Assembly: GCA_025558095.1 (NCBI GenBank)
Contig: JAIVFI010000019.1
Span: 372,001 to 436,000 of the forward strand
Length of the DNA stretch: 64,000 nt
DNA from: Hyaloraphidium curvatum
Taxonomy: Eukaryota; Monoblepharomycota; Hyaloraphidiomycetes; Hyaloraphidiales; Hyaloraphidiaceae
Reading direction: 5' to 3'
Below the pieces are notes generated by a model. It saw only the letters and a list, made by a program, of their open reading frames with translations. It made no database searches and was not told the DNA's origin. The position numbers and the translations under genes are program-made. Below are positions 1 to 64,000 of the stretch, piece after piece (within the stretch, counting starts at the first letter, position 1; each line of letters begins with the position of its first letter).

Positions 1-1474
1 GTGCGTACGGCCTGATGCGTTCCTGCGCGTGCTGGAACGGGGACTCACCGTGATGGTTGCGCAGTCCCGCAGAAGGTGGTCAAGTGCGGACCAAAGGAAG
101 CTGTCAAGGGCGACCCGCTCACGTTCCTGGAGAAGGAGCTGTCTGACTTCAAGTACGTTCCGGTGCCCGGCGTTCCCAAGTACTCTGGTAGGCTCCGCCG
201 GCGTTCTCGTGGCCGTTGCATCGAGCATTCACGCGGTTTCGCGTCCAGGCGGTGCCATCGGCTACGTGGCCTACGACTGCGTCCAGTACTTTGAACCCAG
301 GACGAAGCGCGATCTGAAGGATGTGCTCGAGATCCCGGACGCGGTTTTCATGTTCTGCGACACCGTGGTGGTCTTTGACCACCTCCGTCACACCATGACG
401 GTCGTGTCGCACTTCAAGGCCGAGAGCCCTGACATGTTCGCGATGGAGATCGACGAGGAGTACTCGCGCGCCACGGCCGAGATAGCTCGCATCATCGAGC
501 TCTTCAGCCACGACGAGGTGCCGGTGCCGGTGCAGCCCGAGATCATCCTCGGCCAGAAGGCCGTCTCCAACGTCGGTCAGGTCGGCTACGAGGGTTTCGT
601 CAAGAAGCTCAAGCACCACATCAACGAGGGCGACATCATCCAGGCCGTTCCGGCCCAGAGGCTGGCCCGCCGCACCACCCTACACCCGTTCAACGCGTAC
701 AGGCAGCTCCGGAGCGTGAATCCCTCTCCGTACATGTTCTACGTGGACCTGAAGGATTTTCAGCTCGTGGGAGCCTCGCCGGAAATGCTCGTCAAGGTCG
801 ACGATGGCATCGTGACCACGCACCCGATCGCGGGCACGCGGAGGCGGGGCAAGACGCCCGAGGAGGATGAGCGGCTCGCGCAGGAGCTGCTCGCCGACAT
901 CAAGGAGAGGGCCGAGCACATCATGCTGGTCGATCTCGGGCGCAACGACGTCAACCGCATCTGCGAGCCGGCGACGGTCAAGGTTGATTCGCTCATGCAC
1001 ATCGAGCGGTACAGCCACGTCATGCACATCGTCAGCCACGTGAGCGGGAGGCTTCGCGCCGACAAAACGGGATACGACGCCTTCAGGTCGATCTTTCCCG
1101 CGGGAACCGTCAGCGGTGCACCCAAGGTCAGGGCCATGGAGCTCATTTACGAGTGCGAGAAGGAAAAGCGCGGCATCTACGCCGGATCCGTCGGGTTCTT
1201 CGACTACGCCGGCAACATCGACACCTGCATCGCGATTCGGACGATGCTTTTCAAGGACGGGTTTGCGTACCTGCAAGCCGGAGGAGGAATCGTGTACGAT
1301 TCAGAACCGACCCTCGAGTTCGAGGAGACCGAACACAAGCTCAGGTCGAACGTGACGACCTTGGAGCTCGCCGAGAAGTACCACCACACACTGCAACAAC
1401 AACAACCCAAGCGACTGGAAGAAACCCTGTTTGCACCCGTATCTGAGCAGCCTATCACCAACGGCGCGCTGTGA
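1..1474 (+). CDS. TRP2: Anthranilate synthase component I, 5' end missing
   Basis: Catalyses chorismate to anthranilate together with a glutaminase, here probably the N-terminal domain of the adjacent TRP3. The visible exons are 73-187 and 249-1474. The 61-nt intron at 188-248 joins the KYSG end of one exon to GAIGYVAYDC of the next. Bases 1-72 look like the tail of an upstream intron, ending in CCCGCAG, so roughly 80-100 N-terminal residues lie off the left edge. Family landmarks are KVVKCGP, GAIGYVAYD, PIAGTRRRG, LVDLGRND, the FPAGTVSGAPK chorismate-binding signature and GIVYDSEP. The reading frame is intact to TGA at 1472-1474. TRP3 starts 236 bp downstream on the same strand. Identity is secure. 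Confidence 0.95.
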   Translation, partial: CVRPDAFLRVLERGLTVMVAQSRRRWSSADQRKLSRATRSRSWRRSCLTSSTFRCPAFPSTLVGSAGVLVAVASSIHAVSRPGGAIGYVAYDCVQYFEPRTKRDLKDVLEIPDAVFMFCDTVVVFDHLRHTMTVVSHFKAESPDMFAMEIDEEYSRATAEIARIIELFSHDEVPVPVQPEIILGQKAVSNVGQVGYEGFVKKLKHHINEGDIIQAVPAQRLARRTTLHPFNAYRQLRSVNPSPYMFYVDLKDFQLVGASPEMLVKVDDGIVTTHPIAGTRRRGKTPEEDERLAQELLADIKERAEHIMLVDLGRNDVNRICEPATVKVDSLMHIERYSHVMHIVSHVSGRLRADKTGYDAFRSIFPAGTVSGAPKVRAMELIYECEKEKRGIYAGSVGFFDYAGNIDTCIAIRTMLFKDGFAYLQAGGGIVYDSEPTLEFEETEHKLRSNVTTLELAEKYHHTLQQQQPKRLEETLFAPVSEQPITNGAL

Positions 1475-1710
1475 TTTCAAGCGGAAATCCCACGCAGTGC
1501 GCTCCTCCGAACGAATCGGACGAGAGCGCCAACGACAACCTATCAGCAACGGAAACACAACTTCGGCATTTGACGCGCGAAAAGCCAGCAGCGCTGCGCC
1601 ACGTGCCACACACGCGAACTCACACAGCTTCCCACGGCGGGAACAACCCATCAAGCCTAAAGGGGCATCCCTTCTCCTCCTTTATCTCTACATCCTCTGG
1701 TCGAATCAAA

Positions 1711-4178
1711 ATGACGACCCTCCTCATCGACAACTACGATAGGTTCGTCTTGGCTCAATCTTCTCGTTTCGATTCCGCTCACCGTGCCCCAGCTTCACCT
1801 GGAACGTTTTCCAGTATCTCGAGTCCCTCGGGGCTCACGTCAAGGTCTTTCGGAACGACGAAATCACCGTCGAGGAGTGCCTGGCGCTCAATCCGCGGAA
1901 CGTCGTTATCAGCCCGGGTCCGGGTCGTCCGGACGCCGCCGGCATCTCCGAAGACGTCATCACTGCTTTTGCCGGCAAGGTCCCGATCCTCGGCGTGTGC
2001 CTCGGCGAGCAGTGCATCTACGAACTCTACGGCGGCGTGGTCACGTACGCCGGCGAGATCGTCCACGGGAAAACGTCGTCGCTCATCCACGACGGCAAGG
2101 GCGTGTACGAAGGCATGCCGCAGGGCGTGCAGTGCACTCGCTACCACAGCCTGGCCGGCGATCCCGCCACTTTGCCCAGCGTTCTCGAAGCCACGAGCTG
2201 GACCGAGAGCAAGGTGGTGATGGGAGTGCGGCACAAGGAGTTCGTCATCGAGGGCGTGCAGTTCCACCCCGAATCCATCGCCAGCGAGTACGGCAAGCGC
2301 ATCTTCTGGAACTTCCTCCGCTGGGAAGGTGGCACCTGGAGCTCCTTGCGCCACCGCGACGACGTCGTCAAGCCCCTGCAGGGCATCGCCATGCTCCCGA
2401 TCGAGGATCAGGTTGGCCGCATTGGAGGCCGAGAAATTGCCCGCGGCGTCAGCGGCGAGTCTTCGATTGTGCCGAGTGGCGATGCGAAAGCGACCGCGGT
2501 GGTTCTAAATGGAGATGCAAAGGCGCCCGGCGCCTCCACCGGGGCAAAGTCGCCGAGCATCTTGGAAGCGATCAAGGCCCAACGCTTGCTGGATATCGCA
2601 GCGCGCAAGTCCCTCCCCGGTCGCTCCGAGGCGCATCTCAAGCGGTCGATTGCTCTCGGACTCGCCCCTCCCGCCATCAGTTTCGTGGATCGGCTCAAGA
2701 AGGCCGCGGATCCGGTCGCGCTCCTGGCCGAGATCAAGAGGGCTTCGCCCAGCAAGGGCGACATCGACATCGCCGCGCATGCCGCAGAGCAGGCACTGGT
2801 CTATGCGTCGGGAGGAGCAGCAGCTATTTCGGTACTGACGGAGCCGAAGTGGTTCAAGGGCCAGCTGGACGACATGCGAGAGGTCAGGCAAGCCATCGAT
2901 CGGCTGCCAGACCGACCGGCGGTCCTTCGGAAAGACTTCATCGTGGACCAGTACCAGATCTTGGAAGCTCGCCTGGATGGCGCGGACACTGTCCTGCTCA
3001 TAGTCGCGATCCTTTCCGATGACGAGCTTGCGCACCTCGTATCGTACGCGCGCATGCTCGGCATGGAGCCCCTCGTTGAAGTGAACAACGCCGAGGAGAT
3101 GGCTCGCGCGATCAAGGTGGGATCCAAGGTGATCGGCGTCAACAACCGCAACCTCCACACCTTCAGCGTGGACATGGACACGACCAGTAGCGTGGCGAGC
3201 ATGGTGCCGGAGGGCATCATTCTGGCCGCGCTAAGCGGGATCGCATCCCGCGCTGACGTGGAAAAGTACGCTGCGGACGGCGCCAAGGCGGTGCTTGTGG
3301 GCGAATCGCTCATGCGGTCGCGCGATCCCGCAACGTTCATTAAGCAGCTCTTGGGCCGGCCGGATGCCGCGAAAAGTGGAGCGTCTGAAGGTGGTGCGGC
3401 GCCCGAATCGGGAAAGCGCGTTCTGGTCAAGATCTGTGGCGTTTCCACTGTGGATGCGGCCGTGGCGGCCGCCGAAGCTGGAGCGGATTTCATTGGCCTC
3501 ATCTTTGCCAAGTCGCCCCGCCAAGTCACGGTCGAGAGTGCAAAGGAGATTGCGGACCGCATCCGTGCCTCTCGGCCCAGCGGAGCACGCGTTGCTCGAG
3601 ACCTCGGAGATCCACAGGGCGCGGCTACAGAGTGGTACCGAAAGCAGACCCAGCGGATTGAAGGGCTTCTCGCAGCCGGCCAGAGGCCGCTTCTCGTCGG
3701 GGTCTTTTCGGACCATTCGCTGGATTTCATCGGCGAGGCCGTTCGCCAGTTTGGCCTTGACATGGTGCAGTTCCACGGAAATGAGAGGGAGGAGCTGGCG
3801 GACTTCATTTCCGTGCCGACCATCAAGGCACTGCACATTGGCCAGGGGGAAACAAGCGCAACCGTGGCCAAGAAGATGGAATCTGGAGTGGGACATCTGG
3901 CTTTTTGCAATCTGGACACCATGGTCGCCGACGGACGGACCCAGCAAGGCGGTAGCGGCGCCACTTTCGATTGGGGCGTGGCCGCCGACAGGTCGGCGGC
4001 CGTGCCGTTCATGATGGCAGGTGGCCTCACGCCGGAGAACGTCGCAGACGCTGTTCGGCAGGTTCGACCGTGGGCCGTGGACGTGTCGAGCGGGGTAGAG
4101 CAGGATGGGAAGAAAGGCGTCAAGGACATGGCCAAGGTCAGGGCTTTCGTCTCGGCGGCCAAGTCCGTCGCATTGTAG
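1711..4178 (+). CDS. TRP3: Trifunctional tryptophan biosynthesis protein (glutaminase-IGPS-PRAI)
   Basis: About 805 aa from exons 1711-1742 and 1793-4178. The 50-nt intron splits the MTTLLIDNYDS/FTWNVFQ start. Domains in order are class I glutamine amidotransferase (GVCLGEQ nucleophile region, then the His-Glu end in GVQFHPESI), indole-3-glycerol-phosphate synthase (LAEIKRASPSKGDI, LRKDFIVDQYQ, IGVNNRNL) and phosphoribosylanthranilate isomerase (VKICGVSTVDAA, GLIFAKSPRQV, VQFHGNERE, with DVSSGVE at the end). The protein therefore supplies ammonia to TRP2 and performs two later tryptophan steps. This three-domain order is characteristic of most fungi; Saccharomyces separates PRAI as TRP1. The isomerase carries an insertion of about 30 residues before VGVFSD, as fungal homologues often do. 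Its stop lies 34 bp from the convergent DRS1 stop. Confidence 0.96.
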
Positions 4179-4212
4179 GGTAGTAGAGAGGTCTTTTTGG
4201 AACAGCGCTTCA

Positions 4213-7055
4213 TCATCTACGTTTGAACTTCGCCTTGGACTTGAAGCCGGACCCCTTTCCGAGGCCAGGCCCCTTCCCCTTGGGCGACCCTTTCGCCTTG
4301 GTCCGGCTTTTGTCCCTGTCGCCAGCGACCTCCTTCTTTGCGCCTCCATTTTTCTTCTTCGCCTTTGTCGCAGCATGTTTGGGCCTCTCCGAAGGGTCCG
4401 CAAAGGCCGACAGCTTCCTCGGCTTCAGCTGCGACTTCGCTGCGCGAGCAGCCAGCTTGGCGTCCTTCTTCAAGCCCTCGTCCGCCATTTCCTTCATGGC
4501 CTGGAGGCGCCGCTTCTTCCTGCGCGTCAAACCGTCCAGCTTTCCTCGCTTCGGCGCATCTTTGGAATCCAGTCTCCGTTTCTGCCCCGCGACCGCGACC
4601 CCATCCTCTTCCGTCCCAGCAGGCCGCGAAGTGTTCTTGGCCTGCTTCTTCTGCTGCTCGCTCTGGAACCAGGTCCGTGCAGGCCGTGATGCGATCTCAT
4701 CCGCGTGCATGATCATGTTCTCCGCCTTGGTGGCCTCCATTTCCGCCCTGGCCAGCGCTTTCTCCTCCTTCTCCTCCTCGAGGATCTTCTTCAGGTGCGG
4801 CCGGAAACCTTCGATCTTTGCCTTGTACTTCTGCACCACGGCGGGAGGAATGATGCGGTTCTTGACGGCTTCGTGCGTGTTCTTCAGTGCCTGCTTCAGG
4901 ATCTTGCGATCGGCCTCGGTCACCAAGGAGACGGAACTGAGGGAACCACATCGTCAGTACTCTAGAAGCGACAGTTCGGACCGCAGCGCGACGTACCGGC
5001 CGTTCGTCTTTGCCCTAGCCGTCCGCCCCACGCGGTGGACATACTGTTGGTACGTCTTTGGCATATCGAAGTTGATCACCGTTTGGATCCCGGCAATGTC
5101 CAATCCGCGGCTGGCCAGGTCCGTCGCGAGCAGGAAATCGACCTGACGATCCCTGAACTGCTCCAGCGCCTCCAGGCGCTGCAACTGGGAGAGATCGCCG
5201 TGCAGTTCCGCGGCCTTTAGCCCGAGGAGGCCAAAAACGATCTTCATCTGGTGCGCCGCGGCCTTTGACCCGAAGAAAATGATCGTTTCGGCCTTGTACG
5301 TGCGCATCACGAGGGACGCGAGGATCGCCTGCTTGTCCGCTTCATCCTTGCTCGATCGGATCCTGATAAACTCCTGCACGAGGCCCGATGCGAGGTTGCG
5401 GTTGCTGTTCACGAACAAGCGCACGGGCCGGTTGAGCGAAAGCCGAACGAGATCGTCCACCTAGAGTCGACGCGACTGATCAGACGGCTAACCGAACGCG
5501 GCCAAAACCGCGAGCCCACCGAATCCGTCATTGTGGCCGAAAAAAGCATAGTCTGCCGCGTCTTCGGCGTGAAGGAGATGATCTCGGCCAGTTCGTCCTT
5601 GAAACCGTCCTCCAGAATCCGGTCAGCTTCATCAATCACGACGATCTCGATGCTTTCGAGCGTGAAGTCCACGGAATTGCGGACGTGGTCGATGAGACGG
5701 CCCGGAGTGGCAATGACAATGTCTGGCCGTTTCCGGAGCTCCATCTCCTGGGCCTTTGTCGAAAGACCGCCGACGCACAGCGCACATTTCACGTCGGTGA
5801 ACTTCGCCAGGTTGCTGGCGACCGAATGGCACTGGATGCCCAGCTCGCGGGTCGGCACGAGAATGAGGACGCGCGTCAACGGCGGGTTCTTTGGCCTGAA
5901 CAGCAGACGCTCGAGGATAGGGATGACGAAAGCAGCCGTCTTTCCGGATCCCGTCACCGCACTGCCACAGATGTCCTTGCCGAGCATCGCCATGGGAATG
6001 GCGTGCTGCTGGATCTGAGTCGGAGCAGTGTACCCGAGCGCCGCAATGCTCCTCATGATGGGACGCGAGAGGTTCAAATCTGTGAAGGCCATTCCTTCGT
6101 CCTTAGCCGCCGGGTCCTGGGGTTGGAGGTCGGGCACTTCGAAGAACTGCGCCTTCTTGCGATCGCTGATGATGTCCTGTGCGACATCGTCGTCGGTGTC
6201 AGAGTTCCCGGCATTGCCGCCGCCGCCGCCAGGCCTCATCGGATGGGCCTCGACGTCCTCGCTTTGTCCTTCAGATTCGCCGTCGGAACCAAAGTCATTG
6301 TTGACCTCATCCCCTGACCGCGCAGCGTCATCCTCTGGCGGTTCATCTGTAGCGGATCCCGTGTCCGAGGCGGCATTCGAGTCCTCGTCCGAGTTCGAGT
6401 TGGCGTCCTCGGGTCCGTTTCCCAGCATATCGGTGTCGCTCCCCTCACTAGCGTCCATGAACTCGTCGCCGTCCGCGGAGGCGCCAGAGGCATCCGAGTC
6501 CTCGCTCTCTCCCGGCTCCGCCTTCCCGTTCATGGCACGCAAAGTGCCGGCGCTTGAACGGTCTGCTTTGGGAGCTTTGGCCTTGCTGGCCCTCTTGCGG
6601 CCATTGTCAGCTTCCTGTTGGGCACGCCTGATCTTGTCGTCGACCGACGTGAAGGCCGAGTGCTGCTGCTTCGCTATCGCAGCCTTGGCACTCGTAAAGT
6701 CCCAGGCATTGGCATACCGAGAAGCCGAGAAGGAGCCGTCGATGTCGAACTGAAAGTCAGGGTTGAGCTCCACGACGGCGGGAACCTCGGTCCGACGATC
6801 CTTGGCTGCCGCCACAGGTTGGGCCGGTTTCCCTTCCGGTCCCGCCGCCTTCTTCGCGAGCCTCTTCTCCTTCCTCAGCTGCGTTTTGCTCTTCTGCTGT
6901 TTCAAGCCCGAGGGTTCTCCCTTCTTGGCCTTGATAGAGTCGTTCTCTGCAGGCTCCTCCTCCTCGTCGTCTGCTTGAACGTCCTCGTCATCCTCGATAG
7001 TCCGGACGAAATCGTCCACGAGGAGGAGCTCTTTTGGCCCCCTTTTCGATGCCAT
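4213..7055 (-). CDS. DRS1: DEAD-box RNA helicase, 60S ribosome assembly (DRS1/DDX27 type)
   Basis: About 907 aa from three exons: 7055-5520, 5460-4997 and 4936-4213. The introns are 59 and 60 nt. The N-terminus is lysine-rich and then strongly acidic, rich in Asp, Glu and Ser. The helicase core follows: a [10 protein letters not shown] motif, [10 protein letters not shown] (motif I), PTRELG, the DEAD box in [22 protein letters not shown] and HRVGRTAR (motif VI). After the core comes the DRS1-type tail, with [12 protein letters not shown], a coiled coil and a basic Lys-rich nucleolar end (KFKRR). Known DRS1/DDX27 proteins act in nucleolar pre-rRNA processing. The third exon is placed by restoring [13 protein letters not shown] across the splice; reading through instead gives an early stop. 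PAAF1 starts divergently 105 bp away. Confidence 0.93.
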
Positions 7056-7160
7056 GGGCGAAATGGCGGGCGGAAATGTGCAGGTTGGTTGTTTGCTTTC
7101 GACGCTGGTCGATCGCATGCACCTGGCACGTAGTCGATCACTCGCCCCAGCTGGTCCGGC

Positions 7161-8465
7161 ATGGAGGCCAAATCCGCTGGAAACGTGACGGCGGTTCCCC
7201 TCCTCACGGTTCAGCATGACTTTAATCGCGATCTCGCGGACGTGCTCTCGCGACGCGTTCCGAACGCCAAGTTTTGGCTCTCGCTGTACGGAGCCTCTGG
7301 ACCGAACCCATCGCTGCACGGGTCCATCTCGGTCTCTCCGGAACCAGGGTCGCTCACTAGCGTGGCCGTAAAGGCCGATCTGCCGGAGTTTCGCCTCGAG
7401 TACCTGGACCCCAACTCGGTGTCGTTTTCGTACCTCCCTGGCGGGCAAGACGCCACGCGGGTTCAGGCTCCGATGCGTGTCTTTACTTCCCAGAACGTAC
7501 CCAAACCGATTGACTGCTTGGATCTTTCGCCGGCGGGGGACATGGTGCTCGTTGGTGGCGGCGACGGTGCGCTGAAGATCCTGGACGCAAAAGATGGCAG
7601 CCTGAGGAGGAACCTGGAAGGCCACAAGGCCGATGTCGAATGCTGCAAGTTTTTCCCGTCCGGCAAGGTTGCGCTATCAGGTGGCTTGGACCTCACCATT
7701 CGGATTTGGGATGTCTCCGACGGACAAAGCCCGGTTCAGCTCAAGAACCACACCCGGGGCATCCTGGACCTCGCAATCGTTTCGAGAGGTCGTAATATCC
7801 TCTCATGCTCGCGCGATGGCACCCTGCTGCTGCAGGAGCCCGCGTCGGCCAGCGTGATCCGCAAGATCGCCGCGCTCTCCGAGCCGATAAACCGCATCGT
7901 CCTGGGGACGCGGCCCGAGGGAGATTGGGCACCGCTGGCGATGGATTCGAAGGAGGTGGACACTGAAGGCAAGATCGTCTGGGCCGCCTGCCAAGACGGG
8001 AAGCTTCGAAGCTGGGACCTCGGGTCAAAGGATGCCGCCTTCTCGGCGTCCCCGACCGGGTCGGCACTCACGGCCGTTGCGTACTCCACTTCAAACAATC
8101 TCGTTGCCTGCGGATCTGCCCTGGGGGAGATTGCCGTCTTTGACGTCCGCAACATGTCCCCGCGGGCCGAAGCCTCCTCTCCTGTTATGATCTTCAAGCG
8201 GAACACCGCGGAGATATCGTCGCTGGCCTTTTTGGACGCTCCCAAGCCGGGTCTTTTGGTTTCAACCAGCGACGGACAGTGCTATGTCGTCGCCGACCCG
8301 CAGAACCTTTCCTCCGGAGCGGTTCCCCATGTCGCTACGGAGATGATCGGGGCCGACGTGGAGGCAATCAACTGCACGGCCAGCAGGACGGCGGAAGCAA
8401 GGGGTACAGAGGTTTTCGCCGGAGCCAAGGACGGGGCGCTGCGCAAGTACCTCGTCAGGAGTTGA
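7161..8465 (+). CDS. PAAF1: WD40 proteasomal ATPase-associated factor (PAAF1/Rpn14)
   Basis: An intronless gene of 434 aa. It has a variable N-terminal region of about 100 residues and then a WD40 propeller. Clear repeats include [43 protein letters not shown] and [12 protein letters not shown]. This combination ([44 protein letters not shown]) matches metazoan PAAF1 closely. PAAF1 and yeast Rpn14 are chaperones that bind the Rpt ATPases during assembly of the proteasome regulatory particle. The ATG at 7161 is the first in frame and lies 105 bp from the divergent DRS1 start. The stop is only 13 bp from the convergent lectin gene. Confidence 0.88.
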
Positions 8466-8478
8466 ATTGTTGAATTGA

Positions 8479-9706
8479 TCAAAAGCGCTTCGAACTCTTC
8501 CCTCGCCGGTCCCCGGAAAGTGCCACGTACACCAGCCCCCCTACAACGGCGAGCGACACGAGGATGAAGATGATGGTCAGCCACGAGACGCCGCCCCCCG
8601 TGCCCGCCTTGTTGAGCGGCGAACGGTTCAGCGGCAGCTGTCCGGGTCCGCCCCGCTTGTTGCTGGCGCTCGATCCGGGCGTAGTGTTCTGTGAAGCGGA
8701 TATTTCGTGAGTGGCAAGAGGGAGAAGGCAAGGACACCCCCACAATCACGATGCCATTCGTGTTGACAGAAATAATGTCGTGGTTATCGGAAATATCACC
8801 AGTGAGCGCCGAAAAGCCGATGTAGCCGACCGTCGGCAGCTTGACATCGTCCGCGCGGAAGCACAGCTCCCACTTCGAGTCCCCGCGGGTATCGAGAAAC
8901 ACCTCCAGCGACTTGTCCCGTATGTATCGGACCTTTGCCTTTGTCGGCCAGTCCTTACTCCGGAAATCCGACGGGCACCCCCCGATCTCGTTCGGTTTGC
9001 CATCCTGGCTGTTGTCGTACTGCCGTGTGCGTAAGTGGCCTGCGTGACGTCGTGGGAATTCCTCAACCTACGCTTGTGTTTCCATCCCCGACCATGGCCA
9101 TCACGTAGGGATGCGAGATCCGCTGGCGACTGTTGGGATAGGTATCAAAAAAGAGACCAAGGCCGTCGAACTTGTCCTTGTTGCCGAAAACGGGACCTGG
9201 ACAAGACGCAGTATCAGATACCGGCCGGTCCCCAACAATCAGCGCCCTCCATCATACTCACCGACCGAAGCTTTGTCCTTGGTGTACCAAAACGCAAAGC
9301 CGTCGCCAAAGAGGTTTCCTCCCTTCCCGTGAACGCGGAACTCAAACTCAATCTCCCAGCTCGTCGACGTGAAGGGCAGCTTGCTGTACAGCCAACCACT
9401 CTGAATTCCACGCGTCAGCTAATCCTGGCAAGAAACTGAAGGATCCGGAAGCCGGCTGCGCACCTTGGACGTGACGTCCGGCGTGAGACGGACCCAATTG
9501 TTCACTTCGACGATGGTAGACCCCCCGAAATCAAACCAGCGCGAGCCGAGCTGCTCATCGATGTACGGTGACTGCAAGGAAAAGCTCCGCAGGGGCAGCA
9601 ACGTCTCGCTATCCGCGGAGGCGGGTCGACACGACGCGAGCATCAACGCCGCGAGAAAAAGAGTCCATTCAGGCCTGGGGGGCCGCTTGGCCCCCGATAG
9701 AGCCAT
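8479..9706 (-). CDS. L-type lectin cargo receptor (VIP36/ERGIC-53/Emp47 family)
   Basis: About 332 aa from five exons: 9706-9464, 9400-9262, 9196-9072, 9019-8738 and 8688-8479. The introns are 49-65 nt. A hydrophobic signal peptide (TLFLAALMLASC) comes first. The legume-lectin-like carbohydrate domain follows: DEQLGSRWFDFGG, GWLYSKLPFTSTSWE, GDGFAFWYTKD, GLGLFFDTYPN, YDNSQDG and GDISDNHDIISV. A Ser/Gly/Pro-rich stalk leads to one transmembrane helix (WLTIIFILVSLAVVGGLVYVA) and a basic cytosolic tail ending in KSSKRF. That tail recalls the KRFY-type ER-export signal of VIP36. Family members shuttle high-mannose glycoproteins between ER and Golgi. The SYDNSQDG junction, which restores a metal/sugar-binding loop, supports the intron at 9020-9071. 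Confidence 0.9.
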
Positions 9707-9849
9707 TGCCAGGCAACAGAAGAATGTCCGCGCGAGATTGCACGGGTTCCAGCTCCGAGGAGCCGGTGGCGGGCCTGCTCTGGACGAGCTGACGACGCTT
9801 ACGCTGCCAGCGCATACTCTCCTCTCCCCAAACGCGTCCCCCGTTCACA

Positions 9850-10611
9850 ATGGCCGCGGTGCTGGAGAGCCTCGACGGCGTGACGCGTGCCATCCTCGGC
9901 GATCATTGCAACCAGGTGCTTCTGAAGGAGTTCAATGTCGCGGACTCGCAGTGCGTCGGACTCGCGTTCTCCAAGGGGCTCGGACTGGCGCTGGTCGCCG
10001 GCGGTGCGATCCTGAAGCTGCCGCAGATCATCAAGATGCTCGGCGCTGGCAGCGCAGAGGGCATCTCGTTCCCGTCTTACCTGCTCGAAACGCTGTCCTT
10101 CACCATCTCGCTCATCTACAACGTGCGCAACGCGAACCCGTTCACGACCTACGGCGAGCAGCTGTTCATCACGCTGCAGAACGTTGCAATCCTGTGCCTC
10201 ATCCTGCACTACAACAGGCAGCTGCCCCAGCTGGCCGTCACCCTGGCGCTCTACTTCCTCGGGGCCCGGTACCTGTACGCCTCCGTGCCCATGTCGTACC
10301 TGCCCGCCATCCAGTCGTCGACGATCCTCATCGGGATCGCATCCCGGCTGCCGCAGCTCTACACCAACCTCCAGAACAAATCCACGGGCCAGCTCTCGAT
10401 CGTGACCGTCGGCCTGCAGGCCCTGGGTTCCGTTGCCAGGACCTTCACGACCTGGAAGGAGGTCGACGACTCGCTTCTCCTCATCGGCGCCGTGGTTGCC
10501 ATGGTCCTCAACGTCGCGCTTGCCCTGCAGTTTGCTCAGTACTCCGGGCGCGCGGAGGTCAAAGCCAAGTCTGCGGCGTCGCAGCCGCGCCGCGTCAAGA
10601 AGGTGAACTAG
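9850..10611 (+). CDS. MPDU1: Mannose-P-dolichol utilization defect 1 homologue, PQ-loop membrane protein
   Basis: An intronless gene of 253 aa. It has several transmembrane helices and two PQ-loop repeats, seen as KLPQIIKML near residue 60 and SRLPQLYTN near residue 165. The GLALVAGGAILKLPQIIK and SAEGISFPSYLLET stretches are diagnostic of MPDU1 (Lec35). That ER protein is needed for use of dolichol-phosphate mannose and glucose in N-glycosylation and GPI-anchor synthesis. The C-terminus is short and basic (RRVKKVN), compatible with ER retrieval. The ATG is 143 bp from the divergent lectin-receptor gene, and both products serve glycoprotein traffic, though this may be coincidence. 10612-10856 holds only the two 3' flanks. 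Confidence 0.92.
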   Translation: MAAVLESLDGVTRAILGDHCNQVLLKEFNVADSQCVGLAFSKGLGLALVAGGAILKLPQIIKMLGAGSAEGISFPSYLLETLSFTISLIYNVRNANPFTTYGEQLFITLQNVAILCLILHYNRQLPQLAVTLALYFLGARYLYASVPMSYLPAIQSSTILIGIASRLPQLYTNLQNKSTGQLSIVTVGLQALGSVARTFTTWKEVDDSLLLIGAVVAMVLNVALALQFAQYSGRAEVKAKSAASQPRRVKKVN

Positions 10612-10856
10612 CGGGGAATGTAGGACGGGGAGCATGCGGACAGGCTGCTTCTACTCAATAAGTACGTAATGGCGTTTGCACACTGCGTCATTCCACCAGA
10701 GACGTTCTCCCTGTCCCGCTCCTCCTCCTCCATGTTTCCACCCGAAGCCTCCACCAGGCGATTCCCAATCCCATGTCCCCTCCGGACGTGTCCATGCTGA
10801 AGAAGAAAGACGCCCCCTCCCCGCGGAGCGCCGCGAGCGAGTGACTTGCTCGCGCA

Positions 10857-13800
10857 TCAAAGCTGGTATCGTTCGTGCAGCCGATTCCGTACTTGTATCG
10901 GATACTGAGCAACGTAGTGGTCCCATTGCTGCTGGTTCATCGAGTTCTTGAAGGCGTATAGGATCTGCAATAGAGACTGTCAGGACCAAATCGCGCCGCC
11001 GCCGGGCGAGCAACCGACCCCCTTGAAGCTCTCGTTCAGCTGCGGCGATATCCTATTCCACTGCGTCACCGCATCGCAGAAGTAAACGAAGGACTTGATG
11101 ATGCCGTTCGGGTTGACCTCGATGAGCTTGCACAGTCCCTGGAACGCCGACTCCTTCTCCGGGTTGTCGCGGATGTTGCGCAACGCCTTGCACCAAGGCT
11201 CGGCAAACGTCTCCAGGTACGGCGCGACGAGCTGCGGGCACACCAGACCAAGCCGGCCAATCGTGATCGCCGCGTTCTCCAGCAATGTCCGCGAGTTGCT
11301 CTCCGTTTGAAGCAGCGGGATCAGCTTGGAAAGGAGCGGCGTGACGTACGGCTCCATCCGCGGACCTGTGATCAACCCAGGAATCAGCGAAAGCATCGGC
11401 GTGCCTTCACGATCGACCGACCATATTGAAGCGCGATCTCGCCCGCCGCCCACGCGGCATTGTTGCAGACGGATACCTTGAGCTGGTCGACGATGGGCTC
11501 GATCTGGTTGATAACCTCCGGTAGCAGCTGAGAGAGGTACGGCTCAAGCCGAGGGAATGCGGAAATGGCGAGGTCGCCCAGAAGTGCGTAGGCGCTCTGC
11601 CGGACTTCCGATACCGCATCCTGCCGGGGCAACAGGTCAGGTTCATTGCGGCCATAACCGCCCGCCACAACGCACCTGCATGCAGACATTGAGCAGCGGC
11701 ATGAGCGGCGGGTTGCTGTTTGCGACCAAGCCGTCGACCGACGGTCCGAGACCCTGAGCGATCCCGGAGAGCAGGTCCAACGCAACGATCATGAAGTCCT
11801 TGTCCGGAGCTTCCAGGTTGGGATCTTGCTGGTACATGGCCTCGGCTTGCAGGGTGCTCTGAATCAGGTTCAAGCACCGCTCCCAGACGGGCGGCGCGAA
11901 GGGAGCGAATCCCGGGCCGAGCGCCACAGCGACTGAGGACAGGCACTGCCACGGTTGTGAGAAGCTGCGTGCAACGCGACCGCGACAAGCACGAACCTCG
12001 AGCAACGGGAAGATGTCGCGGTCCGCGTCCCGGAGGCGATTCCAGCGTTCCGTCAGGGGTCCCATGAGGGTCTGCACGTGCTCCGGCGTGTTGAGAGCGC
12101 CGCCGACCGAGTCGGCCAGCGTGCCGACGGCGTCGTAGAGGATCAGCAGGTTCTTGTGCTGGTACTTGCCAAAGGCGGCGACCAACGTCTGCAGGATGGG
12201 CCCGAGGTACGGGACCAGCTGATCGCACGCCTCCTCCTCGAGGGTGGCGAAGGCACTGCAGCCGGCTTCCTGCACGCGCTTGTTGTTGTCGAGCACCATG
12301 GCAAGAAGCCCTTGGAGGACGGGCTCGAAGTAGTTGTGCTTGTGCGCGATGTAGTCTTCGGCCGGCGCATTGACGATCCAACGCGCGTAGCGACCGAGAG
12401 TCCAACACGTGATGGAGCGAATCAAGGGCTGGCAGTGACATCGCGTCAGCATCACCTGCGGCATTCTTCGAGGCGCAAAACGCACCTGGCGATCGTTCAG
12501 GCAGCCGACCAGGAAGGGCACGAGAACATTGAGGTGGTTGTCCATGGCTTGGCAGCCTGCGAGACCTTGTCAGCACGTGTCTACCCGTTGGCGCAGGAGA
12601 AAGTAGTCTCACCTTCGGCGACGGCGCCCAAGGCCAGCACCGCGCACTCGCGCTCCTTCCAATCCTGAGACCGCAGCCGCTCCTGGAGCAGCGGCAGCAG
12701 GATCTCGAGCAGATCGTCGCCGTACACGGTCGCCAGCACGTCGAGCGCGGCCGCGGAGCACTTGCGCAGGTTCCACTCCTGGTAAACGTCGTCTTCATCC
12801 TCGTCGTCCTCGTCCTCGTCCTCGTCGATCTGCTCGCCATCCTCGTCGAACTGCGGGACCTGCTGCGGCTTGGCGGCCCCTTCGACGTGCTCGAAAGCGT
12901 GCGTTTTCGCCTTGTGGTGCCGGGGCTTGATGTCCTTGTCCTGGTCCGGCACATCGGCATCCTCATCCGCCCCCACCAGAATCGCCACGTCGTCGTCGGT
13001 GTAGACCATCCCCTTGAGCAGGACCGGGATGACGCTGGACGGAACTGTTAGCGTCCGATTCCCGAACCGGCCGCACATGCGGGGCCCACTTCTTGATGTG
13101 CGGCTCGAGGTGGTCGCGCAGCTCGTCCTGCTCAGCAAACGCCAGCCAGAACTCGCACGCCTCCAGGGCCACGCTCTCGTCCTCGTCCTGGGTGCAGTAC
13201 AGCATGAAGCTGACGACCGAATCCAGTGAGGGCAGCAGCTGGTCCGGGCGGACTTCGAGCAGCATGACCAGGGCCTGGCAGACCTGCTTCCGCACGGGAG
13301 GCGCCGCGTCGTTGGCGCGGGCGTACAGCGCCTGCACGAACTGCTCCAGGTTCGCCATGAGCGACTGCGACTTTCCGAGGATGAACTGGTTGATGCACGC
13401 GATGGCCGACGCGCGGACCTTGACGCTGGGCGAATCGAAGAAGGTGATGATGCGCGGGATCATGAAGTTGAGGGGCCGGCCGGCTTCGTCCGAGTCCAGC
13501 GCGCGCGACGAATCCTCGCAGATCTTTTGGAGCGCACTGAAGGTTCCCTGGGGGTTTCGCCGCGCGTGAGCCGGGTGGGACACATTCCCGTGCCCCTCCT
13601 GCCCACCTCGACCACCTTCATATCCTGGTGTGCCAGGAGCTCCATCAGGCGCGGCATCACCTCGCGCCACGACAGCAGACCGCCGCGCGAGATGATGGTG
13701 GTGATGACTGTCCCGGCGGTGGAGCGCACAAGCTCCTCCGAGTCGCCGAGGGCCTGCAGCACACAGGCCTTGACGTACTCCACGACGTCCGGCGGGATCG

Positions 13801-14133
13801 TGTCCCAGTTGACCCGCAGCAGGTTCTTGAGCAGCAGGCCGGCGACGGTGCGCACGTTGGCCTGCTGCGTCGGCATCTGGGTGAGGATGTAGACGAGGTA
13901 GCGGCCGTACTCGGGCACGTTGTTGAACGATGCCAGGCGCTGCGATGCGGGCGGCACGACGGCAGATAATTGCGGTGCGAAATCGTCCAGATCAGCGCGG
14001 GCGGAAAGGCGGAGCGCGAAGGACGTCCCACCTGGTTGACCTGCTGCTGCACGCGGTTGTCCGCGGACCCGGTGTTCTGCAGCAGCTCGACCAGCTGGCC
14101 GAGCGCGCCCTGCTCGGGCGCCCAGTCTGCCAT
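10857..14133 (-). CDS. KAP104: Transportin, karyopherin beta-2 (Kap104/TNPO1)
   Basis: About 913 aa from ten exons: 14133-14032, 13939-13607, 13547-13090, 13034-12613, 12556-12486, 12428-11997, 11945-11676, 11620-11422, 11365-11019 and 10964-10857. HEAT repeats run throughout. Diagnostic stretches are [72 protein letters not shown] and [20 protein letters not shown]. Residues around 340-370 form the very acidic loop ([14 protein letters not shown]) that in transportins releases cargo when Ran-GTP binds. Known cargoes carry PY-NLS signals (hnRNPs, Nab2, Hrp1). The last exon restores [17 protein letters not shown] and ends in RYQL. One junction uses a donor just after HIK (13089), giving [13 protein letters not shown]. 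Length matches yeast and human homologues. Confidence 0.94.
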
Positions 14134-14717
14134 CTTAGCGGGCGGCGGGCGGCGGGAGTCTCATGCGGTGGCGGCAGCCGCACGGCCCGAGCGGGCGATG
14201 CGCGCGGGCTGGACGCGCGGCGGGCCGCCGATGGAGCCCGGACGGCCGCAAGGACGCGGTGCGGCGCGGCACGGACGCGGGTCGTCGTCCGGGCAAGGGG
14301 CGACGCGTTTCTTTTCGGTGGTCGGTGGCCCGTCAACTCGATCCCTTTCGCGGGCCGGAGAGCGTGCGCCAGCCCAAGAGTCGTAAGGCAAAGCGTCCAC
14401 ATTTATCGAGCTAGAGACAACGTCCGTTAGGAGTCGCACAGGCCCTCGATCGCTGTGAGACGAGAAAAGCGCTGGGAAGGGGTGGTTTGACGCCTCCTGC
14501 GATCTCCGCCCCAGACGGTGCTTGAAACTTGCCAACGCTGTAAAAGGAGCTTTCAGAGACTGTGATCGAGGCGGGATCCGTCGCGATCGCCCTTCAGGGG
14601 ATATGGCGGGGGCCGTCCTCCTTGGATTGGTCGAGTCACGTCAACGACGTCCCGCCTTCTGTCCACGCGCTCCTTCCTCGCACCGACGCGACGGCACTCT
14701 ACGACCAATTCCGCGAG
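14134..14717. promoter_or_regulatory. Divergent intergenic region between KAP104 and ARO7
   Basis: 584 bp without a convincing gene. ORFs in both strands are low-complexity Arg/Ala/Gly/Pro translations of GC-rich DNA with no recognisable domain. It must hold the 5' leaders and promoters of two divergent genes. No clear TATA box or repeat was seen. Confidence 0.5.
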
Positions 14718-15807
14718 ATGAACTTCTTTTCCTCCAAGGAGCAGCCGGTTTCCCTGGACAAGGCAGGCCGCGATGTGCCTCCCAACCTCGGCACCGTCCC
14801 TGACTCCACAATCGCGCCGCAGGTCCGCGAGACCCTCATCCGGCTCGAAGACACCATCATCTTCGGTGCGTTCAATGCTGATAACGCAACGATGGTCGGA
14901 CGGAATGCCGACCACCCCCCGGGTCTCCATTTCAGCCCTCATCGAGCGCGCCCAGTTTGCGCACAATGCCAAGATCTACGAGCCCAAGGACTTTGATCTT
15001 GAGGGGCAGGACTTTGACGGATCCTTCATGGAATGGATGCTCCGCGAGACCGAGGTCATTCACGGTAGGTCCGGGCTCCCTCCCACTCATTGCGTCCCAA
15101 CGACCTCCTGCCGACTTTCGTACGATCTCCACCCCAGCCAAAGCGCGCCGCTTCACCTCCCCCGACGAGAACCCCTTCTTCCCGGACCTCCCCGCCCCCA
15201 TCCTCCCCGCTCTCGCCTACCCGGACGTGCTGCACCGCAACACGGTCAACGTCAACGCGGACCTGCTGCGGATATACGAGCGCGAGATCGTGCCGGCGCT
15301 GTGCAAGCCGGGGGACGACCTGCAGTACGGGAGCTCGGCGACAAAGGACGTGGACTGCCTACAGCTGCTGAGCCGGAGGATACACTACGGTGGGCTACCG
15401 AACGTTGCTGGGTGCTTCCGGGGTGTGGGGGCTGACGATCGAGCAACGGCGCGGGCCTCGGTGCAGGCAAGTTCGTGGCCGAGGCCAAGTTCACGGACCC
15501 CAAGTACCAGGAAAAGTACGTGGCGCTGATCAAGGCCGGGGACACTCCGGGAATCGAGGAGCTGCTCACCAACCGCGCGGTGGAGGAGCGGGTGGTGAAG
15601 CGGCTGCGGAAAAAGGCGGCCATCTACGGGCAGGACATCGTGGACGACGACGGGGGCGCGCCCAACGGCACGCCGGGGTCGCCGACCGGCGGATCGGGGT
15701 CGTACAAGATCGACCTGGACCTGGTCGTGCGGCTGTACGAAAAGTACGTGATCCCGCTGACCAAGCGGGTGGAGGTGGAATATCTCATGCAGCGGCTGGA
15801 TCCGTGA
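14718..15807 (+). CDS. ARO7: Chorismate mutase, eukaryotic AroQ type
   Basis: About 289 aa from exons 14718-14865, 14936-15064, 15138-15389 and 15467-15807. It converts chorismate to prephenate, the branch leading to Phe and Tyr and away from Trp. Landmarks match yeast Aro7: VRETLIRLEDTIIF then LIERAQFAHNAKIYE, DENPFFPD, SSATKDVDCLQLLSRRIHYG then KFVAEAKF, AVEERVVKRLRKKAAIYG and IPLTKRVEVEYLMQRLDP. A Gly/Ser/Pro-rich loop (residues about 245-258) sits before the last helix. The ATG at 14718 is the first methionine in the open frame. It adds about 45 residues ahead of the catalytic fold, so a later start is possible but has no in-frame ATG. TRP2 and TRP3, the competing branch, lie 10 kb upstream. 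Confidence 0.93.
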
Positions 15808-15942
15808 ATCTGTATAGGCGTGCGCGCGCGTGCTCGGTGTTCGCCCCCTCGTGGTGTGTATTCCCAACTGGGCAAAAAGGAAAAAGGAAACGACACATCG
15901 CCTGCTCCTTGCCTCCCAACCGCCGCCGTCCTCACGCGTCCG

Positions 15943-17319
15943 TCAACCGCGGAACACGACCGTCTGCTGCGCGGGCTTCGCCGGCGGCTTGCCCGACGGC
16001 CTCTGGGCCGGCGGCCGGGTATCCCGGATCCGCGAGGCGATGCCCGGCTTGCCGGATTGCGGGGGCGGCGATCTGCGGGAACCGGGGGTTGGTTCGATGG
16101 CAAAGGGCGTCAATGATGGCAACCCACCTGGATCCTTGGGCAGCAGACGAGGGAGCGGACGGCCGCGGGGGAACAGGGGACGGCTTGGACCCCACGTCCG
16201 ACACCTTGGATGCCCCGGCAATTGTGAGCGACCTCACTTCCTCGCACTTGAGCGTTTTGCCTGCCCGGCTGTCAGGCGAAGGGTCGCAGCACCGACAGGG
16301 TGCGGCACCCACCGTCGGCCATCTGCCCGTCCAGCGCGGCTATACATCTCCTGGCGTCGGCGGGGTTCTCAAAGACCACGTGTGCCTCGCCCGTCGAGAC
16401 CTGGTTCGCGTTGTAGAGCAGGCTGACGCGCACGACGTTGCCGTACTCGGAGAGAGCGGCCTGGCGGACGGCACCCAGTCAGACGACGAAAGACACGAGC
16501 AAAGGCCATGCCGCCAACCCTCAAGTCCTGCTCGGAAGCCTCGGTGTGCAGGTTGGAGATCTTGACGGTCGCTGCCCCGGCCCTCCCCGCCGCCCCGGCC
16601 GCCCCCGCGATCTTTGCCGGCGCCGGCGGCGGCCGGTGCGGCACCGACGGCCCTGCGCCGGCCTGCACGCGCTTATGCGGCGCCGCCTCGTCGTCCGAGC
16701 CCGCCTTGCGCTTGCGGTCGTTCGCCGGCCCCCCGCCGACGCGGTCCGCCACGGACGCCTTGCCCGAGCGCATCTCGACGTCCGCGACCATGCCGCCCAT
16801 CATGCGCCTGACGCCTGGGTCCCAGGCGACGTTGCCGCGGCCGCGCACGGTCATTCCCGAGCCGCCTGCGATTGCCTGCACGGCGGTGCCGAACAGCGCG
16901 CCGGGGCCGGGGGCGGCCAGCACGGGCGAGAGGTCGTTGCGGATGGTGACGGTCAAGTCCTTCTGGCGGGGCGGCTCGCGTGCCGAGGACGCCTCCGGGG
17001 GCCGCGTCTTTATCTGCGGGGCGCCGGGGCCCAGCCGCGCCGCGATGGGTTTCTTAGCCGGGTTGGCGGCGGCCAGCGTGCCGCGCGACGCGCCCGCCGT
17101 CGGGTACGGCTCGGGCTTCGCCTTCTGCTTCTTCGCCGCCTTGCCGCCGCCGCCCGCCGCGTTGCTCTTTGCCGCCGCCGCCGCCGCCGCCGCCGCGCCC
17201 TTCGCGTCGACGCGCGGGCCGATGCGCGACGCAACGCCCGCGGGCGCCGGCTTGGGCGCGGGCCGCGGCGCCCGCTGCGCAGCCATAATCTCGTCGAGCG
17301 ACTTGTCGAGCTTGTCCAT
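15943..17319 (-). CDS. YRA1: ALYREF/Yra1-like mRNA export adaptor with one RRM
   Basis: About 368 aa from exons 17319-16519, 16460-16313, 16260-16233 and 16072-15943. It starts with the short conserved helix KLDKSLDEIM, the UAP56-binding motif of Aly/REF proteins. A long Ala/Pro/Gly/Arg-rich linker includes a run of about nine alanines. A single RRM follows: ATVKISNLH, then EASEQDLRAALSEYGNVV, TGEAHVVFENPADARRCIAALDG. The basic tail contains GIASRIRDTRPPAQ, an echo of AGVASRIGPRV near the N-terminus. Aly/REF links splicing and TREX to the Mex67 export receptor. The last intron (16073-16232, 160 nt) and the tiny 28-nt exon are my best reconstruction and are tentative; the first two exons are firm. 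Confidence 0.82.
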
Positions 17320-17758
17320 CGGGACAAACTGGATCGGCGGGCAGGGGTTTCGGAGGGGGAGGGGGGGAGGGAGGTGATTACTCGATCACTTTTTCAACCC
17401 CGTCAACCACCAACCGCCCATACAGACGGGGGAAGACGCAATGTCTGTCTGCAGGTGCGTTCCATGGAGCTAATACCTCCCCCCCGGGGCAGCCCCGGCT
17501 GGACGAGGCCACGATCGACGGTCCACTGCAGGCATGCACCATGTCAGGGTGCGATCGCCGAAGCCGCGGGGAAGTAGCCGAGACCCAGTTCGCGAGAGAC
17601 GATTGCAGTCCGCCTCGTGCTTTCTCTTGGACCGGCCGTGCAGTACGTCCGCCGTCCTGTACGACGCCTCAATGCATGGGCCGGACAAGGGGGTGATGGG
17701 GTGGAGGTGCGAGACAACAAGCAAAGATCACACTTTCCGTCGTCGTCCGTTCCCCGGC
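17320..17758. promoter_or_regulatory. Divergent intergenic region between YRA1 and LSG1
   Basis: 439 bp between two divergent starts. It contains a purine-rich G tract on the + strand around 17355-17370 but no gene-like ORF. Presumably promoters and 5' leaders. Confidence 0.5.
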
Positions 17759-20093
17759 ATGGCGCCCAAGAAGGACCCGCCGCTCGGGCGTGCGCTCGTG
17801 CGCAGCCGGTTCGGTTCGGGGCGCGCGATGGTCGCCGACGCGCGCGACGGCACGCGCCACGTGGCCGAGCTCGAGCGCGGCGCGGCGCGGCCCCTCGGCA
17901 GCGTCACCGACGAGAGCGACGTCGACGCGTTCCTCGCGGCGGCCGCGCTGCGGGGCGAGGAGTTCGCGGCGGAGCGCCGCGCCGTGCGGCTCGTCGCGCA
18001 CGGCGGCATCGCGGCGGCGGCCGGCGGCGAGAACGGGCCGGTCGTCGCTTCGCACGCCCCCGCCGGCGGGCTGCTGCTGGCCGCGCAGATCGCTGCGTCG
18101 GGCAACCCGCACCTGCTCGCGCCCGCAGACGAGGCCGCCGCCCTGCGCGAGCACGAGGCGCTGCGGGGCTGCCTGCGCGTGCCGAGGCGTCCCCGCTGGG
18201 ACCCGCGCACCACGCCGGAGCAGCTGGCTCGCGCCGAAAAGGACGCGTTCCTGGCCTGGCGCCGCGGGCTGGCTGAGCTCGAGGAGGACAAGGGGCTGCT
18301 GCTCACGCCGTTCGAGCGCAACCTCGACATCTGGCGCCAGCTGTGGCGCGTCGTCGAGCGCTCCGACCTGGTCGTGCAGATCGTCGACGCCAGGAACCCG
18401 CTGCTGTTCCGATCCGAGGACCTGGAGCGCTACGTGGCCGAGTTCGGCGAGCCGGACGGGCCAGTGGGCGTGGGGACCGGCGCAAAGAGGAAGCGCAACC
18501 TGCTCGTCGTCAACAAGGCAGACTTTCTCACCCCGGCGCAGCGCCGCGAATGGGCGGACTACTTTGACGCGCGCGGCATCCGCTACGCCTGGTTCTCGGC
18601 CGCGCTGGCAAAGAAGCTGCAGGACGAGGAGAAGAAGCGGGCCGCCGACGAGGAGGAGGGGATGTCTGCGGTCGCCCCGGCGGCGGCACGGGCGTCCGAG
18701 GTCAAAGGCGAGGAAGGAGGCGAGGAAGGTGCTACCGATGAGGCCGACGGAGAAGAAGCGAGGCTGGCAAAGGAGATGGAAGAGGCCGGTCGGCTGCTGG
18801 CAAGGACTGCCGTCAACGGCACAGCTTCCGACGGGGAGCACCAGCCGAACGCCGCGTCTCCCTCTTCGGATTCGGAAGGTTCGGACTCGGATCCTTCAGA
18901 GGGCGACTCGGGTGACGAGGAGGCCGACGACGACGAACGGCTCCCCGTAACGTTCGAGGACGACCGGCGCATGTACCTGCACGCGCACGCCGTCCCCGCC
19001 GCACCGGAGGCCGACCCCCGCACGCGCATCCTCTCCTCCGCCGAGCTGCTCGCCCTCCTGGAATCTTCCTGCCCCCCCTCGGACGACCCCGCGCACAAGC
19101 CCACGGTCGGCATGGTCGGCTACCCCAACGTGGGCAAGTCCTCCACCATCAACGTCCTCGCGGGCTCCAAGCGCGTCGCCGTCTCCTCGACCCCGGGCAA
19201 GACCAAGCACTTCCAGACCATCCACCTGCCCGGCACCCGCATGACCCTGTGCGACTGCCCCGGCCTCGTGTTCCCGACCTTTGCTACCACAAAGGCCGAC
19301 CTCGTCACGCAGGGCGTGCTGCCCGTGGACCAGATGCGCGAGCACACGGGGCCCGCGGCGCTGCTGTGCATGCGCATCCCGAGGAGGGTGCTCGAGTGGA
19401 CGTACGGCCTGGTGATCAGGAAGAGGGGCGCCGCGGAGGCGAGGGAGGGGTGGGAGGAGGATTACTGCAGGCCCGAGGAGCTGCTGCAGCAGTACGCTGG
19501 TGCGTCGATACGCGGGCCGCTCACGATCGTCGTTCCTTACCTCTCCGTTGCCCCGATTCCCGCTTCCAGTGATGCGCGGCTTCGCCCGTGGCGTGCAGGG
19601 CAACCCCGACGAGCACCGCGCGGCGAGGTACCTGCTCAAGGACTACATCGACGGCCGGCTGCTCTACTGCATGCCGCCGCCCGGCTGCGGGCTGAACGGG
19701 GAGCGCTTCAACGCCGAAATCTACGCGGGCAAGTCGCTCTCGGGCCGGCGCCGGCGCGGGCAGGAGGAGCAGGACCCGGCCGCATCCGCGGGCGCGGAAC
19801 CGGCCGTTGCGGGGGAACGGGACTTTGACAGCGACTTTTTCCGCGACGCCGGCAAGCAGGGCCTGCTCCCGTCGACGCTGGGCAAGTTCCGCCAGGCCGA
19901 CTTTTCGAGGCCGAAGTTCTACCCGTCGCAAAACGTGGCCAACGACGACGGGACGGCCAGCACGGCCACGGGATGGACCTTCACCTCCTCGTCCACGCGG
20001 TGGACAAAGGGGGACCCGGGGGAGAACGGCAAGAAGCACTGGAAGGGGAACAAACGCGAGAAGAAGCGCACGGCGTGGACGAAGGTCGATTGA
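17759..20093 (+). CDS. LSG1: LSG1-type circularly permuted GTPase, 60S export factor release
   Basis: About 754 aa from exons 17759-19499 and 19570-20093, with one 70-nt intron. It begins MAPKKDPPLGRALVRSRF, the LSG1 family opening. The GTPase motifs are permuted: G4 (VVNKADF) comes first, G1 (GYPNVGKSST) about 275 residues later, then G3 (DCPGL). An insert of about 100 residues between G4 and G1 is rich in Glu, Asp and Ser. The C-terminus has ARYLLKDYIDGRLLYCMPPPGC and a basic end. Yeast Lsg1 acts in the cytoplasm to release Nmd3 from pre-60S subunits. The stop is 21 bp from the convergent kinase gene. Confidence 0.95.
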
Positions 20094-20114
20094 TGGGCTT
20101 GGCTCGTGTTGCCT

Positions 20115-21662
20115 TCACCCCCAGATATCGGCAATAACCTGGGTATCTGAGCGCTCGTCGACGTATTCGTACCACCCGTTCCCGACCTGCTTGGCCGTCT
20201 TGTCCGCCGCCCCGGCCTTTGCGGTCTGGGCCTCCTGCGGCGTGCGGTCCAGGTCCTCCTCGTCGTCGTCCACATCCCACTCCACGTCGGTCAGGACTGG
20301 AAGCGGCGGGCTCTTTGTAGACTCGGGCGACGCCGTCAGAGCCGTCATGGGCTGCATCCCGCGCCTCGCCAGTCCGCCGAGGATCCGTTGCGGTGCCGAA
20401 TGGACGGGCAACTCGGTCTCGCTGCGGGAGCGGGACCTCGCCTCGTCGTCGCTGCTTTTGTCCGACGAGACAGTGGCAAAGGCCGCCAGGACGACGCTGC
20501 GGAACCGCGACCGCTTGCGCTCATTGGCAATCAGGTTCGGGAGGCGGCCAGAGGCGTCGTCCTGCGCGGCGACGGAGAGCACGCCGGGCATGTGGTCGGC
20601 CGTGCGGGTGCGCTGGAGCTTCATCGGCCCGTCCGCTGCCGCACCGTCCGCAGAATGCGGCGAGGCAACGGCCTGCCTGTCGCCCAGCGCGGGGTCCTCG
20701 AGCAGCGACTGCACGGTCGGCTTTTCCGAAGCCGGCCGGACGGGATCGCTGTCTTCCTCGGCCTCGATGTTGACCTGCCGCAGCGCCTCCAGGTACGCCG
20801 GGGGGGTAAACTGCTGGATCCAAGGGTGGCGCATGGCCTCGTCCGCCGTCAGCCGCTCGGCTGGGTCGACGGCCAGCAGCTTCCTGCAAAAGTCCATGGC
20901 CTCGGGCGAGATCGAGTCCCACGTCTCCTCGGAAAAGTCAAAGGAGCCGCCCATGATCCGGCGGAAAAGGTCGGCCTGGTCCGAATACCCGGCGCACGGA
21001 TGCCGTCCCGTGAGGCACTGCACCGCGATCACGCCGAGCGAGAAGATGTCCACGGCCTTCGTGTACCCTTTGCCCTGCAGGATCTCCGGGGCCATGAAGA
21101 GCGGCGAGCCAATCTGGGTTTGAAGCAAGGTCCGCGGGTCGTTGATCTTGGCAATGCCGAAATCGAGGATCAGCAGCGGGGCATTGGGATCCTGGCTCCG
21201 GAACTGTAGGTTGCTCGTCTTCAGATCGCGGTGGACGATGCCCCGCGCGTGCAGGAAGCAGACTGCGTTTAGGACCGTCGCGAGGCAGACGGCGGCGTCC
21301 TCCTCCGTGAATGTCCGCAGCTCCACGATGCGGTCAAAGAGCGTGCCTCCTTCGGCAAGCTCAAAGACAAGAGCATAGGACCGCGACGTCTCGAACAGGT
21401 CGAGCAGCCTGATCACGTGGGGGTGACGCAGGCCCCTGAGGATGCCTGCCTCGGCCTCGACGACGCTGCTCGCGTCGCCTGCGCGCTTGGCAATCGTCTT
21501 GATGGCGCATTTCCGCCCCGTCGGTAGATGGATCGCCTCGCGAACCTTGCCCTGCGTCCCTCGGCCGAGGACGCGTACGATGCTGTACTCTCTCCATTTC
21601 TCTTCCTTCGGGACGCTCGCGCAGCGCTGGTCTCCCATCGCCGACTCCGTGCCGTGGTCCAA
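20115..21662 (-). CDS. Serine/threonine protein kinase, CAMK-like
   Basis: An intronless gene of 515 aa if the first ATG is used; a second ATG eight codons later (MGDQR) is equally plausible. The kinase domain spans about residues 26-290 with all catalytic elements: GRGTQGKV loop (33-40), Lys55 in CAIKTI, HRDLKTSN loop with catalytic Asp146, DFG at 167-169, and the GSPLFMAPE activation segment. VDIFSLGVIAVQCLTGRHP and RLTADEAMRHPWI fit the CAMK/CAMKL group. The C-terminal 220 residues are low complexity with Ser/Arg and acidic patches, without a recognisable calmodulin-binding or other domain. The substrate is unknown. Confidence 0.85.
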   Translation of the reverse strand: MDHGTESAMGDQRCASVPKEEKWREYSIVRVLGRGTQGKVREAIHLPTGRKCAIKTIAKRAGDASSVVEAEAGILRGLRHPHVIRLLDLFETSRSYALVFELAEGGTLFDRIVELRTFTEEDAAVCLATVLNAVCFLHARGIVHRDLKTSNLQFRSQDPNAPLLILDFGIAKINDPRTLLQTQIGSPLFMAPEILQGKGYTKAVDIFSLGVIAVQCLTGRHPCAGYSDQADLFRRIMGGSFDFSEETWDSISPEAMDFCRKLLAVDPAERLTADEAMRHPWIQQFTPPAYLEALRQVNIEAEEDSDPVRPASEKPTVQSLLEDPALGDRQAVASPHSADGAAADGPMKLQRTRTADHMPGVLSVAAQDDASGRLPNLIANERKRSRFRSVVLAAFATVSSDKSSDDEARSRSRSETELPVHSAPQRILGGLARRGMQPMTALTASPESTKSPPLPVLTDVEWDVDDDEEDLDRTPQEAQTAKAGAADKTAKQVGNGWYEYVDERSDTQVIADIWG

Positions 21663-21766
21663 AGTCGCGCGTGATCGCTGGCGGGCAAACTAATTCGGAC
21701 TCCGCCCAAGCTCCACATATGTTTGCTCGCAGCTGGGCGCGCTCTCGCGGCTCCTTTACGTCTATA

Positions 21767-22377
21767 ATGTCGCTGGAATCCGGCATCGCCGGGGCGCCGA
21801 CGCACTTGGCCCGTCGATCGCAGTCTTCCCACCCGGCGCCGTTTGTGCCCCTGGTTGAATACGAGGACGCGTCTCCCGGAGCCAAGGCCGTGTTCGACAC
21901 AATCATCGCGAGACGAGGCCTGAAGGACGCGTCGCAGATCAACAACTTCTGGCGTGCGCTGGCAAACGACGAGAAAACGCTGAAGAGGACGTGGGAGTCG
22001 GTCGAAGAGGTCATGGCACCAGGCGGCGCGCTCGACCCCCTGGTCAAGCAGCTCATCTGTGAGCTTTGCCGCTTCCAAGCATTCGGTTTGTCTCTGATGC
22101 GCCCATAATCAGATATTGCGGTCTCCCAGGTCAACAACTGCGGGTATTGGTAGGTGCGGACGGAGTTCGGTCTACATTCACTCAGGCTCGTCATCCCGAA
22201 AGTCAACTTTCACACGGCGCCGCGGCCAAGAAGTTGGGAATGACGGCAGCTATGTTCATGGAGCTCAGCGCGGTCGTGGCAATGGCCAACGAGACGAATC
22301 GTCTCGCCACGGCGCTCAGGGTGCCGCCGGACGAAGAAGCTTTTGGAAATGTGCCATTCGCCGAGAGCCAGTCTTGA
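21767..22377 (+). CDS. AhpD/carboxymuconolactone decarboxylase-like protein
   Basis: About 167 aa from exons 21767-22058, 22113-22149 and 22203-22377. Splicing out the 54- and 53-nt introns restores QLIYIAVSQVNNCGYCQLSHG, which contains the AhpD-family CxxCxxxH redox motif (CGYCQLSH). AAAKKLGMT and VVAMANETNRLATALRVP follow, typical of the CMD fold. Family members are peroxidase-coupled disulfide reductants or lactone decarboxylases; many fungal ones are uncharacterised. No targeting signal is evident. The 37-nt middle exon carries both cysteines, so a wrong splice would destroy the active site. The stop is 8 bp from the convergent phosphoesterase. Confidence 0.85.
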
Positions 22378-22385
22378 AGATGGAT

Positions 22386-23345
22386 TTACAGACTATGCTC
22401 CTCCGTGATCGGCACGAAATCAAACACCGGCGGCGTCCTTCGGTCCGTCTTGTAGCCCGGCTCCGACATTGCAGCGTTGATGCACAAGACGCCGGCATGT
22501 TCCTCGGTGCCGAAAGCCTCGTGTATGTGGCCAAACACATTCACCGCCATATCGACCCTTCCCGAATCGATGAGGGCGCGGAGAGCTTCGCAGCCAACGT
22601 TCTCGCCCGTCATGTTGCTGCGATCCAGGATTCCCATGGGCGGGGAGTGCGAAATGAGCAGATCGGTGTCCGGAGGCACCAGGGAGTACTTCTCCTCCAA
22701 CTCCCCGGTGTTCCTCGGTCGCATTAGAGCCCAGCTGTGAAAATCGGGGGCGTGGGGGCTGCCCCAGATGCGAAATTGCTGTCCGGAGGCGAAGTCTTCC
22801 GGCGGAGGCGCCTTCTCCAGTTCGCGGATTGTCAGCTCCTCCACACCCCCCGCAGACACCGTCTTAGCAATGACGCCCGAATCCTCAAGGTAGAAGATCC
22901 CCAAACGCCTCATCTCCGCGTTGTCGAGCAGCCCCTTTACACTCGTTGCATCTTCGAGGGGTCCCTCCGTAAACAACTTGTGGCCGCTAGTCCGCTCAAA
23001 GTACTCATGAACACGCTTCTCGAACGGGCTCAATGTTGCGAGATCACGGGCGTGGAAGCTCGCTCCGTTCGCCGCATACCAGGCTGGGTCGAATGTGAAG
23101 TCGTGGTTGCCCGCTATGACCACCTTGTACTTGATGTGCGTCAGAGTTTTGAGCCACTCTACAAAGTCCGCGACCTCTTCCCGGCGGCCGTTGAACGTGA
23201 AATCACCGCCGTGGACCAGGACGTCGGCGGGGGGAAGGCGAATATCGCGATGACGCGTGTGGGTGTCCGAGATCGCGACACATCGCACCGCGCCGCGCGG
23301 TTTAGGCGCTTTGGGAAACAGAACGGCGCGGAATCGTGGGGCCAT
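22386..23345 (-). CDS. Calcineurin-like metallophosphoesterase
   Basis: An intronless gene of 319 aa. The metal-binding motifs of the superfamily occur in order: ISDTH (about residue 25), VHGGDF, AGNHDFTFD, LISHSPP and FGHIHEAFG. Spacing and the DVLVHGGDFTFNG wording resemble the UPF0046/MPPED group of predicted phosphodiesterases. Substrate and location cannot be read from the sequence. An insertion of about 100 residues between GNHD and the SHSPP histidine is longer than in minimal members. Confidence 0.87.
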   Translation of the reverse strand: MAPRFRAVLFPKAPKPRGAVRCVAISDTHTRHRDIRLPPADVLVHGGDFTFNGRREEVADFVEWLKTLTHIKYKVVIAGNHDFTFDPAWYAANGASFHARDLATLSPFEKRVHEYFERTSGHKLFTEGPLEDATSVKGLLDNAEMRRLGIFYLEDSGVIAKTVSAGGVEELTIRELEKAPPPEDFASGQQFRIWGSPHAPDFHSWALMRPRNTGELEEKYSLVPPDTDLLISHSPPMGILDRSNMTGENVGCEALRALIDSGRVDMAVNVFGHIHEAFGTEEHAGVLCINAAMSEPGYKTDRRTPPVFDFVPITEEHSL

Positions 23346-23454
23346 GTTGTAGTCGCGTCGTTTTTTTTTCGGGCGCGGCCCAAACCCAAGAGCAAACGCA
23401 ATCTGTATAGGCAAAAAAACGAATACACCATCCAGCTTTGGTCCATTGAGCACG

Positions 23455-25235
23455 TCATGCCACGGGGACAGCCTGCATCGCCCGCCACATGTCGTCCTGG
23501 TACGCCTCCAAATGATCTTTGAGGCTCTCGTAGTCTTCGTGAATCGCGGCCATTTCGCCCTCCATCTGCTTCCGCAGCTCCGCGGTCTGTGTCGGTGGAC
23601 GAATCAGACTTGCGACCGCGTGCCGCCTCGCGCAATCTTTACCTTGGCTTCCATCTCCTCTGCGATACGCCTATTTTGGTCGATCTTGAGCTGCACATTC
23701 TGCCGCTCCAGCGAGATCGCGCTGTACTCTTCCTTGAGCTTCTTGAGCTTGATCTCGGCCGCCTCGCGCTTCATGCCCTGGTGTCGTTGCAGCCTCTGCA
23801 CCTTCTCCTGTGCCGTCACCACCTGACGCTTCAGTTGCTGCAACACGAGGCGATCAGCTCGATTCAACAGACAATCCGGTGTCCACCCTACCGTCTCCTT
23901 GACCATGAGGTCGCGAAGTGTTGCACTCTTCTTCTCGATCTTGTCCTTATCATCATGGACCTTTTTGAGCGTTTCGTCTGCCCGCTTCATCTCCGACTCG
24001 CACTCTTTCATCGCATCAATGCAGGGCACGAGGTCCTAGTCCGGCATGTGAATTAGTGCGGCGGTGGTAGCGAGCCTGCGGCTCGTTCGTACCTGCTCGA
24101 TCGAGCCAAACATGTCGAGCTTCGCTTGAAGCTCCCGAGCCTTCTTTTCGAGCGCAACGAGATTGTTCTTCTCCGTCTGGAGGGCTGTCCCCATGTCCAC
24201 GATGCTCTGTAATCAAAGATGGTCAGAATTCCACTCGCTCACGCACACCGGCTCATCGGTGCTCACCTGCTTCAGCTTTTCGGGATTCGGCACGATCCGG
24301 GACTTCAGTCGCACGATCTCCTGCTTCGTCGAGGTGATTTGCAGGTTGATGGCGTTCTGCAGGTGAAGTGACAAGTCAGAACGTCCGCGGGCAAACAGTT
24401 GGACATGCCCACCAGTTGGTCCACGAGGTCGCTCTTCTCCTTCTTGGCCGCTTCCACCTCGTCGTTCAGCTGGCCGTTCTGCTTCTTCAGCTGGCGGAGG
24501 TCGTTGGTTAGCTGGGTGTTGATCTCTTTTGCCTTCCGGATCGACGGCTCCTGCTCGGCGCGTTGCATTCTGTAGAGAGTGGAAGGTTATGAAATGCCTC
24601 ACAGCTCGCGGGCTACGTCCCACCTAAGGGCATTGACCCTGGCCTCCAGCTCCTGGTGCTTCATCTCCAGCGCGTGACGTTGCTCTTCCAACTCGTCCTG
24701 AAAGCATATCATGGATCAGAGCGGGAGCATGGTCCACACGCCGCAGGCAACTGACGGCTTTCTGGGTGCACTGCTCGTAGACCGACATGCGCTCCTCCCG
24801 GAACTTGGCAAAGTTGATGACGGCGCTGAGGACCCGCCGCAGCTGCGGAGCCTCTGGCCGGATGAGGTCCCGAATGCTAAAGTTCTCCACCCCGACCTTC
24901 GACATGAGCTTCGAGCGCCTGCGATTGCGCGTTGGACTGGTTCCCGTACACGGCCCCGCCGCAACTCACAGCTGCTTGTAGAATCCCAGCGCCGAGATGG
25001 CCTCCATGTGCAGGTCAGGGTACTCCAAGCTCTGGAGCACGTTGAAGCTGGGCTGACTGAACTGCTCCCGCGTCACGCCCATGAGGAAGTCCGTGAAGGT
25101 CTCGTAGAGCTGCACCACGCGCTGCGGCGTGGGCTTCGTGAGGTCCTCCTCCGTAAAGGGGATCTGCAGGTCCGCCAGGCATTGCAGGATTTCCGCGTTG
25201 CGGAGGATCGGGAACGAGTATTTCGGGTTCTGCAT
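23455..25235 (-). CDS. NUF2: Kinetochore protein Nuf2 (NDC80 complex)
   Basis: About 462 aa from eight exons: 25235-24970, 24918-24756, 24697-24624, 24569-24413, 24356-24267, 24206-24093, 24035-23643 and 23586-23455. Introns are 51-60 nt. The N-terminal calponin-homology-like head reads YSFPILRNAEILQCL, IPFTEEDL, YETFTDFLMGVTREQF, then LRSKLMSKVGVENFSIRDLIRPE and VINFAKFREER. The rest is a long coiled coil typical of Nuf2, which pairs with Ndc80 to bind microtubules. All eight exons join in phase and give the expected family length. Confidence 0.95.
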
Positions 25236-25642
25236 CGGGTCGCGTGGGACGGGGTCCGGCGCGGTGTGGTTTCCCGGCCGCGTCCGAGCCGTGTTTGCCC
25301 GGCCCGCCTGCGACCTGCGGCTCGAGGACGCTGCGCCGAAGGCTACGCGACGTTCCCCGAGGGCCGAGGGAGTCTGCGGCGTCAAGCGAATTCGTGCTGA
25401 AGGAAGAGAGGGGCCAAAAACACCGCGAGTCCCAGCACCGCAACACACTGTGCACGGACATGTGGGCACCGTAGGACAATTCCATTGCAATTCAATCTTC
25501 TACAATGACGCTGTGCCGTCCCGGGCAACTCAATGACACTGTGCCGCCCCGGGCAACTCGAGATCGCATGCCCCAGAGGCTGTCCGAACCTGAAGTCAGA
25601 ACCGCATTACCGTGTCACAGAATGTCAAATCAACCACTGCCG
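25236..25642. promoter_or_regulatory. NUF2 upstream region and RNF185-like 3' flank
   Basis: 407 bp between the NUF2 start and the RING-gene stop, both on the minus strand. It carries a two-copy 28-bp tandem repeat (25504-25559). No gene seen. Confidence 0.5.
25504..25559. repeat. Two-copy 28-bp tandem repeat
   Basis: Copies at 25504-25531 and 25532-25559 differ at two positions (G/A and T/C). The shared core is CTGTGCCG followed by CCCGGGCAACTC. It lies 269-324 bp upstream of the NUF2 start codon. Confidence 0.9.
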
Positions 25643-26591
25643 TCAATACAATAGCAGGGCTACGATGACCAGAATGCCCAGCATAAGGAACAGGCGCGAG
25701 AGGAATGCCTGCTGGGAGGCCAGGTCGTTCTGTCCGGTCCGATCGCCGAAACCCTGCGGGCCTCCGATCGTAAACTCCATGCCAAAGAAGCTGGGGAAGA
25801 GACCGAACCCGGCCGACATTGCAAAGGCGTTCCCGCCGGCCGAGGCGTGGAAGGGTCCCGGGAAGAGCCCGCCGCCAAAGGGGAACATGCGCTGCGGTTC
25901 CGGCTCCGGGCGCCGTCCCTGCGGGCGCGGCTCGGATCTCGTCCGCGGATCCGTCTTCTTGGATCCGCGCGCGTACACCGGAATCACCTGCGGGGTCTGT
26001 GTGAGGCGGGTCGAAACCAGAAAGCACGCGAGTGACACCCACGTTCTCCTTCTTGACCCCGGCTTTGCAGACCGGGCAAACGACAGACGTGGCGAGCCAC
26101 CTCGCCAAACAGCTCCAGCAGAAGAGGTGACCTTGTTTGGAGGCCGGTCAGCACGTCCGCTCTTGATGAGTTGCGGTGGAACACCCACCGCAGAGCGTGA
26201 CGACCGGATCCGCCGCGGTCTCAAAGCAGACATTGCACTCAAAGTCGGCCCCCTCGTCCTGCGATTTCGTGGACGACGGCCGCGGGCTGTCCGGTGTCTG
26301 GTTGTCCGCGGCCGCCTCCCGCTCCGACCCGCCGGACTCGGCAGGGGCCGGAGACGGGGGCCCCTTCCCCTTCGACGCCGCGATGCGGTCAGCCCGCAGG
26401 TCCTCCCGCAGGTTGCTGGGGCCCGCCCGCTGCCTCAGCTCGTCCGCGGTCAGGTGGAACCGCGACGACGCGGAGCCGGAAGTCCGCGGCCCGTCGTCTC
26501 CGGGGGCTCCTTCCGCGGCGCCTTCCGAGCCCGAGCCGCGGCGGAAGTGTCCTCGCGACGACGAGGCGTCATTCGACCCGTCGTCGCTCAT
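25643..26591 (-). CDS. RNF5/RNF185-like membrane-anchored RING E3 ubiquitin ligase
   Basis: About 278 aa from exons 26591-26189, 26131-26043 and 25987-25643. A long Ser/Gly/Asp-rich N-terminus precedes the [34 protein letters not shown] and [19 protein letters not shown] and [13 protein letters not shown] follow, the RNF185 hallmark linker. The tail has [22 protein letters not shown], a C-terminal membrane anchor. Homologues sit in the ER or outer mitochondrial membrane and act in ER-associated degradation. The ATG chosen gives MSDDGSND; an upstream ATG at 26669 would add 26 residues but leaves only 25 bp to the divergent COA1 gene. Confidence 0.9.
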
Positions 26592-26694
26592 TCCAAAGGC
26601 ACCGGAAGTGACGTCGATCTGTTCGTCGGACTGATCACCGCGCCTTAGCGAACACGACTCGGTCCACACAGACCGCGGACCAGTTTACACGACA

Positions 26695-27492
26695 ATGCTG
26701 ACCGCATCGCGACGCTACATCGGGCCCCTGACCGCGTGCGCGCGGAGTCGGGGCCCGGCCTCCCTCGCTGCGGCCGTCGCACGCCCCCGGACTCAATCGA
26801 TCCATGTGGACGCGCTTGAGGCTCCGGCGCGTTCTCGGGCCCGGACGTCGCCGGCTTGCGCGTTTCTGGTGACCGGACGTCCAAAACCACCGCTGGCCGG
26901 CTTCGCAGTGGCCCGTCAGCTCGCGATTCGGGGCTACGCCGCGGACCGTCTCCAACGGCCAATGCCGCGGTGGCTGCAGGCCGGGTTCAAGGCACCGTCG
27001 GCCCGGAATCAGAGGCTGCTCGCTGCTGCGGTGGGCACCATCTGGCTCTACGCGCTGTACTGGTACTACATGCACGGGAAGCGGACGGTACGTCGCGCTG
27101 GAGCTTTCTTCCCGGCACCGGCTGGACCGACCTTGGATTGCTCCCAGACCTCCGTTTTCAAGACGATCATGTTCGTGCTCAAGCAGGACGCGAGAACGAG
27201 GGAGCTTGTGGGCGACGGGATCCAGCAGAGCTGGACGCAGTACGTGGGCGGCTCTCTCAACGAGATCCACGGCAAGGTGGGGTCCCCGAATTGCTTCGAT
27301 TTCCGTTCCCGAGATCTCATGGTTTGCCCCTAGGCCGATTGCACCTTCACCGTGACGGGGAGCAAAGGCTCGGCCTCGGTCCACGTGGTTGCCCGGCGGG
27401 AGCAATCGCGGGGCTCTCCGTGGACTTTCCTGACCTTCGACGTCACGAAGGACGGCAAAACCGTCTCCCTGGTAGAGGCAGCTGCTGCATAG
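26695..27492 (+). CDS. COA1: Mitochondrial COA1-like cytochrome oxidase assembly factor
   Basis: About 226 aa from exons 26695-27087, 27148-27276 and 27334-27492 (introns 60 and 57 nt). The N-terminus is Arg/Ala-rich and lacks acidic clusters, as in a mitochondrial presequence. One transmembrane helix (LLAAAVGTIWLYALYWYYM, about residue 110) is followed by an intermembrane-space domain with SLNEIHGK and DCTFTVTGSKGSASV. COA1 proteins share this small fold with TIM21 and act in early COX1 assembly. Sequence conservation is weak in this family, so a TIM21-like role is possible. Divergent from the RING ligase with a 103-bp gap. Confidence 0.72.
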
Positions 27493-27689
27493 TAGTTCAT
27501 CGATCTCCATTCTCCAACACAACTCTATAGAAGCATAAAGCTGATTACCCCGCGCACCTCTACCATGCTATCATTCAGCGATCATGCCCTGTCGAGGACT
27601 CCAGTTAGCAAAACAGTTCTAGCAGGTCCCGCAAGGCGCTATCTCACCATGCGTTTACCTAAACGGCGCAAAGGGGGAAGAGACGGAGG

Positions 27690-29394
27690 TCAAACCACAA
27701 GAACCGGAAATCCATACCAGACACCAACCATGAACTTCTGCACAGCAAGCAGGGCCTGATAGCGAACGTCCGGGTTGTCCGAGGTCATCAGCTCCATGAT
27801 CCGCGTCTTGGCGCCGATCTCCTGGACGAGCTTCTTGCCCTGCGGGTAGTACTTGACGTACTGTCCGATGTCGTTGGCGGCGACCGCTAGCGTTTGCGGG
27901 TCCGTGGAAGTGGCGAGGAGCTTCGCCAGGATACTACAAGAACGCGTTAGGCACATTCCCGCGGAAGCCAGCAGGCAGCCGTAGCGCACCGAACAATCTC
28001 CGAGTCCTTCTCGCTCAGCTTCGACCCGTTGATCTTCCAGAAGGCGTCGGACTGGTGCGTCGGCGACCAGTCGAGCTTGCCCGACTTGACCTCGGCCTCG
28101 TACTCGTCCCAAGTCCTGCGGAGGGAACTTCAATCCGCCGCCCGCCACGCGGATGCCCGGCAAGCCCACGTGAGGTTGGCCACGTTCTTCGCCAGCTCGC
28201 TCTTCAGGAAGTCGATGTCCTCCACGATCTCCGGGTCCGTCCACTTCCTCGCGCTCAGGTTGTCGAGGAAGGGCAGCACCTTGGCGCCGATCATGGGCAG
28301 GATGGTGGCCGACGGCGCCCGCACGACCATGTTTTTGAAGGTGGCCAGCACGACGCGGACGACCTTCTCCTTCAGCGCCGCCTTGGCCACGTCCGTGAAG
28401 ATCGGGATCAGCCCGAGCCGGGGCTGCATGTCCGCAGCCACCTCCGGGACGAAGGAAAGGAGCCAGAAGCAGTAGCAGATCTGGTACTGCATCTGCGCGT
28501 TGGGGCTCCCCGTTCGGAGGACGTCCAGGAGCCTGTCCGGGGCACGTTTGTCAGGCCCACTCTCAGGCCGCCGGACGCGACAACGTGCTCACGCAGGAAC
28601 TAGGGTGGCGTGCTTGTAGACGGTTGCCCGAATCGGCACGGGTGCGAGGACGAGCCCGGCGAACTGCACGGCCAGGTCCTGGATCTGGGGGTTGGGGCTC
28701 TTGACGTTGAAGGCGAGCCAGTCGTAGAGCGGTGCCAGGTCGACGGCGGGGACGGTCGAGGAGTAGCTGGGCAGTCATTGAACACGTCAAGCTCGCGATG
28801 CTGAGGGCAGGGCACGGATGAACCCACGAGATGATGGCAGAGGCGACCTTGGCAGCCTCGACCTGCGTGAACTCATCCGCGGAACCCAGAGCCCTGGCAG
28901 GGACCGCGTTCGGATCAAACGAGCCACGGCAACGTCCGACCACGACGCACTTCAGCAGGGGCCCGTACGGCAGCGATGCGTCCGAGGACCCTAGGTCCGC
29001 GAACAGATTGGCCGCCGTGACGTTGGCTGCGTTCCGCACCCCGATCAGCGAGCGCCCGCGATGGCCCGGCCTCCGCAAGCTCACACGACAGGATGTCGTC
29101 CAGCGTGACGAGGATGTACTGCTGCGTGTCTGTGCGCGCCACCTTGCCCAGGATGCCCAGCAGCGCCGACGCCACCGCCGGCGAGGGCGGTGCCGGCGCC
29201 ACGTACGCCTTGACGACGTCGGCCTCGGCGGCCGAGATGAGCCCGGCGTTCGCGTAGCCCTGCGGGGCGTCAGCGGCGTCGGGCGGGGAATGCGAGGCGC
29301 CCACCTGCCACGGCGCGGGCGTCGCGCGCACCGCCGCCGCCGTGCCGTCCAGGAACTGGTTGTGCGACCCGACGATGAAGCTGAGGTCCGCCAT
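27690..29394 (-). CDS. VMA13: V-type proton ATPase subunit H
   Basis: About 470 aa from exons 29394-29087, about 29026-28828, 28766-28593, 28532-28170, 28115-27990 and 27933-27690. It regulates coupling of the V1 and Vo sectors at the vacuolar/endosomal membrane. Landmarks are QQYILVTLDDIL, AQMQYQICYCFWLLSFV, IPIFTDVAKAALKEKVVRVVLATFKNMV, TWDEYEAEVKSGKLDWSP, LAVAANDIGQYVKYYPQGKK and DVRYQALLAVQKFMV. Two points are uncertain. A 69-nt in-frame stretch near 28873-28941 may be an extra intron. The last codons may be spliced (acceptor near 27659) to end GKRMVR at 27639 instead of reading through to 27690. Confidence 0.92.
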
Positions 29395-29727
29395 CGCGAG
29401 GCGATGCCGCGTCCGCTGGCTTCACGGACAGAGGGCGCGGAGAGGCGATGTGGCGGCGGGTTCGCCAGAAGTCAGATTCTCAACCAATCATGCAATCTGG
29501 GGCCAATTTCCCAAGAAAGTCCGAAATTCAATCCGTCAATCAGTGTCGAATCCTAAGCGGCATTCAACAAAACCGAGCCGTGTGAAACGGCAACGCTGGC
29601 CCGGCCTGCACGGCTTGTCCGCGTAGCCTCGCAGTCTATTGCGTTTGCAAGCTTCTCCTTCGCACGACCCCGGCCCGCGGCCTGCTTCGCGCCCCGGACG
29701 TCCCGGATCCGGGGCATCTCCACCGCG
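29395..29727. promoter_or_regulatory. Divergent intergenic region between VMA13 and HTS1
   Basis: 333 bp between divergent start codons; AT-richer than its surroundings around 29480-29580. No ORF with recognisable content. Confidence 0.5.
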
Positions 29728-31644
29728 ATGGACTCGCGCGAGGACCTGAACGCGCGGATCACCGCGCAGGGCAACAAAGTCCGCCAGCTCAAGTCGCAAA
29801 AGGCGGAAAAGGCCGCGATCGACGCCGAGGTCGCCGCCCTGCTGGCCCTGAAGGCGGAGCTGCAGAAGCTGGACCTGGCGGCGAAGGCGCCGAACGGCGC
29901 CGCCAAGGAGGAGGACAACGATGAGGGCGGCTTCCAGCTCAAAACGCCGAAGGTGGCCATCGGTCTTGCAGTCTGCATGGGGACTGGATCCTGAGCTGCG
30001 TCCGGTTGCCAGGGGACCAAGGACTACCGCCCCGAGGAGATGGCCCTGCGCCAAAAGATCTTTGGCACCATCGTGAAGGTCTTCAAGCGCCACGGCGGCG
30101 TCACGATCGACACTCCCGTCTTTGAGCGGAGGGTGGGTGGACCGCCCTTCATGTCGGATCGGAGCTGATGGTCTTGGGGCAGGAAATCCTCGCGGGCAAG
30201 TACGGCGAGGACTCCAAGCTCATCTACGACCTCTCGGATCAGGGGGGCGAGCTCTGCTCGCTCCGCTACGACCTCACCGTGCCCTTTGCCCGCTTCCTCG
30301 CCATGAACCCGACCAGCTTCCAGAACATCCGCCGCTACCACATCGCAAAGGTGTACCGCCGGGACCAGCCCAGTGTGACCAAAGGCCGGATGAGGGAGTT
30401 TTTCCAGTGTGTCGGTATCTGTTGCCTTGGTATCCCGAGTGTCGCTCACTTTCTTCCCAGGACTTTGACATTGCCGGGAAGTACGACACGATGCTGCCGG
30501 ACTCTGAGGTCCTGACGATCGTGGTGGAGGCGCTGCGGGAGCTGGAGATTGGATCCTTCACCGTCAAGGTGAACCACCGCAAGATCCTCGACGGGATGTT
30601 CGAGGTGTGCGGCGTGCCGCCGGCAAAGTTCCGGACCATCAGCAGCGCAGTGGACAAACTCGACAAGGTGCGGCCATGCGGTCGCTGCCCTCGAGCGTCC
30701 CGCTCATTCGTTCATTGTCGCAGACGCCGTGGAACGAGGTGCGCAGGGAGATGACGGAGGAGAAGGGGCTTCCGGAGGACGTTGCGGACAAGATCGGCGT
30801 CTTTGTCCAGAAAAAGGGCGGGCCCGAACTCGTCCAGGAGCTCCTCGCCGACCCGCAGCTCAGCGCAAATGCGAGGGCAAGGGAGGGCATCGAGGAGATG
30901 GGTTTGCTGATGAAGTACCTTTCCATTTTCGGCGTGGTGGACCAAGTGGGTTCCGTTCGTGCAGCCCGCGTAACGGGGATTGATCGCTCCTTCCCTGTAA
31001 CGTGCGGCAGATATCCTTTGACCTTTCCCTGGCTCGCGGCCTCGATTACTACACCGGCCTCATCTTCGAGGCCATTTTCAACAACCCCCCGGCCGGAGCC
31101 GGCCACGACGAGGAAATCGTGGGCGTCGGATCGATTGCGGGAGGCGGCCGCTACGACGACCTCGTCGGCATGTTCTCGGGGGGCAAGAAGATCCCGTGCT
31201 GTGGGCTGTCGCTCGGCGTGGAGCGGATCTACTCCATCATGCTGCGCAAGGCGCAGCTGGACAAGATCAAGGCCAACGAGCTGCAGGTCCACGTGATCGG
31301 CGTCGGCGACGGCGTTTTGGAGGAGCGGATGAAGATATGCAGGGAGCTCTGGGACGCAGGGATCAACGTAAGTTTGGCCGGCCTTGCATCCGCAGAGCTC
31401 GCGCAAACTCTCTCCGCCCCAGGCCTCTTTCACTTACAAGGTAAAGCCGAAGCTCCAGGTGCAGTTTGACGCGTGCGACGACGAGCGGATTCCTCTGTCG
31501 GTGATTGTTGGGAAGAACGAGATCGAGAAGGGCGAGGTGAAGATCAAGGACATGACGGTGAAGGACCAAACGGGCTCGGGGGGCACGACGATACCCAGAT
31601 CGGACATGGTCAGCGAGATTCGGGCCCGTTTGGCTGCGAAATAG
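29728..31644 (+). CDS. HTS1: Histidyl-tRNA synthetase
   Basis: About 526 aa from exons 29728-29952, 30013-30132, 30183-30410, 30461-30667, 30724-30945, 31011-31367 and 31423-31644. The N-terminal helical WHEP-type domain (residues 1-70) is followed by the class II core: [19 protein letters not shown] (motif 1), [50 protein letters not shown] (motif 2), [10 protein letters not shown] (histidine A) and [13 protein letters not shown]. The anticodon-binding domain ends in EIRARLAAK. Splicing at 30133-30182 gives [17 protein letters not shown], which aligns without gaps to human HARS. No mitochondrial presequence is visible from this start. Confidence 0.95.
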
Positions 31645-31742
31645 ACTAGAAGAGAGGAGGAGGGAGGACAAAGTGATCGGGGAGCCCCCGCGGGACCACG
31701 GCACCGACACCCCTTTCCTTCTCCCCCCCCCCTCCAGCAGCA

Positions 31743-32435
31743 ATGCTTCGTGGTGGAGCCATGGAACGGAAACAGAGCGACGTCAACGCGGAGCGCGCAG
31801 AGAAGGACGCGGACGCGAGCAGCGTTACTGGAAGTGCCCACGGAAGCACCACGTCCACTTCGGTTCTTCGCGGGATCATTTCCCAATGGGGAGCGACGGC
31901 CGGTGTCGGCGTCGGGGTAGCCGGGTCATCCAACGCCCAGCTCATGGCGCGGCAGGTCCAGCTTCTGAGCAAGGAGAACACCCGACTTCTCCAGGAAGCG
32001 AACGCTGCAAAGGAAGAGGCGGTGGCTCAGGAACGCCGCGCTCAGACCCTGGAAGTCGATTACGACACCATGAGAGAGACGCTGGAGGCCGTGGAGGCGG
32101 AGCGCAACGCCTTGCAGGCCGAGCGCGACGCGCTGCGGATGGAGATGGACGCGGCCGCAAGGCGACTCGCTCGCTTGCTCAGCTCGCATTCGGATCCCCA
32201 CCGAGCATACAGAGGACACGAATGGGAGCCGGATTTCGCGAGATCGTCGTGCAATCTTTGCGACGAAGACTGGACGCTCTCGAGGAGGCGGCACCACTGT
32301 CGGTCATGCTCCAAGCTGGTTTGCGCGTCCTGCAGCTCCGCTCGCATTGCAGTCGGGCTGTTGGACGGCAAGATCGGCGCTCCGGATGGTGTGGTTGCGA
32401 GGGTCTGCGATTCCTGTGCCGGGGCGTCGCCCTGA
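31743..32435 (+). CDS. FYVE zinc-finger protein with coiled coil
   Basis: An intronless gene of 230 aa. A low-complexity N-terminus is followed by a coiled coil (about 65-145) rich in Glu, Ala and Arg. The C-terminal FYVE finger (about 160-228) has WEPD (WxxD), CNLC, RRRHHCRSCSKLVCASC (the basic PI3P-binding patch), and ARVCDSC, giving eight zinc cysteines. FYVE domains bind PI3P on endosomes. No further domain suggests a specific role. The ATG lies 98 bp after the HTS1 stop on the same strand; another in-frame ATG is six codons later. The stop is 24 bp from the convergent HMG-CoA reductase gene. Confidence 0.88.
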   Translation: MLRGGAMERKQSDVNAERAEKDADASSVTGSAHGSTTSTSVLRGIISQWGATAGVGVGVAGSSNAQLMARQVQLLSKENTRLLQEANAAKEEAVAQERRAQTLEVDYDTMRETLEAVEAERNALQAERDALRMEMDAAARRLARLLSSHSDPHRAYRGHEWEPDFARSSCNLCDEDWTLSRRRHHCRSCSKLVCASCSSARIAVGLLDGKIGAPDGVVARVCDSCAGASP

Positions 32436-32459
32436 TTTTGCAAGAGGACATTGCTGAAA

Positions 32460-35400
32460 CTAGAGGAGACTGTAGTGTTCTGCGACGGCGGATTTCGCTT
32501 TGAAATAAGCCTTGCGCGCATCACTCGAGAGCATATCGACAGCCGGTCCGTCCGCGAGAAACTCCGCGAGGGTGTTCTGCGCGTCCGGAGCGATTTTGCC
32601 GTCAGGCGTGAAGATCGACTGGGGATCATTCCCGCGCGCCGCCATCCACAGCACAAAGCTATTCACGGCCCTGCCTCCGGAAAGGGATCCGTCGAGCGCG
32701 AAACCGCCCGATGCGACCCCGCGGTCGCGTTCGAGCCTGGCAGCGTCATGGGCTCGGGTCACGAGGTCTCCCACGCTTTCCCCCAGCTTCCTGCAATAGT
32801 CCCAGGTCGCCTCGTCGGTGGTGGCTTCGTCCAGCGCGGTCGCATCCAGCAAGAGGAACAGCGTCATTTGGAAGCGCTTCCTGTGCACGGCAAAGAACTC
32901 CTCGTAGTCCGCAGCTGAAGAGCAATCGTGGGCGAGGGGAGCGCATACGATGGCCGACAGGACGCGGCGCTGTTCCGCGAGGATCTGCGAGACCAATTCG
33001 GGCTGGCCCACGCGCTCAGTCACAATCAGCTGGAAGACTTGCAGCATCGCAAGCAAGAGGGGGAATCCGACTTGGATCATCTGCTTCTTCTCTTCGGAAA
33101 GCCCCTCCGCGGGGAATGCCTCCGCCGGCGAGGCCGACAGATCCGGCGGAAACAGCCAGTCCACATGGTAGTCCTGCGCGGGATGCTTGGCGCTGCCACG
33201 TCTCTGAGCTCGGACTTCGGTCACGTAGCTGTCGACGCTCGGGGGAACGAGGTCGTGCATGGCCGCGAGTCGAACCGAGATGTCCGCGATGCTCGCAGCG
33301 CGAGCGACGCGGGGTTGGGACAAAGCCCGCGGCCTCGACATGGAGTCGCCTTTCGGCCTTTCCCGCAGCCGGGGCTTGGAGCTGGCAAAAAGATGTGTGT
33401 CGACGAAGGCAAAGGTTTCGGCAGGAACGGCTGCCATCAGGCGACGTGCCAAGACGTTGATGACGATTGAAATGAGCTTCAGGCGGCGGATATCCACCCG
33501 GTTGTGGCGCGTGTAGTCCCCGGGGAGCTGCAACTTCGTGACGAGCTTCATCAGCTCCGACAGCCAGGCGTAGGTCCGCTGGCCAAAGAGCACCGAAGCC
33601 AGCGAGGTCCGCTCCGTGTTGGCCATGTACTCCAAGTAGTTCGGCGAGCTCGTCCAAGTGTCGAAGGCGATGTTGAACGTGACGCGGGTCTCGACCCCAG
33701 AAAGAGGATTCTCGTTTCCAGTTACTTCGTCCTCGTAGTAGAGCATCGAGGGCGGGAGGGCGGTAGATGGGCCGTCCACCGGGGAGCTGCGTTGCCGCAC
33801 GATGCCGAGGATCTCGTGTGCCCGCAGATACTGCTGGGCGGCGTCCACGGTCATGCGGTTGGTTTCGATCATGTAGGCCGTGACCTCCGCAACGGCGTGG
33901 GGCGGGGCGCCCGCGGCAATGGCAATGTTGCGCGAGTGCAGCGACAGGTGGCCCCTGGCAAAGCGCGCAAGTCAGCGCCGGCACTGTTCGCAGGGCGAGA
34001 GAAACTCGCCGTTGTATGCCCTCGGTGGTCAGAGCACGCAGGGCGGCAAAGTTCTGCGCCAGGCCGACGCAGACCAGTATGCGAGAGAGTTGCTTCGCGT
34101 CCGGATTGCCCGCGATGTGCAGGTTGTAGCCGTACGTGGGATGAGTCTTGAGCACGCCGCCCTTTGTCCCAACAGCCAGGGGCAGCTCAAGCTCTCCCAT
34201 GAAAACGTCCTCGCCAGCTTCGTTCTTCTCGATCCAGTACTTGGTGAGCGCCTGGTACCGGCCCGATCGGCAGGCATACGCATGAGATGCGGCCTCGATC
34301 GCCCTCCAATCCTGACCAAGGGCGATGCAAACCGAGTCGATGCCGTTCTGGCGGCCGACGGGAACGATCAGGTTTCTCACGAGGGTAACTAACCCGGACG
34401 AGACGCACCATGATGCCCTTGTTGTGCGTGGTGGCCCGGTAAATGTCGTCGTTTGCCCAGCTGTTGGCCTCGATGATCCGTTCCGCCACCTGCGCCCCTT
34501 CGAACGACTTGTATCGCAGTTGAGCGACGGGAATCGCGAATCGGGCGCGGGAAAGGCGGTCCGTGCACAGGTTGGATACGATCCGCAGCCCGATGCGGCA
34601 GCGGAGCATCTCCTGCAGGAGTGGCGAGGTGCCCTCGGCCACCGTGCTGGCACAGTTTGCTCCCATGGCATCGCACACGTCAATCGAGAGCTGGACGACG
34701 AGCCACTCCTTCGAAAACTCCGAGCCCTTCGGTGACGGCGTGGTCCGCGGCACCCTGCGCACCTCCATGCCCACCACGCCGCCTCCACGATTGACCATGC
34801 TCTGGCAGTACTGGTTGGCGAGGGCAATGATGTTGGTTCTCTCCGCGTTCAGCTGCAGCAGGAGACGTCTCCGTTAGCCAAACACCGTAGCCTCCACAGT
34901 CAGTCGCTGTTGGCCACCTTGGCGATCGCCCTCTCCATCTGGGAATCGGGAATGTCGTGCAGCTGAATCTGGGCAAAAATGACGTTGCGGTCGGGTCCCG
35001 TGGCCGTGAATCCGCGGGGCGTCCCAAAGGTCGACATGGTTTTAGCGGCGCCGGAGACGGCAGCGATGACCGAGGGCTCCTCAACGGCCATCGGGATCGC
35101 CAGGGAGCGCCCATTGATCGTGAAGTTCAACGCCAGGCCCAGTGGAAGGCCCATGCAGCCGTAAGCATTCTCGATCATGTTGTTGGCGATCTTGAGATGT
35201 CGTTCGTTCCGGCGGACGTCGTACGTCCGTCAACCCGGTGTCTCGACCACGGAACGTCGGAGCCCACCTCGGGATCCAAGCCGTCAATTGGAAACTCGTC
35301 CTCGTCGCCATGGAACACGCTCGAGTCCTCCGTTGCCGCGTCAATGTCCTCCAGGCCGGAGGTGCTGCCGTCTTCCGGTCGTTTCCGCGGGAAGAGGTCG

Positions 35401-35528
35401 GGATACACCAGGCGGATCTGCCGCCGCCTCTCGGGCAGCGTCTTGCGATAGAACCCGCTCCAGATGTCATGATGCGCCGCCGATGGCCGCGCCGACGCGG
35501 AGGCGACGCCCTTCGTTCCGTTTTCCAT
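32460..35528 (-). CDS. Class II HMG-CoA reductase with long C-terminal extension
   Basis: About 936 aa from exons 35528-35268, 35190-34918, 34852-34409, 34347-34010 and 33954-32460. Residues 1-490 match class II (bacterial/archaeal-type) reductases: SGFYRKTLPERRRQI, MIENAYGCMGLPLGLALNFTINGR, VEEPSVIAA (catalytic Glu), MVNRGGG, NKGIMNGID (catalytic Lys), GQDWRAIEAASHAYA (catalytic Asp) and TEGIQRGHLSLHSRNIA (catalytic His). It lacks the membrane domain of eukaryotic class I enzymes. The reaction is HMG-CoA to mevalonate, or the reverse. About 445 further residues follow in the last, uninterrupted exon, with no motif I recognise. The last intron uses a GC donor (34009) and is needed to restore EGIQRGHLSLH. 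Probably a transferred gene, since intronised. Confidence 0.9.
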
Positions 35529-35792
35529 GGCGGGGCCGCTGGTCCCGGGTGGCGTCCTCTTCCGGTCGGGTGTTTGCGTCTCCTACGACTACCGCACCGA
35601 AGAAACGCTCAATCGGATTTCGCGCTCGATGAGCGACTAGAGATATAGGACCGGACGCTGGCACCGCGGGAAATGGGGAAGATGTGAAGGATTTTGAACA
35701 AGCCCGAAATTGGGCTGGGCAGGTGTCGTCCCATTCTCCCTACCACGTCAGTACCCCCCGCGGCGATTCGGAGGATAAGGGGCGAACCGCTG

Positions 35793-38012
35793 TCAGGAAG
35801 CGTGAGACGACAATAAATGTCCAGTATCCAGTGCACCTGCCTGTGGCGGGAACCGGTCGTCGTGTCCCCTCATCGGCGGCATGTCCCTGAGAGGTCCATC
35901 CCGCGGATCCCGCATTGGCGGGCCGTCTCGATCCCGCGCGTACGGATGGTTCCTCGGCCCGCGATCATCTCCCCCTGGCGCATGCCTCGGACCGCGGCCC
36001 GGCCCGGATTGACGGCCATCGTACCGACCGTCGGGTCTGCCGCGGGGCGCCCTTCCGCCAGGTTTCTGGGACCCTGTGCAAAGATGATCGGGGTTGGAAC
36101 ACAAGAGCGAAGCTCCGCGATGCCCAACGCACCTCCGGCGGCATTGTACGCCTTGCGAGCTGTTCCAGACTCGAGCCCAAAGCTGTCAAAGGCCTCGATA
36201 AGCTGCTTGGCGACCTCGGGCGTGAGTTCCTGTTCGGTACACAGGATGCAGATAAGCAGCTGCCGCAGCTGGGAACCAAAGAACGGACCTGTCCATCGCG
36301 GCTGATCTTGACTGGCTTGTTCTCATTCCAGGCGTTCTTGAGGTCGGAGATCCTTTCGAACGGCAGGTCCTTCCTGATTCGGTGCCTCCCGGTGAGTTGA
36401 CCGGCGACTGCATCCCCCATCACACGCACTTCACGAGCCAGTTGACCTGGAAGTTGTCCCCCAAAACCTTGATCTTGTTCCACGGCACGTCAAAACCGGC
36501 TGCTCCTCCGACGTCCGTGCTCATCTCGCCGTATCCGTGGTAGTGCCGGCTTTCGTTGACGGAGAAAAACAAGACCACCCTCTCACAAGTCTAGGCGTCC
36601 AAGGTCAACACAAGAACGGAGACGGGCCACGCATGTCCGCGCACCTTGAAGGCCTGAGAAAGCGTTTCGGAATTCGACTTCTGGGTCGCCCACACGCCCT
36701 GCGTTGCCGCACATTGAGAATACGCTCCCGAGTAACCAAGCCCGCCGCAAAGCCACCTTCTCCTGGGAAATCTCGACGTTGTCGAAGTTGTTGCTCCGCA
36801 TGACAAAGTACCGGGCTGTCGGGTTCCTTGAGTCGTCGCCAAAAGCTCCGTCGCCAGGGTCCCGCCCACCATCTTTCTTCGGCGGCGGGGGATCAATCCT
36901 GCCGCTGGGGACCCGCTCATCCATCCGGGGGCGCTCTACGGAGCAAAACGAACGCAGCCTGGTGAGGTGCCGTCCCAGGGTGCCGTGTCCGTCCGACGTA
37001 CCCTCGACTCGTCTGGTCATGGGGACCTGGTAGCGGTCCTGCATCGGGCTCCGATCTCTCGACCTTCGGCGCACTTCGGCGGGCGGGCCGCCGCCGAACC
37101 GTCCGCGGTCTCGCTCCCGATCGCGGTCCCGGTCCCTTTCGCGCTCCCGATCCCGGGCCCGGTCTTCCCTCATCCGCGGCGCTTCGCCATCGACCGCACG
37201 CCTCGGCGGCATCCCGCCGCGAGCATCCTGCGGAGGCATCCAGTCGCGGCCCCCGGGGGCATCTTCGAACTGGTCCCGGAGCGGAGCCGGCTCCCTCGGG
37301 CGGAAACCGCCGTGCGCGGGTTCTGATCTATCTCGGTACTGCGGCTCGCGCGCCGCGTGAGCGTCGTCGTCGTATCGGCGGTGAGAGTCCTTTTGGGTAC
37401 AATGGAACGTGCACGCGGTCGGTGAACAGATCAGACGCAAACGGAAACCCAGGTCCTTTTACGATCCGGGGGCAGCAAGTCCATGCGCCACGAGCACCGC
37501 GTCCGGCAGCACGCCGGCAGCGGCGGCGCCGGTCGGAGCAGTCCGTGCGGGGTCGGCCACGTCGCCGAGTCGGGAGTATATACCTTTGATTGATCCATCC
37601 GTTCGGGCCGCGGCAGGGGCGCGGGCCCGCGATCGAACCCGCGGTCTGCGAAGCGCGGCTCCACCCTGGACGGCTCCGGCCGTTCCGATCGCTCCGATCG
37701 CTCCGTGCGAGCGGGCTCTGGGGGCGCCCAGTCCTGCGGGGGCGCGTCGTCTTGCCGGCGGCGGCGGGGCTCCGGGCGCGGGCGCGGCGGCGGCGGCGGC
37801 GGCGGCTCGGCGGCTTCCATTTCGGCGTCGTCGTCGCGGCGCGGCGAGATGGGCGACGGCGTCGCGCCCGAAATGCGGTCGAACTCGTCGTCGTCGAACG
37901 CGTCGGGCTCGGCGGGCGCCTCCGCGTCCGCCATGCTGCTGGCGTCCGCGTAGTCGGCGGCGCCCTCCTCACCTACTTCGAAGTCGACCTCGTCGTCCCG
38001 GTCGTCGGACAT
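35793..38012 (-). CDS. YTH-domain m6A RNA reader, YTHDC1-like
   Basis: About 559 aa from eight exons: 38012-37584, 37389-37002, 36935-36757, 36698-36645, 36590-36424, 36373-36289, 36229-36133 and 36073-35793. The N-terminus is acidic, then Pro-rich, then full of RD/RE repeats (DRERERDRDRDRERDR). The YTH domain begins TARYFVMRSNNFDNVEIS and has GVWATQKSNSETLSQAF (first cage Trp), VVLFFSVNESRHYHGYGEM, NFQVNWLVK (second cage Trp) and NAWNENKPVKISRDGQEL. The tail is Arg/Gly/Asp/Pro-rich. The architecture matches nuclear YTHDC1. The first intron (194 nt) and the in-frame 66-nt intron at 36936-37001 are less certain than the rest. Confidence 0.88.
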
Positions 38013-38150
38013 CGCGGGCACGGTGCTGGAAAGGTTGAAGGTGGCTGGGGTGAGCGGGCTGCCGCTTCCATCACCTCGCTCCGGCAACACTCCTTCAAAG
38101 ATCCAGATCAGCTCTGTTATCTACATGGTATCGTACAGGTGGTATGCGGG

Positions 38151-41100
38151 TTACCAGTGGTAGTCGAAACGCTCCAGCGTCGTAGCAGCCTGTTCCAACT
38201 CCTTGCGGGCCTGACAGAAAGGTCAGTTTGCTGGGTCTCGGCCTGCGCATTCGAACCCACCTTGGACCTCATGTAAAAGATCGGACTGCATGGAATGCAT
38301 GAGCCCAGACACGCTGCCCTTTTGGCTAGACGGCAACCCACCAATCCTTGCTCGTGCAAATGACGTCCTGATGCAAGCTGCCCTGGCACCGCTGGCACTG
38401 CGTCCACAGGCGAGCGAACTTGCTCTCCAGCTCGGTAAAGGTGTCGAGATGCTTCTGGTACAGCTCCCCCGTCTTGGGCTCGCAGTGCTTGCACACAGCC
38501 GACTCTGCGCGACGGCTCAGCGCTCGCTCCGAAACACGCCATCCCTGCGTTCCCACCATTCTTGCCCAACGGCGTTTTGCAGCCCATGCATACCGCCGTG
38601 CGGATGGCAAACTTGGCAAGCCCGCCGACGCTAGGCGCCGAGACCTGGATTACTCGCGTGTGGTCGCCCGCTGCGGACAAGCGTTATCGAATGCTCTGCA
38701 CCCCGCAGGGCGCCCACGTACTGAACAGACTCTGGGTCTTGTCCCCCAGGATCGGTTCGAAAAGCCGCGTGAGGGGGCCGGAGAGCTGATTCTCGAGGTA
38801 GTACTTGGTATCGATGGGCAAGTTGTGCTCCAGCACGTAGATCGGATCCTCCGAGTTCTCGTAAGCCCGTGAGTCTAACGCGGGGCATGGTCTGTCAAGA
38901 GGTCACGGGCAGAGGCAAAGGAGCCACAAACCCTTGTGGCCCTTGATGAGCACGTAAGCGACACGGTCGCCGAGGTTGGGTGCCGACCCTTCAGGACGTT
39001 CAAACACTGCTTGCGCAACGTCTGGCGGTGTGCTTACCAGGATCCCGCTTCCGCATCCGTTCCGCCAGCTCGACGTGTGGTTGTTTTGCCGCGTAATCTG
39101 GAAACAGTCACGGTATAGCCCACGACACTCGGAGACGTGAAACGACCGACGCACCTGCTTTGCTGAGCGCCTTTGTGATCACGAGCTGCGACATATCGAT
39201 CTTGTTCTGCAAAAGATCCGCGATGGTCTGCTTCGCGTAGCTGCGGCGCACAATGTCTAGCATGCAGCTCCCATGACGTTCCTGCAAAAGACTCACTCGA
39301 TGGCCCCCGTGACATCGCGATCCATGAGAATCTTGCGCAGGCACGTGTCGAGGACGTTCTGCACCATGAGACAGTTGTCTCGCCGGACCGTCTGTCATCC
39401 CTAGTCAGAGGCCAGGCCGATGTCGAGGAAGAAGAGCGCACCTCAATGCCCTTTGCGTCCATCTTGTCGAACTTCTCGGGCTTGGTCCAGTAGAGACCCG
39501 CATACCGCTTCTTGTTGATCAGGAGGTACGGGAAGTAAGCCTTCTCGAACTCGAGGTTGATGGGCTTGATAAAGGTCTTTGTGACGAACTCGGCAGCCTC
39601 CCTCCCTGCAGCAGTGTGTTCAGCCCACTACAACTACAGCCGACAATCCAATCCTCACCGAGGCGCATGACTTCGGCCATGTCTTGCATGCCAAACTTGA
39701 CCATGACGGAGTCAGTATCACCGTAGATGACCTTTGCGTCGTAAGCGTAGCCATTTGCAGTCGTGAATTGCTTCTCGACAAGCTGCGAAGGACGCAGTGA
39801 GCCTCAAGAGCCTTTCGCATCCTAGATCGGGCGCCCCACCTCCTTTGTTGACGCAATCATGTCTCGCCCGTACGCCGTGACGCTGGACGAGATTTGCAGA
39901 CACGGCAGCTTCCCGTTCGTCGCCCCCGTGAAACCGTACACCGAGTTGGCGCTGACCTACTCGACGAGATCAGCGGGTGAGCCCACGATAGCAGTTGCAG
40001 ATCGCACCTTCAGAGCCAGCTGCCTGCCGTCCAGCACCGCGCGCTTGAAGGGATCGGTCTCCTTCTTCAGGTCTGCCTTGGCGCGCTTGCGAGCAGCCAA
40101 CAGATCGTTGAGGATGGTGGGGAGCAGACCCTTCCGTCGCTCGGCCTTGACGAAGAAGTCTCCCGAAGGCGTCTTGACGAAATCCACTTCCGGCTCGAGC
40201 TTGTACTTCGCGATTAGATCCGAGGTGAGCAGTGTTGTGTAGCAAAGGTTGTGCGCCATCATGATCGACGGGTACAGCGAGTTGAAGTCGAGCGTCGCGA
40301 TCGGCACGTCGTAGTAGCCCCGCTCGGGTTCGATGACCGTCGCGCCTTCATACTGCTCCCCGTCGCCGCCCTCGGAATGGATGGCGGGAACCACAAGGTT
40401 CTCCTCCAAGGCTTTACGGAACAGTTGCGAAATGACCTTGATCTGCTGTCCGCGCGTGAGGAGAAAGTTGACCGGCACTCCCGTGACCCTGGCCATCTCC
40501 ATGTAGTTGATGACACACATCAGCTTGTCGAGCAACCTCAGGGGCAACCATGCATCCTGGAGGCATTTCGTCAGCGTTGCATAGCGTTGCCTTAATCCCG
40601 GACGCACCTTGAGACAGTAAACCGCAAGACGGCGCCTGGTTTCCTCGTTTCCATTCTGGAGATCGGTAATGATCGAATGGTGCACGTCCTCCTTTTGTTC
40701 GCCTGGCGAACACGCTATATCAGCGACGGCGGGCGACGATTGCCACGGATGACGAACCAAGGAAATGAGCGCAAACGGAGTTGAGCGTGTAGGAACGCAG
40801 CTTGTAGTCACGCAGCATGATGTGCAGGACGTCGAGCTGGATTCGTCCGTCGAGGTTGATTGCCTTGTTGTCCCTGGTGCCGTACGCCTTCGACGAGAAA
40901 CGCTGGTCCTTGGCTTCCGTCCTCGCATCTGCCCGAGCGTTGGCAGCTGGTCTGCGGCAAAATCACGGGAGACGTACTTCTCAAGCGACCCAGAAACGGA
41001 AACCTGTCCGCTTTGAGCGCTTTCGCGCGATCCAAAAGATAAGGCCAGTCGAAATTGTTGACGTTGTACCCGGTGACGATATCGGGGTCGATCTAGCCCG

Positions 41101-42697
41101 AGTGCATGGCTGGTCAGCAAATCACCCGACTGCAAACAGCAGGACCCACCTTGGCGAAGAACTCGCTCCATGCATGCAGCATGTCCCGCTCGTTCGAAAA
41201 CGACCGGATGGTCGCGCCGACGATATTGGCACATGTGTTCAGGGTGAAGACAGCCCTCACAAAGGGCTTCGTTTCCCCTGCGGACGTTGTCAGCGAAACC
41301 AAAAAGGTACGGAAATCCCGCGCACCCTGAATCTGCACGACGCTCGCAATCTGAATCACAGGGTCGATCTCGGGTTCCGGAAACACTCCCTTGCGACCGG
41401 CGCACTCGATATCGAAGCTCATGACGCGAAGAGGTGCTATCTTGGACCATTCGCCGTCGGCCGGATGACTGATGAGGTCGTCGGCGCTGGTAGGGATCCG
41501 TCACCTTCCTGCCATGCACCCAAGGGACGGGAGGCTCACAAAATGTCCACCTCCAGCTGCGCGTTGCCGGTCTGCTGATCTTTCCGCCTGATCATGTACT
41601 TTCCGGCAGGAAGCTCGATCCAATTTGCGCCCACGATCTGCAATGCCGCAGTCAGACCACCGCATCCAGCAACGGCATCAATGGAACCTGCCCCGAAGTC
41701 GATCATGAACCGCATATCGAAGCTGATGTTGCTCTCGAAAGTGGTTCTCTGGCCGGACGGTCCGAAACCGGGGATGGTCATCCCACCCTCGAGCAGTCTT
41801 TTGGCGACAGCGACGTATTTCGGCTGCGCGACGGTGATCTTGATGAAGGCAAACCGCTGGTTCCCGTGATAGTTCATGATCGATGACTTCATAACCAGCT
41901 CAGTCTTGATGACGCCAACGTGGATTTTGTTCTGATCCATCCTCATGGCGTTCTGGCGAAGAAGGACAGCTCATGAAATAATGGCGCTTGGTGTTGAACC
42001 GGCGGGCATACCTCCAACGCCCGCTGGAAGTCGTCGAGATGCTGGAGCTGGAAGCCGTTCGGCGAAGGAATGTAGAAGTAGGGGAAGAAGCCATGCACGT
42101 GGCACAGGACGCTGTTTCCTCCCTGAGCGCCGTGTGAGGATGGGACCACGAGTTGCGCCGGAAGCCTGCCTACTTCGGTGACGCCGAAGAGGCGGACGAT
42201 AGGTGCGCTCCTCAAGTGGCCGATGTCCTGCGCAACGATCTCGTGAACGTCGCCCACGTAGTCATCGAGCTCAATCTGCTGGAAAACTGGGAGGAGATTG
42301 GCGACGCGTCCGAACATGCGGGGCAGAATGGAACCCACTCAGGGGCCCATCCCGGGGGGACCTGATCGCCACCGCAGGCCGCTCCCAAGCCTGCTCCATC
42401 GCCGCGTTGTCCACATCTGGCACGGCATTCGGCCGCTGTCAGACCAGGCAGGCAAGTTGTGCTGCAGGCGGAGCACCGACCCCTCTCGTCCGTTTCCAAC
42501 GAGACCTCAAAGTCGCTGGCCTTGGGCGCCCCTCCGGTACGGCGCTTCTTTGCCGCTGCGCTCTGGCTCCCTGCTGGAGCGCTCTGCGAGCCCGAGGGGG
42601 CGCTCCCGTCGGACGCGAGCCAGTCGCCGTCCGTGACGGCCCGTTTGCCCCGGGCCGCCAGCTCCGCGGCGTTGCCGGCCGCGGACACGTTCTCCAT
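38151..42697 (-). CDS. POL3: DNA polymerase delta catalytic subunit
   Basis: About 1138 aa from 22 exons, the most split gene here. All introns are 49-64 nt and all phases close. Exon starts, 5' to 3': 42697, 42416, 42286, 42122, 41952, 41486, 41092, 40928, 40702, 40556, 39956, 39782, 39605, 39391, 39240, 39097, 38988, 38874, 38670, 38504, 38285, 38210. Motifs: exonuclease [19 protein letters not shown], then polymerase [33 protein letters not shown] and YGDTDSVMV. The C-terminal CysA and CysB clusters (CMGC, CKHC; CQRCQG, ICTSKDC) bind zinc and an iron-sulfur cluster. The start is uncertain: the frame is open to 42841. SIVA-like gene starts divergently about 200 bp away. Confidence 0.96.
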
Positions 42698-42898
42698 CTC
42701 GGAATCGTTGACGACTATCTCGATGGCCAGCTCATGGGGGTCTGCTGAGGTCCCGGAGCGAGAGATTCGACTCGGCAAATGGGGCCTCGCGTCCCGGATG
42801 ATCAGGCCGCGGCGGAGCAGACCACGAAGCTGTAGTTGCAAAGGGGACTGTGCTTGACCGCCAAAGCACCTTCACTTGACCGGTTTTGAAGTTCGAAT

Positions 42899-43505
42899 AT
42901 GCTCCAGCGGAGCGACCCTTTGCCGGCGCCCGAGGAAGCTCTGCCGGCACGACATTCGCTGAAGCGGAGCAACCCGTGGGCAGACGCCCCGGTCAATGTC
43001 TTGAAGAGCAAGCCTAGGAAAGACGATGCAGATAACCAGGAAATCTATGCCGACACGCTGCGAAGGATGCAGGAGGGAATGCGGAACCTTGAGAGGGAGA
43101 AATCGGCTTCGGCCGTCCCTCGGGCGATACTTCCGCTGCGGAAACGCGGCACGGCCGTCGAATTTGGGGACGGCTCAGCCTCTTTGTGCCCCCGGACATG
43201 CTCTTCGTGCGCTGTGCCGTTGACGGTCCCGGGAACCTCGTCCGGACAAGGTCTCGAGGCGTGTCAGTGTAGTTTCTGCGAGAAGGCGATATGCGGAGAG
43301 TGCACGAGGCAATGCGACACTTGCGGTTTACTCTACTGCGTCACCTGTTCGACGTCGAGGTGGGTGATACCGCGGTAGATCGACTGCGAGGCGGTGACGT
43401 GCTTCTGTCCATTTCTCCGAACGCACGTTTCGTCCGTCCCTCTGACGATCACCGTCCCGTAGCATAAGCGGAGACGAAATATCTTGTTTGTCTTGTAATC
43501 GATGA
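42899..43505 (+). CDS. Siva-like Cys-rich zinc protein
   Basis: About 167 aa from exons 42899-43359 and 43463-43505. The N-terminal half is basic and helical (MQEGMRNLEREKSA). The C-terminal half is a Cys-rich module: CPRTCSSC, CQCSFCEKAICGECTRQCDTCGLLYCVTC, then DEISCLSC after the 103-nt intron. Order and spacing match the C-terminus of animal SIVA1 (C..CGxxxCxxC ending in a final CxxC). In animals SIVA binds TNF-receptor-family tails and other partners in apoptosis; here only the fold is supported, not that role. The second exon is inferred because it restores the last CxxC pair. Confidence 0.75.
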
Positions 43506-43559
43506 CGAGCGTGCTTTGGTCGCTGATGACTCGCGCTCTCGTCTTGCGATCAGCACACC

Positions 43560-44212
43560 ATGTCCGGAGCTGCCGAGCGGCCCGACGGCTCCGCAGCTTC
43601 GCAGTCCCGGCGCTCTACTGCTGTAGATCGATTGATGATTGCGTTCGAGCGTCGGCGCAAGATTCCGTTCTACCAACGGCCGCCCGCGGGCCGCGGCTTG
43701 CTGGCGCCTCTGGTGATTGCTGCGCACGCTGACGCCGGCCGCCAAATCGCGTCCGCGAAAGCGGAGACGAGCACGGAAGTGGGCTTGCTCAAACAGCTCC
43801 GATCTGACTGGAAGGAGGTGACGCGAATGGTTCCAAGCTGTCTGCGCCGAGCCTTCAACATGTGGCTTCACAGGAAGCGGCGTCGATAACGGCAGCAATC
43901 GCGGCTGACCGCACGGCACGACACGACGAGCTCAAGATGGCGGTCGAGAAGATCGACTCGCTCGGACGGCGGTTGGACAAGATGGAACAAGCTTTGCGCG
44001 CTGCGATCGGCGACGCAGCTGCGGAGAAAGACGCGTCCAATCATCACGCTCGAGTGCTACAAGAGAAGATCGACGCATTGGAAAGCCGCGTGGTGCAGTT
44101 GATAGGCCAGCAGGGCGAACTCATCGACCGATTGAATCGGTGGCACGCTGATGACGTAGCCACGCGGGAGGCGACCGGCACGCAAGCTTGGATTCCTCCC
44201 ACGAACGAGTGA
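43560..44212 (+). CDS. Small coiled-coil protein, function unknown
   Basis: About 198 aa from exons 43560-43817 and 43874-44212. The 56-nt intron has a GTGACG donor and CACAG acceptor and joins DWKE to EAASITAAIAADRT in phase. The C-terminal half is a heptad-rich coiled coil (EKIDSLGRRLDKMEQALRAA, then ALESRVVQLIGQQGELIDRL). The N-terminal half has a short conserved-looking patch (VDRLMIAFERRRKIPFYQRP). No family recognised. It lies 54 bp after the Siva-like gene on the same strand. Confidence 0.6.
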
Positions 44213-44377
44213 GGGAACTGCGTCGGACTGCTTTCCCGGACCCTAATCACGATGGGCAGAGGCGCGTTGCAGCAGAAGAAGACGCCCAAACGCAGGCTGA
44301 TCATCCCGGATCAAGCCGAATAAGCGCTCGCCGAACGCGCACGCTCGAAGGTGACCTGAAATTCGGAGGCTGCGTCT

Positions 44378-45287
44378 TTACCCGTCGCGGTTCAGAACGA
44401 CTTTGGCGAGCGGATGAGATACTGTGCTTGGGGAATTGGGTGGAGGCTCACCGAAAAGCCCAAGCACGCCGAGGAGAAGGAACTTCACTCGCGGATAGTC
44501 GTTCATGATGATCGTGACCATGCCAACCTTGGGCAGGAAGCTGCAGAATGCGTAAGATGACCTGCCCTTGGAGCCGGAGTAGAGGACATACCCGTGGACT
44601 TTCCCCACAATGTCCTCCTGCGAGCGGGGGGAGTGGTGAGAACCAGCCGGACCGGGTGCCGCACAACGCTCACTTTGTGGATCCACATCTGCCCGTGGTT
44701 GTACAGGCCTCGGTCGTCGACCTGGTTGTTGTCGCCCTTGGTGAGAAGGTACTGCTTCCCCGTGTCGACCCTAAGGACCGCATCAGAACCCATTGCACAC
44801 GGCGGACGATCCTGACACCGACTCATTGTGAAGCTTGATGATCCTGTGGACTATAGGAACGTCTCGGCCCCGTATCTTGAAGACGCAAATGTCGCCGATC
44901 CGGATGGGCCCGCTGGGCATTGTGAGGAACAACAGGTCCCTGCAGAGCCACCGCAATGAGCGTCGGGTCCGAGTCCGCGGCAAGAAAAGTGACCCACCCT
45001 CGGTGGAACGCCGGCTCCATGCTCCCGCTGGCAGGGCGTGTGGTGAGCGACGAAGCGTCGAGCAGCGCCTCGCGAGGCTTGCCTCAGGACCACAACGATG
45101 GGGCTCTCGCTGTTGGTTATGACAGACAGCCCCTTCCATATCATGAGCGCCGAGCAGACAATGAGCAGCAGGTTGAGGGCCTGCGAGGCCACCTGCGTCC
45201 GCGGCCCGCGTCAACGCGTCGTCCGACGCGTCCAGGCGCGCTTCCAACCTGTCTAGGATTGCCAATTCTCCCGAGCAGTGACTGCAT
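44378..45287 (-). CDS. SEC11: Signal peptidase complex catalytic subunit Sec11
   Basis: About 193 aa from exons 45287-45249, 45192-45083, 45027-44998, 44939-44823, 44770-44674, 44617-44592 and 44540-44378. It cleaves signal peptides in the ER. The order is one transmembrane helix ([19 protein letters not shown]), [21 protein letters not shown] with the catalytic Ser, DVPIVHRII with the catalytic His, [13 protein letters not shown] with the acidic residue, and [17 protein letters not shown]. The intron at 45028-45082 has a GCAAGC donor (GC-AG). The in-frame intron at 44541-44591 must be removed to give [12 protein letters not shown]. The C-terminal 20 or so residues after VLGLFG are atypical, and a final unrecognised intron is possible. 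Confidence 0.93.
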
Positions 45288-45384
45288 TTCGGCGAGGGGC
45301 GGCAGACGCGTCCGAGTCTACGACCTTCGTGCGTGTGATCGTGGGTGCGGAGGCGACGTGGAGCAACCCCCTCCCATTCACGCG

Positions 45385-47121
45385 ATGGAGACATCGGGCG
45401 GCGTAGCAGTCGTCTCCGTGGCGTCGTACGACCCAGCCGATGGCGTGCGGCTGCAGTTCACGCTGGGAAAGAACCCGGACTCGAACATCTTCGACATTCG
45501 GGCGCACCTCGCCCCGCGGCCTCCGCGGCCGAAATCGAGCGTCGAGCCGGCCGCCGTGTCGCCGCCCTCGGCAGATGCTGCCGGACTGCCCGATCGGATG
45601 GACACCGGGCAGGACGGCGAGGCGGCGAAGGAGACGCCGGACGGGGACGCGAATCCCGCGGGGGACGGAGACAACGTTTCGCGCGAGAGCGCCGACGAAG
45701 AAGGGGATGAGAGCTCGGTCGGTGGTCGGTCGCAATCCTTGCACGATTGCGGGAGCTGACGGCCGCTGGAACGCCAGGAGGCGGAGGCCAAGGACACCAA
45801 GAAGCGGAAACGGCGAAAGCTGGACGAGGAGGACTTCTACGACTTTGACGACCCGTTCATCGACGACAGCGATCTGCGCGAACTCGTGGGGTCCGTGATG
45901 GTGGAGCCCAAGGTCAAGGGCTATTTCATGTGGCGCGGCAACGTCGAGACCATGCGGGTGGCACCGTGAGTAGGACGCGGTTGGTTCGACGGTAGTTCTG
46001 CTTACAGGATTGCCAGCGCACCCGAGAGCCCTCGCAAGCGGCAGGTTGTACGGAAACGGAAGCAGCCTGCTGGTGCCGGTGCTGCTCCTGGTTCCGCTCC
46101 GGCGCCCAAAAAGGCGCGGACTGGGGAAGCCGGGGCACGGGGCGCTTCCGCAAAGGACAATGATCCCGCACCGAAACGAAGACGCAAGAAGGAAGGCTCC
46201 GAGGTTCCTGCGGCAACTGCCGCTGCGAATGCCGGGAAACCATCGGTGGACACCGGGACCGTGGGGACTGCGGCAAAGCCCCTTGCTTCCCCCATACGAT
46301 CGCCCCTTCCCGGTTCGCCGTCGGTAACGTCGGTCAATGGGGGTCCTGCCGCGGAGAAGAAAAAGGTGAAGGTGACGGAAGACACCCCGCTGGACCCGGC
46401 CCTCAGGACCTTGACCGAGGAACTCCGGGCGCTCGCGAGCAAAGGTTGGAGGAACCCTGGACCGCTCATGTGCCCGCTCATGCGCCGTTGCAGAGAGCTG
46501 GGAAAACAAGCAGAAGTTTCCCATCACCCTCAAGCCGCTGCTGCTCGATGCGGCCCGGAAAGCGATTGAGCTCTCGGCGGATGAGACGTTGGAGATGAAT
46601 TTCCTGCACGAACTTACACTCATCTTGCCCTACAACAAAGTCACGCTCCGGGTGCGTGCTCGCGCTCGCTCGGCGCGTCTGTCGTGCCTGACCGACGAAA
46701 ACAGAATCTGATACAGCGCCACTTGCTGCCCGAGCGGATCGAGCAGAAGCGAAAGCATCTGGAGGCAGCGTACGCTGCCGCGCGGGAGCGCATTACCAGG
46801 CAGACGGTGCCCACGGAGCCGAAACAGGAGGACGGGGCGGCTGCCGGTCCTGCGGGGTTCAAGATTGCGTGGAACAAGGACCTCCGGGCTGCGCTGTACC
46901 TGATCTACGAGCTCGAGTTCAGCATCGCGAAGCTGGAGGACGCGCTGGCAGCCGTGAACAAGCAAGAGCCGAAATACGACGAGGTCAAGGTCAAGGCTTT
47001 GGCGTACGACCACATCTTTGCGCTCTTCCCGGAGGGGATCATACCCAGGGACGCAATCTCGCGGAACTTCAGCCTTCACCGGTCGCAGCTAGCAAAGCGC
47101 GAGGAGAGCACGGAGGCATGA
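45385..47121 (+). CDS. Ubinuclein/HPC2-like HIR histone chaperone subunit
   Basis: About 510 aa from exons 45385-45717, 45778-45965, 46008-46444, 46494-46651 and 46705-47121. The Hpc2-related domain is clear: RKLDEEDFYDFDDPFIDDSDL (about 122-142), the signature that binds Hir1/HIRA. A basic Lys/Arg/Ala/Pro linker follows, then a helical region (ITLKPLLLDAARKAIELS, LIQRHLLPERIEQKRKHLE) resembling the ubinuclein middle domain. The HIR complex deposits histones H3-H4 outside S phase. The intron at 45966-46007 is only 42 nt. Divergent from SEC11 with a 97-bp gap. Confidence 0.78.
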
Positions 47122-47144
47122 AGATAGCTCAAAATTCACAATGC

Positions 47145-47150
47145 AATAAA
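47145..47150 (+). terminator. Candidate AATAAA polyadenylation signal
   Basis: A perfect AATAAA lies 24 bp after the ubinuclein-like stop and 5 bp before the convergent epsin stop. Canonical eukaryotic poly(A) signal; use is inferred. Confidence 0.5.
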
Positions 47151-47154
47151 CACG

Positions 47155-49429
47155 TCAAAAGAAGTTTGCTTGGAACTGCTGGGCTTGCGCCTGCTGCGTT
47201 TGCCCATAGCCGTACCCTTGCGGGGTATTCCAGTTCTGACCCTGCGTAGAGGGTCCCGCAGCCATGGCATTCAACGACGGCTGGGCCGCGTTCCACTGAA
47301 GCTGCTGTCCGGCGCCGGCGTCGGATCCCACAGCCCCGAATGGGTTGTTCGCGGCCGGCTTCGGGGCCGAGCTCAGCGCGCTGGAGCTCAAATTGACCAG
47401 ACCGCCATAGTCACTCGCAGCTCCGTAGTTTGTCGGGGTGGCGGTACTGGATGCAATGTTCATGCTCGGCACAAAGCGCGAAGCGGGCTGCGAGTGCGTG
47501 AGAACGGAGACGAAGGGAGGGAGATGACAGCGCCTACTTTTGCTGCCACGGGTCCCGTTGCACTTCTTGTCGGAGCGGGCTTCGGCGCGGTGGCAAGGGC
47601 AGCGAACGGGTCATCGGCAGGCTGGGGCGCGCCGAAAGGATTCGGTGCGCTGCCATCTCCAAAACCTTGCGAATCCCCGTATCCCGACGACATGCCCACT
47701 TGTGCAGAAATGCTAGCCAGGAATCAGCGTCAGTCAAATGCCTCTAAACCCCAACGCATCGGTCATACCTCGGGCCCCGGCTCGAGGCAAGGTTGGCGAA
47801 GGGGTCAATCTGGACCGCATTGCGCGCTATGGACGCAATCTGGGCGTTTGGAGTGCCACCGGCGATCTGAAACACGTGTCAACAGAAGGCCGTTGCGGTC
47901 CCAATGCCGCCGAACCTGGTGCGGCAGGGGTCGTGCGCCGGAACCGCCGTCAAATGCGGCTCCAAAGGGGTTGTAGCCAGAGTCTCCGCCGTTGGGAGCC
48001 GTTCCGAAAGGGTTCGACTCGGCGGCGCCGTAAGGTTGCTGGTATCCGCTGTTCGTGCCCCCGTATCCGCCTCCCCCGTAGTCCCCTCCGTAACCCATTG
48101 GCTGCTGCGGGTACCCCTGCTGCCCGTAGTATCCTCCCTGACCGCCGAAACCCATGTTGCCCGCGGAATCCGTGCGCTGGTACATTGGGACATTCGTCTG
48201 TATCGCCGGGCTGTTGAAATCAAAGAGGTCTGGTTCGGGCTGCCGGCGACTCATTTGTCGCCGGCGTTCCTCTTCCTTTTGGCGCGCCTCGGCCTCGCTG
48301 AGGCGAAGAGCGCGCTGGAGGTCGTCGTCGCTGGCACAACCGGCGTGAGCTACACCGAGCTAGAACCTGGAACTGACCAACCTTTCTGTCACGGCTCTGG
48401 TCAACATGGCCCGCTTCCTCTCGTCCTCGGCCGCAGTCCTCCGGCTCTCTTCCAGCGCGCGCTGCAGGTCCGCGTCGTCCGCTGTTGCGGAAGCGTTTGC
48501 TGCGGGCCGCGCCACGGAAGGCGTTGGCGGCAGCTCCGCATCACGGTTGTAGCTCGTGGGGCTCTGGGAGCCTGTGCCGCTCCGGCTGCCGTACCCGTCG
48601 TTCCCGTAGCCCCAGTCGTCCGTTGGACCCATCCGCGAAACCATGTCCTTCCGCGTCCGCCTCTCTTCCTTGAGCCGTGCCTCATCGGCAAGCAGCATCG
48701 TTATCTCCTTGCACTTTTGCCGCACTGAAGGGGCAAGGCAGCTCGTCAAGGGTCTCGACTGACCACACATGCCCACTCACCGTTCGCACCCTGATCTTTC
48801 CCGTCCTCGTCGACGTACTGGAACTCCTTCAACGTCTTGATGACGTACATATTCTCCCGGGTGTAGGCGATGATGGCCTCCGAGCCCGCGTGCAGGAGGT
48901 AATCGAGGAGAATAAGGGCCTTGGGGGCGGTGGAACGCGTCAGACCCCGCCCTGGTTCTCCAAGGATATTCAACGGCACACCTTGAAGACGTGCCGCCAG
49001 TTCTTGCCCGAATCATTCAGCCGCTTGTCGACAATCTCCATGATGTCCATGAAGTCCTTGCTGAGTCGCGGAAGGCGCCAGAACCCCCATCAGAGCCCGC
49101 CGCAGCGTTTCCGCCCCGTCCAGATGCTCACTGGTTGTACGTGCAGTCCGCAATCTCCTGCATGAGCGTGCCGGAAGGTCCCCAGGGGTCGTTGGACGTT
49201 GCTGTCCCCCGGCAAGGTCAGCCCAATGTCCCGACGTTGCTCCGGCACCTGCCGCGGGCCGCGGAGCCACGCACCTTCCCGGACCTTTACTTGCACGTCC
49301 GTGTACCCCTTCACCAGGTTCTTGCTGGAGCAGCGTCGAGGCCGGATGGGTTCGCGTCAGGGAGGGGCACACTGAACCAAAACAGAGGGGGCCGCACGTG
49401 CTCCGCATCACTTGCTTCCCGAACGACAT
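47155..49429 (-). CDS. Epsin, ENTH-domain endocytic adaptor
   Basis: Roughly 590 aa from about ten exons; main ones are 49429-49412, 49320-49275, 49201-49132, 49060-48982, 48919-48781, 48724-48382, 48330-47916 and 47863 onward to a stop at 47155. The ENTH domain reads NLVKGYTDVQVKVREATSNDPWGPSGTLM, IMEIVDKRLNDSGKNWRHVFK, ALILLDYLLHAGSEAII and KTLKEFQYVDEDGKDQGANVRQK. Two ubiquitin-interacting motifs follow (ADLQRALEESRRTA and DDLQRALRLSEAEA). The Gly/Tyr/Gln-rich tail has NPF motifs (SNPFG, YNPFG, PNPFG, NNPFG) for EH-domain proteins and a possible clathrin box (LFDFN). It links PI(4,5)P2 membranes, ubiquitinated cargo and clathrin. The final splice near 47460-47530 was not resolved. Confidence 0.9.
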
Positions 49430-49501
49430 CGTTGCGAAGCGGGATGAGGGAAACGGGAGCCGGGGTGGGGGAGGGAGAGCAAGGGGCCCGACTCCTGAGG
49501 C

Positions 49502-49559
49502 CCTTTGAAAGGTGGAGCTGATCGTACCAGCCTTTGAAAGGTGGAGCTGATCGTACCAG
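49502..49559. repeat. Perfect two-copy 29-bp tandem repeat
   Basis: Copies at 49502-49530 and 49531-49559 are identical, starting CCTTTGAAAGGTGGAGCTG. It lies between the epsin start and the stop of the ubiquitin-like gene, both minus strand. Each unit contains the palindrome CCTTTGAAAGG (odd-centred). Confidence 0.95.
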
Positions 49560-49578
49560 CAAAAAAGTAAGGCAAAAT

Positions 49579-50262
49579 CTATTCATTCGACTTGCCATTG
49601 GCAAGGGATCCACGAAATCTTTCAACGACGATTGCGAGCAAGTTTTCATCCACTCCATTCGCGGCAAGCACTGCCTTGATTGCAGCCCAAAGATCGGCCT
49701 GACCCGTTGCGTCGTGATGATCAGTGTCCCATCAGAACCGCGGCACGGCAGGAGGCCACCTTTCCTAGCAGCTCCAGCAACCGCTCTTCCACAGATGGGC
49801 CTGCCGGGACGGCTTCTGGCGGCGATCCTCTGGGCCCGGTCTGCTCTTCTGTAGGCTCCGTTCCCTGTGCTTTGGCAGCCGACGGCGCTGCGGCCGCTTT
49901 CACCATGAGATGCAGTGTAGAGTCGGGCCCGAGGTTGTAGGAGCCGACAGTCCGATCGTCCTGGAGTGCCTTGCCTGTCCAGCATTCCGGTCCGTGTCAC
50001 GGGTGGCGTCTTGATCGGCACGAAACATCCTACCGGAGAACACCAATCTCTGCGTCTCCGATGAGACGCCCGAAGCCTCGGCTATGAGGGCCTTGAGGCG
50101 CTCCACGGTGTCCCCGGCACTTGTGTTCACGGTCACGGTCTTGTTCCCCTTCATGAGCTTGACCTTGACGGAGAACGGAGCGTCTTCGACTTGCCGGGCC
50201 GAGCCATGCTTCTTGTCAAGATCCCAGAATCGCGACCGGAGTTGAGTCCTACCTTCGTCCAT
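49579..50262 (-). CDS. Ubiquitin-like-domain protein
   Basis: About 187 aa from exons 50262-50034, 49974-49760 and 49698-49579. The ubiquitin-like fold spans about residues 30-105: FSVKVKLMKGNKTVTVNTSAGDTVERLK, QRLVFSGKALQDDRTVGSYNL and STLHLMVK, matching ubiquitin from its first strand to HLVLR but without the terminal GlyGly. A Pro/Glu/Thr/Ala linker leads to a small helical C-terminus (VEERLLELLGKADLWAAIKAVLAANGVDE). That arrangement recalls shuttle or co-chaperone adaptors, but no UBA consensus is clear. The last exon is inferred from a clean phase-0 splice. Confidence 0.75.
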
Positions 50263-50648
50263 CTCCCCATCGTCGCGATCGGCCGACGTCGCAGTCTGGG
50301 CGTACTGTGAGTGTCCGGCAACCGGTTCAGCTAGAGTCCGTGGTAATCAACAAGAGAAGGCATTCCACCTTGAGCTCGAAGGGTCGGCTGGGAGTCGGAA
50401 GGTGCGCCGCGGGTTCATCGGCCGGAGGTTCAAAGTCCGGCTTGAACACGACGGGCTTCGTCCCGAGCTTGGCCAGGAACGTCTGCAAAGAGTCCGTTGT
50501 TCCAGCGCAATCACAATGACGCGTAGGGGTCGGACCTTGACGAATGCCACCTCAGCAGCCATTGTCGTGGCGCGCGAAGGGGATGAACAGGCCGCCTGGC
50601 GCATACGGCGGCGCTCGATCGCACGGGTCACCTTGGCAGTCCCCAACA
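50263..50648. promoter_or_regulatory. Divergent intergenic region between the ubiquitin-like gene and the CDK
   Basis: 386 bp between divergent start codons. ORFs here have no recognisable content, so it presumably holds two promoters. Confidence 0.45.
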
Positions 50649-51995
<1,347 letters not shown>

Positions 51996-52063
51996 GGGAG
52001 GAGAGGATGCCGTTGGCTGCCCGTTTGTTCTTTTGCACGGTGGCAGTGTTGATATCGTTAGTG

Positions 52064-53194
52064 CTATGCGCCTTGCTGCAGGCTGCCGAGGAGAGATAGA
52101 CGCCAGTTCCAGTAGTTGACTCGGACCGGATCGATCTCGTCCCGCAGCGCCGTCAGCATCTGTCAGACAGGGCTCAGTCTCCAGAGCGAGGCCCGCCTTT
52201 TCCATGCCCACCGCTGTGCAGTTGCTCAGCGCATCTGCGACCCCCGCTGCCGCCTGACTCTCGTAGTAGTCGGCCAGGAAAAGATACAGAGGCCGGGACA
52301 CGGTTCCCTTGGCGACCAGGTCGAAGCAGAACTGCAGGACATGCGGGCAGTCGCTGAAGTCGATCGCCGAACCCCCGGATCCGAGCGACAGCACCCTAGA
52401 GTTCGGCACACCTTCAACTCTCCTACTCCGGGGTTCCTTCACGGCCACGCAACTCACCCCCGAAGGTACTGCCAGGGGCTCTCGTTGGCCGGGGCGACCA
52501 AGATGTTCTCCATGGCATAGAGTGATTCCTTGTGCGCATCTGCCTTCCACGGACCCTCCGGAGCGCACTTCAGCACAAAGAAGCGGTGGTTCCAGGCCGA
52601 ATTGTTGCGAACATCGGTCCGAATCAGCGCGTCCATGTCCGCCATTTCGTCCTTCCACGCGTTGAAGCGGCGGACTACCCATTGGCTTGCGATCGACACG
52701 TCAAGCGCTGGCCAAACCGTGCACGGAAGGTCCTACCGATAGGACCAAGCGTGGTAGTTCTTGGCGTCATCTTCCATGAGCAGGGAGTTTATGAACGGCC
52801 GTTCCCTGACGGGATCCCCGAGCTTATCCGCCACCAGCTGCCGATGATGCCAAATCTGGTAGCTTTTCGGATGCTCGGCAGCCATCTGGTCGACAAAGTC
52901 CAGCTCGTCCCACAGGTTCTTCCCGAGCTCCCACAGCGCGTCTTGCCGGTACTTCCAGACCGTGTAGTGCGCGGGGTTCCACGACAGAATGGTCCCCGTG
53001 AGTTCCAGGCCCCTCTCGCTGATCTCCCCCTTGGCGCACAGGGCGCGGAAGTAGCCCATAGCGTCCGCGTACTCGGGCGCGTACGCGATCGACACGGGCG
53101 GGTTCGGCGTGGGCTCCGGCACGGGGATGGGCGATAAATCGCTCCATTCCGGGCGCGATGCGTACAGAATGTGGACCTCTTGCTCGTCCTCCAT
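52064..53194 (-). CDS. RAM2: Protein farnesyltransferase/geranylgeranyltransferase I alpha subunit
   Basis: About 326 aa from exons 53194-52737, 52685-52459, 52411-52212 and 52159-52064. Tetratricopeptide-like prenyltransferase repeats are evident: NPAHYTVWKYRQDAL, HPKSYQIWHHRQLV, DAKNYHAWSYRQWVVRRF, VRNNSAWNHRFFVL and the final DPVRVNYWNWRL. The W-x-x-R pattern is diagnostic. The subunit pairs with Ram1 or Cdc43 beta subunits to attach prenyl groups to CaaX proteins. Residues 200-285 contain ANESPWQYLRG. A 22-bp upstream in-frame ATG (53215) is an alternative start. FOL1 starts divergently 275 bp away. Confidence 0.93.
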
Positions 53195-53469
53195 TGGAGC
53201 GACGGCGTGGCGCAAGGCCAGGGGACGAACGGGACAAAGAGCTGAAGAAGCACGATCGCGGAAATTTCGACAGACGATCGGGGGGCGGTTCGCACCACGG
53301 TGGAATGCGCTGCGGGCGCGTCGGAACTGCCTTACGTTCGCTTCGGAAGCTACAGACTGCGTCTTGGAGCATAGGGGCCCGTGGAGCTCGCTTCCGTGGC
53401 GCCGTCGCGTCTACCGTTGCGAACCCAGTGTTGTCACCCTGTCCCTCGCGTTCTTTCCGAGCGTTTCCC

Positions 53470-55762
53470 ATGTCGGTGCCGGGACCTGTACCGGATCGCA
53501 TCATCATCAAAGTAGGTTGCCCCTTCGTCGCAATTGCCGGACCGTGCCAAGCCGTGTGGCCCCGTATCAGGAGCTCCGACTTCGCGGGGTCGTGGGGGCG
53601 GACTCGTGGGAGCGGCTCAAGCAGCAGCCTCTCGTGGTGTCCATTTGCTTGGACTCGGACACTGCCGGAGCGGGCAAGACGGACTCGCTGTCGCGTTCGG
53701 TGAACTACAGCACGGTTGCCAAGTTCGTCCAGGACATCGTCGAGGCTCGGGGCCCGCACAAGTCGGCCGCAACCTTGGCCGGCGACCTTGCATGGCGATG
53801 TCTCGATCACTTTGGCATCGACGGGATCACCGTGCGCGTGGAGGTCCCCAGGGCGGTGCTCCACGCCGGTTCGGCGGGCGTCGAGGTCACCCGGCGCAGA
53901 GGCCGGAGCGAACCGCTCCTCGATTGCTATTTCCTGAAGGACTTGCGCGTCAGCACCATAATCGGCGTGAACCCGTGGGAACGGGAAGAAAAGCAGGTTG
54001 TTTCAATCAGCGTTGAGGCCTTTGCCAAGGCAGCCGAGCAATCCGGCGAGCACCACGCGGCGGCCCGGTTCCGGCGGATCGAGCAGGTCATTGTGGACCA
54101 GGTGGCCAAGTCCGCGTACCTGACGATCGAGGCCTTGGTCTCGTCGATCGCCGGAATCTGCCTGGAGCGGTTGGACCTGGCAAGGATCCTGGTGCGCGTC
54201 GAGAAGCCGAGCGCGCTGCCTTTCGCCGCGGCCGCAGCGGTGGAGATCGTCCGCGAGAGCGATTCCGGTCGCGGACGGCCCAGTCGTGCCGCTGTCGCAG
54301 ACGGCCAACACGTTGCCCACGTGGCCCTCGGCTCCAATATCGGCGATCGCGTGCGACACATTGCTGATGTTGTGGAGCTGCTGGAACGAAGGGGCTGCCG
54401 CATCCTCGACACGTCTTTCTTGTACGAGACCCCTGCCATGTACGTCACCGAGCAGCCGTCGTTCATCAACGCCGTGTGCAAGGTGCTGCTGCCACCCGTC
54501 TCCCTCGAACCCTGCTGACGCCTTTGCGGCAGATTGCTACCGCCTTGACGCCGAGCGAGTTGTTGGCATGCGTGAAATCCATCGAGACGGAACTGGGTCG
54601 CACCCCCACGGTTCGCAACGGACCGCGCGTGATTGATCTGGACATTCTGTTTTACGACGCGTTGGAGGTCAAGGAAGACAATCTGGTCATCCCGCACCCC
54701 CTGATGCAGGAACGCGAGTTTGTGCTGCGGCCGCTGTGCGAGTGAGTGATACCCACGGTGCTTTTTGCGTCGCTCTGACGTGCTCCGTCCCCCAGCATTG
54801 CCAGGGATCTTGAGCATCCGTCCCTTTACACGACATGCGGCTGGCTCCTGCGTCTTGTTCCCCACACGGCCCCGGACGAATCGATAGCCAGGGTCTTGCC
54901 GATCGGAGGGCGCATGTGGACCGGGAAGGATGGACCCTACGTCATGGGTATCCTGAATGTCACTCCGGACAGTTTCAGCGACGGCGGCTCCTTCAACGCG
55001 CTCGATGCTGCGGTCGATCGTGCCTTGCAGATGGTCGAGGAAGGCGCCGCCATCGTCGACGTGGGCGGCATGTCGACCCGTCCCAACGCCGAGGAGATTT
55101 CCGAGGAAGAGGAGCTGGAGCGCGTTGTGCCGGTGATTCGCGAGCTGCGTCGCAGGGACCTGAAGGCGCCCATCTCGATCGACACTTACCGATCGCGCGT
55201 GGCCCGCGCGGCGATCGAGGCCGGTGCGGACATCATCAACGATGTCAGCGCGGGGGATTTGGATCCGGACATGCTGTCGACGGCGGCGGAGCTCGGCGTC
55301 CCGATCTGCCTGATGCACATGCGCGGCAACCCCCGGACCATGACGACCCTGACGGCGTACGACGGCGAGGACGTCGTCGCCGGCGTCGCAAAGGAGCTCG
55401 CGGACAAGGTGCGAAAGGCCCTCCAGGCCGGCGTGCGCCGGTGGAACATTATCCTGGATCCGGGTCTGGGGTTCGCCAAGACGGCCGAGCAGAACGTGGA
55501 GCTGCTGCGTCGCCTTGCCGAGCTCAAGAGGGAGGGCTCGGGCCTGGAGGGATTCCCCTTGCTGGTGGGAGCTTCGCGGAAGGGTTTCATCGGCAAGCTG
55601 CAGAACGAACCGGACCCCAAGAAACGGACGCAGGGGACGGCGGCCGCGTGCTACGCCGCCATGGCGGGGGGTGCGGAGATCCTCCGCGTGCACGACGTCA
55701 AGGAGATCTCCGAGATGGTCCGCGTGGCGAGGCACTTTCTGCCGGGCTCGCACGCGACCTAG
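53470..55762 (+). CDS. FOL1: Trifunctional folate synthesis protein (DHNA-HPPK-DHPS)
   Basis: About 709 aa from exons 53470-53511, 53571-54482, 54533-54741 and 54796-55762. Two tandem dihydroneopterin aldolase domains come first (NYSTVAKFVQDIVEARG; STIIGVNPWEREEKQVV with LTIEALVSSIAGICLE). Hydroxymethyl-dihydropterin pyrophosphokinase follows (VALGSNIGDRVRHI, PSFINAVCK, GRTPTVRNGPRVIDLDILFYD, VIPHPLMQEREFVLRPL). Dihydropteroate synthase ends the protein (MGILNVTPDSFSDGG, DVGGMSTRPNAEEI, PISIDTYRS, DIINDVSAGDLD, ILDPGLGFAKT, LLVGASRKGFIG). This order is the fungal Fol1 arrangement. Its stop codon is 2 bp from that of the convergent coiled-coil gene. Confidence 0.96.
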
Positions 55763-55764
55763 TT

Positions 55765-57142
55765 CTATAGGAACACCTCCTGGGCTTCGTAGCAGGCCGG
55801 GCAATGGTACATGTCGACCGAAAAGTCCTGCGGGTGCGCGCGGCCCCTGAGCGAGACCCGCCTGCCCGAGGGGTCCGACAAGGTGTCCGAAGGCGCGGAA
55901 GCGGCCGGGTCCGGCCCGGCAGAAAGGTCCGCGTCCCCATTGGAAAGCCCGGCAATGGAACCCGCATCCAAGGCGCGCTGCCTCTGCTCGACGAACTTCA
56001 CGATGAAGCCCGGGATCTCGTCCACCTGTGCCGACAGGCGCTCCGAAATCTCCCGCTCCTTTGCGAGTTCCTCCGCGAGGCGCACGTTCTGCTCCGCGAG
56101 TGCCTGCAGCTGCGCCCGGAGCTCCTCGTCGCCGGCGGCGGCGACAGGCGCCTCGCCGGCTGTGGGGGCGTCGGCGATCCTCCCGTTCGCGTCCTCGTGG
56201 ATGCTCTTCCTGGCGGCCAGCCGCGGAGACGGATCGGGCGAGTCGGTCTGTGCCGCCAGGTGGCGCTGGGCGGTGTCGAGCGCCAGGGTAAGGGACGCGT
56301 TGGACGACGCGAGCTCCGCCAGCTTCCCCTGCAGCTCCGAGCGTTCCTCGAGCAGCCGGTTGTTCTCGCTCGCGAGTTTCTCGGTCTTGCTCTTCCACGT
56401 TAACGCGAGGTCCTCGCGTACCTGGGGCGGGACAGGGGAGGGGATCAGCCGGGCACCACAGACGGCGCCAGCGACCCACCGTCAGGTTGCGGACCTTTGT
56501 CTCGAGCATCTCGATCGATTTCTCCAGCATGAGGCTCCGTTCGTTCGCCTCGTCGCGCTCCTGCCGTGCCGCCGCCACGTTCTCGCGCAGCCCGACGGCC
56601 TCGTTGTTGAGCGCCTCGACCTGCCTCGTGGCGTCGCCCAGACGGCGTTCCAAGTCCGCCAGGGCATCCCGGGCCGTCCGTTCGGCCTCGGCGTGTGCGG
56701 CCAACGACGCAGCATCCCTCTCCCGCTCCAGCAGCAGCGCGGCCAGCTTCTCGCCGGCCTGGCCCGCGGCGGCGGCGGTGACCTCCAGCTCCGAGACCCT
56801 GCCCGTGAGCGAGCCAATTGTCCGCTTCAGCGCCTCGTTCTCGTCCAGCAGTTCGCGCTCTTTGTCCGCGTTGCCGGGCGGCGACGGTTGGGCGCGTGCC
56901 GCTGCAGCCTCGGCCTGCAGCCCGTCCGCGCGGGCGCGCTGCTCGTCGAGCGCGGCCAGCAGCTCGTCCTTCTCGCGAATTAATTGCGCGACGGCGGCGT
57001 CGGGTGTTTGCGGCGGGGCGCCCTCCGGCGAGAACGGCCGCGGCCGGTCGTTGCGCAGCTCGCCGCGCGCCCGCAGCTTCTTCTGCACGGCCTTCTTGAG
57101 CTCGGCCAGATCGGGCCGCGACTCGGCCTGCACCGACGACAT
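55765..57142 (-). CDS. Long coiled-coil protein, function unknown
   Basis: About 439 aa from exons 57142-56480 and 56421-55765, with one 58-nt intron. After ELKKAVQKKLRARGEL near the start it is almost entirely coiled coil (residues 70-330). A short C-terminal module contains DMYHCPACYEAQEVFL, with one CxxC pair. It resembles golgin, kinesin-adaptor or centrosomal coiled coils in composition only; no GRIP or other domain seen. Divergent from FZO1 (101-bp gap). Confidence 0.65.
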
Positions 57143-57243
57143 GGCGGGACGGCGGGGAGTGATTCGCGCTGATTTGGTGCGGCCTGTGATCGCACACCCA
57201 CCCCGATCACAGCTTCGCACTTCGCACACGCAACCTGCGAACG

Positions 57244-59775
57244 ATGAACACGTACTCGCCGCAGCTGCCCGGCAAAAAAGCAGAGGCCGCGCAGGCCACG
57301 ACGGGCCGGTGGTCGCCGCTGCCGTCCTTCGCGCCCGCCGCCCCCCTGAGGGCAAACGGCGTCGCGGCGCCCGCCGGCGCGTCGGAGCTGCAGAAGGCGT
57401 TCCTGCAGCGCCGCGGCGAGCTGCTGACGTCCATCGACGGCTCGCGCTCGCTGCTGAGGGACCTGAAGGCCGCGCCGACGCTGGGCTTTGCCGCGCAGTA
57501 CCCGCTGCGGATACCATCGACGCTGTCCAAGCCGCCCCTGCCCGACGCGCGCTCGCAGGCGACCCTAGCCGGATCGCGCAGCTCGGACAGCGTGGCGGCC
57601 CCCCGGGATGCCGCCCCCGTCGCCGATGGTTGGGCATCGGCGCCGGGCACCGAGGCGGCGGACATTGACCTCGACGACGGGTCGCCCCTCAACGTACTGA
57701 AGGTGGACGTCAAGGGCCCGGCCCCCCCGACCTCCTGGATGGCCAACCTGCTCCAGGAGAAGCTGGTGGAGGCGTCGTCGTACCTGGACAGGCTCTTTAA
57801 CCGCATCTCGGACACGAGCTCCAAGGTGTTTGTCACCGGGGACCTGAACGCGGGCAAGAGCACCTTCGTGAACGCGCTGCTGCGCCGCGAGGTGGTGCCA
57901 CAGGACCAGCAGCCCTGCACGACCTCGTTCTGCGAGGTCATCGACGCGAACCAGAACGAGGGCCGCGAGGAGGTGCACGCCATCGTGGACCCGGAAAAGT
58001 ACAACCGCACGGACCCTTCCACCTTTGCGCGGTACGACATCCGGCACCTGGACAGGATGGTGACGGAGAACGCGGAAAAGCACGAGTACACGCTGTTCAA
58101 GATCTACTGCAACGACAAGCGCCTCCCGGCCGAGAGCCTCATCAAGAACGGGCTCGTGGACATCAGCCTGATCGATTCCCCGGGCCTCAACATCGATTCG
58201 CTAAAGACCACGGCCAACTTTGCCAAGCAGGAGGACATCGACGTCATCGTGTTCATGGTCCATGCCGAGAACCAGTTCACGCTCTCGGTGGGGATGGCCC
58301 GGATCACGGGCGCCGCGCGACGCTGACCCGCCGTCCGCAGGGCAAGGAGTTTCTGCAGAACGCGGGCAAGGAAAAGGCCCACGTTTTCATCGTCGTGAAC
58401 CGCTTCGACATGATCGAGGACCAGGAGCGCTGCAAGCGCGACATCCTCGAGCAGGTCCGGAAGCTGTCGCCCGAGACCTACGCGGACGCAAAGAACCTGG
58501 TCCACTTTGTGAGCGCCAAGAACTGCATGAAGCAGTCCCAGGCGACGGGAGAGACCCCGGCCGATTTCGACCAGCTGGAAAAGTCCCTGCGGACCTTTGT
58601 CCTGGAGAAGCGGTTCCAATCCAAGCTGGCGCCGGCCAAGACCTACCTCAAAAACCTGCTCACGGACGTGGAGGTCATCGCAAAGTTCAACGCCGGTCTG
58701 GCCGAGGAGCGGATGGCCAAGGCGGTGAAGGAGCTCGACGAGGCCGCGCCGTCCTACAACCAGATGCTCGAGGTGAAGGAAAAGGTCCTGGACGACATCG
58801 ACAAAACCATCGACCAGACCAGCGCCGATGTTCAGAAGAACACGCGCGACAACCTGGACGGTTTTCTCTCCAGCCTGGAAGAGCAGACGAAGGAGGTCGA
58901 ATGGCGCGGCCTGTTGTACACGTTCCAGTACGCAAGGGACGTCAGGGCGCACCTGTACTCCACGGCTTCGGATCGCGTCAAGGAGGTGGAGCAGTTCGCG
59001 GTCTCAAAGTCGAAGGAGTGCATTTCGGGCCTGCAGCAGGCAATCACGGAGTGTTTGCCTGCGGACAATGCCGAGGCTGCGGGGCGGCCGGCACCGGACG
59101 TCTTTGAGGGCGAGGCGCCGTCTTCCAAAAGTGCCGGCGCGGGGGCCCAGGCGAACGGTTCCGCTGCGGTCGTGCCCGCCGCCGTGTCGCTGGAGCTCGG
59201 GGACTTTTTCGACCTCTCGGATCGCCTCGAGCTGGTCAAGGAGTATGTTCCCAGCCTGACGATGATCGCTTCCGGGATGTACGGCTACACGAAGCTCGCG
59301 GACGAGATCATGAAGTACGGCTACCAGGGCCTGCTCAACCTCGGCAGGTTTGCTTTTGTCTCGCTCGCAGTAGCAGGTGGGTTTGTCGGCTGTGCTCCAC
59401 GTGTCGCGCGGCGCTGAAGCGGGCACCCCAGGCGTCGGAGCCTTCATCTACACCCTGACGGACATGGAGTCCGTGCTGTCCAAGAAGATGTCGCGCAAGG
59501 TGCGCCAGCAGTTCCAGCAGATGCAGTGGGTCGAGAACCACGTGGAGCGCACGGGGCGGGCCACGCGACGGGCGCTCCGATTATCGATCTGGGACCTCCA
59601 GAACCGCTTCTACCGCCAGCTGGACGAAACTCAGAAGAAGCGGAGCCGTATCGAGGCGGACAAAGAGGAGGCGAGGAAGGCGGCAGAGTACTGGAAGGGC
59701 ATGGTGGACCAAACGGGGAAGCTGGAGGAGGCGGTCCAGCGGATCGACGTCACGGATCACGTTTCTTCGGCATAG
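57244..59775 (+). CDS. FZO1: Mitofusin, outer-membrane dynamin-like GTPase
   Basis: About 807 aa from exons 57244-58287, 58341-59376 and 59432-59775. The GTPase domain starts near residue 195: GDLNAGKSTFVNALL (G1), the switch threonine in PCTTSFCE (G2), DSPGLNIDS (G3), NRFDMIED (G4). Heptad repeats flank a membrane region toward the C-terminus (LLNLGRFAFVSLAVAG then VGAFIYTLTD), giving the U-shaped double-pass anchor of mitofusins. A final coiled coil (HR2-like) runs to the end. It fuses outer mitochondrial membranes. Wording is closer to fungal Fzo1 than to animal Mfn. The N-terminal 160 residues are less conserved. Confidence 0.93.
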
Positions 59776-59868
59776 GCGTCTGGGGCCGGGCAGCTGCGCG
59801 TTAGCAGTGTCCGTTCGCGCACCAATGTAGAGTCACAGCGGTGACAGCGAGGGGGGCCGAATGCACGT

Positions 59869-60878
59869 TTATTGCCGCCGGGCAGCAGCCTTCCGCTTGT
59901 CCATCTTCACGGAAACAGCGGTCTCGTTTGCCTTCGCAACCTTCTTCTCCTCCTCCGCAAGCACCAGCTCAATGTGGGACGGCGACGACATGTAGGCTAA
60001 GCGGTCGGCGGGTCAGCACGCCGGCCGCAACTCCACGCAACGTGACACGCACCGTTGATGCGGCCGTGGGCCCGGTATGTCCGCCTCCGGCCCTTGGGCG
60101 CCTGGTTGACCTGGATGTACTTGACGATCAGGCTGTCGACGTTGAGGCCCTTGACCTGCGACCGCCAAGATCCGTCACAAAAGGTTCCGTTCCTTCCCCT
60201 GGCGCCAAGGCACACCTCCGCATTGCTCTCCGCGTTCTTCAGCAGCCCAAGGACGAACTCGGCGCTCTTGACCGGCCACCGCCCCTGCGACATGCCGTGG
60301 GCCTTGGCCTGCGCCGTCCGGCCGACGCCGCCGTGGAAACGCCGGAAGGGCACCGCCTGCTTGTGCTCCTTCACATCCTCCAGGAACGCCACGGCCTTCT
60401 TCAGCTTCAGGCCCTGAATGGCCTTTGCCGTCTCCCGGGTGTTCTTGAAGTGCACCTGCCGACAACGTCCCATGTAAGCCTCCCGTCGTCCCCTGTCCAG
60501 AAGCAAGCGCCTGACGACGCACCCGAAGGTAAGAGCCCCGCGCCTTGGCGACTGTTGTTCGGGAAAGGCCAAGACCACGGGAGTAGCGATGGGGTTGGAG
60601 GCAGAACGAAACGCAGGCGACGCGAATGGCGACATCGAAGGACAGAGACGTGTCAGCATGTCCGCAGTAGGTAAAAAGACCTCCCCTCCTCGGCCCTCTG
60701 GTCTCTGCCGTGTGTGCACGCTGTTGTCCCGCCAGCAGCACTCCACCGCAAGTCGTCGGATGTCGCACAACCCCACGGCCCTTCCCAGCAGAGCCGCCGG
60801 CCCCAATCGCCACGCCACCAAGTGTCGGCGACGCGCACCTTTCGTCTCGTCCTCGACCTGCGCCGCGTAGCGAACCAT
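59869..60878 (-). CDS. RPL17: 60S ribosomal protein L17 (uL22)
   Basis: About 179 aa from exons 60878-60839, 60551-60523, 60455-60216, 60155-60053 and 59996-59869. Landmarks: MVRYAAQ start, [63 protein letters not shown], then [29 protein letters not shown] and [18 protein letters not shown]. It lines the peptide exit tunnel. The first intron (60552-60838) is 287 nt, about five times the local norm; the others are 56-67 nt. NC2-alpha starts divergently about 41 bp away. Confidence 0.96.
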
Positions 60879-60919
60879 GGTGGAGTTGGGTGTTGGGCCT
60901 GAGGTGGATCGGATGTGAA

Positions 60920-61518
60920 ATGGTCAACACTAGGTTGGGTAAAGGCTTTCCAACTTTGAACCCGTGTCTTCGACATGAAGCGAAAGTAGGCTTACAAGAG
61001 CTCTCTGCCGGAAGCCGACTCAATATTGGACGCCCCGCCCCACCTCCCTGGCCCCCTTCACCGCCCCTCCTTCCTTTCCCCTGCGCTGTCGGCATGTCCG
61101 CGTCCTCCCGTGTCTCCCCAGGTACAAGACCAAGTTCCCGGTTTCCCGGATCAAGAAGATCATGCGGGTCGACGAGGAGGTGGGCAAGCTCGCGCAAGCG
61201 ACACCAGTGCTCGTCTGTGGGTCGCCGCGTCCTTGCCCGGCCGGCGTCCCGCTGAAGCGCCCCGGAATCGCCAGCCAAGGTCTTGGAGCTGTTCCTGCAG
61301 TCCCTCATCGACGAGACCTGCAAGGAGACTGCGGCACAGGGTGCAGCAAAGATGACGCCGGAGCACTTGTGGGATCGCGTCTCTCGCCTTGGCCGCGACC
61401 CCGCTGACCTGGATTGGTCCGCAGGAGGGCTTGTGTCAAGAACACGGAGAAGTTCGACTTTCTGGACTCGGTCGTCAATAAAGGCGCGTTGCCTGCGGAC
61501 GTCGAGGATGAAACCTGA
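60920..61518 (+). CDS. BUR6: NC2-alpha/DRAP1/Bur6 histone-fold transcription regulator
   Basis: About 98 aa from exons 60920-60933, 61122-61216, 61275-61368 and 61425-61518. It is little more than a histone fold: [43 protein letters not shown] (helices 1-2, shown by the exon 2-3 join), [20 protein letters not shown] and [10 protein letters not shown]2-alpha pairs with NC2-beta (Dr1) to bind TBP and repress or redirect transcription. The first exon (MVNTR) and the 188-nt first intron are inferred; the other exons are firm. Confidence 0.85.
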
Positions 61519-61821
61519 GGGGTTCAAGGATTAATGGGACTCCACTCGGATCGCACAACGGGACAGCGAATCAGGAGCGGCACATGGGGACGCTGCAGAA
61601 GCTGGGAGCTTCACATAGCATTTGTGCAGGGACGCTTGATTTCGCGGGACCTCGGGGCCGGCACAGCGGCTGGGTGCTGTCTGGCTGCCACCACTGTGAC
61701 TCTGCATTGTTGCGCGAACGGACACTAACTCTAGCTTGCGCTGCGGAAGTCTGATCCCGTCCCCCCGGCGCTGCCTCCCGTGCTAGCTTCGCGCGGAGCG
61801 GACCCAATTCTGTTCTGGGCC

Positions 61822-61853
61822 GGGGGGCTGGGGGGGAGGGGGGGGGGGGGGGG
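61822..61853 (+). repeat. Guanine tract with quadruplex potential
   Basis: Almost uninterrupted G: six Gs, CT, six Gs, an A, then about 16 Gs. Such tracts can form G-quadruplexes and also cause assembly or base-calling errors, so the exact length is unreliable. Confidence 0.85.
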
Positions 61854-62262
61854 TGTTAGGTTCGCAGCAGGATCTTTCTATTGATGGGTGTTGATTGGGA
61901 CGATGTTCCTTGTGGAAGAGCGGCGATGGGTCCAAATGCATGCCCTCTCATTTCACCCCAAAGGTACAGCTGATCACTAGGCTGATGTCCAAGGTCTGAG
62001 AATGGTGAGCTTGCTGGCCGCCATGTCCTCCACTCCTCCAAGTTCCAAAGTGAAATGTAAGGAGTGTTACCCTTTTGTAAGCTTGCTGGACACCTACAGC
62101 ATTTGCCATCCCAGGGCCTACGTCAAGGACCCAGTCAACTGCAGCAAACTGTGAACAGACCATCCATTTCGTCTTCTTCACGGACAAGACTACCTTCCTT
62201 GCGCACTGGTCGAAAAGCGTGTAATCCGTTCAGAGCAGCACACAGATCGGAGGGGAAAACAG

Positions 62263-62373
62263 CTGCTTGCGCTGTGCCAGGAGGAGGAGCTTGTGATCCT
62301 AAACGGCCACCTCGAACCAGGGGCAACAACCCGTGCAGGGAAAGATGGCAAGCACGACAGAAGAATACAATAG
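62263..62373 (+). pseudogene. Possible retroelement endonuclease remnant
   Basis: One frame reads LLALCQEEELVILNGHLEPG, similar in pattern to the LLxLCxxxxLVILNG segment of APE-type endonucleases in non-LTR retrotransposons. It then hits stops at 62371 and soon after. No other endonuclease motif is intact nearby. Weak call. Confidence 0.3.
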
Positions 62374-62755
62374 TATTGGTGACCGGACCTGCCCCTGGCT
62401 TGGCCACTGTTACACCATCAGTTTGCTGCTAATTTGAAGTTCGTCAACGTGCATCTTTGTCATTTTCCCCGTTTTCTGTCCTTCATGGACTTTGAGATAA
62501 TGAAGCTGGCAATGGAGTGTTGGAATGGGTCGTTGCTACGATTCTGTATCAATAGGGAGTCTATTGGCGTGTGGGGATACTTGGGTACGACCGGAGGGGT
62601 CATCTAGGGACTTGTCATCATCTCAAGCTTTTCAGAAATGCTTTCATGAGTGTGTCGATCACGTTGAAAATGAGAATCCATCCGGTACCTTCAATCCACG
62701 GTTGGACAACGGGTCAACGTGAAACTGTCCCTCTCCCCATCCCGTCCATCTGAGT

Positions 62756-63480
62756 TCAGACCCGGTTCAGACCACTGGGGCTACGTCTTCCCCACGCCCC
62801 ATAGCCACTCCAACATGGATCAGAGTTGAGGGCCTTCTCCTTTTGCCGCCTCACTTTGATCGTGGGCTCGAACTCCTTGATGCTAAGAGCCCACAGCCAG
62901 GTCTCCACGTTCCACTTGCGGCCCAGTGCTTCCAGTCTGGTCTGCAGCTTCTGGCGCCGCTCTGCATTTGCTGAACAGTGGAACAGAAAGTGTTGTTCGT
63001 CTCCCATGTGCTCAGGGTCATGTTTGCACATCCTCTGCTGCACCTCATGTCCTTGGTGCCTGCCTGTCTCCACCTCCAGGTCGTGGGTAGAGCAGAGCAG
63101 CTTCTGGACGTCCCTCCGGTGCTTCTCCACCCGGATCAGCGACGGTGCAATGTGACCAAAGGTCATGTCCCACATCCTCCAGAAGTGCAGCTTGTCGTTG
63201 TCCTTGAGCTTCTGGGCATTGATCTCCCTGAACTTGCCCTTCACATGATTCTCCAGTCTCCTTGGCCCATTAAAAAGTGTCCTTCTCCCACATCTCCCTC
63301 CCCTCCTCTCCACCATAGTACACAAGTAGTTCCCTCAGGAAGACAGCCCAGTTCCAGCACCCCTGCAGTGTCTCGATCTTGAGCTCCTTGTAGAGCAGGT
63401 ACAATGCAGGGTCAGCTGTTTTGATGCGCATGAGGAACTTGAGAGCCGACTCATGGTGATCATGAACTGCAAGAGGGTAC
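62756..63480 (-). pseudogene. Decayed non-LTR-retrotransposon-like C-terminal ORF
   Basis: A 189-residue open stretch (63325-62756) contains RMCKHDPEHMGDEQHFLFHC followed by ANAERRQKLQ, resembling the zinc-binding tail after the reverse transcriptase of LINE-type elements (HxLFHC pattern). Upstream, 63475-63290, a second frame reads HHESALKFLMRIKTADPALYLLYKELK and GCWNWAVFLRELLVYYGG, so the coding run is broken by a frameshift near 63250-63320. The upstream part stops at the copia LTR, consistent with insertion of that element into it. No reverse-transcriptase core is visible here. Confidence 0.45.
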
Positions 63481-63494
63481 TGATGGCCAGTGAT

Positions 63495-63657
63495 TGTTGT
63501 GACGAGGTTGTTCGTTGTGACGGACGACTGGTCCGGCCTCTAGCCGACGTGGACGGAAGGATGCGTGACCCCTGTGTGTGGGGAATTCCGTCGTGTTGTG
63601 ATTGGAGTTGGGGCCGCTTCTCTAAGTCGCCGCCAGCCTAACAACCTCGTCGCAACA
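63495..63657 (-). mobile_element. 163-bp long terminal repeat of a Ty1/copia element
   Basis: Begins TGTTGTGACGAGGTTGTT and ends AACAACCTCGTCGCAACA, an 18-bp inverted repeat with one mismatch and TG...CA ends. It sits directly 3' of the copia RNase H stop (63697, minus strand) and its purine tract. It is therefore the 3' LTR of a minus-strand element whose body lies to the right. Unusually short for an LTR. Confidence 0.85.
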
Positions 63658-63670
63658 CTCCCCCCGAAGC
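63658..63670 (-). other. Polypurine tract of the Ty1/copia element
   Basis: On the minus strand GCTTCGGGGGGAG abuts the LTR. This is the expected plus-strand primer position for an LTR retrotransposon. Confidence 0.7.
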
Positions 63671-63696
63671 GGGACCAACTCCTCCCCCCAACCTCT

Positions 63697-64000
63697 TTAG
63701 AGGAAGCGCTCTTTCGGCTGAGCTATTGTCATGATGTCCGCAAGTTGTTTTCCGGATTCAATGTCCTGAACCACGATTGTTCCAAGTTCCTGTTGTTGTC
63801 GAGTCAAATGGTACCGAATTGCAATGTGTTTGGTGCGCTCATGGTGAACAGGATTGTAAACCAAGTCCTGTGCCGAAGCATTGTCTTCGTGGATGATGGT
63901 GGGGCCTGGCATTGGAAACCCCAGTTCCGCAAAAAGGGTGCGCAAGTACATCACATCCCTTGTGGCTTGTGCCAGGGCAATGTACTCTGCTTCGGTAGTG
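63697..64000 (-). mobile_element. Ty1/copia polyprotein, RNase H end, runs off the right edge
   Basis: The minus strand encodes TEAEYIALAQATRDVMYLR, IIHEDNASAQDLVYNP and ERTKHIAIRYHLTRQQ, then SGKQLADIMT, stopping at 63697. These are the closing motifs of copia RNase H: the EAEY glutamate, the DNxSA aspartate, and TKHIxIRYH. The frame is open through the window end, so the integrase and reverse transcriptase should lie beyond 64000. The reading frame shown is intact, which suggests a fairly young copy. Confidence 0.92.

Follow-up and report, generated by a model that had tools for sequence, protein, structure and literature searches.

In the 64,000-nucleotide stretch of Hyaloraphidium curvatum DNA analysed here (the window), a gene on the minus strand (window 35528-32460; five exons, one frame of 936 residues) encodes a class II HMG-CoA reductase that continues into a long C-terminal half. 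We lean towards reading the product as a genuine fusion, in which a mevalonate-forming class II reductase outside sterol feedback would carry a helical tail with an anchoring, assembling or restraining role. A class II reductase in a fungus is an already-reported kind of enzyme, such genes having been described in 2016 in some fungi, sponges and Capsaspora, beside class I (PMC4784904, available part), contrary to the accessible portion of PMC13370337, which confines class II to bacteria and archaea. The undescribed part is the extra C-terminal half: we found no description of this extension in the open-licence literature, which is not proof of its absence.

Splice sites were predicted from the DNA (Table 1), and every junction rebuilds a stretch conserved in class II enzymes (PE/IANNMIEN, AIAK/LNAERT, KGIM/NGID and GIQR/GHLSLH, in the order of the introns). 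For intron 4 we adopted the GC-AG reading, since it brings back GIQRGHLSLH. The gene's position and strand, its four introns and its long tail all agree with the preliminary description, and the four motifs quoted there (VEEPSV, KGIMNGI, GQDWRAIEA and GHLSLHSRNIA) are all found once the exons are joined. Its argument against contamination also holds, since this intron-bearing gene lies on a 720-kb contig amid ordinary eukaryotic genes.

Table 1. Features of the class II reductase gene in the window, with predicted exons and introns
Feature	Window position	Strand	Description
Exon 1	35268..35528	-	Residues 1-87; start ATG; class II N-terminal motif GFYRKTLPERR; acidic insert
Intron 1	35191..35267	-	77 nt, GT-AG
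Exon 2	34918..35190	-	Residues 88-178; VEEPSV with catalytic Glu125 at 35077-35079
Intron 2	34853..34917	-	65 nt, GT-AG
Exon 3	34409..34852	-	Residues 179-326; catalytic Lys323 at 34418-34420
Cofactor helix CQSMVNR	34787-34807	-	Residues 194-200, in exon 3
Intron 3	34348..34408	-	61 nt, GT-AG
Exon 4	34010..34347	-	Residues 327-439, last codon split; catalytic Asp339 at 34309-34311
Intron 4	33955..34009	-	55 nt, best read as GC-AG, donor GCGAGT
Exon 5	32460..33954	-	Remainder of reductase and entire tail, through stop codon
Flap region	33810..33950	-	Residues 441-487, catalytic His441; from 1qax alignment, flap as defined in the available part of PMC10070635
Tail	32463..33800	-	Residues 491-936; no recognised family; helical in low-confidence models
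Hydrophobic stretch	33021..33077	-	Residues 732-750; Kyte-Doolittle mean 1.97

The assembly comprises 31.9 Mb in 55 contigs, and the window has 63% GC. Among the neighbouring frames are one for a GATase-IGPS-PRAI protein and a FolB-HPPK frame with a pterin-binding frame after it, arrangements that we take to be of fungal type, and no isoprenoid gene was recognised among the 20 neighbouring frames scanned. At window 29557-31466 a WHEP-TRS domain frame adjoins a histidyl-tRNA synthetase domain frame, which suggests a histidyl-tRNA synthetase with a WHEP domain, a form more typical of animals than of fungi. A coiled-coil FYVE zinc finger protein is encoded on the plus strand (window 31680-32435), convergent with the reductase gene, and the two stop codons lie about 25 bases apart.

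A class II HMG-CoA reductase is present in full at residues 78-487. Residues 78-445 score 299 bits with Pfam HMG-CoA_red. Of the NCBIfam models, TIGR00532 gives 287 bits, with a cut-off of 260, and the class I model TIGR00533 gives 27 bits; the earlier assignment to class II is thereby borne out, and a placement among class I enzymes is not what the family score gives. The best solved relative is the P. mevalonii reductase (1qax, E 3e-89), which has the same catalytic domain, four catalytic residues and flap histidine. Glu125, Lys323, Asp339 and His441 align with P. mevalonii Glu83, Lys267, Asp283 and His381, and their equivalents are invariant in all 80 aligned bacterial relatives, the set obtained after a motif filter removed nine of 89. 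Asp283 we take to be a catalytic residue. Roles for the other P. mevalonii catalytic residues are given in the accessible part of PMC10070635. The alignment to 1qax spans the flap as far as residue 482, the flap helices being modelled with low confidence, and residues 24-42, in exon 1, are alignable to the N-termini of some bacterial relatives. Judging from these residues, the first half has all that catalysis by a class II reductase requires, and its ancestry is most likely bacterial. It differs from the P. mevalonii enzyme in its 446 added residues, an insert near residues 45-80, a cofactor helix that leans towards NADPH and a eukaryotic, intron-bearing gene.

Two cofactor-helix motifs have been published, Dx(V/L)xxxL for NADH and (H/Y)xSxxxR for NADPH (PMC13370337, available part). 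The helix CQSMVNR has the Ser and Arg of the NADPH motif (two of three positions) and lacks both terminal residues of the NADH motif, Asp and Leu; with Cys at the first motif position, it matches neither motif in full. This misfit does not disqualify the protein as a class II enzyme, because 39 of the 80 aligned relatives also fit neither motif (31 have the NADH motif and 10 the NADPH motif). Going by these positions, the enzyme probably prefers NADPH or accepts both cofactors. The name of the top family model, TIGR00532, includes the word "degradative" and would suggest catabolism, the NAD-dependent oxidation of mevalonate to HMG-CoA, but this label conveys little, as the listed plasmid relatives bear it in groups ranging from alphaproteobacteria to archaea; moreover, the NADH determinants of the P. 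mevalonii enzyme, Asp146, Leu148 and Leu152 (PMC10070635, available part), are replaced by Cys194, Ser196 and Arg200, and we consider the catabolic direction unlikely. We favour a reductase that would convert HMG-CoA to mevalonate beyond sterol feedback, because the class II gene has no sterol-sensing membrane domain. The two classes are about 10^4-fold apart in their inhibition by statins (PMC10070635, available part), and by class membership this enzyme should be weakly inhibited.

The genome also holds a class I gene, as a search for one revealed, on contig C6 and with a sterol-sensing domain (a frame fragment matches PF12349 with 55 bits); with this gene present at another site, the class II gene is an extra one. 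Both encode enzymes of the same reaction and the same Pfam family, but the C6 gene has a sterol-sensing domain in front and a class I catalytic domain, which the class II gene does not have. A third, intron-bearing reductase (G000:C28:25193-26302, in L010) is class I-type by family score, with 272 bits for TIGR00533 against 28 for TIGR00532, the former under that model's cut-off of 442, the sequence being a 331-residue, hand-spliced partial one. On reading its frames we noticed no membrane segment upstream, and the product may be read as soluble.

Past the reductase, the last exon runs on in frame for 446 residues (491-936), where a stop-free, one-exon continuation of about 445 had been described. 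Runs of 446 stop-free codons arose by chance in four of 3000 and two of 3000 Markov sequences. GC at the third codon position is 0.73-0.85 along the tail, and over all three positions the reductase and tail halves have similar GC (0.61/0.47/0.81 and 0.64/0.46/0.78, respectively). By a codon-usage score, built on the codon frequencies of eight other window frames with Pfam matches (one of them weak), the tail frame is the best of six in seven of seven windows, with 0.18-0.37 bits per codon versus 0.28-0.43 in reductase exons 2-4. Because the frame, GC and codon-usage results agree, the tail is protein-coding and in frame with the reductase; it is not a chance open frame. Since the gene model was deduced from the DNA, it might be wrong, with two adjacent genes, or with a hidden intron that gives the reductase a short end of its own; however, no stop codon separates the halves and the coding signal is unbroken in one frame, and we hold such an error to be very improbable.

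The C-terminal half had been described as free of recognisable motifs, and this description stands, as no match was obtained in Pfam, NCBIfam or PDB sequences. The searches, which differ widely in sensitivity, were carried to E 5 for Pfam and NCBIfam (two sub-stretches also being compared with Pfam), to E 10 for PDB sequences and to E 1 for plasmids, again with no match to the tail. Short exact-peptide patterns, which reach close relatives only, were taken from the full protein and then from the tail, and confirmed none in viral and GTDB contigs. The rest of the H. curvatum genome gave no tail relative: the sole other match (E 0.099) we take to be due to chance, overlapping the start of a protein-kinase frame (window 20118-21689) in another reading frame. 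The best tail match in six bacterial genomes had E 0.8, and the tail is absent at E 1 from open reading frames of at least 60 residues at 89 bacterial and archaeal class II loci. Searched with the full protein, 195 Myxococcota genomes gave, among the matches listed, reductase matches only, none of them past residue 510, although the cut at E 1e-20 makes this hardly a test of the tail.

AlphaFold without an alignment returned a tail that is nearly all helix, with mean pLDDT 39 and 50 in two models, values at which the predicted helical fold is uncertain; the generic helical bundles returned by Foldseek + VIA on the pLDDT-50 model were set aside as evidence. The most hydrophobic 19-residue stretch of the entire protein (residues 732-750) falls in the tail. 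The absence of relatives from all searches made, together with a reductase half that is also on a long branch, would suit a lineage-specific, poorly constrained extension of little function. Yet 446 codons have stayed open with a codon usage near that of the reductase exons, and these low-confidence models place hydrophobic helices in the tail, instead of low-complexity sequence, and an extension of that kind seems to us improbable.

A GTDB scan with the full protein as query confirmed nothing, whereas a scan with an eight-sequence alignment confirmed at least 589 relatives, of which the best 80 (38-47% identity) were retained; the top rows are one Myxococcales, one Chloroflexota and one Chromatiales genome. 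Fused domains are tolerated at the same point in 14 of these best 80 of at least 589, in keeping with a fusion here: a mevalonate-kinase-like (GHMP) domain in 13 (L025, L027, L033, L034, L038, L043, L055, L066, L070, L073, L077, L088 and L096) and a prenyl synthase, squalene/phytoene synthase and epimerase tail in one. The kinase tails, confirmed by Pfam in four cases and recognised in the rest by length, motif and reading (one ends at a contig end), span Pseudomonadota, Planctomycetota and Calditrichota, together with one actinomycete. A metagenome-assembled Myxococcota contig (JANQQN010000400.1; L067:1017-5753) has a single open frame of 1579 residues with class II HMG-CoA reductase, polyprenyl synthetase, squalene/phytoene synthase and NAD-dependent epimerase/3-beta-HSD-like domains, apparently four isoprenoid-related enzymes in one protein.

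These bacterial tails raise the possibility that the H. curvatum protein is bifunctional, its tail being another enzyme of the isoprenoid pathway that has changed too far to be recognised. Like the bacterial reductase-mevalonate kinase fusions (L034, L096, L077 and L088), the protein has a domain behind the flap of a class II enzyme, but theirs is a recognisable GHMP kinase and the window tail is not, giving no Pfam match to a GHMP kinase domain. With hhalign (positive control, probability 100), the whole-tail score was equalled by shuffled sequences in 14 of 40 cases for mevalonate kinase, 18 of 40 for a duplicated reductase, six of 40 for terpene synthase and, in two weak tests whose templates are single sequences from L067, 24 of 40 for prenyl synthase and 13 of 40 for squalene/phytoene synthase; all these candidates were rejected, and the probability was below 1% for every enzyme family. 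The C-terminal half of the tail did exceed 29 of 30 shuffles against the terpene synthase profile (probability 0.8%), and it is tempting to see in GDLVTRAHD a loose likeness to what we take to be the terpene synthase NSE metal-binding motif, but this stretch lies outside the terpene synthase alignment. A hidden second enzyme is, in our judgement, an unlikely explanation. Fusion as such is familiar from enterococcal MvaE, in which a class II reductase is joined to a thiolase; there the partner is N-terminal and a known enzyme, and here it is C-terminal.

At least 144 of the 195 Myxococcota genomes contain a match to the protein at E 1e-20, and no class II relative was confirmed in viral contigs. 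In a 65-row tree the H. curvatum enzyme forms a lineage of its own, with a branch length of 2.31 changes per column. A weak join with the Myxococcota sequence of L067 (82), obtained from fewer rows, was judged a likely long-branch effect and was not seen again with more rows. Neither a Myxococcota grouping (p-AU 0.47) nor one with the kinase-tailed clade (p-AU 0.08) was rejected, and with so long a branch neither lineage is singled out as donor. A single prokaryotic transfer into the opisthokont ancestor was proposed for class II genes (PMC4784904, available part), with which the long branch is compatible. The H. curvatum gene resembles the sponge, Capsaspora and fungal genes of that study in its place beside class I in an opisthokont and in its proposed prokaryotic origin, as far as the descriptions go; the available part of PMC4784904 mentions no extension. 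The tail may have been gained after transfer from bacteria, as had been suggested; its absence from all 89 bacterial and archaeal relatives fits such a gain.

Once a class II enzyme has bound substrate and cofactor, its three-helix C-terminal flap shuts over the active site and delivers the catalytic histidine; for the cofactor to be exchanged, the flap takes up another configuration (PMC10070635, available part). Because the tail starts just a few residues behind the flap, it must move with the flap or hold it, and for this reason we think it likelier to anchor, assemble or restrain the enzyme than to catalyse a second reaction. Under the fusion reading preferred here, a helix-rich, non-catalytic tail, attached directly after the mobile flap with its catalytic histidine, would anchor or oligomerise the enzyme, or would restrain the flap and thereby set activity. 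A more specific version, in which the tail would be an undescribed eukaryotic regulatory domain that grips the flap and provides a statin-tolerant, separately controlled supply of mevalonate, strikes us as rather doubtful.

The mevalonate pathway is controlled at HMG-CoA reductase, which is also the target of statins. Three different reductases in one fungus, one of them bacterial-type with a domain borne on its flap, would, if true, point to a further mode of control over this step and to a natural tolerance to statins. The case also bears on the 2016 proposal that the opisthokont ancestor received a class II gene: an extension common to sponges or Capsaspora would date the fusion, and otherwise it would be a local invention.
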